Assembly: GCF_000226095.1 (NCBI RefSeq)
Contig: NC_016476.1
Span: forward strand, 1,054,001 to 1,118,000
DNA from: Thermothelomyces thermophilus ATCC 42464
Taxonomy: Eukaryota; Ascomycota; Sordariomycetes; Sordariales; Chaetomiaceae
Length of the DNA stretch: 64,000 bases
Reading direction: 5' to 3'
Both the position numbers and the translations under genes were made by a program. This document shows, one piece after another, positions 1-64,000 of the stretch (position 1 is the first letter of the stretch; the number at the start of each line of letters is the position of its first letter). Under the pieces are notes generated by a model. It saw only the letters and a list, made by a program, of their open reading frames with translations. It searched no databases and was not told where the DNA came from.

Positions 1-1648
1 TGCGAGTCGATGTGCAGCTTCCACAGCTTGGTCTGGAAGGCCTGCGCTTGCTCGGGGGAGACGCCGGGGCTCTTGAGGCAGCGGGTGATGAACTCGGGAC
101 TGGGCAGGCGCAGGAGCTGCGGCCCTGTCTCGGTCGGGGCCAGGAGTTCGGGGGCAATGGCAGGGTCTCCTGACTAGACGCATCGGGTTTTACCAGTCAG
201 TGAGTGTTATAATAATACACAAATGGCATAGATGTTATGTGAGTGTAGAATGTTGGGTGGGGGAGCGGATTCAGAGAAAAGAGAAGGGGGCGGGGGGGCG
301 ACAGAGCGCTTAATTACGTACCTCCCGCTGGATCCAGTCGCGCAGCTGTTCGTTCTTCCACGTAGCCGGCACGCTGGGGCTGTACTCGACGGGCTTCGCT
401 TTGGGGACGGCCACGCGAAGCATCTCGGCGTAGCGCAGCGTGTTCTTGCTCGCGCCGATGTCGGCCAGGCACGGGTTGACGCAGGCCACGACGACCGTCC
501 GGCAGCTGCGGGAGCTCGCCGGGTCGAAGACGTGCTTTAGCGTCTTGGTCAGGGTGCTCTGCCGGAAGGGGATGTAAGCGGGCTTCTTGCTGGATCGCCC
601 CGCGAACGCATCGGCGTCGGCCACGGCGCGTCCGCGGATGCAGTCCTTGAGCACCGAGAGGCTCGAGTTGATCTCGCGCGCCTCCTTCATACGGCTCGTA
701 TCGTGAGCGACCTTGTCGCGGGCAGCCTCGGAACCTGCCAGATCCACCAGGTATAGGAGGCCGTCCTGGGCCTCGGGCAAGGCCGGGTTCTCGAAGCGCA
801 TTCGACAGATGGCGTGTGAGCGGGAGGAGTTGTCGTTCCTCAGGGTCGGCGTCGTGCGGCGGAGGGAGGCAGCGGCGTCAATGTATCCGAGGAGTGTCTC
901 CTTGTCGGTCACTTGGTACTCCAGAGCCCCTGCCATCTGGGTTACGCCAAAGGAATCTTCCAGGATCGAGATTTGCTTGCGGTCGTTGAGGAGGTCTGCA
1001 GATGGGGGTGGTGTGAGAAAATGTGGCTGGCTGGCTTGTCCGGATTCAGAGAAGGGCCGGCCGCTTACCGTATGCTGTCTGGCCTGTAAGCTCAATGATG
1101 GACATGGAGATCTTCCTTTCTCCGTCCAACGAGCCGTCCATCAAGGTCTCGGCCACATGTCGCTCCAATCCGCTAACCGTTAGAGTCTTTCCGGAAGAAG
1201 TCTGGCCGTACGCGAACACGGTTCCGACTCCTCCGCCCCAGGCCCAAGGGACAAGAGGCTTGACCAGATCCTCATAGATCTGGTTGGTGGAGGCTTCGGG
1301 TCCATACAGACTGTCGAGCGTGTATTCGGAGGACTGGTCGATGTTAGAACGCGTCTGGGCTCGTTGACAGCCGTACCAAGAGGCACGTACCCTAATCCTT
1401 GGGAGTCCTCTCACGGGTTGCTGCAGCTCGTGCAAGTCGACAGTGTTGGTGCCGCTGCGGATGTGGACTCCGACGGGAAACCCCTGAGCCACTTCATCCT
1501 CCAACATGGGCCGCACCCTTGCGCAGACCACGATATCGGGACTGGCAGCATCGGTGGCCCTTTTCTGCTGCGTGGCCGATGCGCTGGGTTTAAAAGTAGC
1601 CACGAGCTTTTTGTAGCGCTCGGCGTTGTCGATGATGAACTGCTCCAT
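1..1648 (-). CDS. Kinesin motor protein with C-terminal SAM-like region (3' part off the window)
   Basis: Microtubule motor ATPase. Exons read on the minus strand are 1648-1391, 1333-1069, 995-322 and 173 to beyond base 1. The introns at 1390-1334, 1068-996 and 321-174 have GT..AG ends and keep the frame. The motor domain fills about residues 35-390. It has the P-loop GQTSSGKT (129-136), switch I SSRSH (231-235), switch II DLAGSE (from 259) and the EINSSLSVLKDCIR helix. The Lys-Glu-Cys-Ile-like pattern of that helix and the short N-terminus suggest the kinesin-13 group, but this is uncertain. After the motor, WKNEQLRDWIQRE and the following exon (LLRLPSPEFI, KLWKLHI) look like a SAM/pointed-type helical domain. 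The start ATG at 1648 is the first in frame. The C-terminus lies left of the window. Confidence 0.88.
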
Positions 1649-3182
1649 GGCGGAGTCGTAAACGTGCGGTGGAGGAACGGAGAAAAACTATCGATAATCA
1701 ATTATTAGCTCGCTCTGTGTCTGCCAATGGTCGTGGTAGGAACTTACAGCAGCGCCTGCCTACAGAAACATCGCCGGACTACGGATTGAAAGGAATCCGC
1801 CCGTTCAACGTCAATCTAGAGTTTATTTATCATCAGCGGAAACACAGTGTTGCCTGAAAGTGCAAAAAAAGGAGAGCTACCCGGGATGTGACAAAACAGA
1901 CTGTTTGGATCCCTAGGCAACGACCCCGCCTCTTGTCTTAAATAGTTACAGCATTTCTAGGGAAAATAGTTCTAGCATGGTACTTGGTACTGCTCGCGAT
2001 TTTGGCGTAGGACCCACGTACCACTCGGGTTTATTTTTCCCCCGAATGGCTGTACTCTGATAGCTTTTTCCCCACGCGTCCTCTTTATGTCCGGCCAATC
2101 GAGATCGTTCAAGTAGACCAAACGCAAGGCATCAACACCTGTTTCTCGCCCCTTAAAAGAGGTGGAGTATATTGAAACCCATGAGCAGGCATTGATGCCT
2201 GAAGTCGTACAAATACGAGCGAAACTGGAGATGCAGAGCCCTTGGCGTGAGCTATTAAAGTATGGTTGAGGATGAGAGTGAACCTTCGCCAAGTCGGATA
2301 GAGAGCACTTAACTCACGATCCTTGTGGCATAATTGGTCCCAGAACTCGGCCTTTTCTGCACGTTTCTGAAGCTGGAAAGCTTCACCGTATTGTAAAGGG
2401 CCTGATTCAACTTACCAACTTACCCCATTGAAGCGAAATCTCACGTTGTCGACAGATAACCAACCACACCTTAATTAGCAGCTATTAGTATCTTACAGTC
2501 AGATGATGTCACTAGGACACCTAGGGACGCACTCTCCCTCGTTCTTCGCATCCAACACCCTACCGTTGACCATTGGAGCCAGATGGAACTCGCCGACGAC
2601 CGCTTATTCCTGCTACATACAGCAAAGTACATGCTACAAGAATTCCGCGTCAGTTGAACGATTCAACCACGCGTATTTCAGACATGAGAACGAAAACATC
2701 CCAGCCGCCTCGAAGAATGGCTGTTGCAAGCCATATGAACATTTCAATCGTGACTTACCGGCATTCGGGATGTACGGACATGTAGAGGCCATCTCGTTTT
2801 ATTGACGCGGACTTGATGAACCATAGTCCTGAGTTACATAGTAGGACACCCTTCCAACCCCCCTTTTCCCACTAGACAGTGAAGGGTAAGACCCGGTAGG
2901 ATCAACAAATCATGTTCCTATCTACCATTATAACGTTCGTACAGAATGTGAAGCCTGGTATCGGTACTCAAGTGAATCGTTCCTTAAGTCAAGGTAGGTA
3001 TAGAATTTTGCGAAGGATACCGTGAGTCCTTGAAAGCTGTTAAAGACCTCAATTTCAAACCGCGCATCAAGGCCATTGGACCTGCCATATAAGGTAAAGC
3101 GAGTAAACAGTGCCTAGGGGCAACAAGGTCTGTTGCCAGCCCAACTAAAGTTACCTGCAATGGTATTATATGAGATCAAAAC
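1649..3182. other. Intergenic, no gene seen
   Basis: This is the upstream region of the kinesin gene and the left flank of the pogo element. Several short open frames exist, but none has a recognisable domain, good codon bias or splice support. Confidence 0.5.
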
Positions 3183-3184
3183 TA

Positions 3185-3237
3185 AGTCAGACCCCCCATA
3201 TACCGACCACCCTCATTTTCCGACCGCTTAGCAAACC
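3185..3237 (+). repeat. Left terminal inverted repeat of pogo copy 1
   Basis: 53 bp beginning AGTCAGACCCCCC, preceded by TA. It matches the inverted right end and the left end of pogo copy 2 with a few transitions. Confidence 0.93.
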
Positions 3238-4827
3238 TTGGCACCCATAACTACCTATCTTCTTCAACTATATATATTACAGACCTGTTTAACTAACTAC
3301 AATATAGAAAGCCGTTAATTCTACACTTTCTAAGCCACTCTCTTCGGCAATAGGGTCCTCTATATGGCCGGCTTCTATCTAGGCCTGGTAGATCTGTTCA
3401 ATTATTGTAAACTGCTTGTTTAGATCTACTATTACCCTCTTCCTCTTTGATGGCCAGGCTACTTCTAACTATACCTTTAGAGCTTCGTTTTCCTATTATA
3501 ACTAAGCTAACTTAAAGTCCTTCTAATTAAAAGCTTTCTTAACCTTCTTAAATAGAAGCCTATATATAGAGGGGTATTAAGTCTTAGTAGATAGGTTAGT
3601 TAGCTAATTATATAAGTCTGACTTCCTTTATAGTATATTAAAAATTAGGTTAATAGCTCCTTTCAAAGGCTAGGAGTATTAAATAGGTTTCAAAGTCTAT
3701 ATAAAAGCTAGTTATTTATTAGGATTAGTTAGATTATTTAAATTTTCTAATAGAAATTTACTTATTAGGGGTTTTACTATATTAACTAGCTATAACTTAG
3801 ATATCTTCCATCTTATCTTAATATTTTAGGCTATAATAGCCTCTTTTTAAGCCTTAATAATATATCTAATTATTATCTATTCACTTAGGATAGATAATTC
3901 CACCTAGGATATTATATTATTAAAGAGCTTCTAATAAGTATACTTTAAAGGGGAAAAGACTAATAGATCTAATAGCTAGAGGATATAAGAGGTATATAGA
4001 AGTAAAAAAAGTAACTAGATATTATTCTTATAATATAGCTATATAAAGTTATTAGTTATATAGCTATTATAGTTATCTAGTATTAGAAGTCGTTACTAGG
4101 AACTATCCTCTAGCTAGTTAAAAGGAATAAAGACTTTTTAAAGCTATTTAATTATAATAGTTTGATTAGTCTAGCCTATCTTCATTACTATAAACCTTTA
4201 GTCCTTTAGTTCTATCTTATTAATAAGAAACTATTATTATTAAAGACTTTTACCCTTAAAGATGATAACTAGAGGGAGGGATATCCCTATTATAGAGATA
4301 TACTTAAGGAATAAAGTCTAGATATATAAATTAGGAGCTTTATACTAAATTATATATATTTAGACACTTCTAACTACTAGATTATTAGTTTCCTACCCTT
4401 CTATAATACTATATTTGTCTATATTCTAATAGTTAGCTAGTAAGATACCTTTAATGGCTAGGATACTTAGCTATAGCTATTAACTATATATAACTAAATT
4501 AGTAACGCTATTAATATAGACTAAATCTATCTTATAGGCTTATTAGGTTCTAAAAATAAGGTTCCTATAAAGAAACTAAGCTAATTAGCCTTTTCTAACT
4601 ATTATATAGCTTACTTTTCATACCTAGAGAATATAACTAGTAAACTCCCTAATTTATATATATATTAGTAGGATACTTAGGGTAGCCTAGATTAAAACCT
4701 ACTTAGTAAGTCATTCTTCTTATACCTAGCTAAGAGATTACTATAGTTTGGAAGTAATTAAATATAGTTAAGAGCTATAAAGGTAGTTATAGAAAGTTAT
4801 CCTTAGAATACCAAATTCCTTATAGAT

Positions 4828-6171
4828 TACGGCCTAGAGGGGGTATTACTATTATAGCCCCTTTAAAGTTAGCTAGATTCCTCAGGGTCTAGCTAGACTA
4901 GAGGCTATAGTAAGGCCCCTACTACGTAAAGGTAGCTAAGAAGCTAGAAACCTAAGAGTTTACCCTAACCAGGCTCGCTACAAAGACCTAGGGCCCTAGC
5001 CTCCTACGGGCCTACAAGGTCTATACTAAGTGTATCCGTAGCGCCTTAGCCTATAGAGCCTCGAACTTCTATAAGCCTACCAAGCCAGGGGGTAAGCCGG
5101 AAGGCCCTGCTAGGGAACTATCGAAGGCCTAATATAGGGCCCTTCGAGTGGTTACTAGGGCCTATAAGGCTACCCCTATCCGGTGCCTCGAAATAGAAGC
5201 CTAGGTGCTACCCCTTGACCTCTATCTTAATAAGAGGCTAGCCGACTTCGAAGCTAAACTCGACTAACCGCTCTTATAGACTAGGGCAGGTCTAGGGGCC
5301 GCCTGGGTCCCTACGAGGGCTCTTATCTAATAGGCCTATAATAGGCTTAGCCAGAGGTTCCGGAAGAGAAGGGCTAGGGCAAGGGGCCGGGAGCCGAAGC
5401 CTATAGCCCTAGAGATAGCAAGGTCGACGGTCCGGCAGTAGGTTTAGGAGGGCTATAGAGGGGGTCGACCCCCCCTACAAACCTTATAAAGAAGGCTACA
5501 GGCTATAGAACTAGCTATGTTAGCTAGCTAGAGCAACCGTTAAAGGGCCGACTAAGCTGGCAAGAGGATATAACGTATGTCAGACAAGGACCCTTTATAC
5601 CTAGTTTTTATAGGGGAAGGCTTACAAAGGTACTAAGGCCTAACAAAGGCCTAGAGCTCCCTACTAGTATAGGCCTATATAGGGGCTATTAGCCTCTATA
5701 ACTTCCTTTTTAAGGTTTAAGTTCTAGGGGTTAGTACCCCTTACTATGCCCATAGCTAGGGGAGGGAAACTATAGAGTACCTAGTCATATAGTGCCTAAA
5801 CCTACTAAGAAGCTAAATATAGGAATCCTAGGAAATATAGTCATAAAGGGACCTAGACCTCGTTTTACAGGGTATAGGGGCCTGTAACTATCGTTTGGTA
5901 AGGAGGGTTCTACGGTGGCTAATAAACCTAGGGAGGCTCCCGGAATACCGCCTTGTAGGAAGGCTAGACCGGGAAGGAAGGCCTCTTTAGAGCTATTCTA
6001 GCTACTTCTCCTTTTCTTTGTAGTATATTAGTATTCTGGATTAGGCGTTAAAGGAGGGACAGAGGTTTTTATCCGGCCTATTAGGTATAGTTTCCTTTGT
6101 ATATAACTAGAGAGGCTCTAGCATGCTTATTAGTATAATAGCGTAAGACTAATAATAATAATAATAATAAT
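4828..6171 (+). mobile_element. Tad1-like LINE, copy 1, 5'-truncated, inside pogo copy 1
   Basis: Non-LTR retrotransposon fragment in plus orientation. It ends in a (TAA)n tail near 6150-6171 and is flanked by a 15-bp target-site duplication, AAATTCCTTATAGAT (4813-4827 and 6172-6186). Its sequence matches the reverse complement of the 3' part of the full-length copy at 50641-55875, from the end of the reverse-transcriptase domain through the RNase H region to the 3' end. Near the end a degraded stretch corresponds to YGQGRETIEHLV of Tad1-type elements. The truncated 5' end at 4828 is typical of incomplete target-primed reverse transcription. Many CAG and TGG codons have become TAG. Confidence 0.88.
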
Positions 6172-6356
6172 AAATTCCTTATAGATACTTTGTTATGACC
6201 GAATACCCTATTGGTATTATATAATTGTATCCTATAAATCCTGCTTAGTATAAGCCATTGTAAGTTAACAAATATATATTCAAAAGATGAGCTTGTTTGG
6301 TATGGAATTGGTAGAGTTGTGGTAAGTTGAAGTGGTTAGGTTAAGGAAGCGGTATA

Positions 6357-6409
6357 GGTTTGCCAAGCGGTCGGAAAATGGGGGTGGTCGGTATTAGGGG
6401 GGTCCGACT
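6357..6409 (-). repeat. Right terminal inverted repeat of pogo copy 1
   Basis: 53 bp, the inverse of 3185-3237, followed by TA at 6410-6411. Confidence 0.93.
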
Positions 6410-6411
6410 TA

Positions 6412-9143
6412 TTGTAAAATGCAGTTAGAAGACTTGAACAACAGAAGAAGATTCTGCAGTGGTGGCTCCGAAGGTTTAACAAAATGCCTTGTAGACTACC
6501 TAGGAAAGAGAGTAAAAGAGCGCTATATACAGATGATGGAAATAGCCAATGCGATTATCGAGCAATGCACATTGCCTAGGGTGCTTGTGGAGCATGTACG
6601 AAAAGCTTGTACGCTTCTCACAACCGCCTAAGGAACTTACTAATTACCATTAACGTGCTATTAACAGACTCCCAAGTTTGTCACCCGGCTCGACATGTGC
6701 CACACAGCCGTTTTTAAGGAATAGATGACTGGTTGTACGGAGGACTAATTAGTGCTTCTACCGGTACAAGGTCATTGACGACCATGCGAACGACGCGTTT
6801 GCCATGTTGCTGACAAGGATGTCGAGGAGCGTCTTGGCTAGGAAATCGACCATGAGGAATTGTTCAGTGGCCATAACTTTAGTTTCACAGCGCGGGCCTC
6901 GGGCGAGGTATTGCGACCGCCAGGATAACAAAATAACCCCGGGACGGCATGTATGCCGACGGGCAATGGATGCCCTTCCCGTCATCGACGTTTCTTGGGT
7001 AATAGCTAGCTGCCCCGGTCTCGTGTATCAGCTCTGCAAGATTCGTGTGTGGGTATGACCTGAACCCGCTGTGTTTCGAGTCACAACAGTGAGGTAAGAA
7101 GTACGCAACTCGTCGTTCATTGCCAGATTTCTAAGGATACCTTATCGTAGGTAATTAGAGAAACACAAGCTCGCCTCAGGCGTCAGGAGCGAGAGCATTG
7201 GCCCCTCTGGCTGGCCAGTCAATGGGCCACTGCCGGCATACGAAATGCTCATCACTCAGAAGATTGGCCGTCCTGCTCTAGGACTTGAGTCAGTGTATGT
7301 GCACGGGAGAATACCTCGCGAACTTGTTACCGGGCGCGACAACATCTCATCAACCCAAGCTCCTTCGACACTGCTGCATGATTCTGGGCGAATCAGAAGT
7401 TCGCAGAAGCTTCACCCGGAATAATTCGCTAATATACCGTCCACGAGGAGCTCGACCAAACGGTGTGTGTGCATCCTGCGTCTCGCCTTCTCAGTCTCCA
7501 ATGGCCCCTGGCGCTATGAGTGGGCGAGGAGCGGAACGTTTACAAGTAGGGCTGCAGGTGCTTTTAATATGCATGTTGGTGATGTTCTCTGCCCCTGCAG
7601 CGTACCAGAATTGACCCCAACTCGGCGCGTCGCTCGAACCAATGGTCAAAAATAATTACAATTAGCCTTTGTTTTTACCTCTGCGCATTCCCGGCAAAAT
7701 CGGAACCTCGAGGCCTGTCTGGCCGTTGGGGTATTTGCGAGCCCGCCAACCGAGCTAGTGAAATAACAAGTCAGACCAGCCAGGCTGCTCCGCGCATTGT
7801 AGCCAAGCCAGTCACGATCCAGCGATCATCGGTGGCTGCGTCGTCTGTGTCGCGTGCTGTATGAGTGATGGCAGCAGTTCAACTGTCGTCCGGAATATCC
7901 GTACTAGTGGATGATTGGTTGGTGGCTTGATATAGCAGCCGAACATGTGAACGTCCAAGGGGTTCAGGGGTCAGGCCAATCCTGATCCAAGCCAGGGGTT
8001 CCCTTGTTCCCGGACCAATCAAACCTCAAATTTATTGATTCTTTTGTGGAATAGTGTAATCCGTACTTGGTCTTGATCCGGCGGAGGGGATCTCGCTCAG
8101 AAGGGAGGGGAAGCAAATGAATTTCTGGTGCGGTTCCCAACCGCAGACTACACAGTACGTTAAGCCAACAATAGAAGAATCCGGGACCGTTCAGCGTCCC
8201 GTTCTATTTGCATCTTCCCGCACTACAACAAAGTTGCGCAAGCCGAATTCGGCCCCGCTGGCAGCGCCAAGGCCAAATGGCCCAAGGCACTAACGAGGGT
8301 GCTCGGTCAATGGACTCGACTACTGATAACTGACTAGACTAGTGTACTACAAGTAGTCTAAGTCCATAGCGTACTCCGTAGTTTACCGTATCTCCATGTC
8401 AGCTGCATGTTGGCCGACCCCAGAATGCCAATGCAGCGCTAGCGCCAATCCCACGTTTCTAGAACGGGGAATTTCCCCGCGCAGTTCGCACGGACGCCAT
8501 AGAGTTCGGTTCCGGGCAGACACCCTCAACAGGAGCAGTCGTCGCAAGTGCTGTATGGGAGGGGTACGGCTACCTATCAGCTATCTCTACCTGACCTGTC
8601 GCCCAGCGATCCTCCTTGCCCCGATAACAAGCGCTCACCCAAGCATCATCCTTTCCCCCTTGGACTTGCTCACGCCCGTAGTACTCTCGGGCGACGTCTT
8701 GCATGCAACTGATTCGTTGACCAATCACACACGTGAACCGGCGATTCTCAGGCGATCAGATATGCATGAGGGAAGGCCTCAGGGGGTGGGTGACCTGGCG
8801 GGAGGGGAACCCCAGGCGTCGCCTCGACTGGTATAACCCCGCCATTTTCGGATTCCATCATCTTTCAAGTGTCCGGATTAAGTGGCCTCGGTGGAGCAGA
8901 GAAGGTTGCGCCTAGCAAACATGGCTCTTTCGTTGCCGTTAGTGTATTCTCACATGCGGACTCCGTCAACTGAGTGTGCTATGTAGGTACTAGCTTGGCA
9001 CTGCACTGTACTGTCACATACCTACATGCCCAACATCCTTCATCTTCATCCCTCTCTGCTCTTCTTGTCGCGCATCAACCCGGTTGACTCCGGCGCCCAT
9101 TCTTTCTTCAGACTTCCAGCTGCTGGCGGGTAACCATGTCGAG
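6412..9143. other. Intergenic, no confident gene
   Basis: About 2.7 kb. Open frames at 6419-6631, 6758-6985 (minus), 7285-7614 and 8396-8836 have no recognisable domain. The minus frame near 6758-6985 contains LLDILVSNMANA, faintly like the DILVNNAG motif of short-chain dehydrogenases, but there is too little around it to call a relic. 8372-8380 carries one copy of the dispersed 9-mer TACTCCGTA. The stretch 8850-9100 probably holds the promoter and leader of the next gene. Confidence 0.4.
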
Positions 9144-10754
9144 ATGGGGTTCTACTCTCCTCCACCGCCGGCTCGGCCGTTCAGCGAAGACAAGCCGACA
9201 CTGCTCATCTCGTGGTGGATCACGTCCATGTGCGCCGTCGTCGTCATCCTGCGCCTGATCGGCCGGTACATACGCGTGGAGACGCTGTTCCGCGAAGACA
9301 AGATCGCCGCCGCCGCCCTGATCCCGCTCTTCCTGCGCATGGCCCTCGTCCACCCCGTCCTCCTCTACGGCACCAACAACGTCCTCATCGACGAGGCACA
9401 CCCACTTACCGACGCCGAAATCAACCGGCGCTCTATCGGCAGCCGCCTCGTGCTTGCCACCCGGATAGTCCAACCCGCCATGCAAGTCAAGTCTAAGTCC
9501 CCCTCCCCGCGCCGCGCGCCAGGCCTCTGAGAAGAAGAAGAAGAAGAAGATATATATATATATATATATGTATGGAGAGAGAAAAGAACTCGAGAACTAA
9601 CACCAACGGATACTCTTAGCCTCTGGCTCTTCAAGGCAGCGACGCTCGCCTTCTTCGACCGGCTGGTCGGCATCTCGGGCCGCAGCCGATACACGCTGCT
9701 GCTGCGGAGCACGCGGGTTGCGCTGGCCGCCACCTTCGTCGCCGTCTTCGTGGCCGACCTGGCCGAGTGCCGGCCGGGGGGTCCGGGCCGGGCGTGGCAG
9801 GTGGTTCCCGACCCGGGGCCGCGCTGCCGGCAGGGGAGCGCGTACCTGGTGACGGCGGCGGCGGCGGGGGCGCTGACGGACCTGCTGCTGGTGGTGCTGC
9901 CCGTGCCCGTGGTCGCGCGCAGCCGGCTGTCGGCGGGGCGCAAGACGCTCCTGTGCCTGCTGTTCTGCCTGCACCTCGTCACCGCCGCCGTCTCCGTCTG
10001 CCGCGTCCCCGCCGTCCTCGACGAGGGCGGCTACCAGGCGACGCGCACCATGTGGGCCAGCGTCGAGGTCCTGGCGGCCACCTTCGCGGCCAACGCGCTG
10101 ACCATCGGCACGTTTGTGCGCGACACGGGCGCCAAGAAGACGAAGCGGTTCCGGTACCCGGCGCCGGCCGGGTGGGCGGCCGATGGCGAGTCGGAGGTGG
10201 CGGTGCGGAGCGGCGGGGCCCGCTCGAGGAGAGGAGGAGGAGGAGGTAAGAAGGTCTCCTGGGACGATCCCGACTCGGACGACGAGGAGGACGAGGTCAG
10301 GGCGGTCCGGGCGATGCCTTCTACTACTACTCTTCTTATTACTACTACTACTACTACTGCTACGGGGAGGGAAGCGGAGTACCCGCGGGGGACAGACGAC
10401 GACACGAAGCAGGCGGCGGTGCTCGACGATGACCGGGAGAGAGCCGGTTCGCGGACGGAAAGCGTCGACTCGCTGATTCCCAGGAACCGGGCCAACACTC
10501 CGGCGGCGGATGCCGGCGGGGTTGTCAGGACTACGACCATTGAAGTCAGTGTTTCGTCGGCGGCGGCGGCGGCGGAGCGGGGTGGGCGCGCCGATGGAGA
10601 GCCACACGCCGGGCTGATGCTCAGGCCCGCGGAAGCCGTTGTGACGGTCAGCGCCAAAGGTCACGGCCGAGGCTCGAGCATCCCGTTGCAAAAGTTGGAT
10701 CCTCTGCCTGACATGGATGTTGATCACAACAAGGGTGGACCGCGCAATGCTTAG
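9144..10754 (+). CDS. Fungal rhodopsin-domain (Pth11-like) multi-spanning membrane protein
   Basis: Putative 7-helix plasma-membrane protein of the large fungal 'rhodopsin domain' family, some of which act as surface sensors. These are not retinal opsins. Exons 9144-9481 and 9620-10754 give about 490 aa. The intron at 9482-9619 starts GCAAGT and ends CTCTTAG, a GC-AG intron, with a CTAAC branch site. Splicing joins AT+C to give QPAILWLFKAATLAFF. Hydrophobic helices begin with LLISWWITSMCAVVVILRLI. The family block RSTRVALAATFVAVFV...C..P...W..VPDPGPRC and the LTDLLLVVLPVPVV helix are clear. The tail after about residue 340 is hydrophilic, with basic, acidic and Thr-rich runs, and is probably cytoplasmic. 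The start is the first in-frame ATG; a further upstream exon cannot be excluded. Confidence 0.78.
9482..9619 (+). other. GC-AG intron with microsatellites
   Basis: The donor is GCAAGT instead of GTAAGT. The intron carries a (GAA)n run followed by a (TA)n run at about 9531-9570. The frame is only continuous if this non-canonical donor is used. Confidence 0.65.
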
Positions 10755-12882
10755 GGAGGTTCATGATCGAATCGATTATTCGGATGTGTTAACAATACTT
10801 AGCCATGAGCTATTATTGTGTTTTACTCTATAGGTAACATAGTTGGATTGCCTGTGCTCAACGCCCGTCTTCCCGTGTCGGTTGACAACACCAACGGTCT
10901 GGGATAAAACGTTAGAAAATGGCAACGCGGATATCGCAGGTACGGCGCAGTGTGCGGGTCAAAAATCCATTGATCCCTGCTCTGGTAAAAAACCACGCAT
11001 CACGCATTTCAGTTTGCATGTTAGAAGGCTTTTCTCAGGCTGGCTCCGGCCGCCGGATAGGCGAGGTAGGTGCCTCGGCCGTGGAGGGGAAAAAAAGAAG
11101 CCAATCATGACCAGGGAATGCTTGATAAGAGCGAGCGATGGGGAACTTGCCTCTGGGATCCAATGAGGGCATCAAAATCCGATGCAGGTACGAAACAGTT
11201 GCTCGGGACCCACACCTTGCCGAGTTAACGGACGGAGACCACAGCAACTAACTAGTTATTTGGATAGTCGCCAAACTGATCAGCCTTATCGGTTGTTGAT
11301 CAATGGCTTCGCAACGGGCGATCCGTTGACGGAGCGTTGTCGTAGCGTACGGAAAAGATACTTATCAGAGAGAGCTCCGAAGTGACGAGCTGTGGAGTGC
11401 GAGAGTTCAGCCCAGTGGACCCGATCACTGCGGATTCCCGACCCACACTAGTTATCTGTGGAGCTAGTGTAATCCGTAGTGTACTGTGTAATCCGTAGTG
11501 TAATCTGTATACTACACTAGTGTACTCCTTCCCTGTGTGGGCGACCGAGCATGGGCTGCCTGACAAATGGGGTGGTGCCTTCGAACCCCCGCGATCCGAC
11601 TCGCGTGCCCGGCCGTTTGTACGGACGTAGTTATTGCAACACAAGCCCGCGGGGGTTCGCAAAACGCTTCTCCATAGCTCTAGTGTTATCCGTAGCCTAC
11701 ACCACTAACGCTAAGGTAACCTCCCCCCTCCTGTGGTACCGTCAGATGCAGGAAGATAACGACTTCATCTCGCTTTGACTCTCCCCTCCCAACAGCGCGA
11801 TTTTGCTGCCAACAGCGCCTCACCTCTATCGCCTAAAAAAATAGTGCAATGTCATGCGGGGGCTCGGCGCACGGAACGCGAGACGAAAGAAGGGGTCGAG
11901 ACCGGGCTCCCCCAATGGTCAAACCACGCCACCGGTTCTTGGAGCGGCGCTAGCGCTGGCCCTTGCAGGCCCCTGCGCCGTCCCAGACACTGCCCGATAA
12001 CGCTTGCAGCTACTAATTACAGTAGGTATGGAGTACAGATTACCGATTAATACACTCTGGAGCGTGCAGTAGTGTGCAGCCACAAACATGTTCGCTACCT
12101 TAGCGCCACAATCCGTGGTTACAGCACCTGTAATTACCGCATACAGACACTCTGCAAATGAATTGGCTGTCGTTGTCGAAGGGGGGGAAAGGGGAGTGCG
12201 GTGCCGAGCTCCAATGATATCTCCGTCAGTCACCAACGACCCCAAGTCGCGGCCGATCAGCCAAGCCGACAATCCCACCACCCGCCAATACTTCGCTTCG
12301 TCTCTCTTCCCCCCCCCCCCCCCCCCCGTGCGCGCCCAAATACCCGGCGTCCTTGCTGCGGAAGTGATGCTTGTATCCTGGTATCCCGGCGCTAGATCAT
12401 GCTCCGCTGCCCCAGAGGGACCCGGGAAGTCCCTTGCTGAATGTACACGAGCGTTGATGAGGTCCAGACTACACTGGGACCGGTTCGCGGACTTCTCGCC
12501 AGGACTTTCTTTTTTGGGACCATCACAACCGAGCAGCACCATCGTCCGGCCCTCGGCTGCCAAGGTGCGTTGCGATCAGGCCATACACTCTATGACATTT
12601 CCGTCCCGATTAGCTCGAGGGCTCCGATCTGTATCCTGCGGCGCCTCCGCGTGGCTGGCGAGCTTGTCGTGCAAGGTACATTCACAAAACAAGCCAAAAA
12701 GGTCAACACTTAGCTTCTTAGCTTCCCTGCAAAGGGAATAACCTAGGGACCCAAGGGACCCAGGCGGCCCCCTCCACCTACCCTCACTCTTATCGTTCCG
12801 TACCTACCTTACCTACCTACGCACAAGTCTCTTTCTTCTTCGCTGAAAGGCAGACGGCGATGACGGCCAGGATCTCGTCGAG
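10755..12882. other. Intergenic, no confident gene
   Basis: 2.1 kb. It holds a short tandem repeat (11467-11511), a run of about 18 C at 12310-12327 and several overlapping open frames on both strands (for example 12088-12741 plus and 11919-12563 minus). None resembles a known family. The last 150 bases, with CCTACCTTACCTACCTACG, are the likely leader of the permease gene. Confidence 0.4.
11467..11511 (+). repeat. 19-bp tandem repeat, about 2.4 units
   Basis: The unit GTGTAATCCGTAGTGTACT starts at 11467 and 11486. A third, shorter, diverged unit starts at 11498. Related words (TCCGTAG, ACTAGTGTA) occur at 8340-8385 and 11685-11700. Confidence 0.6.
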
Positions 12883-15156
12883 ATGGAGCTCCACAAAGAC
12901 CACGACATCGAAATGAACCCGCTCGGCCGGGCACGCAGCGCCCCAGAAGGAAACCCCTTCGCGCCGTACGGCGGGAGAAGCATCATCTCCTCCGCCGGAG
13001 CTCGCCCCGGGTCCAGCCGCTCCGTCCCCGGCGGGACCAAGAGCGGGAGCGGCACCGCGGCCGGCGCCGGAGGCATGAGAGCACGCGTCGATCGCTTCAT
13101 CGACTCCTTCAAGCGCGAGGACGGGTCGAGCGAACGCTCCCTGCGCCGCGGATCCAGGGACATAGACGGCTACCACGACGATATCAGCGACGGATACGAC
13201 GCAGGGAGGCGGCCCCCGGCAGGAACAGCAGCAGCAGCAGCAGCAGCGACGGGAGTCGTCCGCGGAAACGGAGGGGCCCGGTACTACGACCTGCGCGCCG
13301 CCAATATCCGGACGGCCAGCTCGCTGCTGGCGAGGGAGCTCAAGGGCCGCCACCTGCAGATGATCGCCATCAGCGGCTCCATCGGGACCGGCCTGTTCGT
13401 GGCCTCGGGCCAGGCGCTCAGCCAGGGCGGGCCCGCCTCCGTCCTGGTCGCTTACCTCCTCGTGGGCGTCATGCTGTGGTGTACCGTCCAGGCCCTCGGC
13501 GAGATGGCCGTCGTGTTTCCCGTGGCCGGCTCCTTCTCGGCCTATTCGACCCGCTTTCTGGACCCCAGTTGGGGGTTCGCCATGGGCTGGAAGTAGGTTG
13601 ATTCACTCGATCCTGCCGCCGCGGCGTTTTGCTGTTCGGCGAAATTCTTACTCGAGCGCTCGACAGCACTGGCCGGTGGCTCTCTTATCGTGCAATTAAT
13701 AAATGTGTTGCGAAACAGCGCAGAACTAACCGTGTTCTGTTTGAATTAGTTACGCCCTGCAGTGGATCGTGGTGCTTCCCCTGGAGATCATCGCCGGCGC
13801 GCTCACGATCCGATATTGGAACCCAGAGCTGAACTCGGCCATCTTCGTGACTGTCTTCCTACTCACCATTGTCGCTATCAACCTGTCGGGCATCAAGGGG
13901 TACGGCGAGGCCGAGTTTATCTTTGCTATTGTCAAAGTCACGGCCGTCGTCGGGTTCATGTAAGTCTTGCCCCTTATCATTTTCTTTAACAAAACACCAG
14001 AATAGATATATAAAAAAAAACATAACCGTGCATTAATACTGACACGAACGATAACTACAGACTCCTAGGAATTGTGATTAATATTGGCGGCACCCCGACA
14101 AGTGGCTACATCGGGGGCAAGTACTGGCAGGACCCGGGAGCCTTCAACAACGGCTTCAAGGGCCTATGCACCGTCTTCGTGAAGGCCGCCTTCGCCTTCG
14201 CCGGCACCGAGCTGGTCGGGCTGGCGGCGGCCGAGACGGCCAACCCGCGCAAGTCGCTGCCAACGGCCATCAAGCAGGTGTTCTGGCGCATCACCCTCTT
14301 CTACATCGTCTCGCTCGTGCTGGTCGGCCTGCTGGTGCCGCACGACGAGGCGCGCCTGCTCGGGGCCACCAGCATGGCCGACGCCTCGGCCAGCCCCTTC
14401 GTCATCGCCATCGAGAGCGCCGGCGCCACCATCCTGCCGTCCGTCATGAACGGCGTCATCCTGGTCTCGGTCCTCTCCGTAGGCAACTCGTCCGTCTTCG
14501 GCTCCACCCGCACCCTCGCCGCCCTCGCCGACCAGGGCCAGGCGCCCCGCATCTTCGGCTACGTCGACCGCCGCGGCCGCCCCCTCGTCGCCGTCCTCGC
14601 CGTCTCCGCCGTCGGCCTGCTGGCCTACCTGGCCGCCGACCGCCGCACGGGAGCCCACGGCGGCGGCGGGCCAGTCTTCGACTGGCTGCTCGCCATCAGC
14701 GGCCTCAGCACCGTCTTCACCTGGTCCAGCACATGCCTGGCGCACATCCGCCTGCGCCGCGCCTGGGCCCGCCGCCGCCGCTCCCTGGCCGACCTGCCCT
14801 TCCGCGCCCAGGCGGGCGTGGTCGGCAGCTGGATCGGCCTCGCCTGCAACCTGCTCGTGCTGGTCGCGCAGATCTGGGTCGCCCTCTCGCCGCTGCCCCG
14901 TGACGACGACCGGCCCCGGACGGGCGCCGAGCGCGCCGAGACCTTCTTCCTCAACTGCCTCGCCCTGCCCGTGGTCCTGGTCTTCTGGCTCGGCCACAAG
15001 CTCTGGTTCGGCACCCGCTTCGTCCGGCTGGACGACATGGACATCGACACCGGCATCAGGGACCTCGGCAGGCTGGGCGGCATCATCAAGGCTCAAGAGG
15101 AGGAGGAGCGGCGGAGCTGGCCGAGGTGGAAGCGTTTCTATCGGCTCATCTGTTGA
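12883..15156 (+). CDS. General amino-acid permease (GAP1-type, AAT family)
   Basis: Proton-coupled plasma-membrane amino-acid importer with 12 predicted helices, about 671 aa. Exons are 12883-13592, 13750-13959 and 14061-15156. The GT..AG introns restore GWNYALQW and VGFILLGIVINIGG, both family hallmarks. TM1 carries SGSIGTGLFVASG (about 164-176). TM3/4 carry WCTVQALGEMAVVFPVAGSF. The FAFAGTELVGLAAAETANPR block in TM6 and the following loop is diagnostic of GAP1-type permeases. The hydrophilic N-terminus is long (about 155 residues), rich in Gly/Ser/Arg, with an Ala run encoded by (GCA)n near 13226-13250. The C-terminal WPRWKRF tail resembles the regulatory tail of the family. Substrate range cannot be told from sequence. 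Confidence 0.93.
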
Positions 15157-17040
15157 ATGGCTAAGGCGTCACCGGTTTATATCTCAATATTAACCGCATG
15201 TTGTTATTTATGGTGTAATTACCATATGTACATTATTACTATCTTTCACTTATAATGAGAACCAAATACGGGGGGATATATAATTTCCGAGACTGCGTAG
15301 TTCAAGTGATTGTACAATATTACATTCACCTCCTTCGTCTATTCCTAGATTAATTAGTCTAATTAGTCCTTCGTAGCAGAGCTATCAGCACGTCCTTCGA
15401 CCATTCTTGAGGCCACACCGTCATTGGTTTGGAGAGTGGGACAAAGAATATCGACCATATCATTGTATTGTACATATGACGCCTACAAACAACAACGGCT
15501 AGGGAACAACTACAGCCGTTAGATTACAATTGATCCACCTTAAGGGTGCAAGATCAACTCTATATAGGATGGCATCCTCCTCAGAACTGATCTACATCAA
15601 CTATTCGATAACTATACGTTCTCTATTAATCCTAATATAAGTTTCCTTATTATTATTTATATATTTTATTCTTACTAACATTATAAACTTTTAGAACGGA
15701 TATAAGATTGTCTTTTTCCTAAAGGACTATAAGTAATTGGCTAGGTAAAGCCTTGATAGTCGCCTGCTCGATGACTCCCGCCGTCTGCCGGACTCGCTCT
15801 TCGGCTAGCATTCCTCTAGGCGGTTCTCACAAACATGAGAGGGATAGGAGAACCTGCTTATGAACACGATTTCCCGCCAGGCTCAGATATTGGACTGGGG
15901 CTAGAAGCTCTTGGTGTGACCAGAGGGCCGTAGGGTGCAGTTTTGCTTTTCCGGCTCCGAGGAGCTCTGTTATATACAATAGACATAAATAGGGGGCGCC
16001 TGTCCACGGGTACTAATAACAACAGGAAGGAATAAGGGAAGCAACAAGCGGCAATAGACACTCGTTTATTCTGATGGATTTGTGCCGGAGATGTAGTTCT
16101 TCTTTCTTTTGTGAGTTCGGGTATCTTTTCCACGCAGGTAGACTCTTTTACGTCTGCCCAGAGGGGCATTACTGTCGTTGCCTTCGTATCCCCCGTCGTT
16201 GTCGTCCGGAGGACTGGATTCGTCTGCTGTGACCGCGAACACTCGGACACCCTAGACACTTTGAGCCATTGCTCCTCTCCATCTGACCAGACGGAGGTTT
16301 GGCATTGGAGGTGCGCAGCTGTGCCATAGAGAATTGGCACTAGCTCAATATAATGGGAGAGATCTAGGCCGACTCTAAGGCTGCTGAGCGTATACAATTT
16401 GAGCTATTCGACCGGCTGGCCTACCACGTAGAGATTTTATAAGGGAGAGGAGAAGGGAGGGAGAGGGGCATTTCTTATAGTGATGGTACAAAGCCTAGTA
16501 CATGTATATACATAGATTATTTCCTGATACTACAAGACTAGTACCATGGCAGCCCTCCGTCAGCTGCCGTCAAAGACCGTTCGGGCGGGGGGAAGAAAGA
16601 AGAAGAAAAAGAAGAAGAAGAGAGGAGGGAAGGAGAGAATGAAGGACGAGAGGGAGAAGAAGAAGAAGCAGGGAAGCAAGGGAAGCAAGAGCGCCTAGGA
16701 GGACTAATAACATTACTAACACTAGTAGTACCGTAATAATAACAATAATAACAAGCCTAGCAGCCTTGCCACAGCGCTTATACCGCTGTGGAATAGCTGA
16801 CCTTATAGTATATTTGACCGTGCTGTAGCAGCTGACTTCTATGTGTTTCATTTGGCTAACACCTCTAGGTACGGCAAACCACTAACCTAGAGCCCTGCTG
16901 CGTGCGTTAGTGCACCAACCTTTGGCTCTGACAAGAGAAAACACCCCTTGGGGAACTACTCGCAGCACACCACACCTGATTAGGCCGTCGACCCTGTCGT
17001 GATCTTTTCAACAAACGTCAAGACTGTGTCAACCATTCCT
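15157..17040. other. Intergenic; AT-rich stretch and purine tract
   Basis: 15180-15720 is AT-rich, and 15470-15690 has the look of a decayed transposon end (possibly a solo LTR), without a defined boundary. 16595-16680 is a GA-rich low-complexity tract. The minus-strand frame at 15858-16397 has no recognisable domain. Confidence 0.4.
16595..16680 (+). repeat. Purine (GAA/GGA) low-complexity tract
   Basis: Near-continuous A/G run with repeated AAGAAG and GGAG units. Confidence 0.7.
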
Positions 17041-17790
17041 TCATGAAGTCCAGCTCAGCTGGGGAGAGTGGCCAGCGGGGCAGTGGTAGATGGACGTGTC
17101 GCCAGACTGGGAGGACAGGAAACGGGCCGTGCCCTCCTGGTACTCGAGGGGCAGAGTCAAATCTCCGTCCAAGACCAAGTAGGCACAGGGAAGCGCCGAG
17201 TAGGCATTGTTGCTGTCTTTCGTAGTCAACACGGGAGAAGCCGTCAGGGAAGGGTAGCTGCCCACTGTTTCGCCGAGTCCGCGTCGAGGTCATTGAACAG
17301 GAAGCGCTCGGCATTGGCGATAGTACCGAATCCGGCGGTTCCGTGCTTCTGATGTTCATAAATTAATTAGATATTAGCGATATGATCAATCGCGCCCCCT
17401 CAACAATCTACGTCGGTGTGAGTCCTCACGTGGAAAGTCATGAAAGGCGGCGTCACAAAGCTGCCGTCCTTGGGCTGGAAGAAGGTATGGATTGACTCGC
17501 CGACGGGGATGACGAAGGCGCCGGCGTAGAAGATGCCAATCACCCCTCCAGCAAGTCCCTTCGACCTTGCGCTGCCTGCGTGGCCACCCAGCCGCCGGAA
17601 GAGTGGCCAACGAGGAGAACCTTCTTCCCGGCTTCCACCAAGGGCCTGAGCACACCAAGCACGGACTCGGTATCCTCTCCCCCCTAAGGGTACCCGCTCG
17701 CAGAGGCCGGGTACACGTTCCACGGGATCGCGTACTCGCCCACGCGGGAGGTGACCGGTGGCCGGCGTCCGTACCCCGACGACCCCGACG
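17041..17790 (-). pseudogene. Alpha/beta-hydrolase pseudogene (AB_hydrolase superfamily)
   Basis: Remains of a small cytosolic alpha/beta-hydrolase, reading leftward. The nucleophile elbow VLLVGHSSGGWVATQAA lies at about 17580-17625. It is followed in another frame by GVIGIFYAGAFVIPVGES, then a GT..AG intron (about 17430-17343), and then KHGTAGFGTIANAERFLFND. A further frame gives YLVLDGDLTLP (acid) and CPAGHSP (catalytic His). A TAG stop lies upstream of the elbow, a frame change near 17575 and another near 17240, so it cannot make a full protein. The usual N-terminal HGAW-type oxyanion segment is not visible, so the 5' end is probably lost. The order elbow-acid-His matches relatives of fungal salicylate-esterase-like hydrolases. 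The exact function is unknown. Confidence 0.72.
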
Positions 17791-18330
17791 ACCCTGACGC
17801 CGGCAGCGCGGTATTACACCCGGCATGGCGCGGGCCGGCGCTGCACGGCAGCCTGATGGAGGTGCAGCCCGAGGGGATCGGGGCGGCCGAGGGGAAGGGT
17901 GGGAGGTGATCACTGACGACGGATATCCGATGAGCCAGAATGGACGATTGTGTAAAGTGTCGAGGCAGGCGTAGTTTTCGGTGATCAAGTAATTAAGTAG
18001 TAGGTGGGGGGGGGGTTTACCAGCTCGTGGGAAGTTCTGGGCAAGAAATACGCGCAGCGAGATACATACAATCTTCTGCTTCCATCTTCTTCTCCGCTTT
18101 CATGATGAAGAAACGTTTTTATATTAATTAACTGGTAACACGGGAGAAAAAATAATAAACACGCTAAAAGACATATATATTGTACACTAAGAGATCTAAG
18201 AGCTACCTATCAAACCCGACCGACGCTCTCCAAAGACTCCATAGCCTCGTTGTCATCATATTTCTATTTTACATCATGTATGTGTGGGTGCGCTATTATT
18301 ATTCATTGTAACGCACCACACTCGAGAGCC
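17791..18330. other. Intergenic, no gene seen
   Basis: A GC-rich stretch continuous with the pseudogene (17791-17990) may hold its decayed N-terminal part. The remainder is AT-rich and is the likely 3' region of the gene ending at 18331. Confidence 0.4.
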
Positions 18331-19068
18331 TCAAGGCTTGCCCAAGTCCGGGCTCAAGAATTCCCTGAGCGCCTCTTCCTCCGCCGGCGTCATGGATGGC
18401 ATCCCCTCTCCTGCTGGACTGCCATTCATATTATTCGGAGCCGCCATCTGCCCCATCTCGGCCGCGTTTCCCGCCGCCGACGGCACCGGCGCGGCAGGAA
18501 TCGTACTTGCGAACCCCGTGTCCAACCTCGGCCGCGCCATCATGGCGCCGAGGTCCATCTGCGGAGGCGGCGGGTACACGATCCCGATTCCGGCCTGCTG
18601 GCTCGCGTAGGGCGGGTACGAACCCACCACCCTCGACGAGGGCATTCCATGCATGGGCGGGCCCTGGCCCGGGTGCACGCCGCGAGGGAATGGGTGAGGC
18701 GCCGGCTGGCGGATGCCGTAGACGTTCTGGACTTGGGGCATGGCACCCGGGTGCATCGCGACCATGGGCATGGGTTGGTGGATGGCGTTCATGGGTGGTG
18801 TGAACATGGCAATTGGCGGCGGGGGCGCGCAGAGATCTTCGATGATGGGGCCGTTGGCAAAGTTGGCCGTCCACATCGTGCTGGGGGACATGGACGACTG
18901 CATCGGGGTCTGACCAACCCCCGGCACTGAAGACGGTACGGAGGACAGGCGCTGGGAGGACATCATACCCTGCGACTGAGGTGGTTGTTGTTGTTGTTGT
19001 TGTTGTTGTTGCTGGTAAGGGTTAATAGAGTACGCCGGGTCAGGGACAAATCGCGAACGGTGGTTCAT
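18331..19068 (-). CDS. Gln/Pro/Met-rich hypothetical protein
   Basis: 245 aa, single exon from ATG 19068; the frame is open further upstream but without an ATG. Low complexity: a poly-Gln run of ten (about residues 19-28, encoded by a (TTG)n run on the plus strand at 18982-19012), then many Pro, Met and Ser. Folded-looking parts are few: SMSPSTMWTANFANGPIIEDL near residue 60-80, and the acidic C-terminus TPAEEEALREFLSPDLGKP. There is no signal peptide or membrane helix. Such compositions are common in fungal transcription-associated proteins, but no DNA-binding motif is visible, so function is unknown. The preserved long frame in repetitive sequence supports a real gene. Confidence 0.65.
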   Translation of the reverse strand: MNHRSRFVPDPAYSINPYQQQQQQQQQQPPQSQGMMSSQRLSSVPSSVPGVGQTPMQSSMSPSTMWTANFANGPIIEDLCAPPPPIAMFTPPMNAIHQPMPMVAMHPGAMPQVQNVYGIRQPAPHPFPRGVHPGQGPPMHGMPSSRVVGSYPPYASQQAGIGIVYPPPPQMDLGAMMARPRLDTGFASTIPAAPVPSAAGNAAEMGQMAAPNNMNGSPAGEGMPSMTPAEEEALREFLSPDLGKP

Positions 19069-21098
19069 GGTGTGTCTGGCGGATAGATGTCGGTATGGTT
19101 GTGGTCTGCCCCTCACTTGCAAGTCCTATGGGTCAGAGCTGCCTATGATTGTAAAATGGAGACAGAAAGTGGCATATTGTGAGAGAGGTGACTGGGCCGT
19201 GGGATAGAAGGTTAGAGACGTATGGTAATTATAGCCGTCCCAGGTCTTCGTCAGAGAGCCAAAACACGGCTTGCTCCGGACCAAGGTCCCAGACTCAGTC
19301 AGTCATTGCCAGACCCGCAAAGGGGCTCGTGAGCCCGGTTCCTCATATTGGCTGTTTCGGATGAGGTCATTGTTTACCCTGGGTGAAAGTACAGGGACAG
19401 CGAAGGGGTCGCAGAGGGGCATTTCGTTTGTTAAAACCCAAAACCCAAGCGGCTTACCAATGAGAACTAACTGGTCGCGTTGGCTGACCCTGTTTCTTTC
19501 GGCCGTTGAGTATACGACATCTCCTGGGGTCTTTGTACGTTTCAGGTTGTTGGCCGGTGCTCGACCGGACTACGGCCGAGGCCCGGCCCGGCCTACTCCA
19601 CCTGTTTGTAACCCGGACCGGAGATATTGTCCCCACCTATTCGGAGCCCCCCGGAGGAGTCGTCGGAGCCCCCCGGGAGGACGCATCAGGGCAAAACAAA
19701 AAAGCAGCACAGCGGCTCTCGAATTCTATGAGCACTGAGAAATGGCACGTTACAAACCATGTGTATGCCGAAAAGAAGCAGAAGCCGGCTTCGTAGGTGC
19801 AGCTGGGTCCGGCCCCCGCCCAGGTGGCCGTGACCGTTGTCCGGGTGGCCCACCAGTCTTCCCCAACAGGCCAAAAGGCGCTGGCGACAACCAGTTACAG
19901 TAACACCACGCTCGTAGCGTCAAGGACTCCATTCTCCTTGTTTCGGGGCTCATACACCTTTTGTGGCCCGCGACCAGGCTCAGAAGGGCTCTTGTTCCGT
20001 TTTTCCATTGTCCTCTTTGTCTAAAATCCTATAGCTTGCGGGGTGGAGAACTAACCCTTCTCTTTCAACCCGACGTCGTCGAAATCTACTTCACCCGGTC
20101 TTACTTCACCCCCTCCAGACACATTCCAAGTGTGCCACTTTCCACTAATTAGAGCACACCGCCCATGGGTGCTCCGAGCTCGCAAACCTCCAGGAGCGAC
20201 ATGTGGCTCCAACGGGTCCTTCTCCGACTGTCAATCTTGACCAAAAAGCCCAAGTTCCACGAGATTAAGTGGACCGATGACGGCGAAACCCGTCCCGTCA
20301 CCCGCGGCAAGGGGAAGCAGTTTGGCTATCCTGAAGAATCCGCGCCTGTATTCATGTTCAGGATTCCCGCACTCTCTAGGATGGAATCGAACTTGTCAGG
20401 ATCGTCACAGGTGCCTTTGATCGCCAAGGAGGATTCAAGGCGAGCGTCTGCCCCTCGGAGAACACTGTAACACTGTATCTGGCAGGGTTCTGTGAGGACT
20501 GAAGACATGGCGGAGTTTGGTCATCTTGGACGTTTGCCTCTTTTGGAATCGGGGAAACCAGGATTGGAGTTCGGTGTTGTATCCTAATTACGTTGGAGGC
20601 CGTTGGAGCATCTGTTGGAATCGGGAAATCGGTAAACGGAAAAAAACAAGGTAGTTGCATCGTTGCTTTGCACGAAGAGGTGGTGTCAGGATATCCGTTC
20701 GCTTTTGCGGTGACCATCAACGCGCTCTCGTGGCCTCACATTGTGCAGCACTGGTTTTAAGGCCGTTTCTTCTGTTCTCATCTATTATGGAAGTTGTGTC
20801 GTAAACCAAAACCTGGCCTCTATTTATATTCCCGCGCCATCCATCATGCATGTCAGACTGTCAGATTTCTCAAAAACCGTTTAATACCACCTCGAAAGGC
20901 TTGAAATAATACACGCCCAGAAAATCCCAACCACATCCACAAACGCCTCTCCCAAAACGCCAGCCCCTCCTCTTTCCGCCTCTAATTAGGCCAAATTGAA
21001 CCGATCCCTCAATAACCAACCCGAGAAAGGCCGCGAAACCCCCCGGGGAATGATGCCCAACCCGACGAGAAATCCGCCTCCCTTCCTTCCCCCGGTCC
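19069..21098. other. Intergenic, one possible small gene
   Basis: 2 kb between two minus-strand genes. Apart from the frame at 20165-20470, nothing coding is evident. 20850-21090 is the likely 3' region of the Ser-rich gene. Confidence 0.4.
20165..20470 (+). CDS. Possible small hypothetical protein
   Basis: 101 aa from an ATG in good context (CCCATGG). Composition is protein-like (KPKFHEIKWTDDGETRP, FGYPEESAPVFMFRIP), with no signal peptide, membrane helix or known motif. It may be one exon of a larger gene or a chance frame. Confidence 0.3.
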   Translation: MGAPSSQTSRSDMWLQRVLLRLSILTKKPKFHEIKWTDDGETRPVTRGKGKQFGYPEESAPVFMFRIPALSRMESNLSGSSQVPLIAKEDSRRASAPRRTL

Positions 21099-21884
21099 TC
21101 AGATGGCCGTAAACCTCGTCATGCGTTCCTCGATCTGGAGCTGCACGTGGCGCGGCAGGCTGGAGATGGGGGTCCAGTTGGGCACGAAATGGGGCCCGCG
21201 ATTCATGTAGACGCGCGTGCGGTCCACGTTGCGCGACGAGTTGGGCGGGTAGTAGGGCGTCCGCCGGGCCGGGCGGATGATGGGCGGCGGCTGCGGCGGC
21301 GGCGCGAAAGGCCCGCCCAGCCCCATCGGGTTCATCCCGGACATCTCGACGTCCTCTGGCAGTTGGGATGTGGACGGCCTCGTTGGAGGAGAGGAGGGGG
21401 AGGAGGAGGAGGAAGAAGACGCGGAGGAGGGGGAGGAGAAGGGGTCTGACAGGGGAGAGGAGGAAAGGGGGGATGACGAGGTGCTCCGTGATCGGGACCG
21501 GATGGGAAGACGGTTGATTCGCTGAGAGGCGGTTGGCCAGCGTGGGAGAGAGGACTTGGGCCGGCTGGAGTCGGGCGCGCCGCTGGACGAGTGGCGCCGG
21601 GCCATCTGCCCGGGGCTGCGGCTGGCCGGGGAGCTTGAGAAGCTGTTGAGGGAGGAGTAGGCCAGGGTGTCTGTCGGCCGGTGGGGCGTGCTGGGCGGCG
21701 AGGGCAGGTCAAAGTAGTCGAGCAGGGAGCCGTCTGAGGGAACCATGGCGACGGCGCCGGGCGAGGTCGGCGAGAGCTTCATGCCGGTCGTGGTTTGGGT
21801 GATGTCCTCCATGATGTCGTCTTCGGGCTTGGAGATGGAGCGGAAGCGCTCAGGCGTGTAGTGTCTGCTTGTAAAAGAAGGCAT
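21099..21884 (-). CDS. Ser/Pro-rich hypothetical protein
   Basis: 261 aa from the first in-frame ATG at 21884. The N-terminal MPSFTSRHYTPERFRSI and the C-terminal HFVPNWTPISSLPRHVQLQ region look ordered. The middle (about 60-180) is disordered, with Ser-Pro, SRSRS and a poly-Ser tract. Many SP/TP sites suggest phosphorylation. No domain is recognised, and there is no membrane or secretion signal. Sense-strand codon use and a frame kept open across 0.8 kb support a real gene. Confidence 0.65.
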   Translation of the reverse strand: MPSFTSRHYTPERFRSISKPEDDIMEDITQTTTGMKLSPTSPGAVAMVPSDGSLLDYFDLPSPPSTPHRPTDTLAYSSLNSFSSSPASRSPGQMARRHSSSGAPDSSRPKSSLPRWPTASQRINRLPIRSRSRSTSSSPLSSSPLSDPFSSPSSASSSSSSSPSSPPTRPSTSQLPEDVEMSGMNPMGLGGPFAPPPQPPPIIRPARRTPYYPPNSSRNVDRTRVYMNRGPHFVPNWTPISSLPRHVQLQIEERMTRFTAI

Positions 21885-23175
21885 TGTCCAACCGAGTTTC
21901 CGAGTCAATCCCGGTGAAGAAGCGGACTCGGGCGTCTCAAGGGTTCAAGTGATTTTTGGGTACTGGTCGATGATGAAATGATGAGGTGAGCAGGTGGGAA
22001 CGGGAAGGCGCCAGCGCTCTTCCAACGCAACACTGCTCACACGCAGCACGCAAACAACCCGTGGAAAGGAGGGGAAGGGGGTTTGAGCGGGACGGCGGGT
22101 GGAACGAACGAAGGAAACTTCCTCAACGACAGCCTCGAGCTGCGAACGGATCAACCGCGTTGCAAAGCCCTCGAGGTCATCTTGTACGGTGGCCTGACCG
22201 GCGCCTCTTGTTTTAATCGTTCCTCGGAGGGTGAGCCAACCACGGTCACCGGACCTGCGGCGGGCCTCATTGGCCGGAACCTCGAGACCTCCCAAGGCCT
22301 CGTTTCGCACGCTAATTTTAGGGTCACCCGCCGTTTTGGGACGCCATTTGGAGGCCATGCGGCACCGGCGAATCAGCTGCCGCAGAATCGCCAACCGGCA
22401 CTTCTGTGACGGTTTCAGCGATAATGCCGTCCTCCGCAGGGGCACGACTCGGAAGTGCCACTGGCCTGCAGAACATGCATGCATACCCCACAGCGGGCGG
22501 TTTTGAGCCGCTCAAACAGCAAACAGCCGCCTCACAATGTTGGGGCTACTGCAAGAAGGGCAGTTTCCGCCATGAAACAACACCGGATCTGGACTGAGTC
22601 TCACTCAGCCGAGCCGTCCGACAGGGCTCTTGGCGGATGATCGACGAATGAAACCCTGTCTGGAGATCTCGGCACAGCAAACTATCCCAGTCTTGAGCGT
22701 CGAGAAATCCGATTTGGGGGCGATCTGTTGGCACCCATTCTCGAAAACCCTTGAGCTTATGATACTTGTTGCGATCCGCCCAAAACTCGATTTGGATTAA
22801 GAAGCAACATCTCATCGCATAATGGACAAAGCCCCAAAAAGGAAGGGTCGTGTCATATCCAGACGAGGCGTGAAAGTTGACAACCAAGCCCACTTGCCAT
22901 GACGAGCGCGTTCCGGGTTTGTCATGTGCACAGCTCCACACTGACGGCACGTCGGGTCATTCTGAACCAAGGAAGTCGGGAGTGCTGTGGTGTTGTTGTC
23001 CAGGCGTAGCAAGACATCCAATATCGATTATCTCGGTAAATTAATGTCGAGCATGGCGCGCTGGCGTCATTGAACTTGACCCAGGTTCCCTAATAATCCT
23101 CCCTCCCATTCCCATCCTAGATTCCTCCAACTGTTTCCCCCCTTCCCCTCTTCATCACCCCACCCCACCCCACCT
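21885..23175. other. Intergenic, no gene seen
   Basis: 1.3 kb holding the promoter side of the Ser-rich gene and the 3' side of the CPV-repeat gene. The overlapping open frames on both strands do not resemble proteins. Confidence 0.4.
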
Positions 23176-23628
23176 TCACACCTTGACACCAGAAACCGGG
23201 CAGACGGCTCCCTCGCCGGCGCGGCTGACATCCGGATGCCCGTGCAGCTTCCCCTTGTGGTGTCCGACCTTGGCCTTGGTCACGGGACAGACGGCCTCGT
23301 CGTCCTTGTTGTCGGTGGGAGGGTGGTCGGGGGGCAGGACGGTCGTCGCGGTGCCGACGACGGGGCACACGTCGTCGTCCATCGCCTTGCTCTTCTCCTC
23401 GTTCACCAGCCGGCCGCTGATCACGGGGCAGGCCGAGGCGTCAGAGGGAGAGCGGCCCTTGGGGATCGGCACGGCGGGGTGCTTGTGCAGGTTCGCGTGG
23501 TGGTCTGTCGTGGCGCCAACGACGGGGCAGATCTGGCCGGGCTTGGAGAGGTCGATGTCGGGATGCGAGGGAGGGAGGGTGGTATTGGTCGTGCCGACCA
23601 CGGGGCAGTTCGCTTTCGTCGAGGCCAT
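23176..23628 (-). CDS. Small Cys-Pro-Val / His-Pro repeat protein (unnamed)
   Basis: 150 aa, no intron, ATG at 23628 in good context (AAAAATGGCC). All six cysteines (8, 34, 67, 88, 114, 143) are followed by Pro-Val. Four segments end in His-Pro (22-23, 50-51, 102-103, 131-132). The motifs form an A-B-C array twice over: A = CPVVGT..T.LPP.HP (8-23 and 88-103); B = CPV......HH...LH.HP.V (34-53 and 114-134); C = CPV(I)SG..V (67 and 143). There is no signal peptide, no membrane helix, no Trp and almost no large hydrophobic residues, so the protein is probably soluble and disordered until it binds something. Cys-Pro is the core of heme-regulatory motifs, and paired His would suit heme or metal ligation. 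That is inference only. No named family is recognised. Confidence 0.8.
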   Translation of the reverse strand: MASTKANCPVVGTTNTTLPPSHPDIDLSKPGQICPVVGATTDHHANLHKHPAVPIPKGRSPSDASACPVISGRLVNEEKSKAMDDDVCPVVGTATTVLPPDHPPTDNKDDEAVCPVTKAKVGHHKGKLHGHPDVSRAGEGAVCPVSGVKV

Positions 23629-24967
23629 TTTTTGTTAGCTAAGGTAATTAGCTTGTGGGCGAATTGAGCGTGGATCGAGCTGCAGTCGATTACGGAATGC
23701 TCCCAGAGCAGTGAAGCAGGTTTCGAGGAGGTCTCTTCGTGAGCGGAATGTGTATAAAGTGATCACCTCCAGGCAGATATCACCTTTTTCGTCCCTCTGA
23801 ACCGTTCGCCTGGCCTGCCCCGCGGCCAACAACAGCGCTAACAACAACAGCCCTGAGCCTTCCACTAGCCTGAGGGGCAATGACGTAGTAGAGTCAGAAA
23901 GACCGCATTCGGGTGTGTTTGAGCCAATAGACAGAACGAACAGCTTTGCAGCTGGCAGAGAGATGTGGGGCTGTGCGGGGCGGGTCTAGGCCCGCTTGCT
24001 CAATCATACCGGAGGCATTGGTCAGGAGAGTTTCAGGGCGCTGACCAGAGAAGTGGCCCCGCAAGCTCTCCCATCATCTGGGCTCCTCACAAAGCCGCGA
24101 GTGAACATGCGAAAGCAGTGCTTCTGGCTGTTTCGTGGAGGGGCGCGACTTAAAGCCGTCGGCAAAAACCATCGAACAATGATAAAAGAAAGAGAACTCT
24201 AACGGTCAGTGACACACATCTGTGAAATGCCAAAAGTCAGCTTGTCAACCCAACTTTTCCGATGTTGTCAGAGGCATGTCGTGGTTTTCCAGGTTCTACC
24301 CACCACCTGCAGCTACATGACGGCTGCAAACGGCCTTCAATACGGAACGGCAGGCCAACATAGGCAGGTTTGCCTAGATGCCTAGATGCCTAGATGCCTA
24401 GATGCCTAGATGCCTAGATGCCTAGATGCCTAGCCAAAGCAATCAGCTCGCTTGAACTCCGTGATTGCACGGTGCATCAACAAGGCATCGGCGGCAATCG
24501 CAGTGCTTTGGCGATGGCACTGTCGAATCGAAGCGCTTAAACCTCGAGAGCTCCAGTGCACGCGCTACAGAGCATTCCGTATTATATAACCCAGGTCAGC
24601 TATATTGCCGCCCACAGTAGGTACGGAGTACCATCGGGCCACAACAAGGGTGGGAGAGCGCGCGCGAGTTATATCATCATCGAGAGCGTACCAGAGTAGG
24701 TTGCACACGGGCAGTTGATGACGTCGCTCTTACACCAAAGCTTGCGCAGCTGCACCAGGTGATCGCCTGTGAGGCGAATCCAAAATACGTCGGCTCTAGT
24801 GCTCGTGCGAGAGTCCTGGTGCCGGTATAATATGATGCACCTTGCGGTGGACTATTAACCGACTTGTGTTTGCTCTTTCTCTTTCATCCTACCGCTTTCC
24901 GCCTTTTATTCCCCCCCCCCCAATTTTTTTGAAATTTATTCAGTCAGAAGGACAGCGAGAAGCCAAA
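23629..24967. other. Intergenic between divergent genes
   Basis: Shared upstream region of the CPV-repeat gene (minus) and the opsin gene (plus). It holds the 8-bp minisatellite at 24371-24434, one TACGGAGTA word at 24622 and a run of about 11 C then 7 T at 24910-24930 just before the opsin start. The open frame at 23635-23880 (minus) lacks an ATG and is probably leader. Confidence 0.5.
24371..24434 (+). repeat. 8-bp minisatellite, 8 units
   Basis: Eight perfect head-to-tail TGCCTAGA units, the last one base short of perfect. Too short and without spacers, so not CRISPR. Confidence 0.9.
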
Positions 24968-26124
24968 ATGATTTCCCCAGACCAAGTCAACGAGATGCTC
25001 TACCCGGCTTCAACCACCTCGAAGCCGGGGCCGATCCCCACCGTTGTCCGTACGTCATCACCCCTAGGCCCTTGATCCCCTGATCTTCGAAGCTATACCC
25101 CTCCCCCCTTGCCCTCTCCCCTTGGTTTTCGTACCCGACCCCGTCGACCCCGTCTCACCGGGCGAGGCCAAAGAAGACTAACACACCAGCTCTCCAGCAA
25201 ACCCGACCGAGTACCAGCTGGCGGGTGATGTGGGCCACCGGACGCTGTGGGTGCTCTTCGCGGCCATGACCATCACGACGGCCGTGTTCGCGCTGCTGTC
25301 GTGGAACGTGCCGGTGGCGAAGCGGGTGTACCACGTGACGACGACGCTGCTGGCGCTGGTGTCGGCGCTGGCCTACTACGCGATGGCGACCGGCTACGCG
25401 TCGTCGCTCAGCTGCCGTCCCGTGCGCGACAGTCACGGCGACCACCTTCCCGACACCTTCCACGACGCCTGCCGCCAGGTCTACTGGGCCCGCTACCTCG
25501 ACTGGGCCATCGCCAACTCGCTGCTCCTGCTCAACCTATGCCTCCTCGCCGGCGTCGACGGCGCCCACACCCTCATGGCTATCGTCGCCCACCTCGTCAC
25601 CATCCTGGGCGGCTTCGCGGCCGCCTACGCCGCCGAGCGCACCGGCCAGATGTGGGGGTGGTTCGTCATCGCCTGCCTCGGCTACCTCTTCGTCGTCTGG
25701 CACGTCGGCCTGCACGGCACCCGGTCGGTCAAGGCCAAGGGCGCGCGCGTGTCCAAGCTGTGGGCGTCGCTGAGCATCTACTCGCTCGCGGTTCTGGCCG
25801 CTTATCCGATGTAGGTGAACCGGGGACAACCCCCCCTTTTATGTTTTATGTTCCGAGTTTCGCCCCGCTCGAGAGAGAGACGTGATTGACTGATATCTGC
25901 TTGTTGCGTACAGTGCTTGGGCCATCACGACTCTTGCTCGCAAGACCGACGTGAATACCGAGATTATCGTCTACGCTGTGCTGGATGCCCTGACCAAGCC
26001 GGTGTTTGGCCTTTGGTTGCTCATCAGCCACCGCGCCATCCCCGAGTCTAACATCGAGATTGCGGGCTGGTGGTCGCAGGGCTCGTCTGCCGAGGGAAGA
26101 ATTCGCATTAGCGACGAAGAATAA
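24968..26124 (+). CDS. Divergent microbial-type opsin (fungal rhodopsin, opsin-related)
   Basis: Seven-helix membrane protein, 301 aa, of the bacteriorhodopsin-like family. Exons are 24968-25049, 25198-25810 and 25914-26124, with standard GT..AG introns. Helix C reads RYLDW (126-130), keeping Arg82 and Asp85 of bacteriorhodopsin. The next fixed TTP triad is Ala-Asn-Ser (133-135), and the Asp96 donor position is Asn140. Helix F has AAYPIAW, where the Trp182 position is Leu. Helix G has VLDALTKPVFG, with Lys260 at the Schiff-base site and Asp256 at the Asp212 position. So the chromophore-binding lysine and both counterions remain, while the pump donor and several pocket residues are gone. This points to a sensory or auxiliary opsin rather than a strong pump. 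The start ATG gives the usual fungal length and N-terminus. Confidence 0.9.
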
Positions 26125-27862
26125 CTCACCACGGCGGGAGTGTTGGTGGAGGCAGTAAGGGGGGTGTGTGAGATTCTCGAGCGGTGACTTTGGGGTAAAA
26201 AGAAAAGGGCACTCCGCACAGTTGTGCCAGGGTAGCAAAATGGGAAGAAATGAAATCGGATTGAACATGATCGATAGGCATATACGGAGGAGAGTACAGT
26301 ACCGGGGTTAAAAGCTTGTGTATAATTAATACTTGATACCTGATGCTGCACATTAGCAGGTACATGAGTTTGGTTCGGGCTCTGATTCTCGTGAGCACAC
26401 TATCATACAGTTCGAGTCAGATGGATCTCACCCCGACAGTGGTATATGCTTCCGCTCCCCTCTTCGAGCCCTACAGTAGGGTATAAAACGAAGCTTCAAC
26501 GCTATTATAGGGCGTGGCGTACATTCAGTTAGGGCAGCACAAATCACGCAAAATAGCGTTTCTATAAGTAGCATTCTATATAACTCATATTATATGTCAT
26601 TCAATCCTACTATATACATAGCTAATGTATGAAATATGTTAATTAATTATAAAGTTTATCCTCCTTTATTATAGGTAGTAAATCCTTATACCAAACACGC
26701 TAGCCGTAGTATTATTAATAGCCGGTGAGATAAATATTAGAGGATTAGGATGGTATATAGACACGAAGCTCTTTCCTTCGCTCTTCAACATATATATATA
26801 CATATCTCAGAGACTCAGTCATTGAGGCTTCGCTTCAATAACATCTGACCAATCCATGACCGAGGTTGGTAAAGAAACCGTTATGTTCTTAGGAGAGTGC
26901 TATTGCAGCAGCTATGTGGAGCTCTCTCTTTCAACACACTTCGCGCTACTGTGTATGGAATCATATAGTGTGCCCCTAAGCTGTGCCAGAGATACCTACG
27001 TAGAGCTTCAAGGTAGACAATTCGCTCCGAGCCTTCTGTCGGGAGGACAGATTGATGGTTGAATGAAGGCATCTTGTCGAATGGGCAGGTCGCGTTAGCC
27101 CTACCTTCTTACCGTACCGGAGCAAAGTACGTCCGTATACATGCTCGACCCTGCACAGTCGATCCTTCCCACGTTGCTGACCGAAACCTTGGGTTCGCAA
27201 CGCGGCTGACAATAATCCGAGCCGAGTGCTAGATTGGGAAATGTAAAGCGTGGGGGCTCGCCCCAGGAAAGCAGGTCCACGACCTGGACGCAGGCATGTT
27301 GGGTTTACTGTGATTCGCCTTCGATTCGCTGATGGGCTCGCCGTTTCGAACTCGCCATGTTTATTGCCCAATAGCAGCACTTCCCGGCTGCAGGCAGTGT
27401 GGCCGGGCTTCTTTCCCATACCCGCGTTGCCTGCGGCACGCGGCAAGTGCCCCCCCAAGTACGGATCCGCATGTATCGAACCCTTGTACTCCAGGTTTCT
27501 TTTCTTTCGTCGGGAAGGCTCCTAGCGTGAAGGCGTCATCGCAGTCCTGCATGGCGACGAGAGGGTAGCCCCACTCTGTGCCATTCGACAGGGTTCCCAA
27601 CAACCTGATGTCTTGAGAGATTCTTCAACCTTAAATGGATATTTGGTCCCTTATCTCGCCCTCTGTGCATGTGCTTGCTTCGCGACTTCTGTGCTTGCAG
27701 ATCTCCAACTTTGCGCCCAGACAACGCCCGCGCGGCTAGGCCTATTGCGCGAGTTCGCGAGGGCCACTAACTAATTAACTTGCATCGTTGTAGACGGACG
27801 TACATACATGCATTCATACATTTCGAAACATATCGGCAATACCCCACCAATCGATCTTGGCA
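26125..27862. other. Intergenic, AT-rich in part
   Basis: 26550-26830 is AT-rich without clear transposon ends. Frames at 26976-27458 (minus) and 27250-27568 (plus) show no domain. The last 100 bases are the leader of the transporter gene. Confidence 0.4.
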
Positions 27863-30192
27863 ATGCCTCACCAGGTCTCCCCCGAGCGAACAATGTCGGA
27901 CGAGAAGCTGGACATTCGGGACGGACGGCGGTCGTCCAACGTGGAAGTTCCCAACCTGTCAGGCTGGTCCTCATGGTTCGGCGGGCCCGGCGTCACCATT
28001 GGGCCGCGCATCGCGCCAGTCCTGAGCGGCATCTCGCTCGGCAGCGACTCGGATACCGACCAGAGCAGCAGGGCCATCTTGGACAAGCAGCTGGCGGCGG
28101 AAGACGGTCATGCGATCAAATACCGGACCTGCAGCTGGCAGAAGGTGCGTCGGTCGTGGAGATCTCGAATCTTGTCCATCAATCTTGCAACAATATTCTG
28201 TCGGGAATGGAGCAAATAGCTAACAATTACATCCTCTTTTAGACAGCAGGACTGCTCTTCTCCGAATACATTTGCTTGGTACGTAAGGTACCTGTTGTGT
28301 ACTGTACATACAGTACATCCTGATCTGTCCAAACATTGCCGTTGTCGACGACGGCCAAGGACTTGGCCAGCCCAACCTAGCGCGCCAAGTGACTACCAAG
28401 CCACCAACTTACTATGAGTATACGAGACCCGACATCATGGACGCCCGCTTGGCTAACTTTAAACTACCCGCCAGGCCATTATGAGCTTCCCGTGGTCTTA
28501 TAGCGTTCTTGGCCTGGTTCCCGGGTAAGTCTCACAGAGGGACCCTGAGCGCAACTTTGATTCTGTTGAAATAATAATTACTGACATCGCCCGCTTCGCA
28601 TGTAGATTAATCTTGACCGTTGTCATCGCTGGCATCGTGCTATACACGTGAGACTGCCGTGTCCGCTCGTTCCTCCGAAACCTCTACCTGTAGCTTCCTA
28701 ACACAATATCGTTCTCCAGATCCTTGGTGCTGTGGGAATTCTGTCTTCGCCATCCAGAAGTCCGCGATGTCTGCGACATTGGTCAGATGCTTTTTTGGAA
28801 CAAGAAGTGGGCTTGGTGGGCAACCGCTGCCATGTTCATCCTCAACAACACGGTAATTATCCCCCCCCCCCCCTTTTTCCACTCTTTCGTTTCCAACACA
28901 AAGCCTAACACGATTCTTCCCCACAGTTCATCCAGGCCCTGCACGTCCTGGTCGGCGCAAAGTATCTCAACACCATGACCGAGGCCAACGACGTGGCATG
29001 CCGCACTGTCAGCTTCGGGGTCGTCGCGACCATCATCTGCTGGGTATGCTCGCTTCCTCGAACGTTTGACATGCTGTCCAAGCTCGGCACTGCCTCCGCC
29101 TTCTTCACCTTCGTCTCGGTCCTCCTGGCCACCATCTTTGCGGCCGTCCAGGCACACCCGGCCGGCTTCGATCCGCGCTCGAGCTATACCAAGCCCGACG
29201 GCACAACAGGCATCGGCGGCAACCCCATCGTGACGGCCGTCCCCGTGGTGGGCACTACCTTCGTCAACGGCCTCGGTGCCTTCCTCAACATTAGCTACAC
29301 CTTCATCGGCCAGATCACCCTCCCGTCCTTCATCGCCGAGATGAGGGACCCGCGCGATTTTCCCAAGGCGCTCTGGGCCTGCACCATCGCCGAGATCATC
29401 CTGTTCAGCATCGTCGGCTCCGTCGTCTACGCCTACGTCGGCAACCAGTACATGACCGCCCCGGCCTTTGGCTCCCTCGAGCCTTTGTTCAAGAAGGTCT
29501 CCTTCTCCTTCATGATCCCCACCATCGTCTTCCTCGGCGTGTTGTACGCCTCCGTCTCGGCCCGCTTCATCTTCTTCCGCATCTTCCAAAATTCTCGCCA
29601 CAAGAACGAGCACACTGTCGTTGGCTGGGTTACCTGGGCGTCCATCTTGCGTAAGTGCCGCGGCCTAGGCCTACTAATATTCACGAACGAACCGGGAACC
29701 TGTATTGACCCGGGCTTTAATATGCGCAGTGGCTACCTGGATCGTCGCCTTCATCATTGCTCAGGTGATCCCCTTCTTCTCCTCACGTAGGTTTTTGTTC
29801 CTCTCCCTCTCCCTCTCCCTCTCCCTCTCCCTCTCCCTCTCCTTGCTCCGTTATATACTTTCTCTTTTCTTTCCCCCCACGTCTGCGCTTCATTACCTAA
29901 CTTACGACTTTCATCAGTCCTTTCCCTTATGAGCTCCCTCTTCGACAGCTTCTTCGGCTTCATTTTCTGGGGTGTTGCCTACTTCCGCATGCGCCGTGCC
30001 GATGGGAGCATCGCCGTGGTTAAGGAACACACGGTGGCAGGCTACCTTCTCGGGTCACTCAACGTCTTCATCATCCTGGTCGGCGTCTTCTTCCTGAGCG
30101 TAGGCACATATGCAACCGTCGAGAGCATCATCCTCGAGTTTGAAAGCGGCGCAGTCGGATCGGTCTTTTCATGTGCTAGCAACGGGCTATAA
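27863..30192 (+). CDS. Neutral amino-acid transporter, Mtr-like (AAAP family)
   Basis: Proton-driven amino-acid importer of the amino acid/auxin permease family, similar in layout to the Neurospora Mtr permease. About 532 aa, 11 helices expected. Eight exons: 27863-28144, 28243-28278, 28475-28524, 28606-28647, 28720-28852, 28927-29650, 29730-29786, 29918-30192. Splice joins give WQKTAGLLFSEYICLAIMSFPWSY and PGLILTVVIAGIVLYTSLVLWEF without a break. Family blocks: TAGLLFSEYICLAIMSFPW (TM1), DIGQMLFWNKKWAWWATAAMF, and FIGQITLPSFIAEMRDP in TM6. Exons 2 to 4 are only 36, 50 and 42 bases. Intron 7 holds a (CTCTCC)n microsatellite at about 29802-29841. A second ATG at 27893 is a possible alternative start. 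Confidence 0.9.
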
Positions 30193-31016
30193 GGCGGGAA
30201 GAGAAGGTTCAATTGGATAGAGAGGAAGATACCCGAATTTTGCCATATCAAGCATGATAAGCAAGCCTCGGAAAAAGAGGGTTTTTGCAACAGTCTATAT
30301 CAGTAATGTTACGGCTGCAAATTCAGGCCCTCGTTCAGAGCCGCAGAAAAGGATCCCGTTACATATCCTGGTCCGGAATGGAGACGGAGAGGGCGCTTTA
30401 CTCTCGAATATCGCGCTGTTTGTGGCACAGAACATTGTCATCATCCACTTCCTATTAGAGGAGCTTCGGCACACCAGCACTCCGGAGACTGAGAATTCTG
30501 CCCACGAAGACAATGAGCGATTCAAAAGAGCGAGACTCGAGCTACAATAGGCTTGCCAAAAAGAAGGACTAAACAAACATTTCAAGACCCGCTCTGTGCT
30601 AATAAGTAGCGTATGCAAAGTAAAGGTAGCCACAGGGCAGGGACGGTATTAGAGCATCCGCCATCTTTTTTATTGTGGGCCGGCAAGTGGATGATGTGCC
30701 ACACAGAAGAACATGGAACGCGTTTCGCGACAGATCTAGGAACACGGATACCGAGGTTTGCTACGTTCCTGGATGCGGCACAAGGCGCGTACCTGAAAAA
30801 GGGATCACCAACGGTTTGTTGAGGGGCGCCCTTAGCTCAACCCACTAAGAACTTAGTGCCATACCCCGTACTCTGTCCTGCCTCGTATGAATTCCTCTCT
30901 TCAACAAAACAAACAAACGCCCATCTCAACTCTCGCCGAGAGAACCGTAAAAAAAGACCGGCAACAGAACCACAGCTCCCTGGAACACCCCCCCATTCTC
31001 CCGATCTGCATCCACC
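30193..31016. other. Intergenic, no gene seen
   Basis: 3' region of the transporter and former promoter side of the gelsolin pseudogene. Frames at 30254-30550 and 30295-30633 overlap on opposite strands and show no domain. Confidence 0.4.
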
Positions 31017-32376
31017 ATGGCACCCCATGCCGGCCTCATTCACCTGAAAGAATACGACATCAAGGATAGCAACGTGGAATTGATTGGCTCCGACCTCGAC
31101 CATAAAGTGTGGTACGCCTCGGCCGAAACCGAGCCCGCCTAGGACGACGGCCATGTCGGCACCACGCCGGGGTGCTTTGTCTGGCGCATCGAGAACTTTG
31201 CCGTCGTCCCGCTCCCCAAGGCGTCCTACGGCCAATTCTACGACGGCGACAGCTACGTCATCCTGCACTAGCGGCGGCAGGTCAACAACAACAACAACAA
31301 CAACAACAACAGCAGCAACAGCGGCGACGAGAAGGAGGAAGCGGGGGAGGACACACCGCCGCCGCCGGCGCACGACATCTTCTTCCTCCTCGGGCGCGCA
31401 CACGAGCCAGGACGAGGCGGGCACCGCGGCCTAATTACAAGACGGTTCGAGCTCGACTCGTTCCTGCGCGGCGCCGCGACCCAACCCAGCACCGCGAGCT
31501 GCCAGGCGTGCCCCTCGCCCGCCTTCCTCGCCCTCTTCCCGCGCCCTGACCTTCCGCCGCGGCGGCGTCGCCTAGGGCTTCCGGCACGTCACGTCGAGCC
31601 GGGGGGAGAGAAGGGTGCGACGGCTGCGGCGACGACGCTGCTGCCGCTGCTGCGGCGCGTGTTCCGGCACCCGCGCCCGGGCTACGGCGCGGGCGCAGAT
31701 TCGGTCATCGTGTGCGAGGTGGAGCCGACCTGGCGGAGTCTCGACGAGGGGGGACGTGTTCATCCTCGAGAAGGACGGCAGCGGCGGTGATAAGGGGGAG
31801 GACAAGAAGATCTGGGTGTGGCAGGGTGCGGTGCCAAGTGCTCGCCGATGGAGAAAGGCCAAGGCGGCGCAGGTGGTGCACGACATGACGCTGGCGAAGC
31901 ACGTGGACGTCGAGGTCGTGTCGCAGAGCGAGTCCCGGTCGCGGGTGGTGGTCAAGATCCTAGGGGGTGGAGAGGAGGACGGGTTCGGGGTTCTGAAGGC
32001 GCCGAGGCCAGTTGTCGGAGCAGCGGAGAGAAAGGCGGGTTCTAGGGGGAAAGGGAAGTGGAAGAGGCTGTTGAAGCTGAGTGACGCGTCCGGGCAGCTA
32101 GAGTTCGGGCTGGTCAAGGATGGCGGGAGTGTCTCGTGGGCGGATCTGGACGGGAATGATGTGTTTGTGCTTGACGATGCGGGAGAGACGATCTGGGTCT
32201 GGGAGGGTCGGGGCGCAAGCAAGGCCGAGAAGGCAATGTGGTTGAAGGTTGCGCAGGACTATGTGCGCAAGCTGCAGAACGATGATGGCGACGACGAGGC
32301 GTATCTCGCCCCAATTGCGAGGGTGCGAGAAGGCTGCGAAAGTGCGGCGTTCTTGCGTCCTATTGAGGCCATCTAA
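31017..32376 (+). pseudogene. Severin/fragmin-like gelsolin-repeat protein, pseudogene
   Basis: Actin-severing and capping proteins of this type have three gelsolin repeats. From ATG 31017 the reading is MAPHAGLIHLKEYDIKDSNV, then [15 protein letters not shown] and [14 protein letters not shown] of repeat 1, then HDIFFLLG. Two TAG stops (31140-31142, 31269-31271) interrupt it. The repeat-1 end (AYKTVELDSFL type) is scattered over frames around 31400-31560. Repeat 2 (GDVFILEKDGS, KKIWVWQG) changes frame near 31825-31850. Repeat 3 (WADLDGNDVFVLDDAGETIW to the stop at 32374) is intact. A (AAC)n run at 31281-31315 sits between the halves of repeat 1. Both stops could come from TGG or CAG, fitting C-to-T/G-to-A change. 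The 3' half is still open, so decay is fairly recent, or the 5' half is mis-sequenced. Confidence 0.8.
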
Positions 32377-32678
32377 GGGACGCCCCGGGATGGGATTCAC
32401 AGAACTGTAAAGATGGCTGTCAGACCACATAACTGAGTAGTGAGTGCTATTATTTACCGCAGGATGGGACTATTTACAGTGCCCATGACGCCACGCTGGC
32501 AAGGAGGGCAACAAAAACCAGCGCGAGACTGGGACGTCACGATGCCAGAGCGGAAGGTGCCCGCTATTAAATTACAGATATCGTCCGATATGTGCTCGCT
32601 GTTGTGTTGAAATAACGAAGTATATCAAGGTTGAAGAAACTTAAGCCTGTCGCACCCGCACGGTACATAGACCCACGT
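32377..32678. other. Short convergent intergenic region
   Basis: About 300 bases between the gelsolin pseudogene (plus) and the MetE-like gene (minus). No gene is seen. Confidence 0.5.
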
Positions 32679-33833
32679 TCATACAGACAGGTCTTCGCCC
32701 CAGACCTGCTTGGCAATCTCGACCTCGAGCCGGACCTTGGCCCACTGCTGCTCCTCGGACAGGTCGTTGCCCTCCATCGTCGAGCTGAAACCGCACTGGT
32801 GTGACAGGCACAGCTGGTCGAGACCGCGGGGGCAGAACTTGGCCGCCTCGTTCAGCCGCCTAATGATGGCGTCCTTGTCGTCCAGCTCGGCCTTCTTGCT
32901 CGACATGACGCCGAGCACGACAGTCTTGTTCTCGGGCAGGAACCGCAGCGGCGAGAAGTCGCCGGACCGGGCGTCGTCGTACTCGAGGAAGTAGACATCC
33001 ACGTCGAGCTCCCTGAACAGCACCTCCGCCACGGGCTCATACCCGCCTTCGGCGAACCACTGCGAGCGGAAGTTGCCCCGGCATAGGTGGATGCCGATAA
33101 CCATATCCTTGGGCCGCTGGCTGATGGCCGCGTTGATGAGGGCGGCATACTGCTTGGTCAGCTTCTGGGGATCCTCGCCGTGGCGCTTGGCCGCCTCGGC
33201 GCGCATGCCCGCATCGCACAGGTAGGCCAGGTTGGTGTCGTCAAGCTGGACAAACCGGCAGCCGGCGGCATACAGGTCCGCAATCTCGGCTTGGTACACC
33301 TTGACCAGATCGTCGAAGAAGGGCTCCAGCGTCGGGTACGCCTCGGTCGAGATGGCCTCGCGCCCGCCGCGGAAGTGTACCATGGTCGGGCTGGGAATGC
33401 ACACCTTGGTGGTGATCTTCTTGTCGGAGCCGGCGGCCACTTTCTGCCGGACGCTCTCGACAAACTTGTAGTCCTCGACCTGGATGGGCTGTGGGTGGCC
33501 CAGCTTGCCGACGACCGCCAGTTTGGGCGGTGTCACGCCGTGCGACGTGACATTGGTCGACGACAGGCTGCCGTGGCGCTCGACGCCCGAAAGGTGCTGC
33601 AGGAAGTCGATGTGAAACCACGCCCGGCGGAACTCGCCGTCTGTTACTGACTGCAGGCCGCTGGCGATCTGCTTCTGCACCACCTCTGTGATGTGCTCGT
33701 CCTCAAGCTTGCGCAGGTCGGCAGCCGAAATGGGGGTTGCCGTGTCAAGCGTCTCGCGCGCGCGAAGAATCGGCTGCGGGCGGAGGAATGAGCCGACGTG
33801 ATCAGCGCGGTAGACTCCTGCGGGAAGCGGCAT
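32679..33833 (-). CDS. MetE-like cobalamin-independent methyltransferase (C-terminal domain only)
   Basis: 384-aa, intron-free TIM-barrel enzyme related to the catalytic half of methionine synthase MetE (bacterial YxjG/YxjH group). These proteins move a methyl group to a thiol such as homocysteine. The N-terminal DHVGSFLRP is typical. The zinc ligands of MetE are matched: His249 and Cys251 in GIHLCRGN, Glu284 in YFLEYDD, and Cys347 in SHQCGFSS. QLDDTN (196-201) fits the substrate-binding QIDEP loop. The N-terminal folate-binding half of true MetE is absent, so the methyl donor may not be the polyglutamyl folate. The ATG at 33833 has a good context (CGACCATGCC). Fungi also have a full MetE elsewhere, so this is probably an accessory enzyme. 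Lack of introns would fit bacterial origin but does not prove it. Confidence 0.9.
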   Translation of the reverse strand: MPLPAGVYRADHVGSFLRPQPILRARETLDTATPISAADLRKLEDEHITEVVQKQIASGLQSVTDGEFRRAWFHIDFLQHLSGVERHGSLSSTNVTSHGVTPPKLAVVGKLGHPQPIQVEDYKFVESVRQKVAAGSDKKITTKVCIPSPTMVHFRGGREAISTEAYPTLEPFFDDLVKVYQAEIADLYAAGCRFVQLDDTNLAYLCDAGMRAEAAKRHGEDPQKLTKQYAALINAAISQRPKDMVIGIHLCRGNFRSQWFAEGGYEPVAEVLFRELDVDVYFLEYDDARSGDFSPLRFLPENKTVVLGVMSSKKAELDDKDAIIRRLNEAAKFCPRGLDQLCLSHQCGFSSTMEGNDLSEEQQWAKVRLEVEIAKQVWGEDLSV

Positions 33834-35458
33834 GGTCGCGACTGAGGGGTGTGTCTAGGTTTGGTGGCTCGTGGTTGGTCGTGGCCGAGGTGGTGCTGCT
33901 CCGAGTGTCTCGCGGAAAGGAGGAGTGGTGAAACTCGGGTCAAGTAAGACGCGGATCGGTACGCTGCGGGCCGAGCAATTCGGTCCGCTAATAATGTCTT
34001 CTTGTGCGGCGGATCGGGGAACAAAAGAGTGCTGAGTGCGACACACAAATGAAGCGTGCGTCGGAGCTTTGGAGACCAGTTCCGAACCTTCGGGATCGCC
34101 AAATCACAACGGTCCCTTGTCCTGTGAAACCGTCGAGACGCAGGGACGTACGGAGTACGCCTTTTGTTTTGATTGAAAGTAGGGGTGAAGGTGGTGATGG
34201 CGCCGAGCTGCCGGATGGGCGCAGCGAGCTATAAAGTATCCGACAAGCCTAGTACCACCGTGCCACCCCTCAAGACCCTCGAAGCATTGAGTCCCTCATC
34301 GAAACCGTAATCGGCGTGGTGGAGGTCCGTTTTGCTGCAAAACCTGATGCAAAGCACCCACTGTGCCACGCGCGGCAGTGACAATACCCCATTTCGTTTG
34401 CTTGTCTTCGACGAATTGCGCGGGGTTATTGGCGCGGCGACGCTTGGTGATGCGGGGCACCGGCGCGCTCCGGAGAAACAGATTCCCCCGCCGGCAACGA
34501 CACCCGGTTGTTCGACTTGGTGTCTAGGCGGAAGCTTGGCCGTCTTGCCGACACGCGACGCGCTCGCTCGAAGACACGAAGGCTGGGAGGAGCCAGGGCT
34601 GGGCGGCAGTTGTCTCGCTCGAGCCGTGACCAGTTGGCTTGGCCAATGCCAGCTGTCTGCCAGGTGGCGGACAGTTGGTGTGGTTCCACATTGAACGTTT
34701 TCTGGGAAGGGGGAAGCTACAAAACCCGTCGTTCTTTTTCGGACCAACGGGAAAGAATAAGAACAATTTCGCTGCTGGTCAACGAAAGTCGTTAGAAGTA
34801 CCTATCTCTACATAAACCTAGTAGCGCATGCTGTGCTGTACTTTATCTCAACGTGCTCGAATTAATCACCGACCTTACGGCCCGTTTAAGGTGCCCCAAG
34901 TCAAAAAAGGCTGTGTGACCGGTGCCAAGTTCCAGCCGGCCAGCTGAGGATCGTCGCGGCGCTCCCCGAAAGCGGCGGTGTATTTGTCTCGCTCTGCTGC
35001 CCATCGCTGGCATATTTCGAGTAATGGGCCAAAGGCCCCCTGAAGATCACCGCAAGGTTGGATGATGTTGCCGCCTGGACCCCACTTTCCATTTCGAGAT
35101 TTCTAGGATTCCAAGCACAGGCAGCAAATTGTGCGCGTCACACTGCAAAAGGAGGGCACTCGAGTTCGCAGCTTCTGCCTGAGCATGTTGCGGGAGATTA
35201 TGAAATTATTTACAAACTCGAGCTATTGACCCGAGGAAAGACGAAAGGAAAGAAGAGGCATAGCGCGTACCATATCTCTATACACATATACTCCCGCCAA
35301 ATCAAACGCTACATTGTTGTAATTAGATTCTTCTGAGCACATCCAACCAGCACCTGTCGCGAAGTCATCTGTATGCAATTCTTGGATTTGACTAGTACTG
35401 AAAATGACAGCAAACAAATGCATGGATGAACGGCCACGCCGCCCTGCTACCCAAAGAT
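33834..35458. other. Intergenic, no confident gene
   Basis: Promoter side of the MetE-like gene and 3' side of the sugar transporter. One TACGGAGTA word lies at 34149. The overlapping frames at 34229-34795 on both strands are not protein-like. Confidence 0.4.
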
Positions 35459-37189
35459 TTACACAGCGGCCTCGCCCTGCTTGAGATCGGTCGGGTGGCT
35501 GGCAGCGAAGGTCGTGGTGGGCTTCCACTTGGCCGAAGTGCGCGGGGTGGTCTCCTCCATCATCTTGTCAACCTGCTCAAGAGACAGACCCTTGGTCTCG
35601 GGCACGAGGAAGTAGGTGTAGACAAAGGCGCAAGTGCAGAGGCCGCCCCATACGAAGAACACGGACGACTTCATGTTGCCGCGGTCCTCGCCGACCATGT
35701 AGGGCGTGATGACGGCGATGATGGTGTTCCACAACCAGTTCGAGGCGGTCGAGAGGCCGACACCACGCGAGCGGATGGGAAGAGGGAAGATCTCGCCAAT
35801 CACGATCCAGGCGCCGGGGCCCCAGGTCGAGGCGAAGAAGAAGATGAAGATGGCGATGAAAGCAATCTGGGCGTTAACAGCAGAGATGTTGTTGGCGAGA
35901 GTGGCTTCCGGGTCGTCCGCTGTCGGGGCCGGGTGGGTATGGTTGAAGCCGACGGTGACACCGACGATGGCGACGAGGAACTGGCAGATAAGCATGCCCA
36001 GAGCACCCCAGAACAGGATGGTACGACGACCGAACCTCTCGACGGTGTAGAAGGAGATAGGGGTCGAGAAGACGTTGATGATGGTGAAGACCATGGACAT
36101 GAGGAACGGGTCGTCAATGGCGCCCGTGGACTTGAGGAACGGAGTCGAGTAGTAGAAGATGAAGTTGACACCGGTCCATTGCTGCATCATCTGCAGGGAA
36201 GTGCCGAGGATGGTCTTGCGCAGGTTCGAATTGGCCTTGAAGAGCGAGCCCTTGAAGCAGTTGGCCCAGCTGCCGAACCAGGTGGTGGAGGGAATGAGCT
36301 GACGCTCGTACTCCTCGTTGGCGACGATCTCAGCGAGTTCGACCTGGATGTATTCCGAGTCCTCGGGCTGGCCGCGGAGGCGCGAGAGGGCGCTGGTCGC
36401 ATCCGCGAGCCTACCCCTCTTGACGAAGTAGCGAGGCGAGTCGGGAAGGCAGAGAAGACCGCCGCCCAGGATGAGGGCCCAGATGAACTGGATGCCGATG
36501 GGGATGCGGTATTGGCCGGTATCCTGGCGGTTCTGGGTACCGTACACAACGCAGGACGCAAGCATGAGACCAATCGTGATGCAGAACTGGTAGCCCGCGA
36601 CCAAGGCGCCACGGACCTTGCGAGGGCACTATTACGGGGCCAATTGTCAGCATTCGGGGAGCGAGAGCGGGGTGGTGGTTTTCGAGGAGCTTACAATCTC
36701 GGACATGTACAGAATGACGATGGCGGACTCGAAGCCGACGCCAATACCGGCAATAAGACGACCGGCGACAATGGCACCGAGAGCGTTGCCGAGACCAGTG
36801 ATAATCTGGATAACGCAGCCGATAATGTAGATGAGACAGCCGAGGATGACAGTGTACTTGCGGCCGATGAAGTCGGCGAGGTCACCGGCGATGAGGGCGC
36901 CGAAGAAGGTACCGCAGGACAGGATAGAGACGATCAGCGAGCTGTGCGACTCGCTAATCGCATCCTTGCCGGCACCCTCGACGGCATTGATGAAGAGCTT
37001 GGAGGCGAGGACGCCGTTGATGTAACCGGAATCGTAACCGAAGAAGATACCACCGAAGGACGCGAAGGCGCAGATCAGGTATGCCTTCCAGGTAACTGGA
37101 GCCTCAATCTTCTCAACATCCTGAGTTGTCGCCAGGTTGCCCACGTGGGCAGCTACCGGGCCCGTGGCCTCCTTCTCGCTCGAGGACAT
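35459..37189 (-). CDS. Hexose transporter (MFS sugar porter family)
   Basis: Plasma-membrane sugar importer, 12 helices, 554 aa. Exons 37189-36695 and 36628-35459; the intron at 36694-36629 (GTAAGC..ATAG) is in phase 0 and joins YMSEI to CPRKVRGA. Family signatures: FGGIFFGYDSG in TM1, DFIGRK (107-111) between TM2 and TM3, GRLIAGIGVGF, PDSPR (227-231, usual PESPR), QQWTGVNFIFYYS (314-326) in TM7, and VPETKGLSLEQVD near the C-terminus. The QQWTGVNFI form and short N-terminus resemble high-affinity glucose transporters of filamentous fungi. Substrate and affinity are inferred from resemblance only. The long antisense frame over this gene is a by-product of codon bias. Confidence 0.94.
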
Positions 37190-40100
37190 GGTGTTTGTGG
37201 ATGGGTGCCCTTTCTTGTCGATGATGCGTTTTAAGATCGAGAAAAGGGATGCAAGGGAAAAGAGGAACAAGATCGGCGGGGGGGAGGGAAGGAGCGGGAG
37301 AGAAGTACAGATATACCCAAGTAAAGAGCGGCACCAAGGGAGCGGCTTGGATGAAAACGAGGGTGGATGGTGATCAAAAGTGGCACCGTTGCAGCAACCC
37401 CGGGGCAAACGAAAGTCGCATCTCGAGAACCCTCGCCCGTTCGTGCACGACCAAAAAGTGCAGGCAAGCCGCGGTGGTGGCTGTAGCTGACCACTCAAAG
37501 CACGGCGAGGCTCGATTAGCCCCGACTTGGCACAACGTGCTTGGGGAATTTCGCCGCTGTCCCGCCGGATCGAATGCAGCAGGGGGGGAATGCGGGGCTC
37601 CACTGGGCACTTTAGCCCCACGGGGATTGGACCATGCAGAATACCGCCGAGCATCTGCGGCGCCCCCTTGGCTTGCTGCAACGTCTGGCCTCCGGGAAGG
37701 AACTGGCAGGGGCCCGGCTGCCCAAAAACCTACCAATCTCCGGGGTCGCGCCTCCAGCTACAGCTCCACCAAGCACGAGCGACCGGTGCAACAGAACGAA
37801 TCCGTCCCTCCAGAAACCTCCAGCAAACCACCTCTCCGCTCCGGGGTGCTCCGGGGTGCTCCAGATTCTACCGGAAGGGCCGATCTGGAGTCTTCCCCCC
37901 TCCCCCATGGGGTGGCACGGTGGCCAGACAACGCCAGACCAACGAAGGCCAACACCCAACTAGTGGTTCGCTGCCTGCACAAGGCACGAGTGCTCGACTG
38001 AGCGCACTGCAAATTGACCGAGTCGGTCCGGACGGGGGAAGCGTTACATGTATTTGCCGCCATCCCGAGATCCGCCTTCGATTCGCTGGTACACTCGGTT
38101 CAGAGGTTTTTGCACAATCAAACGGCCAGCCAATTGCATTAATTTACCGACAATACGGAGTGTACTACGGAGTACATGGACTAGTAAGGTATGTATGTAC
38201 TGCTGCTGTCCGCTTGCAATGGAGGGCGCGTTGTGCTCAACGCGGCCAAGCAGTACTTGGTACGGAAGCAGTGTAATTTAAAAAATCCTGCAACGAGACG
38301 GGATCTCGAAGCCCACATCCCGTCCAAGATGTTCCCCGACATCGAGCCGAAACAGTTTTGCAGAAGAGGGTAGGTAGTTTCCAACCGCGTCTGGTCTTCG
38401 CATTCCTATGTATGCATGTACATCCACGCGCAACCACAGTGCATCCTGCCGGTTGCGTTTTCCCAAATGAAAGAGATTACGGACTACACATCTCGTACTC
38501 GATTCCTCGGATGGCCCGGTATGGGGCGTGTTCTCACCCCAGTGTTAGAGCAGGCAAGTACGCATTGCAGGCCATCCAGCGCGTGATCACCAAATCTTGT
38601 TACCCAGTACCCAACACCAACCGCGCCACCCTTTCATTCTTCAGCTCTTTCTGGTCTCTACGGCCGCATGACGGACTTCGTGGCGTGTGTATTGCTCATA
38701 CACTGATGAATCGCACCACCAACGGTTGGGTTCGGCGTTTGGCGCGACGATACTCCGTATATTCATAAAAAAAAAAAATTCGGGCCATGAAGCAACACAG
38801 TCGGCGCCGGGCGGCGCCGGTCACCTGACCCGCCGACAACAATCCTGTTCGCCTTCTCCGTGCACAGGGGCGCTGGGCTGGCAGGGACCCGGCGGCTAAA
38901 AACGGTCCTTTTCTGGGGCGCCTAACGTGAGCTAGCCCGACTAAAATTCTTGAGCTGGCCGCCGCGATCTCGGGGCCCCACAGATTCGCAGAATCTTGGA
39001 AGTTATGGAAGCTTCGTTCTCGATTGTTTGCTTGCTGGGATGCCCATTTGAACTGCCACTGCCACCCCAATGGCCGGCGTGCCTTTCTCGCCGGCCGCTG
39101 AATTTCTGGGGAGGTGGCCTAGTGTACGCTAGATCATCGTGCAATTATCATGCGTGGCTCTCTCCTGGGGTAATGGGGTAATGTGAGGAAGGCCTCCCCG
39201 CGGTCCTCTCAATTGGAGAAAATTCGCCGGGGAAGCGGGTCTGACCCGAATAGTGTAAGGCCCCACACTTTGTACATTCCTGGAAAGTTCGATTTTGCCC
39301 ACTTTGTGCCCACTTCCACGCCGTACCGCGCAGTCTCATTCTATCTAATTACATCCTTTTTTGCCACTTACACCAGGCATCGGGTACACGCAGCGTGTAC
39401 CGCAATGCACCGCTAAGTTGTCGCGACTTCACGTGGAAGGAAAAAATTTTTTTCCCGACTTGATCCAACTGACAATTTTCTTAGCTTTCAACTCCTTGTC
39501 GATACACTACCCGCGTTTACACGCTTAGCTGAAAGTGTGCTGTGTGGGATTCGTATGCTGGTAGGTACCTTGGGTGCAGTACTATACCTGGGATAGATCT
39601 CACCACCTACTGCTTCAGCTCGTCCGACTACAATCTGAGTTTCAGGTCCTGCTCGAAAAGCCAATCGGGCATTTCTTCAAGCGAGTACACAGATTAGCTC
39701 TCGTGCACTGTCTGTCTCGTCTCTACACTACAATAGTGAACCAATTTTCCACGAGTTGAGGAGACACCGATAGAAGCGAACAATCTTCATGGGCTTCGTG
39801 TCGACCCTGCTCGCCTTCAAAGTTTTTTGTAGTCTGTTGGGGGCGCTGCCAAGTTAGGTAAAGAAACCGCCGTCGTCTCCGCATAGAAGGATCACAAGGT
39901 TGCTGGCGCGGTTGGGGATCGGGCCGAAGTCGTCTCCGCAATCGCGCATCATGTGGGCTGCGTTAGCTGTTTTGGAATCCGAGTCAGACAATCGAAGGAC
40001 GAAAGCGACCCCAGTCCCCAGCAGAGAGGGCGCGTCATCGCCTCGGAAGGCCACAGAGATCCTTGTCAGGCCGGGCACTAAAATACGGATAGTTTCACGT

Positions 40101-42331
40101 GCTCTTTTCGGCCTGGCCGCGGCTATCACTCACCAAAATAGCTTCTTCCAATAAGCATTTCTTTTCGAAGCAGTTCTCATTTCAGTCTGTCTACCCAGCT
40201 GATAGTCTCGTTCTTTTTTTGATAACCGAGAGTTCCGTCTTTCTGTACACAAGCAGTGACAGACTGGCGAGATCGTGAAAGCTTCTTTCTTTGCCCTGTT
40301 CGGCCTCTCTCGGTCACCTACAGGGTCACGCGGGATCTTTCCCGGCATTCTCTGCCGGTGGCGTTCGTTTTAGCTTCTCGTTACGTGTACATATGTACAT
40401 ACATACCACACTCCCTCCGTTGGCTAGTATAAGTACACTTGGCCTACTCCGTAGCATACTTTTGTGCATGCATACAGACACCAGTCGTCCTCCTGCGTCA
40501 AAGTTTGTAGAATCATTGAGGAGTCCTTGGCAGTCGAAATCATGGCCGCGGGCGGCGCCAAGTCGGGCGCCATATTGCCATTGCAGGGGATGAAAAGCTT
40601 GGCCCTGGTACATATACTAATGAAGCTTGAACGCCGAGGCGGTTAGCGAGGCTGCTGAGGCTGGGGAAACCCAAGCCTCAAACAAAAGGCGGAAAGTCTG
40701 GTGCCCTTCGTGCCGTCGGTAACCCTAAGCGTGGGGTACGTATGTACATAGAGTACATACATCAGCCCAGAAGGTTGGTATACCGCGGCGACTATTCCGC
40801 ACAAAGTAGTGTTTGTATGAATTACTTGCGGTGTGCTGTATGTATGTATGTATGTACGTCTGTACGTACATGCGTGGCATACTCGCGTGCGAAATGTACT
40901 TGATACACCTCGTTTGTTTGGGACATGGCACCGTAAGCATCAGCAGCAAACAGAAGCCAGACCCGCAAGTTTCGAATATTCTCTGCATCTCCCCAAGCGC
41001 TGAGAGCTGCAACACACACCAGACGGTCACGAGTTCGCCAGAAAGAACGTGGTAGAACTAATGCAGCCGCTGCGAGACGCCAAGGCAAAAAAAAGTGATG
41101 TTTCTTGACTTTACAGCAGCGTCTTTCCTTTCCTCAGCTGTCTTCTGTTCAGTACTGGCCTTGGCTGCTTGGGACCTTAGTGAACTGAAGTGTATGTACA
41201 TACCTCGCAAGTGAACAGGGTCCCTTCCACTGCTTGATTTAGGAACTTGTTGCCCCCAAGTCAGCAGTTGCTTTTTGCGGCTGGCTTGTCAATTGATCAT
41301 TGGCCGCTACCAACGCCGCTGGGCCATCCTTAGGATTTACTGTGTAGGCCAGGTCTCGGGAAGCCCGGGCCGCGTGCATCTGCATTGGCGGGGGCGACTC
41401 AAACACGCAGCATGGTTTCAGCGAAACCAATTTTCCGGTGTCCTGGATTCATTCGGCGGCCCGAAAGGCCCGCCTGAGTCGCATAGGGTTGGGATGCAAC
41501 AGAACAGTACCGACGCCTCGGGTCATGTGATCATCACGTTCTCTACCCTGCTTGTCAAGAAATTGCGTTCCCCTAAACCCATGCTGGACTCTCGAAACCT
41601 TTCGCCCTCTTACCTAGCGCGAGGGCAGGTGACCATTTCCATCAGTGGAAGCGGCATGTTTTTTGCTTGGTTAGGGTCTGTGATGACGTGCCCATGTCTT
41701 ACATCCGCGGGATCCTACAGGTATCTTACAGGTTTCAACAAGATGGGAAGGAGGACCGACGAATATGTACGGAATACTTCCACACCAAACGGAATGACGA
41801 CGAACGCATGCGAGGGGATGCACTTCGTACAATTCGCTCATGGGCGACGGATGTGGTCACGTTTCTCAACCTCGACCACACACCCTCATGTCTCGGCAAG
41901 CCAGGTCGGCCAAAATACGAGACTAGCGCGTAGAATTTGCCTGAGACTGACTACATAGGCACTCCTTAACAACAAGCTCGTGATGGCACTAAGGTAAGGT
42001 ACCTTGACGTTTGGCAAGGAGCGCATCATCGCATTTTTTTTTTTTTTTTGCTTCATCGGTCTGCGAACTTCCCGGGAGCATACCATAGTCACTCGCAGAA
42101 GCTTCAGCGGGCAGCAGCAGCGCAAGGATAATCTTGGAGAATCAAGTCCATCTTCGAACCGAAAAACGGTGACGTATTAAGCAACTCAAAAACACCACCC
42201 TAGTAACGCGTAATTAGTGGCACAAATACTTAGGCCTAGGTAGCCTAAGCTCCCCTCTTCCGTCCAGCAAACCACGTCACTTAATTAATTATTGCCATGC
42301 TAATTAGCCCACCTGCACTGATTAATTAGCA
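37190..42331. other. 5-kb intergenic region without recognisable genes
   Basis: The longest gene-free stretch outside the transposons. 37190-37380 is the leader and promoter of the hexose transporter. It holds TACGGAGTA/TACTCCGTA words at 38166, 38751 and 40445, a (TATG)n microsatellite at 40837-40856, and many homopolymer runs (A at 38767-38778, T at 42035-42049). Open frames such as 37527-38276 and 41275-41958 carry no known domain. It may hold non-coding transcripts, but the sequence alone does not show one. Confidence 0.45.
40837..40856 (+). repeat. (TATG)n microsatellite
   Basis: Four to five TATG units running into diverged GTACG units, in a non-coding region. Confidence 0.7.
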
Positions 42332-42641
42332 TCAGTGCAGCTGTCGACCACAAACCACCCACCACCCGCCCAAGCACGCCCCGACGAGCACGAGCACGGC
42401 GCACAGCCTGGGCCACCTCCTGTCCCGATGGACCAGCTCCCGCAGCCGGGCGGCGGCCACCGCCCGGCCAAACAGCTCCTCCTTGGTTGCCCCGCCTCCC
42501 TCCTCCGCCAGCTCGGACAGCTGGCCGGGGAAGGCGGCACCGGTTGGCCGTGCTGGTGTGGAGACCAAGGCGGCCGAGGCCGCGGCCTGGCCGCGCTGTG
42601 GGCGGGTCCTATGTAAGGGGGGCCCATGCGCAGGGTCATCA

Positions 42642-42674
<33 letters not shown>

Positions 42675-42790
42675 GTGTCGTTGGTGGAGTTGCAGCGAGG
42701 ACATGCTTGCGGTGTTCGGGATGGGAAGAGGCACTTGTTGACGTCGAGGTCAGCAGGCAGCTGGATGCGCACGGGGACGATGGGCGCCAT
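42332..42790 (-). CDS. Small hypothetical protein, CxxC motif, poly-Ala, C-terminal membrane helix
   Basis: 152 aa from a true ATG at 42790. The N-terminus MAPIVPVRIQLPADLDVNKC is followed by QACPRCNSTND, a CxxC pair. Then comes a run of about eleven Ala encoded by a GCC repeat (plus-strand GGC at 42640-42672) and a Pro/Arg-rich middle. Near the end WPRLCAVLVLVGACLGGWWVVCG is a likely transmembrane helix, so it may be tail-anchored. No family is recognised. The helix and the ordered N-terminus argue for a gene; the repeat-rich middle argues for caution. Confidence 0.5.
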
Positions 42791-44326
42791 CGCGTTTCGA
42801 GGCTTTTTTTTTTGGTAGTTTCAAAAACAGGCACGCGATGGCTGGGAGAGGGTCTGTTGATGTCCTGCTGGCTTTGGTTGTGACCAGCTGAGTCGTTGAC
42901 AAGCTTGTGCTGTTGTAACCAAACGTGAGCGCCTTATCTTAGCTTTCGTAGCAACAAGACATGGGCAATCTGTTTATTCACGGCCGACAATCGAGGGGTT
43001 TGAATACAGGCAGCCGTTAGTACCTAAGGTGCCTCAGGTATGGGCCCCGTCTGCGTAAGCTAAGTGACGTCCCCCCTCAGACGCGCTCCATGGTTGGAGC
43101 CAACGATTAGCGCTGAGTCAGTATCAAGCGATCAAGCTAGTGCTTTTTTGACATGAGTTGCCAAATCGGAACTCGTTTTCGTGGCCGATAATAGCTTTTC
43201 GGTTTGGGTGGTAATATATCTAGAACACTACACCTTTTTGATTGTGGAGGCTCTTTTCACGGTTGCATCTTTGCTAAAGTAATTCTAAAAATACGAAAAA
43301 GTAAAGAAAAGAGGAGAAGTAGAAAAAACGAGTGCTGCCTGTGCTGCCTGTGCCGTTGCATTACGCAACCTCATTAGCAGGATGGACTGGGTTCGAGGCG
43401 GTTGCCAATCCGAAGTTGCCAATGTGAAGGATCGAAACGAAAGCTGAGCCACGTCCTGTTGGACTAGCTCCAGGCTGTTCCTCTGTTTCAGTCAAGTGGG
43501 ACTGAGCCGTAAACTTAAAGTATTACAGGATGGCTGAGCTGGGATGAGGTAACCCAGGAAGTAAACGGTTATGAAGGCTGGAAATTGGTCATTGAGGGAG
43601 TGGTTTCGAATTGGGAAACTTGCTAGCAATGGGAAAATGTGCCCTTGTATGAGTACAAAATGTCGTGCATGCTTTGCGAGAAAGAGCCGGCAGTGAAAGC
43701 AGCCGCCTTCTCTAGCAACCAAGTAGAGAGTAATTTGAAGGCCCCCTCCTCGGGGCAATGAAGAGTACCTAAGGGAAGCGGAAGGAAAGTGGTTCAGGAT
43801 ACCGTTTTCAGGAAACTCTGAGGGGAAAAATCGAATCGAATCGGTTAGAGAGAGCGCGCGCAGGTAATGAACAGGGATCAGTATTCTAGAAAATAACCTT
43901 TTGTCCGGCCCATTACCTCCAGGATAACCATGACATAAACGCATTTATACGATTTTTCCAGGGAAATGAAAGCCAACTGCCCATACCGCTACCTTTGGGC
44001 AGTTGCTTCTAGAGTTTCGTATTATTACTTACATTGTTTACACGCTCTGGGTGTTATAGCCAAACGGTCACGATAGACAAAGAATCCGATAATTAAGGGC
44101 AAGAAGATGATCGACTGTTATAACTCTGATGACGATATCTCTCTTACTCAACCAAAGAAGCGAGAAGGCCTCATGAAACCGAAAAGATCTCAACCGTGAA
44201 TCCACTCCCTTTCTTTACCCGCTGGTATAATCTCCGCAAGAGGTCTCAAGCAAGGACAGCGAGAGCCAGAGTCTCAATCTCGCGGGGATCCCACCTAAGT
44301 CCTAAGTGAGGACGCAAATGCCGCTC
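42791..44326. other. Intergenic, no gene seen
   Basis: 1.5 kb. The minus frame at 43492-43944 shows no domain. The stretch 43200-43330 is A-rich. Confidence 0.4.
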
Positions 44327-44761
44327 TCAGATCCAGTTCCAAGTGCCGCCGATGACGCCGACAGAGAGATCCGCGAGCGCCTGGAAAGCGGCCGGGCTGA
44401 GGTCGAGGTCGCCCGAGTTGCAGGCCACGCAGCGGTCAACGACGGTGACGTCGACCGACCTGCCCGCGTAGGAGGCGCGCAGGCGGCGGCCGCAGAGGGG
44501 GTTGTTGTTGGGGTTGCCGTTGGGCGTGGAGGGATCGAAGTCGGCGTGGCTGAGGGCGACGACCAGGTCGCCGTCGCCGTTGCTATGGCCGCAGGCGCCC
44601 AGGCCGGGATTGTAGTAGGTGAAGCGGCCGGAGGTGAGGACGGCGCGCTTGGTCGGGTTGGCAGCCTCCGGAGCGCCGTTAGTGTTAATCGGGGTTGCCG
44701 TGACGGCGCCCAAGATGGTGGTTGAGAGGGCGAGGAGGGGAGTGAAAGTCGGAACGAGCAT
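44327..44761 (-). CDS. Secreted RlpA-like double-psi beta-barrel protein
   Basis: 144 aa from ATG 44761. A signal peptide (about 1-22, LLALSTTILGAVTATP) is followed by a short pro-segment ending in Lys-Arg (38-39), a likely Kex2 site. The mature domain is a single DPBB barrel: GRFTYYNPGLGACG (45-58), LVVALSHADFD, NPLCGRRL (87-94), VDVTVVDRCVAC (103-114) and DLDLSPAAF. Four cysteines (57, 90, 111, 114) fit the two usual disulfides. Fungal proteins of this fold include expansin-like and cerato-type wall proteins. There is no second carbohydrate-binding domain, so it is probably a small extracellular wall- or host-associated protein. Enzyme activity cannot be inferred. Confidence 0.9.
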   Translation of the reverse strand: MLVPTFTPLLALSTTILGAVTATPINTNGAPEAANPTKRAVLTSGRFTYYNPGLGACGHSNGDGDLVVALSHADFDPSTPNGNPNNNPLCGRRLRASYAGRSVDVTVVDRCVACNSGDLDLSPAAFQALADLSVGVIGGTWNWI

Positions 44762-46214
44762 GTTAAGTGGTATTGGTGGGAGTGGCTTTAGAGGTTGGTT
44801 GCTCGTGTCCGAAGGGTGGTGAGGGCAAAGAAGTTGCTATCTTTGCTCTTGAGGAAGGTAGAGTTACTGTCAAACAGGAAGACTGCACTTAGAGGCAGTC
44901 AAGAATCGAAGGATATATAGTAAAAAGACTCTATACTCCATCCAGGATGCTACAAGTGACTCGTCGTTGCGCAAAGGTTCGGTTCCCATTGTTGCTTCAA
45001 CCTGCTGCTATTTCCTGGGGCGATCTCTCTACGCTAGTGGCGTGTTGTGGTTGGGCAAATCGCTTCGGTGTGGGCATCCCAATATCCTTACATGGCCCGA
45101 AGAGGGCCGGTGAGGCTTGAGGTTGACAAGATGTGCCGTCTACGGATGTTTGTGAAGAACGGTCACATTCCAAACCAGTATTATATGCGCCTTTCTCCGT
45201 GTACAGACGCATGAGGAGCACTGTTTACGTTGTCATCTGTATGATTCTCCAGAGGTTTGGAATCTAGTAATGATCATCGTGTTTTCACTCGCCGTCTTTG
45301 GTTCTCACCAGTGTGTGATCAACTCATAATACTAGTCTTGATGTTTGCTTTCTAAATGTGATGCATGCTTGATCGCGTTCCAACCTTCACACTCCATGAC
45401 AGGCAATCCCCAGACCAGGATCCGCCCAATGTTTTGTTTAGTGTTTCGGAGATAGATCAGCCTTGTTATGAAGACTAGAACCTGATACCGGGCCCATTTT
45501 CAAGGACTTTTACTAGGGCGAAAGGCAACATTGAGAGGTGGCATGCCCTAGCACGTATGCTCAGTTGCGTGATTGCAGCTTTTCAGTGTTTGGTATTGTA
45601 TCCCCGAGCACTCCCACTTCCCCAGGGTCTGGAGCCTTTGCATCCAAACCTTGGGCAGGCCGCCCGATGGAATGTTGACATTAATTAAGCTTTACTTAGG
45701 TACTCACCTCCGGTAGGTCTTGAGTGTCCTGCACCCTTTCCTTCTTTTGAACAATCTGTCGCGTTCATATTATATTGTTAATCAAGCACTTGATTACTGA
45801 GCTACTGCACGCTTAAGTTAACTTCATCCATAAGAAACCAGCGACACGCCCTTTTGTGCTTACGCAGTATGCAGGAGTCGAAAAAAACACGTTGGACAGG
45901 AGGTTGGTGTAAATGGTTCATTTGCAAGGGGCCCATGTCATGCCGTTGCTGCAATGGGAAGGTCGTCAGTCGTAAGCTACCAGAAATGGGACAGAAACTG
46001 CTACACACATGAATCGCCCCGCGACGCGTGTGCCCCTCGCATTCTTCGGAGACCTCGCAACTTTGTTCAAAGGGGGAAAGAACCGTTGACATTTTAGATC
46101 AGTGAGCCGCTGTCCGCCAAAGGCTGCACCGCACAACTTAAAGAGAGCCTTCTAAAAGATTGCACTCAACGATACCTTAATACATTACTGGTTTTGGCAT
46201 TTTCCATCGACACG
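44762..46214. other. Intergenic between divergent genes
   Basis: 1.45 kb separating the divergent DPBB and peptidase genes, so it holds both promoters. No convincing coding sequence is seen. Confidence 0.45.
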
Positions 46215-48131
46215 ATGGACTGCGAGCGCGCGCCCTTAATTGAGGGTAAGCTGCTTGCGGTTGATGGGTCATCGCCGCCGCCGGCGCCGTGGAAGAACCC
46301 TTTGAAGAACAATCAGGCCACCAAGCGGCGTCATCCTCTCCGCGGATTCCTGAAGGCCATCCTAACAATCAGCCCTCTCTTGCTCGTCACAGGTTACGCG
46401 TTCTTCCAGCCAAAACTTCCCTTTCGCCACCCAGTCCAGCCCCCGGACCCTCCCCAGCCCGTCAGGTATCCCGGCGAGCACATCTCCTGGACACCCTGCG
46501 GTACCATCGACAACCGTGCACTCGAGTGCGCCAATCTGACGGTCCCCGTGGACCAGTTCGACACCAACTCCAGCGTCGAGGCCAGCAGCCACGACGACGA
46601 CGATGACACCGACAACGACAACCACCACAAACATCACCAGCCGGGGGACACCTTCACCATCCCCCTCCTCCGCCTGCGCAGCGCTAACGCGACCCCGTCG
46701 ACGCGCAACCTGCTCCTGAACCCGGGCGGGCCGGGGGGCTCGGGCGCCGCCTTCCTGTACCAGCGCGGGGCGCAGCTGGCGACGCTGGTCGGCGATGGCT
46801 TCCACCTGCTCTCGTTCGACCCGCGCGGGGTCAACGGGTCGACGCCGCTGGCGACCTGCTACCGGAGCGAGGAGGACCGGCGGGCGCTGTCGTCGCGCGC
46901 GCGGACGGCCCGGCGGCCGGTCGAGGACAGCGGCGAGCTGTGGGCGTGGACGGGCAGCTTCGTGCGCGCCTGCGACGACGTCATGGGCGGCGCCGGCGCC
47001 GGCGCCCACGTCAACACGCCCCAGACGGCCGCCGACATGAACTCGATCCTCGACGCCGTCGGCCAGCGCGCGCTCTACTACTGGGGCTTCAGCTACGGCA
47101 CCATCCTGGGGCAGACGTACGCCACCCTGTTCCCCGACCGCGCCGAGCGGGTCATCATCGACGGCGTGGCCAACCAGTTCGACTGGTACGAGTCCCGCCT
47201 CGACGCCGAGATGATAGCCGACACGGACCGCGTGCTCGAGGGGTTCGTGGACGAGTGCGTTCGGGCCGGCGAGGAGCGCTGCGCGCTGGCGGCCATGGCT
47301 ACATCCAAAGAGGAGCTGCTGGACCTGCTGCTGGAGCGGGTCGCGCGGCTGAGGGACGACCCGGTCGGGGTGTACGTCAACGAGACCCAGTGGGGTGTCC
47401 TGGACTACTGGACGCTCTGGTACAACGGCGTGTTCCCCGCGCTGTATAAGCCGGCGGTCTGGGGGGAGCTCGCGGACCGGCTGGCCGCGCTGTTCCGCGG
47501 CAACGCGACCGCCGCCTGGCTGGCCTACGGCACCAAGCCGGCCTGGGACAGCCTCGGAGACGCGTTCAAGTTCATCTCGATCAACGACGGGGTCTCGGGC
47601 CCCGACAAGTGGCCGATGGACCGCCTCGAGCTGCTCGACTACCTGCTGCCCTTCTTCAACCAGTCCCTCTTCGGCGAGGCCCAGCTCGACTACTACTTCT
47701 CCAAACAGGCCTGGACCATCCCCCATGCACACAGCTACGTCCCCCGGCGCAGGGTCCGGACGGCGCACCCGCTGCTGATCCTGTCGACCACGTACGACCC
47801 CGTCTGTCCGCTCGTCTCGGCCAAGGGGGCCGCCGACGTGTTTGAGCGGTCCCGCCTGGTAGAGGTCAAGGGCTACGGCCACTGCACCCTGGCCGTGCCG
47901 TCCCGGTGTGTTGCCCGCCATGTGCGCGACTTCCTCTACGATGGCAAACTGCCGGATGACGGCCACGTGCGGTGCGAGCCGGACGCCAACCCGGCCTTTG
48001 CCAAGCCGGAGGAGGCAGACGCGCTCTTGGAGGCCCAGTCCTTGAGCGAAGAGGACCGGCGGGTTTGGAAGGCGCAGCAGGAGCTCGCAAGAGATATTAC
48101 CTGGCTCGGGCCATGGAGAGGGGCATGGTAA
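46215..48131 (+). CDS. Membrane-anchored alpha/beta-hydrolase, tripeptidyl-aminopeptidase-like (S33)
   Basis: 638 aa, intron-free, from ATG 46215. A short basic N-terminus is followed by one hydrophobic segment (GFLKAILTISPLLLVTGYAF, about 48-67), so this is probably a type II membrane protein with the catalytic domain outside the cytosol. LLLNPGGPGGSGAAF forms the oxyanion region. The nucleophile is Ser293 in GFSYGT, the acid Asp528 in TTYDPVCP, and the His is His556 in GYGHCT. The C-terminal part matches the TAP-like module of Streptomyces-type tripeptidyl aminopeptidases. These proteins cleave short peptides or esters from the N-terminus. An insertion at 126-145 is almost pure Asp/His/Asn, which is unusual. 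The frame is open further upstream, but with no ATG. Confidence 0.92.
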   Translation: MDCERAPLIEGKLLAVDGSSPPPAPWKNPLKNNQATKRRHPLRGFLKAILTISPLLLVTGYAFFQPKLPFRHPVQPPDPPQPVRYPGEHISWTPCGTIDNRALECANLTVPVDQFDTNSSVEASSHDDDDDTDNDNHHKHHQPGDTFTIPLLRLRSANATPSTRNLLLNPGGPGGSGAAFLYQRGAQLATLVGDGFHLLSFDPRGVNGSTPLATCYRSEEDRRALSSRARTARRPVEDSGELWAWTGSFVRACDDVMGGAGAGAHVNTPQTAADMNSILDAVGQRALYYWGFSYGTILGQTYATLFPDRAERVIIDGVANQFDWYESRLDAEMIADTDRVLEGFVDECVRAGEERCALAAMATSKEELLDLLLERVARLRDDPVGVYVNETQWGVLDYWTLWYNGVFPALYKPAVWGELADRLAALFRGNATAAWLAYGTKPAWDSLGDAFKFISINDGVSGPDKWPMDRLELLDYLLPFFNQSLFGEAQLDYYFSKQAWTIPHAHSYVPRRRVRTAHPLLILSTTYDPVCPLVSAKGAADVFERSRLVEVKGYGHCTLAVPSRCVARHVRDFLYDGKLPDDGHVRCEPDANPAFAKPEEADALLEAQSLSEEDRRVWKAQQELARDITWLGPWRGAW

Positions 48132-48387
48132 TATAATAATTAATTACTAGCCCGAGGTACATATAATATACCTGGTTATCAGGCCATGCGTTTGCGTACA
48201 GGGACACAAACAAGCCATCATGGTGAGGGATATTCGTAGATAGACAGCCACGCGGCGCAACTGGCACCTGCTGGCATTCAACTTAACTTAAACTTTCGAC
48301 CTTTGCTTCCGTCTGGTTCTTCAGTATAGGGCTGATACTGATATGCCTCCCATTTTCGGTTCAACTGTCATCCTGTATGGTCACTCC
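48132..48387. other. Short convergent intergenic region
   Basis: 3' region shared by the peptidase gene (plus) and the Ap4A phosphorylase pseudogene (minus). Confidence 0.5.
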
Positions 48388-49175
48388 CTAGCCGGAACGC
48401 CAACATGGGCCAGTAGATTAGCAGGTCCCAGCTTCTTCCAGCGCTCCAGCATCTCGTCGTTCGGCACCTACACCATTCCCAGCATGGCAGCCGCGTTTAC
48501 AACCACCCCGATCAGTCCGGCATTGCGCCTCGGAACCACCAAGATCCACTTCCTATCCAAGACTACATCGTGTGGTACCGCCTTGTTGCCCCCCTCGTCC
48601 GGCTGGTACCCTACCGCCCTCTCCCCTTGGCTCAGCAGCGTCTCGTAATAGATGCCCGTAAGTGCGTCAGCCGAAGGGAACTCGCCGCCGAACCGGTGGA
48701 TAAAGCGCTTGAACGGCAGCGCCGGCCACGTCGCGGGGTCGTGTGCCGGTCCGGCCACAGCGCAAAGTCGCCGGCGCGCCGGGCGGGGAAGACCTGCAAG
48801 TGCTTGTGCAGCCAGCTGCATCCGCTGTCGATGCCGCAGTTGAAGATTGGCTAAGTGGCGCTCCCGCCGCCGGAGCGCCGACAGTACTTGGCAGAGGACG
48901 GCAAAGTCGTGGCTGCCCAGGCGCTCGTGCTGCCTCCGGTAGCCGTCCTGGGTCACGAGGAGGAGGTGCGGCCTCGCGGCGGCGAACTTGTTGTCGGCCA
49001 GGAGATGGGTCGACCCGATGTCGGCGACCTCGAACCCGCTGACGTCGATGTCGTTTCCCGGACGGCAGCCCGAGCTCGATGTTGCGGACGGCGTCTGCTC
49101 GTCGGGAACTAATTACTGGCTTCTTCCTGAGGCCGGAGAGAATCCGGAACTCAAACCGACATAGGTAAGACACAA
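48388..49175 (-). pseudogene. Ap4A phosphorylase / ATP adenylyltransferase (Apa1/2-like) pseudogene
   Basis: This enzyme breaks diadenosine tetraphosphate with phosphate to ADP and ATP. Recognisable pieces, read leftward: RFEFRILSGLRKKPV; DVSGFEVADIGSTHLLADNK; HLLLVTQDGYRRQHERLGSH; FNCGIDSGCSWLHKHLQVFP, which contains the catalytic HxHxQ motif of the family; PFKRFIHRFGGEFPSADAL; RKWILVVPRRNAG; and NAAAMLGMV, a TAG stop, then VPNDEMLERWKKLGPANLL to a final stop at 48388. The pieces lie in more than one frame (changes near 49080, 48855 and 48745), and the TAG stands where a Trp is expected (TGG to TAG). It is therefore not functional as read. Because the pieces are hardly diverged, the loss is recent, or some frame changes are sequencing errors. 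Confidence 0.8.
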
Positions 49176-50251
49176 AAGAGCGATCAGCGTTTACGCCTTT
49201 GTTTCCGAAAACGGGGAATCTAGTAACCCCGAACAACGCTTACCTCAAATCCATTGTCGGCAAGTGTGATGGTTCGGTAACTTTTTTTTTTTGGTTGGTC
49301 TCGGACGAGGGACGAAAAAGCTGGAAAGAAGGGTGCGGGGACTTGAAGGATTCATGAAGTTTACAGATGCCATCCCCTTCCTGTGATGGGCAGCTCGGTG
49401 CTGGCACAGGCTTCGTCATTCCATGATTATGAAATGGGAAGTGACACGCACGCATGGTATTGATGAATAGCTGTTAGGATGAGCGCTTCTAATTATAACC
49501 AGAAGTATTACATTCTCTCTTTCTACGCCACGGAGCCCTGCCTACCAAACCTTATGAGCTTCTGAGCGGCCACTGACCCCCTAAATTTATGGGACACCCT
49601 CCGATTCCAACGCCATAATACCGCCAACACCACCTCCTCCTCCTCCAATAAGACTTGTTGTTTCTCTTGAACCCAGCGTTCTCGCCGAGTCCGAGTCCGA
49701 CCTGTCGTGACTCCCCGACCATCCCTTCTTCGACTCGCAGTATCTGCTCGCAGCCACAGTAGGCCACCCCAATACCCCGCTTGTTCTGCCACCGCTAACG
49801 CTGTCAAATTCGTAATCGGTCACGGCGAAAGTCAACGGGATGCGACACAGCCGAGACCTGCCGGCGCAGCTGAGAAGAAGAAGAGGACAGGGAGGAACTG
49901 AAAGGACCATGCAGGAGAGACATTCTCCTGGCAAAATAAAGCGGAGAAAGGGAATCCTGCCGCCGCCCGAAACAAGTGACTTGATTAATCGTTTGCTGAG
50001 TTAGGTCATTGGGTGGGCACGACAGGCCCAGACGGAGAAGGTAAGGTAGATAGACCCAGAACCGTAAATAGACACGCCCCAGAAAGAAAAAGGAGTCTAT
50101 GGTAGGTTCCCAGCCGGACGGGCCCCAATTAAACAATACCCAGTGACACCAGCATAGTTGTGCTCTCTCCCAGCCTGCCCGAGTAATGTAATGAAGGCTC
50201 CGTGAGAGACATGATCAACGCCCAGCACACGAGTGTAATCAAGGTAGCTAT
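49176..50251. other. Intergenic, left flank of the transposon nest
   Basis: The overlapping frames at 49523-50136 on both strands have no recognisable domain. A T run lies at 49281-49290. Confidence 0.4.
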
Positions 50252-50253
50252 TA

Positions 50254-50306
50254 AGTCGGACCCCCCATATACCGACCACCCCCATTTTCCGACCGCTTGG
50301 CAAACC
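50254..50306 (+). repeat. Left terminal inverted repeat of pogo copy 2
   Basis: 53 bp starting AGTCGGACCCCCC after TA, nearly identical to both ends of copy 1. Confidence 0.93.
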
Positions 50307-50640
50307 CACACCGCTTCCTCAACCTAACCACTTCAACTTACCACAACTCTACCAATTCTATACCAAACGAGCTCATCTTTGAAATATATATTCGTTAGAT
50401 TACAATGGCTTATACTAAGCAGGATTTACAGGATACAATTATATAATACTAATAGGGTATTCGGTTATAACAAAGTATCTATAAGGAATTTAGTATTCTA
50501 AGGACAACTTTCTACAACTACCTCTATAGCTCTTAACTATATTTAATTACTTCTAAACTATAGTAATCTCTTAGCTAGGTATAGGAAGAATAACTTACTA
50601 AGTAGGTTTTAATCTAAGCTACCCTAGGTATCTTACTAAT

Positions 50641-53600
50641 ATTATTATTATTATTATTATTAGTCCTACACCGCTATGCTAATAAGCATGCCGGAGCCTC
50701 TCTAGTTATATATAAAGGAAACCGTGCCTAATAGGCCGGATGAAAACCCTCTATCCCGCCTCTAACGCCCAATCCGGAGTACTAATACACCACAAAGAAA
50801 AGGAGAAGTGGCTAGAATAGCCCTATAGAGGCCTTCCCTCCCGGTCTAGCCTCCTTATAAGGCGGTATTCTAGGAGCCTCCCTAAGTCCATTAGCCACTG
50901 TAGAACCCTCCTTGCCAAGCGATGGTTACGGGCCCCTATACCCCGTAAAACGAGGTCTAGGTCCCTTTGCGACCGTATTTCCCAGGATTCCCACGTTCGG
51001 CTTCTTGGTGGGTTCGGGCACTATACGACTAGGTGCTCTATAGTTTCCCTCCCCTGGCCATAGGCATAGTAGGGGGTACTGACCCCCGGGACTTAAACCC
51101 TAAAAAGGAAGTCACGGAGGCTAATAGCCCCTATATAGGCCTGTACCAGTAGGGAGCTCTAGGCCTTTGTTAGGCCCTAGTGCCTTTATAGGCCTTCCCT
51201 TATAAAAACTAGGCACGGAGGGTCCTTATCTAACACGCGCTATATCCTCCTGCCGGCTTAGTCGGCCCTCTAACGGTTGCTCTAGCTAGCTAACACGGCC
51301 AGTTCTGTAGCCTGTGGCCTCCTTTGTAGGGTCTGTAAGGGGGGTTGACCCCCTCTATAGCCCTCCTGAACCCACTGCCGGACCGTTAACCTTGCTACCT
51401 CTAGGGCTGTAGGCTTCGGCTCCTAGCCCCTTGCCCTAGCCCTTCTCTTCCGGAACCTCTGACTTAGCCTGTTGTAGGCCTGTTAGATAAGGGCCCTTGT
51501 AAGGACCCGGGAGGCCCCCGGACCTGCCCCGGTCTGTAAGAGCGGTTAGTCGAGTTTGGCTTCGAAGTCGGCTAGCCTCTTGTTAAGATAGAGGTCGAGG
51601 GGTGGTACCTAGGCTTCTATTTCGAGGTACCGGATAGGGGTAGCCTTATAGGCCCTGGTAACTACTCGAAGGGCCCTATATTAGGCCTTCGATAGTTCCC
51701 TAGCAGGGCCTTCTAGCTTACCCCCTGGCTTAGTAGGCTTATAGAAGTTTAAGGCCTTATAAGCTAGGGCATTATAAATATACTTGGTATAGACCTTGTA
51801 GGCCTGTAGGAGGCTAGGGCCCTAGGTCTTTATAGCAAGCCTAGTTAGGGCAAACTCCTAGGTTTCTAGTTTCTTAGCCACCTTTATGTAGTAGGGGCCT
51901 TACTATAGCCTCTAGTCTAGCTAGACCCCGAGGAATCTGGCCGACTTCGAAGGGGCTATAGTAGTAGTACCCCCTCTAGGCCGTAGGAGCTCTAGCGGTC
52001 GCGACCACTGTTTCCGGCCCCTGTTAAAGTAGATAAGCTCGCACTTTTCTGGGGTAAAAGCCATACCCTAGGTCTTCGCCTACTAGAGGCAGGCCTTCTA
52101 AGCCCTCTGTAGCTGACCGTTATAGGCCTCCTCGGCCCTCCCGAAGGCTAGAAGGTTGGTATCGTTGGCAAAGCCTACTAAACTAACCGTAGGGCAAGCC
52201 TGGCAAATGGCTTAGTAAAGAGGGGCTATATAGAGGATAAATAGTATAGGGGAGAGGGGTAACCCCTAGGGGACCCCGGCCTTTACTACTATATCCTCTG
52301 TCTCCTAGCTATCGAAGTAAAGGATAGCTACCCTATCCTATAGCCACTCCCTAACCTAAACCACTAGCCACTTTGGGAAGCCATGGCTCTGTAAAGTGGC
52401 TAGTAGCCGGGTGTGGTTAATAGTGTCGAAAGCCCCTAAGATATCGAGCTATAGGAGGGAGGCAGCCGCCTTGTACCTCTAAGCCTCCTAGACCTAGGCC
52501 GTAATAAGCCAAATGGCTAGTTCGGTAGACCTATATTCCCGGTTGCCTATTTGCTCGGCCGGGAGAAGCCTATAGGCCTCTATGACGGCTATTACCTTCC
52601 GGGCGACTATAGCCTCTAGTACCTTGCCTACTATTAGTAGGAGCGCTATAGGTCTATAGCTACCCGGGGTAAAGTAGGCCTGTAGGGGTTTGCCGGGCTT
52701 ACGGAGGACCACTGTCTTGGCCCTTTTAAACCGGGCCGGGAAATAGCTAAGCCGTAGGCTCTCTAAGGCTAGTTTAGCTAGTATCCGGTAGAGCGGCTGC
52801 CTATAGGCCTTTAGTAGGCCTATAGGGAGGAGGTCCTCCCCTAGAGCTTTCCACGGGGCCGCCCTAGCTAGTACTGCCTTGACTTCGCCTACCGTAACCT
52901 CCTAGCTTATTTCGAACATCGGTTCCTAGTAGTCGTTTAGATCTAGGTCGTCGATATCTAATAGGTCTGCTTCTAGGTTTGGAAAGAACTTATCAGCCAG
53001 TGCTCTAGCCTTCTATTAGTAGGTTATAAGCCCTCCTTCGAAGGCCGGGAGCTTTGGAGGGTCGACCGGTAGGTGGCTTTATAGCCTTGCCTACCTCCCT
53101 AGCCTTTATAGCAGGTCCGGCCGGTTAGTTGCCTCCTGTAACGTAGCTCTCTAGCTCTTGGTCTTCGCGGCCGTAATGGTCCTGGCCTGGTCCCGTAGGG
53201 CCTGCTGAAACGCCTCCTACGTATAGGGGTTTAGGGTACCCCTATAGGCCCTCTCTGCCTTCTTAGCCCTCTTCCGGGCCTCCCGAACCTCCTTCGTCCA
53301 CCATCGAGCTCGTTTACCACCCGTACTAGCCTTCTTTACCGGGGCCGAGACCGTAGCTATCTCCTTGAGGGCCTCTATAAGCCTGTCGAAGGCCTATAGA
53401 AGCTCCTCCGGGCCCTAGAAGACAGGCCCGGCCGGGGCCGATGCCTACCTACTAAGCCGGAGTGGGAGGTAGGCCGCCTCGGCCCGCGTGACCTCTTTGT
53501 CTAGGCTCTTCTAGTCCTACTCTTTGCTAGCTAGTATAGGCCTGTTAGTCCCCTAGAGGAAGATGTTTAGGGCCTGTAGGTAGTGGTCGGATTTCTCGTG

Positions 53601-55875
53601 TTCTGTGATATCCTTATAGGTCGCTTCTAGCCCGGCTGAGGCCTAGAATAGGTCTATTGTAAAAGGCCGGCTACGTTAGTCCCCTTAGGGGGCCTTAGTG
53701 ACCTAGCCGTATGGCGTGTGTAGGTTAAGGTCCTACTAGTCTATAAGGCTAAGAAGGTCCCTAGCCCCCGGGCTAAGCCTGTTAAATAGGTCCTAGACCG
53801 GGTAGTAGAGGTTAAAGTCACCTATAAGGACGAGGGGGTAGGTTGGCCGAGGTAGGGCTAGTAGGTCCTGTAGTAGGGCCTATTCGCCCTTGTTATTATA
53901 GACTGACCAGAGTTCGAACCCCCTCTCTCCTAGGGCCGGAAAGGTTACTCTACACTAGTTTTCCTCTGCTAAATAGTCCTATTAGCTAACCAGGAAGCGC
54001 TTAGCCACTAGAATAGCTACCTTGCCCTTGGGCTTGTAGACTAGGTAGTATTTCGAAGCTCGGGGGTAGTATGTTAACCCTGTAAACCGGTTAATCTACG
54101 GTTCCTAGATGGCTAGTAGGTTGTATTTAGCCTCCTCTAGTAGGACCTCGAGGGCCTGTTTGTTACCTTGGGTGTTCTACTAAAGGATCTTAATTTACAT
54201 TCGAGGTGGCTGGAGCGGAGGCCGAGGGTATGGTAGTAGGCTCTATAGCCATTACCCCCTCGGCCGGTTGCGAAAAGGAGGGGGTTCCGGGCTATGGAAA
54301 GGAGATACAGGTCTGTCAGGCGTCAAATAAGGCGCTCTTAGCCGCCTATTAGGCCAGGGTAGGCCTCCCGCGGGGGCGTTTGGCCCCGGTTTAATAGTGG
54401 TCGTCGTCTTCCGGCTAGCTACTAAACTCGAAGGCTACCTTCTGGTGTGGTTGCTCTAGTGGTTAGAAGGTCTGGGGTCTATACTAGTAGGCCTCCCTAG
54501 CCCTCTCCTAGGCCTCGACTTTCTTTAGGCAGCCCCTATACCAGGCCGTATAGGGGCCTCTATAGGCCGTATACCTATAAGGGAGTTAGTTAGAGTAGGT
54601 AGGGTACTAGGCCTCCCTAGTCTTCCCCCCCTCCCTATAGGCCTTTGCGTTATAATGGCTATAACGGGCCGGCCGCTAGTAGTACTGCTAGGTATAGCTA
54701 AAGCTCTAGCACCTATAGCACTACCTTAGCTCTAGAGCATCCTAGTAAGGCTTATAGTCTAATACCTAGGTATCTTAGACTATACCCTCGTTATAGGCCT
54801 TCCAGGCCTCTTTGAGGTCCTATAAGCCTAGGAGTACTATGGCCTATTTCCTCCATAGGCTCTTTAGCAGCCGGAACTTGACCGTTTCGATCGAGTGTAG
54901 GCCTATAGCCCCCTTAAAGTCTTGTTCGCTAACCCCCTATAGCTCTTCCTTCCGGACTCCCTTAGCTAGGACCATATAGGCCCTACCAACCTCCCTAGCC
55001 TCCTCTCCGAAAGCTATAGCCATCTATCGCTTATTAGCCGAATACCAATCCTCAGTAGCCTTGTCTTTGAAGACCACTATTATATCCCCGCTTAGGAGCT
55101 TCCTAGCCACGACGGCTCCCTGGCGGCTAGAAGCCCTGTTAACTGCTTGGACTATCTCGGCCGGGGTTCGGGCTTTGAGGTCCTCCTGTAGGCTTGCATT
55201 CCGTATCGTGACCTCTCGCGAGGCCCGTAACGGCACCGCTTTAGCCGACGGTGGGCCTCCCTAGGGGCCTATTGCCCCCTATTACGAGCCTGCGGCCACC
55301 TACGCCTAGGTAGGGCGGGGGGTGGCCTTGAGGGCTTCTTTAAGCCCCTTTTTGACTTCCTCGGCTACGAGTTCCTATAGGTTCGGAACCGGGCCTATAA
55401 TAGTGGTCGTAAGGCCCTGTAAGAGCTTATTGGCGAGGTCCTATGCCTTGCCCCGTTTAGGGCTTGGCACAAGGTCGACTAGTTATATGATTAGACCCCT
55501 TAGTTCTTTGATATCTAGGGTAGGGTAGGCCTATAGTAGGCCCCCCTTTGATTGGTTTAAAGCCATAGGCCTCCCCACTTGGTGGCTTGGCGGTAGGCTT
55601 TAAATCAACGTTACGTTGAGGGGCGCTAGGTGGTCTATACGGTGAAAATTTTTTGACGGGCGTGCGAGGTGAGGTCGGATTGCGGTCGGGTCCGGTTCCA
55701 ACGCTTGCGATGCCTGTTGTACACCCGCAACGGCTCGCGTGCGGTTGAAAGTGGTACCGTTAGATAGCGTTTTTCGAGAGCTTTCTAGCGATGGTAGTTT
55801 CGTGAGTTTTGGCGGGGTATTCGCAAAGATGCAAGGAGGCATTATAGTTCGGTTTGTAGCTTAATATATTGCCTA
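50641..55875 (-). mobile_element. Tad1-like LINE, copy 2, full length (about 5.2 kb), RIP-mutated
   Basis: Full-length-looking non-LTR retrotransposon read on the minus strand. Its 3' (TAA)n end is at 50641, and it is flanked by a 15-bp duplication GTATCTTACTAATAT (50628-50642, 55876-55890). ORF1 (about 55600-54250) has LQEDLKARTPAEIVQAVNRA and a CCHC zinc-knuckle region near 54670-54720. ORF2 begins near 54190 with an AP-endonuclease domain (NTQGNKQALEVLLEEAKYNL). Reverse transcriptase follows (52750-51950: PGSYRPIALL, and FANDTNLLA at the catalytic box, with Asn for the first Asp of FADD). RNase H follows, then a C-terminal REETIEHLV-type segment (about 51000-51080). Numerous TAG codons stand where CAG or TGG is expected, so it cannot move by itself. 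GC content is far higher than in the pogo host, fitting later insertion. Confidence 0.9.
54670..54720 (-). other. Zinc-knuckle (CCHC) box of LINE ORF1
   Basis: Degraded CxxC....H....C pattern near the ORF1 C-terminus, as in other Tad1/I-type LINE ORF1 proteins. The same box recurs in copy 3 at about 57490-57560. Confidence 0.6.
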
Positions 55876-56365
55876 GTATCTTACTAATATATATATAAAT
55901 TAGGGAGTTTGCTAGCTATATCCTCTAGATATAAGGAGTAAGCTATATAATAGTTAGAAAAGGCTAGTTAGCTTGGTTTCTTTATAAGAACCCTATTCTT
56001 AGAATCTAATAAGCCTATAAGATAGATTTAGTCTATATTAATAGTATTATTAATTTAATTATATATAGTTAATAGCTATAGCTAAGTATCCTAGCTATTA
56101 AAGGTATCTTACTAATTAACTATTAGAATATAGATGAATATAGTATTATAGAAAGGTAGGGAACTAATAGTCTAGTAGTTAGAAGTGCCTAAATATATAT
56201 AATTTAATATAAAGCTCTTAGTTTATATACCTAGACTTTATTCCTTAAGTATATCTCCATAATAAGGATATCCCTCCCTTTAGTTATTATCTTTAAGAGT
56301 AAGAGTCTTTAATAATAGTAATTTCCTATTAATAAGATAGAACTAAAGAACTAGAGGTTTATAAT

Positions 56366-58080
56366 AGGGGCCGACCAACGACTTAGCTTCTCTTATATCC
56401 TTGCGAAAACCCTACCAAAACACACGAAACTACCATCGCTAGAAAGCTCTCGAAATACGCTATCTAACGGTACCACTTCCAACTACGCGCGAGCCGTTAC
56501 GGGTGTGCAACAGGCATCGCAGGCGTAGGAACCGGACCCGACCGCAATCCGACCGTACCTCGCGCGCCCATCAAAATTTTCACCGCACAGACTACCTAGC
56601 GCCCCTGAACGTAACGTCAACTTAAGGCCTAATACTAAGCCACTAAGTAGGGAGGCCTATAGCTTCGAACTAATTAAAGGGGGGCCTACTATAGGCCTAC
56701 CCTGCCCCGGATATCAAGGAACTAAGGGGTCTCGTTGTATAATTAGTCAACCTTATATTAAGCCTTAAATAGGATAAGGTATAGAACCTTGCTAATAGGC
56801 TCTTATAGGGCCTTACAACCACTATTATAGGCCTAGTTCCGAACCTATAGGAACTTGTGGCCGAAGAAGTTAAAAAGGGGCTTAAAGAAGCCCTTAAGGC
56901 TACCCCCTGCCCTACCTAGGCGTAGGTAGCCGTAAGGCTATAACAAAGGGTAACAGGCCCCTAAGGAGGCCTATCGTCGGCTAAGGCAGTGCTGCTATAG
57001 GCCTCGTAGGAGGTTATAATACAGAATATAGGCCTATAGGAGGACCTTAAAGCCTAGACCCTAGCCAAGATAGTCTAAGCAGTTAACGGAGCCTCTAGCT
57101 ACCAAGGAGCCGTTACGGCTAGGAAGCTCCTAAGCGGGGATATAGTAAGGGTCTTTAAGGATAAGGCCACTAAGGATTAGTATTCGGCCAATAAGCGATA
57201 GGTAGCTATAGCCTTTGGAGAGGAGGTTAGGGAGGTCGGTAGGGCCTATATAGTCCTAGCCAAAGGAGTCCGGAAGGAAGAGCTATAGGGGGTTAGCGAA
57301 CAAGACTTTAAGGGGGCTATAGGCCTACACTCGATCGAAACGGTCAAGTTCCGGCTGCTAAAGAGCCTATGGAGGAAATAGGCCATAGTACTCCTAGGCT
57401 TATAGGACCTCAAAGAGGCCTGGAAGGCCTATAACGAGGGTATAGTCTAAGATACCTAGGTATTAGACTATAAGCCTTACTAGGATGCTCTAGAGCTAAG
57501 GTAGTGCTATAGGTGCTAGAGCTTTAGCTATACCTAGCAGTACTACTAGCGGCCGGCCCGTTATAGCCATTATAACGCAAAGGCCTATAGGGAGGGGGGG
57601 AAGACTAGGGAGGCCTAGTACCCTACCTACTCCAACTAACTCCCTTGTAGGTATACGGCCTATAGGGGCCCCTATATAGCCTAGTATAAGGGCTGCCCGA
57701 AGAAAGTTAAAGCCTAGAAGAAAGCTAGGGAGGCCTACTAATATAGACCCCGGACCTTCTAATTACCAAAGCAACTATACCAGAAGGCAGCCTTCGAGTT
57801 TAATAGCTAGCTAGAGGAAGACGACTACTACCAAACTAGGGCTAAACGCCCTTATAGGAGGCTTACCTTAGCCTAATAGGTAGCTAGGAGTGCCTTGTTC
57901 GATGCCTAACAGACTCGTATCTCCTTTCTATAGCCCGGAACCCCCTCCCTCTTATAGCTAGCCGAAGGGATAATGGCTATAGAGCTTACTACTACTACCG
58001 TGCCTTTGTCCTCTGCCCTAGCCACCTTAAATATAAATTAAGATCCTTTAGTAAAATATCTAAGGTAACAAATAGGCCCT
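56366..58080 (+). mobile_element. Tad1-like LINE, copy 3, 5' part, broken by an LTR element
   Basis: Plus-oriented copy of the same LINE as copies 1 and 2. It starts near its natural 5' end (56366) and runs through ORF1, including the zinc-knuckle box, to the beginning of ORF2 (AAATTAAGATCCTTTAG at 58036-58052). It stops at 58080, where an LTR begins. The 3' remainder should lie beyond the right edge. It is inserted in pogo copy 2, about 0.5 kb from LINE copy 2 and in the opposite direction. It carries more TAG/CTA words than copy 2. Confidence 0.85.
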
Positions 58081-58507
58081 TGTCACGAAAATATATATAT
58101 AGGACACCGCCTAAGCCGCCTCCCTAACAGGCCAATAGGATAGCAGGAATAATAGACCAATTAGGATAGGATCACACTTAGCAAGAAATGATCCTAGCAA
58201 AGGATCACTAGCTTACGATATAAGCCAGGTAAGCCAGTATAGAGGATCACTACAACTATTAGTAATCCTAGGATTATATATATATATAGATAGTTACTCG
58301 TTATAGTAGACTCTAAGAGTTTACTAGTAATAGTAACCTATAATCACAGTACTTATACCAAGCATCGCTAACTACTATAAGAGATAACTCTAGTATTATT
58401 ATAAACTCTTTGGCTTTACCAAATCCCTTAGACGACCTATACGCTTGTCCCACTTAATCTACCTTTGTTTGAACCCTTTTAGAAGAAGTCTGAGTTAGGT
58501 TTGTTAC
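58081..58507 (+). repeat. 5' LTR of retroelement A
   Basis: 427 bp. The right part (from about 58290) is closely related to the LTR at 59521-59965 in inverse orientation. The left part differs, so the two elements are related subfamilies. Confidence 0.82.
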
Positions 58508-59520
58508 ACGTTACTATTACTCCCTTTGTTCTATTATAGTTTAAGACGAAGATGATTTCGACCTCGATATCGATATGATTACTAACGTTACGGCCGAATA
58601 GCTGCTTACCTATCTTAGTTAACTCTAGTAGCAGATCTAGGAGTTAGACTAGAGAGATAAGGCTATTTAAGCTCGAATCAAGGAACTTAAGAACGGTGAA
58701 AAGCACTTATAGAAGCTAGTTAACGAGGCCTATACTAAAATCTAGGTACTTGAAGGCGCTAAAGCGAGCCGTATCAAGATCGAACTACCTAGTAAATATA
58801 GAGGAACTAAGGAGGATCTTATAGGGTTCCTAATAAACCTTTAATCCTACTTTTAGCTTAATGACGACAAGTTTCTAGATGATAAAGCTAAAGTCTTCTA
58901 TATAGCTATAAGATTAGAAGGTAAGATACTTAGATAGTTTAAGCCTATATAGAATGACTATCCTACTAAGGAAGATAAAGATGACTAAGATATATTTATA
59001 TAAATAGTCTTTCGATCCTACGACCGTTTCGAAGAAGAGCTTCGGAAGGTCTTTAGTGACAAAGATAAGAAGATTTATATATAAGAAAGACTTGCTAATC
59101 TCTAATAGACCAAGTTAGTAGCCTCCTATATAGTATAGTTTAAATAGAATATACTTAAGTCTTAGCTTAATAATAAGGTATTAAAATAACTATTCTATAA
59201 TGGCTTAAAGGAAAAGGTTAAAGATAAGCTATATGAGTATGATCGGCCTAAGACCTTGAACGAATATATCGTATAGGCTATTAGAATTAACAATCGACTC
59301 TATATATAAGAGTAGTAGAAATAAGGTCAAATGAACGGAACTATAGTTAAGGCTAATAATAAGAAAAAATAGGTATATATTAGCACCTTATATAGAACGT
59401 ATCCTAGGGCTATAGATATAGATATAGTATAGAAGTAAGATAGGAAGAAGATAACTAAAGATAAGTCTAATGTTACTTACTATAACTATAGAAAGAAAGG
59501 ACACTATAAATAAGAATGTA
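58081..59520 (+). mobile_element. Ty3/gypsy-like LTR retroelement A, 5' LTR and gag relic
   Basis: Fossil. 5' LTR at 58081-58507 (427 bp, TGTCACG to a TTTGTTA end). A gag-like region follows, running to a CCHC-type nucleic-acid-binding box just before 59520. The element is inserted in LINE copy 3 and is itself interrupted at 59520 by element B. Its pol and 3' LTR should lie right of the window. It is broken, with many point changes of RIP type along its length. Confidence 0.82.
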
Positions 59521-59965
59521 TGACAAACCCAACTCAGACTTCTTCTAAAAGGGTCTAGACAGAGGTAGGTGAAGCGGGACAAGTAGGCAGGTCGTCTAAG
59601 GGATTCGGTGAAGCCAAAGGGTTTATAACAACACTTAGAATTGTCTCTTACAGTAATTAGCAATGCTTAGTATAAGTACTGTGATTGTAATTATTACCAC
59701 TAGTAAACTCTTAGAGTCTACCTAACAAGTGACTAGCTAGCTATATATATACAATTGTCTATCCCTCTTTAATAGTTATCACTAGTACTATTTCTCCTTT
59801 TACTCTGTGATTCCGCGTTGTCGACGGTGACATGTTATTATCACTAGTGAAGACCTTAGTCTTGGCGGTGATAATCTTCTGATTAGTCCGTCAAGTGATT
59901 GGCTGTCGGAATGTCCCGTGTCCTAGCTACAGCCTGCTAGGCCATCTATATACTTATCCGTGACA
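59521..59965 (-). repeat. 3' LTR of retroelement B
   Basis: 445 bp with TG..CA ends (TGACAAACCC on the plus strand, CCGTGACA at the right). It shares its U5-side half with the LTR of element A. Confidence 0.82.
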
Positions 59966-62900
59966 CGATGCCCTTCCTCTAAGGCTTTTGACCTAAAAGC
60001 CCTCTTAGGCTATTTCAAATAGTGCTAACACCCTTTGCTTGTAAGTACTGTATTCTTCCTGTTTCTATATTACGGTCGCTATGTTGACAAGATACTGGTA
60101 GAGAAACGGAAGTCGCATTCTACACGTTACCGTGCTTCTCTTGCTTAGAACATCGCTAAGAACGGTTTTATCGTTATACCTTGCTCTTGGTGCGTGTTAT
60201 AAGGTCTTGTCTGTAAAATGATCGCGTGTATAAAGCGTTACAAGGCCTACGTTTGTCAAGGTCATTCTTATAATGGCTTAGGCATCTTGCTTTCTTCCTA
60301 TAAGCTTGTCTTTTTTTTTTTTTTTTAAGTGTAATTCCTAATATTTGTTCTAGTAGATTACATTCTCTAGGAGTAGTATTATATTAAGGATGCTAAACAT
60401 TATACTAAGCTTAAGCTAGATAAATCCTAACGCTATCTAGAAGAAGCTTAGCACAAGTTATCCGAAAAGCTAGCGTGGCTCTAGCGTCTTCGTCAGCAGA
60501 AGGAGTTTTTAGTAGAGAAAGGTGCCGATATGATAGTATATAGTCTATCGACCTTGGACGAGTTAGAGGTAGTTAAGCAGCAAGAGCGGCAAGAGGCGCC
60601 TGCTATGCCCTTATTAGAGATTAATGATGCTGCTAATGCTGTCGACTAGGGCGTCGTCTTTGGTTCTGTCCTAGGTTTTCCTTTGGTTGATCTAGGTTCT
60701 ACCGGTAGAACTGTTCCAGTTTCTTAGGGCAGTTTAAGTTCTTGACTAGTTCCTATGAGTTGTCCTCTAGTCTAAAATCAAGCTATTTAATCAGATACTA
60801 TAGTTCTCTGTCGATAATATATAAATCTAGAATTTCTTTAATGTCCTATTCTTCCTTTTTGTCCTTTGCTTTGATATGTATAGCAACTTTAGCGTTTTTC
60901 GGTACTAGTTTAAGAAGTAAAATATGAAAAATATCTATCTGTAGGCGTATAGATGACGGTAACGATAGTCGGTAGTTAGATATCGAAATTTGTTCTTTGA
61001 TAACGAAGGGTCTGACCTTTTTGAAGTCTAGCTTCGTGCTTGGTCGTTTGGTTTGTAAGTTCTGTGTAATTAAGTAGACTTTGTCTCCCCTCTCTAGGCG
61101 AGGTCCCTCGAGCCCGTATCTGTTATAGTAGTTCTTTATTCTGGTCTTGACAAACTCGAGTTCCTTTTTGAGCTTCTTATATAATGCGTATATCTGTTCT
61201 GCTTTGACTACTGCTCTTGGCACTATGATCTCTAGTCCTTGTCTAAGGTCTGCTTTATATCTATAGTTTACGAAGAATAGTGTAACTTTGGTTGTTTCTA
61301 TTGGTGTCGTGTTATAAGCGAGTTATGCTATTGGCAATAGTATGACCTAGTCATCTTGCTAGTAGTTAATGTAAGAACAGAGATACTACTCGATAACTTG
61401 GTTTAGTTACTCTGTTTGTCCGTCAGTCTGTGGGTAATATACTATTAATAGCTTGCTATTAACGCCTAATCGTTACATTAACGCTTGCTAGAACTTTGAC
61501 GCGAACTTCGTGTCTCTGTCGGTAATCCATTCTTGTAGCTAAGCATATACTAATGTAACTTGCTGATAGATCACGTCTACTAACTGTTCCGCTATCTAGG
61601 ACTCCTTATAGGGAAAGAAGTATGCCTACTTAGTCAGGCGATCTACTATAGTAAGAATACTATCGTAGGTTACTCCTGTAGCTATATCCTTAGATTCTAG
61701 TAGCTTCGTAATGAAGTCTATCGTAACTAAACTCTATAGTTTGTCAGCTATTAGTAGTAGCTAAAGTAGCCTGTATAGCTTGTGTCGTGCCATTTTGCTT
61801 CGATTGTAGATATCGTAGTTCTATATAACTTCCTTAACTCGTGCCGTTAACTATGGAAAGTCGTAGTGTTTCTTGACTTATGCGATAGTCTTCGTGACTC
61901 CTTTGTATCCTCCGAGTTTCGACTTGTAGAGTTCTCGAATTATTTGCAGCTATTGATCCCCGTTATAGATATATACTTTGCCTTAGTACTAGAGTTTTCC
62001 ATCTTTTTCTTCTACTCTATTAGGTACTAGTAGTCCGGGTGCTACTTAGTACTATGCCTTGTTAATCCTTTCTTCTCGAAAGATTATATAACATTCTAGG
62101 AACGAGTCGAGTAGATCGTCTTCCATAGGTATCTGCGTTTCGTAATATAGTGTTCCGTCTGTTTGTTCCTTGAACAATAGTGGTGTTGTTTCCGTTCGTC
62201 CTTCTATATGGTCCGTTTGTCGGCTTAAGATATCCGCTTGTACGTTCTCTTTGCCCTTCTTGTAGCGGATCTCAAAGTTGAATTCCGTGAGGAATTCTGC
62301 CTATCGTATTTGTCATCTGTTAAGCTCTTTCGTCATTATAAAGTATTATAAATTCTTATAATCTGTATACACTTATACTAGTTTAATCATGCCACTAAGG
62401 TATAGTCGCTATTCCTTAAAAGCTTTAACAATCGTAAGTAGTTCCTTGTCATAGATCGGATAATTAAGACGTAGTCTATTAAGCTTCTTCGAAAAGAAGG
62501 CTATAGGATGTAGCTTTCTTTGTCTGTCTCGTTGTCCTAATTGTCCTCTGATAGTATAGTTTGAAGCGTCCGTTTCTACCTCAAATGGCTTCTTAGGGTC
62601 TGGTAGTACTAGTATTAGATCTTTAATAATGGCGTCGCGGATTTGCGTAAATGCTTATTTATGTTATTCTTCCTATTGGAATTTAGTATTCTTCTTGGTG
62701 AGTTTGTACAAAGGTCGTATAATTGCTCTAAAGTTCCTAATAAATATCCGGTAGAAGTTTGCAAATCCGATAAAGCTTTATATTTCCATGACTGACGTCG
62801 GTCGTAGCCAATTCTTGATAGCTTTAATCTTTAAAGGTTCTATCCGGATTTGTCCTAGGGATATTTCGTATTCTAAAAAGACTATCTTCCTAATATAGAA

Positions 62901-64000
62901 CTCGCTCTTTTCCTTGTTAACTGATAGCTTATATATATGTAGCACGTCTAGTACTACTTTCACGTGCTTCTAGTGTTTATTTATCGTCTTAGAGAAGATA
63001 AGTATGTCGTCAAGATAATATATCGTAAATTTGTCGAGAAAGGGTTAGATAGCTTGATTAATCAGGGCTTAGAACGTTGCCGATGTGTTTATAAGTCCGA
63101 ATAGCATGACAAGGTACTCGTAGTGGCTATAGGGTATCCTAAAGGCCGTTTTCTACTTGTCGCCTTCTTTAATCTATATATAGTTATAGGCTGATAGCAA
63201 GTCAAGATACGTGAAATATTAGGCTCCTATTAACTGATCTTAGAGCTGTAAGATCAGTGGTAACAGGTATCGGTTTTTCACGGTCTATCTATTAAGTTAC
63301 TAATAGTCGACATATAACTATAGCTTTCCATCTTTCTTAGGCATAAATAGGATTAGGTAGCCTGCTAGTAATATCGACAGGCGGATATATCCTCTTCGAA
63401 GGTTCTCCTCTAAATATCGCTTAAGTTCTTTATTCTATATCTAGCTTATATAGTAGATCTTAAAGAACTTTAGTTATACTCCTTCCTTAAGCTTGATCTT
63501 ATAATCCTATAGGCCGTGTTCTAATAGTCCTTCTAGATATTTTAGTTCGAATGCTAGGTATCCCTCGTACTCCTTCGGTACTTCCCTAGTCTTGTCTCGT
63601 TTCTCGGTTTTCTAATAGTATACGAACTTGGTTCTGTCTATGGCGATGCTAGCGATTTCTCCTATCTTAACCTACTACTCTAATTGTAATGCTCTACATT
63701 CGTCAATAGAGAGAACAGCTATCGGCGGTTTAGCTCGTTCCTCCTGTTGTGATATCGATGTCGTTATGCCGCCTCTTCTAGAGTCTGTAGTAGTCTGCCT
63801 GCTACTGTCTGTCTCTTGTAGTGGATCTGTAGGATATGCCTTCCTTTGAGCATTGTCTGCTCGTGATCCTTGTATACTCCCTATCTCGCTAGTCAAATAT
63901 AACTCTATTTAGGGTCGTAGGTAGCTACTATTCTTCTAGCTAATGTCTAGGTTGTAATCTTTATATTATGGTAACCCTAATATTATGTCTTTGTCGTTGC
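59521..64000 (-). mobile_element. Ty3/gypsy LTR retroelement B, 3' LTR and pol (continues off window)
   Basis: Fossil, read leftward. The 3' LTR is at 59521-59965, preceded by a purine-rich tract at about 59966-59985. Pol parts in order from the right edge: protease/linker zone, reverse transcriptase with a YLDD box near 63010, RNase H, and integrase with a C-terminal GPY/F-like zone (about 60850-61220). Gag and the 5' LTR should lie beyond base 64000. The element is inserted in the gag of element A in the opposite direction, so it is the youngest layer of the nest. It is broken at many places but still easy to read. Confidence 0.85.

What the first reader, a model, noticed from the sequence alone, without database searches (positions are those of the whole stretch)
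23176..23628. A small protein built from a duplicated array of Cys-Pro-Val and His-Pro motifs
Every one of its six cysteines is in a CPV motif, spaced 21-33 residues apart, and four segments end in His-Pro. The units fall into types A, B and C in the order A-B-C-A-B-C (A: CPVVGT..LPP.HP; B: CPV..HH..LH.HP.V; C: CPV.SG). This implies an internal duplication of a three-motif block with strong selection on Cys, Pro and His. Cys-Pro is the core of heme-regulatory motifs (established for HAP1, Bach1, HRI), and nearby His could be the second ligand. Binding of heme or a soft metal, or a redox role, is my inference. I know of no named family with this layout.
Basis: partly seen in the sequence, partly recalled or inferred. 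Interest (0 to 1): 0.78.

Follow-up and report, generated by a model that had tools for sequence, protein, structure and literature searches.

The report
Fungal Cys-Pro and His-Pro repeat protein
A small, unnamed protein found in many ascomycete fungi is built of repeats that place a cysteine-proline near histidines, and in one fungal lineage the same repeats are joined to a glutathione S-transferase, which suggests an unrecognised carrier of heme, metal or thiols.

Summary
Window 23176-23628 (minus) encodes a 150-aa protein with six Cys, all in CPV, and four HP. It has one match in its own assembly and belongs to a fungal family without a curated name. All 133 short members listed (window protein included) have exactly six Cys-Pro; over 61 non-redundant members CP and HP columns are 99.8-100% conserved against 61% for the rest. 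Cys-Pro is the invariant core; CPV at all six sites holds in 50 of 133. In Taphrinomycotina and in unnamed proteins, the same repeats (7-13 Cys-Pro) precede a glutathione S-transferase domain in 10 of 14 long relatives. AlphaFold gives no confident fold. 106 of 133 members weakly match the ALA-synthase presequence profile, but the window protein does not. I favour a soluble multi-site heme buffer (about 45%). Against it, Cys-Pro surroundings are neutral to acidic. Glutathione-linked thiol chemistry and soft-metal binding remain open; no binding has been tested. A real new family of uncertain function, in a known motif class.

The parts
23176..23628 (-). Coding sequence, 150 aa plus stop, apparently one exon; one match in its own assembly
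23530..23607 (-). Unit A1 (residues 8-33): CPVVG..LPP.HP, His at +14 from Cys
23431..23529 (-). Unit B1 (residues 34-66): CPVVGA...HH..LH.HP, His pair at +9/+10
23368..23430 (-). Unit C1 (residues 67-87): Cys-Pro without conserved His, with weakly predicted short helices
23290..23367 (-). Unit A2 (residues 88-113): CPVVG..LPP.HP, His at +14
23203..23289 (-). Unit B2 (residues 114-142): CPVTKA...HH..LH.HP, His pair at +9/+10
23179..23202 (-). Unit C2 (residues 143-150): CPVSG at the C-terminus

Best explanation
A small soluble protein that carries or buffers heme. Each unit would offer an exposed Cys-Pro thiolate as a weak, exchangeable ligand for ferric heme; in A and B units conserved His at a fixed distance (+14, and +9/+10) could take the heme over or act as second ligand. 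Six such sites (seven to thirteen in the fusions) in a mostly flexible chain would make a high-capacity, low-affinity heme reservoir. In Taphrinomycotina the array is joined to a GST domain that could bind glutathione and help load, unload or protect the thiols. Shown: sequence, repeat order, fixed spacing, conservation, GST fusion. Inferred: heme as ligand, solubility and location, buffering, the GST's role.
For: All 133 short members listed have exactly six Cys-Pro and 131 have no other Cys. Over 61 members below 80% identity (window protein included) identity to the window protein is 1.00 for CP columns, 0.998 for HP, 0.989 for LPP, 0.93 for His and 0.61 for the other 118. His is at +14 in 265 of 265 typed A units, and the second His of the pair at +10 in 265 of 265 typed B units (the typing rule itself asked for a His, at 13-17 and 9-11). 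106 of 133 members match Pfam Preseq_ALAS at E<=0.05, while 0 of 6 scrambles of one member (P0094) that keep its CP motifs match it at E<=1. ALA synthase's first two Cys-Pro motifs are reported to control its mitochondrial import by heme (PMC12856317, passages). Cys-Pro with a nearby His can recruit heme on Cys and pass it to His (PMC10377097, passages). GST-fold proteins that bind heme exist in nematodes (PMC6988263, abstract; PMC10377359, passages). Fungal Hhy1 binds hemin partly through a CPC motif (PMC13135908, abstract and passages). 10 of 14 long relatives carry GST domains by precomputed Pfam.
Against: Nonapeptides around the Cys-Pro are neutral or acidic: mean charge -2.2 at site 4, -1.3 at site 5, between -0.2 and 0 at the other four. 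A negative net charge is reported to inhibit heme binding, and Cys-Pro alone is not sufficient (PMC6356037, passages). Cys-Pro peptides are mostly five-coordinate whether or not a His is present, and the tested Cys-Pro/His distances (+1 to +5 from Pro) are shorter than those here (PMC10377097, passages). An aliphatic residue before Cys, frequent in heme-binding Cys-Pro motifs, is found in 19 of 133 at site 2. Preseq_ALAS is not matched by the window protein (E up to 10), and comparison of the family profile with two single ALAS presequences is not significant. A simple promoter scan of 23629-24968 found no SreA, Hap1 or SRE site; three CCAAT and one GATA site, uncontrolled, say little. No expression or binding data turned up in the listings of ten paper searches.
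Confidence: 0.45

Rival explanations
1. A glutathione-linked thiol relay: the isolated Cys-Pro thiols are reversibly glutathionylated or otherwise oxidised, and the protein is a thiol buffer or the substrate of a GST, as the fused GST in Taphrinomycotina suggests.
For: GST fusion in 10 of 14 long relatives: two named species and eight unnamed entries. The GST part of P0137 aligns with phi-class and other GSTs of the PDB. Single, spaced Cys with no CxxC.
Against: Does not explain the conserved His at fixed distance or the Pro after every Cys. The short members lack a GST, and a search with P0137's GST part found no close counterpart in the window's genome at E<=0.01 (the tool warns that an empty answer without a known positive shows nothing; nine GST N-domain matches exist there).
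Confidence: 0.2
2. A soft-metal or transition-metal binding protein (Cu, Zn, Cd) that uses Cys plus His, a metallothionein-like store with spaced ligands.
For: Six Cys and ten His in 150 aa; nine of the ten His are at least 92% conserved. Cys with a His pair at +9/+10 is a plausible chelate. GSTs take part in metal detoxification (recalled).
Against: No CxC, CC or CxxC clusters; neighbouring Cys-Pro are 20-43 residues apart in the 133 members. Metal thiolates do not need Pro after each Cys (general knowledge). Two AlphaFold runs give no confident compact fold, though a metal could be needed for folding.
Confidence: 0.2
3. A flexible scaffold in which the repeated Cys-Pro, LPPxHP and HH motifs are docking peptides for a protein partner and bind no cofactor.
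For: Low-confidence fold (pLDDT 60 and 67, pTM 0.38 and 0.34); short strictly spaced motifs with some variable linkers.
Against: Strict retention of Cys, which docking peptides rarely need (general knowledge); conservation centred on residues that can ligate heme or metal.
Confidence: 0.15

Closest known systems
ALA-synthase presequence (Pfam PF09029, Preseq_ALAS), heme-regulatory motifs
   Same: Cys-Pro motifs in a poorly structured stretch; 106 of 133 members match the profile at E<=0.05 and three of six scanned one by one pass the curated cut-off.
   Different: No synthase domain follows; six motifs in a duplicated triad; the window protein itself does not match; comparison with two single presequences is not significant.
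Heme-regulatory-motif proteins (HAP1, HRI, HO-2 recalled; Bach1 with six CP motifs seen in a passage of PMC12162314)
   Same: Several Cys-Pro in flexible sequence.
   Different: Those are motifs inside large regulators or enzymes; here the whole protein is the array and His positions are fixed.
Cytochrome c heme lyase (PF01265)
   Same: In the window's genome one lyase frame begins with three Cys-Pro motifs and a second has CPVDH and CPANH.
   Different: Enzyme domain present; no A-B-C repeats and no LPPxHP in the frames read.
Heme-binding GSTs of nematodes (HRG-2, Hc-HRG-2)
   Same: GST fold linked to heme handling; long relatives of the window protein are fused to a GST.
   Different: No Cys-Pro array is mentioned in the abstract and passages I saw; heme binding of the fungal fusions is untested.
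S. pombe Hhy1
   Same: Fungal cytoplasmic hemin binder that uses a CPC motif (PMC13135908, abstract and passages).
   Different: 463 aa with an amidohydrolase-like domain; not described as a repeat array.

Membership tests
Preseq_ALAS (PF09029) | Score over the curated cut-off of 21 bits | tested here: not met
   Window protein: 0 families at E up to 10. Relatives: P0094 26.3, P0089 25.8, P0120 22.2 over; P0104 20.7, P0050 19.8, P0042 18.9 under.
Preseq_ALAS (PF09029) | Followed by an ALA-synthase catalytic domain | tested here: not met
   The 150-aa protein ends in unit C2; the genome's ALAS lies on contig C3, this gene on C5.
Heme-regulatory-motif proteins | Cys-Pro dipeptide | tested here: met
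   Six in each of 133 short members listed.
Heme-regulatory-motif proteins | Charge around the motif not negative | tested here: inconclusive
   Sites 1, 2, 3 and 6 near neutral on average; sites 4 and 5 negative in 132 and 120 of 133.
Heme-regulatory-motif proteins | Reversible heme binding with functional effect | not testable with these tools
   Needs spectroscopy and genetics.
Metallothioneins | Clustered Cys (CxC, CC, CxxC; recalled) | tested here: not met
   Neighbouring Cys-Pro 20-43 residues apart in 133 members.
Glutathione S-transferases | GST domains in the protein | tested here: not met
   None in the window protein; present in fused relatives.
Cytochrome c heme lyase | PF01265 domain | tested here: not met
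   No Pfam match of the window protein.

The most novel reading that the evidence does not exclude
The family is a dedicated, repeat-built heme store of ascomycetes, a heme counterpart of a metallothionein: every A and B unit pairs one Cys-Pro with His at a fixed distance, capacity scales with the number of units, and glutathione and a GST (fused in Taphrinomycotina, separate in Pezizomycotina) load and unload it.
Probability: 0.3. Interest if true: 0.85.

Novelty: new variant of a known kind. Interest (0 to 1): 0.6.

Why it matters
How labile heme is moved and kept safe in the cell is still poorly known. A conserved protein made almost only of Cys-Pro/His-Pro units gives a simple object to test: one small purified protein and one deletion strain. 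The natural fusion to a GST names a biochemical partner. If it binds metal or handles thiols instead, it is still an unnamed family shared by Taphrinomycotina and Pezizomycotina.

Tried and rejected
Membership in the ALA-synthase presequence family was considered because Pfam assigns a few relatives to it; rejected for this protein, though the resemblance of P0094 is not explained by its Cys-Pro alone (0 of 6 CP-kept scrambles match). Fold: AlphaFold with 30 and 133 sequences, then Foldseek and VIA-align on the second model, gave no PDB match. Bacterial/archaeal and viral contigs: 33 and 13 pattern stretches, none confirmed. Promoter scan: three CCAAT, one GATA and two AGGGG sites, no expectation computed; not used. 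Two long hits are set aside as possible gene-model joins, not tested: P0145 (sugar transporter) and P0143 both leave the family sequence just after unit A2. What I did not see: 187 of 307 and 338 of 458 hits were not listed, so presence in Saccharomycotina, Basidiomycota and most Eurotiomycetes is untested. Ten paper searches, seen as listings of at most 20 papers each (one had 1,524 hits), showed no paper on this family; I opened abstracts or passages of eight papers and one full section.

Full report
What is there. The frame at 23176-23628 on the minus strand encodes 150 residues. All six Cys are in CPV; four HP and two HH are present. The order of units is A-B-C-A-B-C. The two triads are 48% identical over 62 residues, and the alignment of the halves exceeds all 5000 shuffles of either kind, including the control that leaves CPV, HP and HH in place (that control comes close, maximum 125 against 129). 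A pairs with A (score 77) and B with B (55); C1 and C2 are not alike (23), so the C type rests on position only. The protein has one match at E<=0.001 in its own assembly of 38.7 Mb in 7 contigs; a search with the long Taphrina relative finds this gene and one further match at E 0.5. From genome size, contig number and the nearest named relative (Corynascus, 85% identity; Chaetomiaceae) the genome is probably a Thermothelomyces; this is inference from recall. Relatives align over the full length without an insert, so I take the gene as one exon.

Family. A homologue search gave 307 proteins at E<=1 and a profile search 458 at E<=0.01; only the best 120 of each were listed, 133 different proteins of 138-179 aa, the window protein among them. 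The organism names shown are, as far as I recognise them, all ascomycetes; of these I looked up two, a Sordariomycete and a Dothideomycete. All 133 have exactly six Cys-Pro; 131 have no other Cys. CPV at all six sites holds in 50 of 133; the third residue varies most at site 3 (A 63, V 60, F 9, I 1). HP count is four in 118, five in 14 and three in 1. In 131 of 133 my unit rule returns A-B-C-A-B-C; the other two miss one unit each. Over 61 sequences below 80% identity, identity to the window protein is 1.00 for CP, 0.998 for HP, 0.989 for LPP and 0.606 for the other 118 columns. The first spacing is 26 in 133 of 133 and the fourth 26 in 129, while the second varies. His lies at +14 in 265 of 265 typed A units, and at +9 and +10 in 264 and 265 of 265 typed B units. 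The typing rule asked for these His but allowed a range of distances.

Fusions. To look for longer proteins I joined three members into a 452-residue query. It found 14 proteins; 10 carry GST domains by precomputed Pfam. I rescanned 10 of the 14; 6 of those 10 have GST domains over cut-off, P0134, P0136 and P0143 have none and P0145 has a sugar transporter. Named GST carriers are Taphrina deformans (P0135, N-domain only) and Savitreella (P0141), both Taphrinomycotina; Protomyces (P0134, Taphrinomycotina) has 11 Cys-Pro and no GST, and P0136, without organism name, has 13 Cys-Pro and no GST. The commonest order is ABC-ABC-ABC-AB-B-C, 6 of 14, with the GST after it. The ten GST carriers have 7 to 13 Cys-Pro and zero or one other Cys; the ones with 7 and 9 may be incomplete. 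In the three arrays measured (P0135, P0136, P0137) the two hexads are 49-52% identical to each other and 48-54% to the window protein. The hexad is thus shared by Pezizomycotina and Taphrinomycotina; doubling and GST fusion are seen on the Taphrinomycotina side. P0145, from a Eurotiomycete, carries the start of the short form. The GST part of P0137 aligns with phi-class and other GSTs in the PDB. That part found no counterpart at E<=0.01 in the window's genome (with the tool's warning that this shows little), although nine GST N-domain matches exist there.

Fold. AlphaFold gave mean pLDDT 60 with 30 sequences and 67 with 133; pTM 0.38 and 0.34. In the second run 76 of 150 residues reach 70-90, so it is not uniformly disordered, but there is no PDB match. 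In both models isolated bridge residues flank the Cys-Pro of units B1, B2 and C2; at this confidence that is only a hint.

Heme or not. For heme: Cys-Pro throughout, conserved His, a weak but systematic resemblance to the ALA-synthase presequence profile (106 of 133 at E<=0.05; 0 of 6 CP-kept scrambles of one member), and heme-binding GSTs elsewhere (PMC6988263 abstract, PMC10377359 passages). Published peptide work, seen in passages, says that Cys-Pro alone is not enough, that extra His or Tyr generally raise affinity, and that negative net charge appears to inhibit binding (PMC6356037); that Cys-Pro can hand heme to a His, but that Cys-Pro complexes are mostly five-coordinate even with a His and that only short distances were tested (PMC10377097). 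Against heme: the sites here are neutral to acidic, and the aliphatic residue frequent before heme-binding Cys-Pro is present in 114 to 133 of 133 at five sites but in only 19 of 133 at site 2 (74% of background 4-mers have one). So the ALAS link is a hint, not homology shown.

Verdict. A real, strongly constrained, uncharacterised protein family. The heme reading leads at about 45% but is unproven; thiol/glutathione and metal roles together are nearly as likely. The GST fusion is the most useful new fact.

Noticed in passing
25182-25814 (+): The divergent neighbour encodes a bacteriorhodopsin-like protein (PF01036, E 4.6e-23).
   Followed up: partly
24371-24433: Perfect 8-bp tandem repeat TGCCTAGA, 7.9 copies, between this gene and the opsin-like gene.
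   Followed up: no
23045-23638 (+): A 197-codon stop-to-stop frame runs antisense over the whole gene; no Pfam match at E<=0.01. Probably a by-product of GC-rich codons (inference).
   Followed up: partly
L007 1501-2151 and L008 1327-2355: The genome has matches to cytochrome c heme lyase at two places of contig C4; the first frame begins with three Cys-Pro motifs.
   Followed up: partly
P0143 and P0145 (proteins): Two longer relatives leave the family sequence at the same place after unit A2, one into a sugar transporter; possibly gene-model errors at a shared splice-like site.
   Followed up: no
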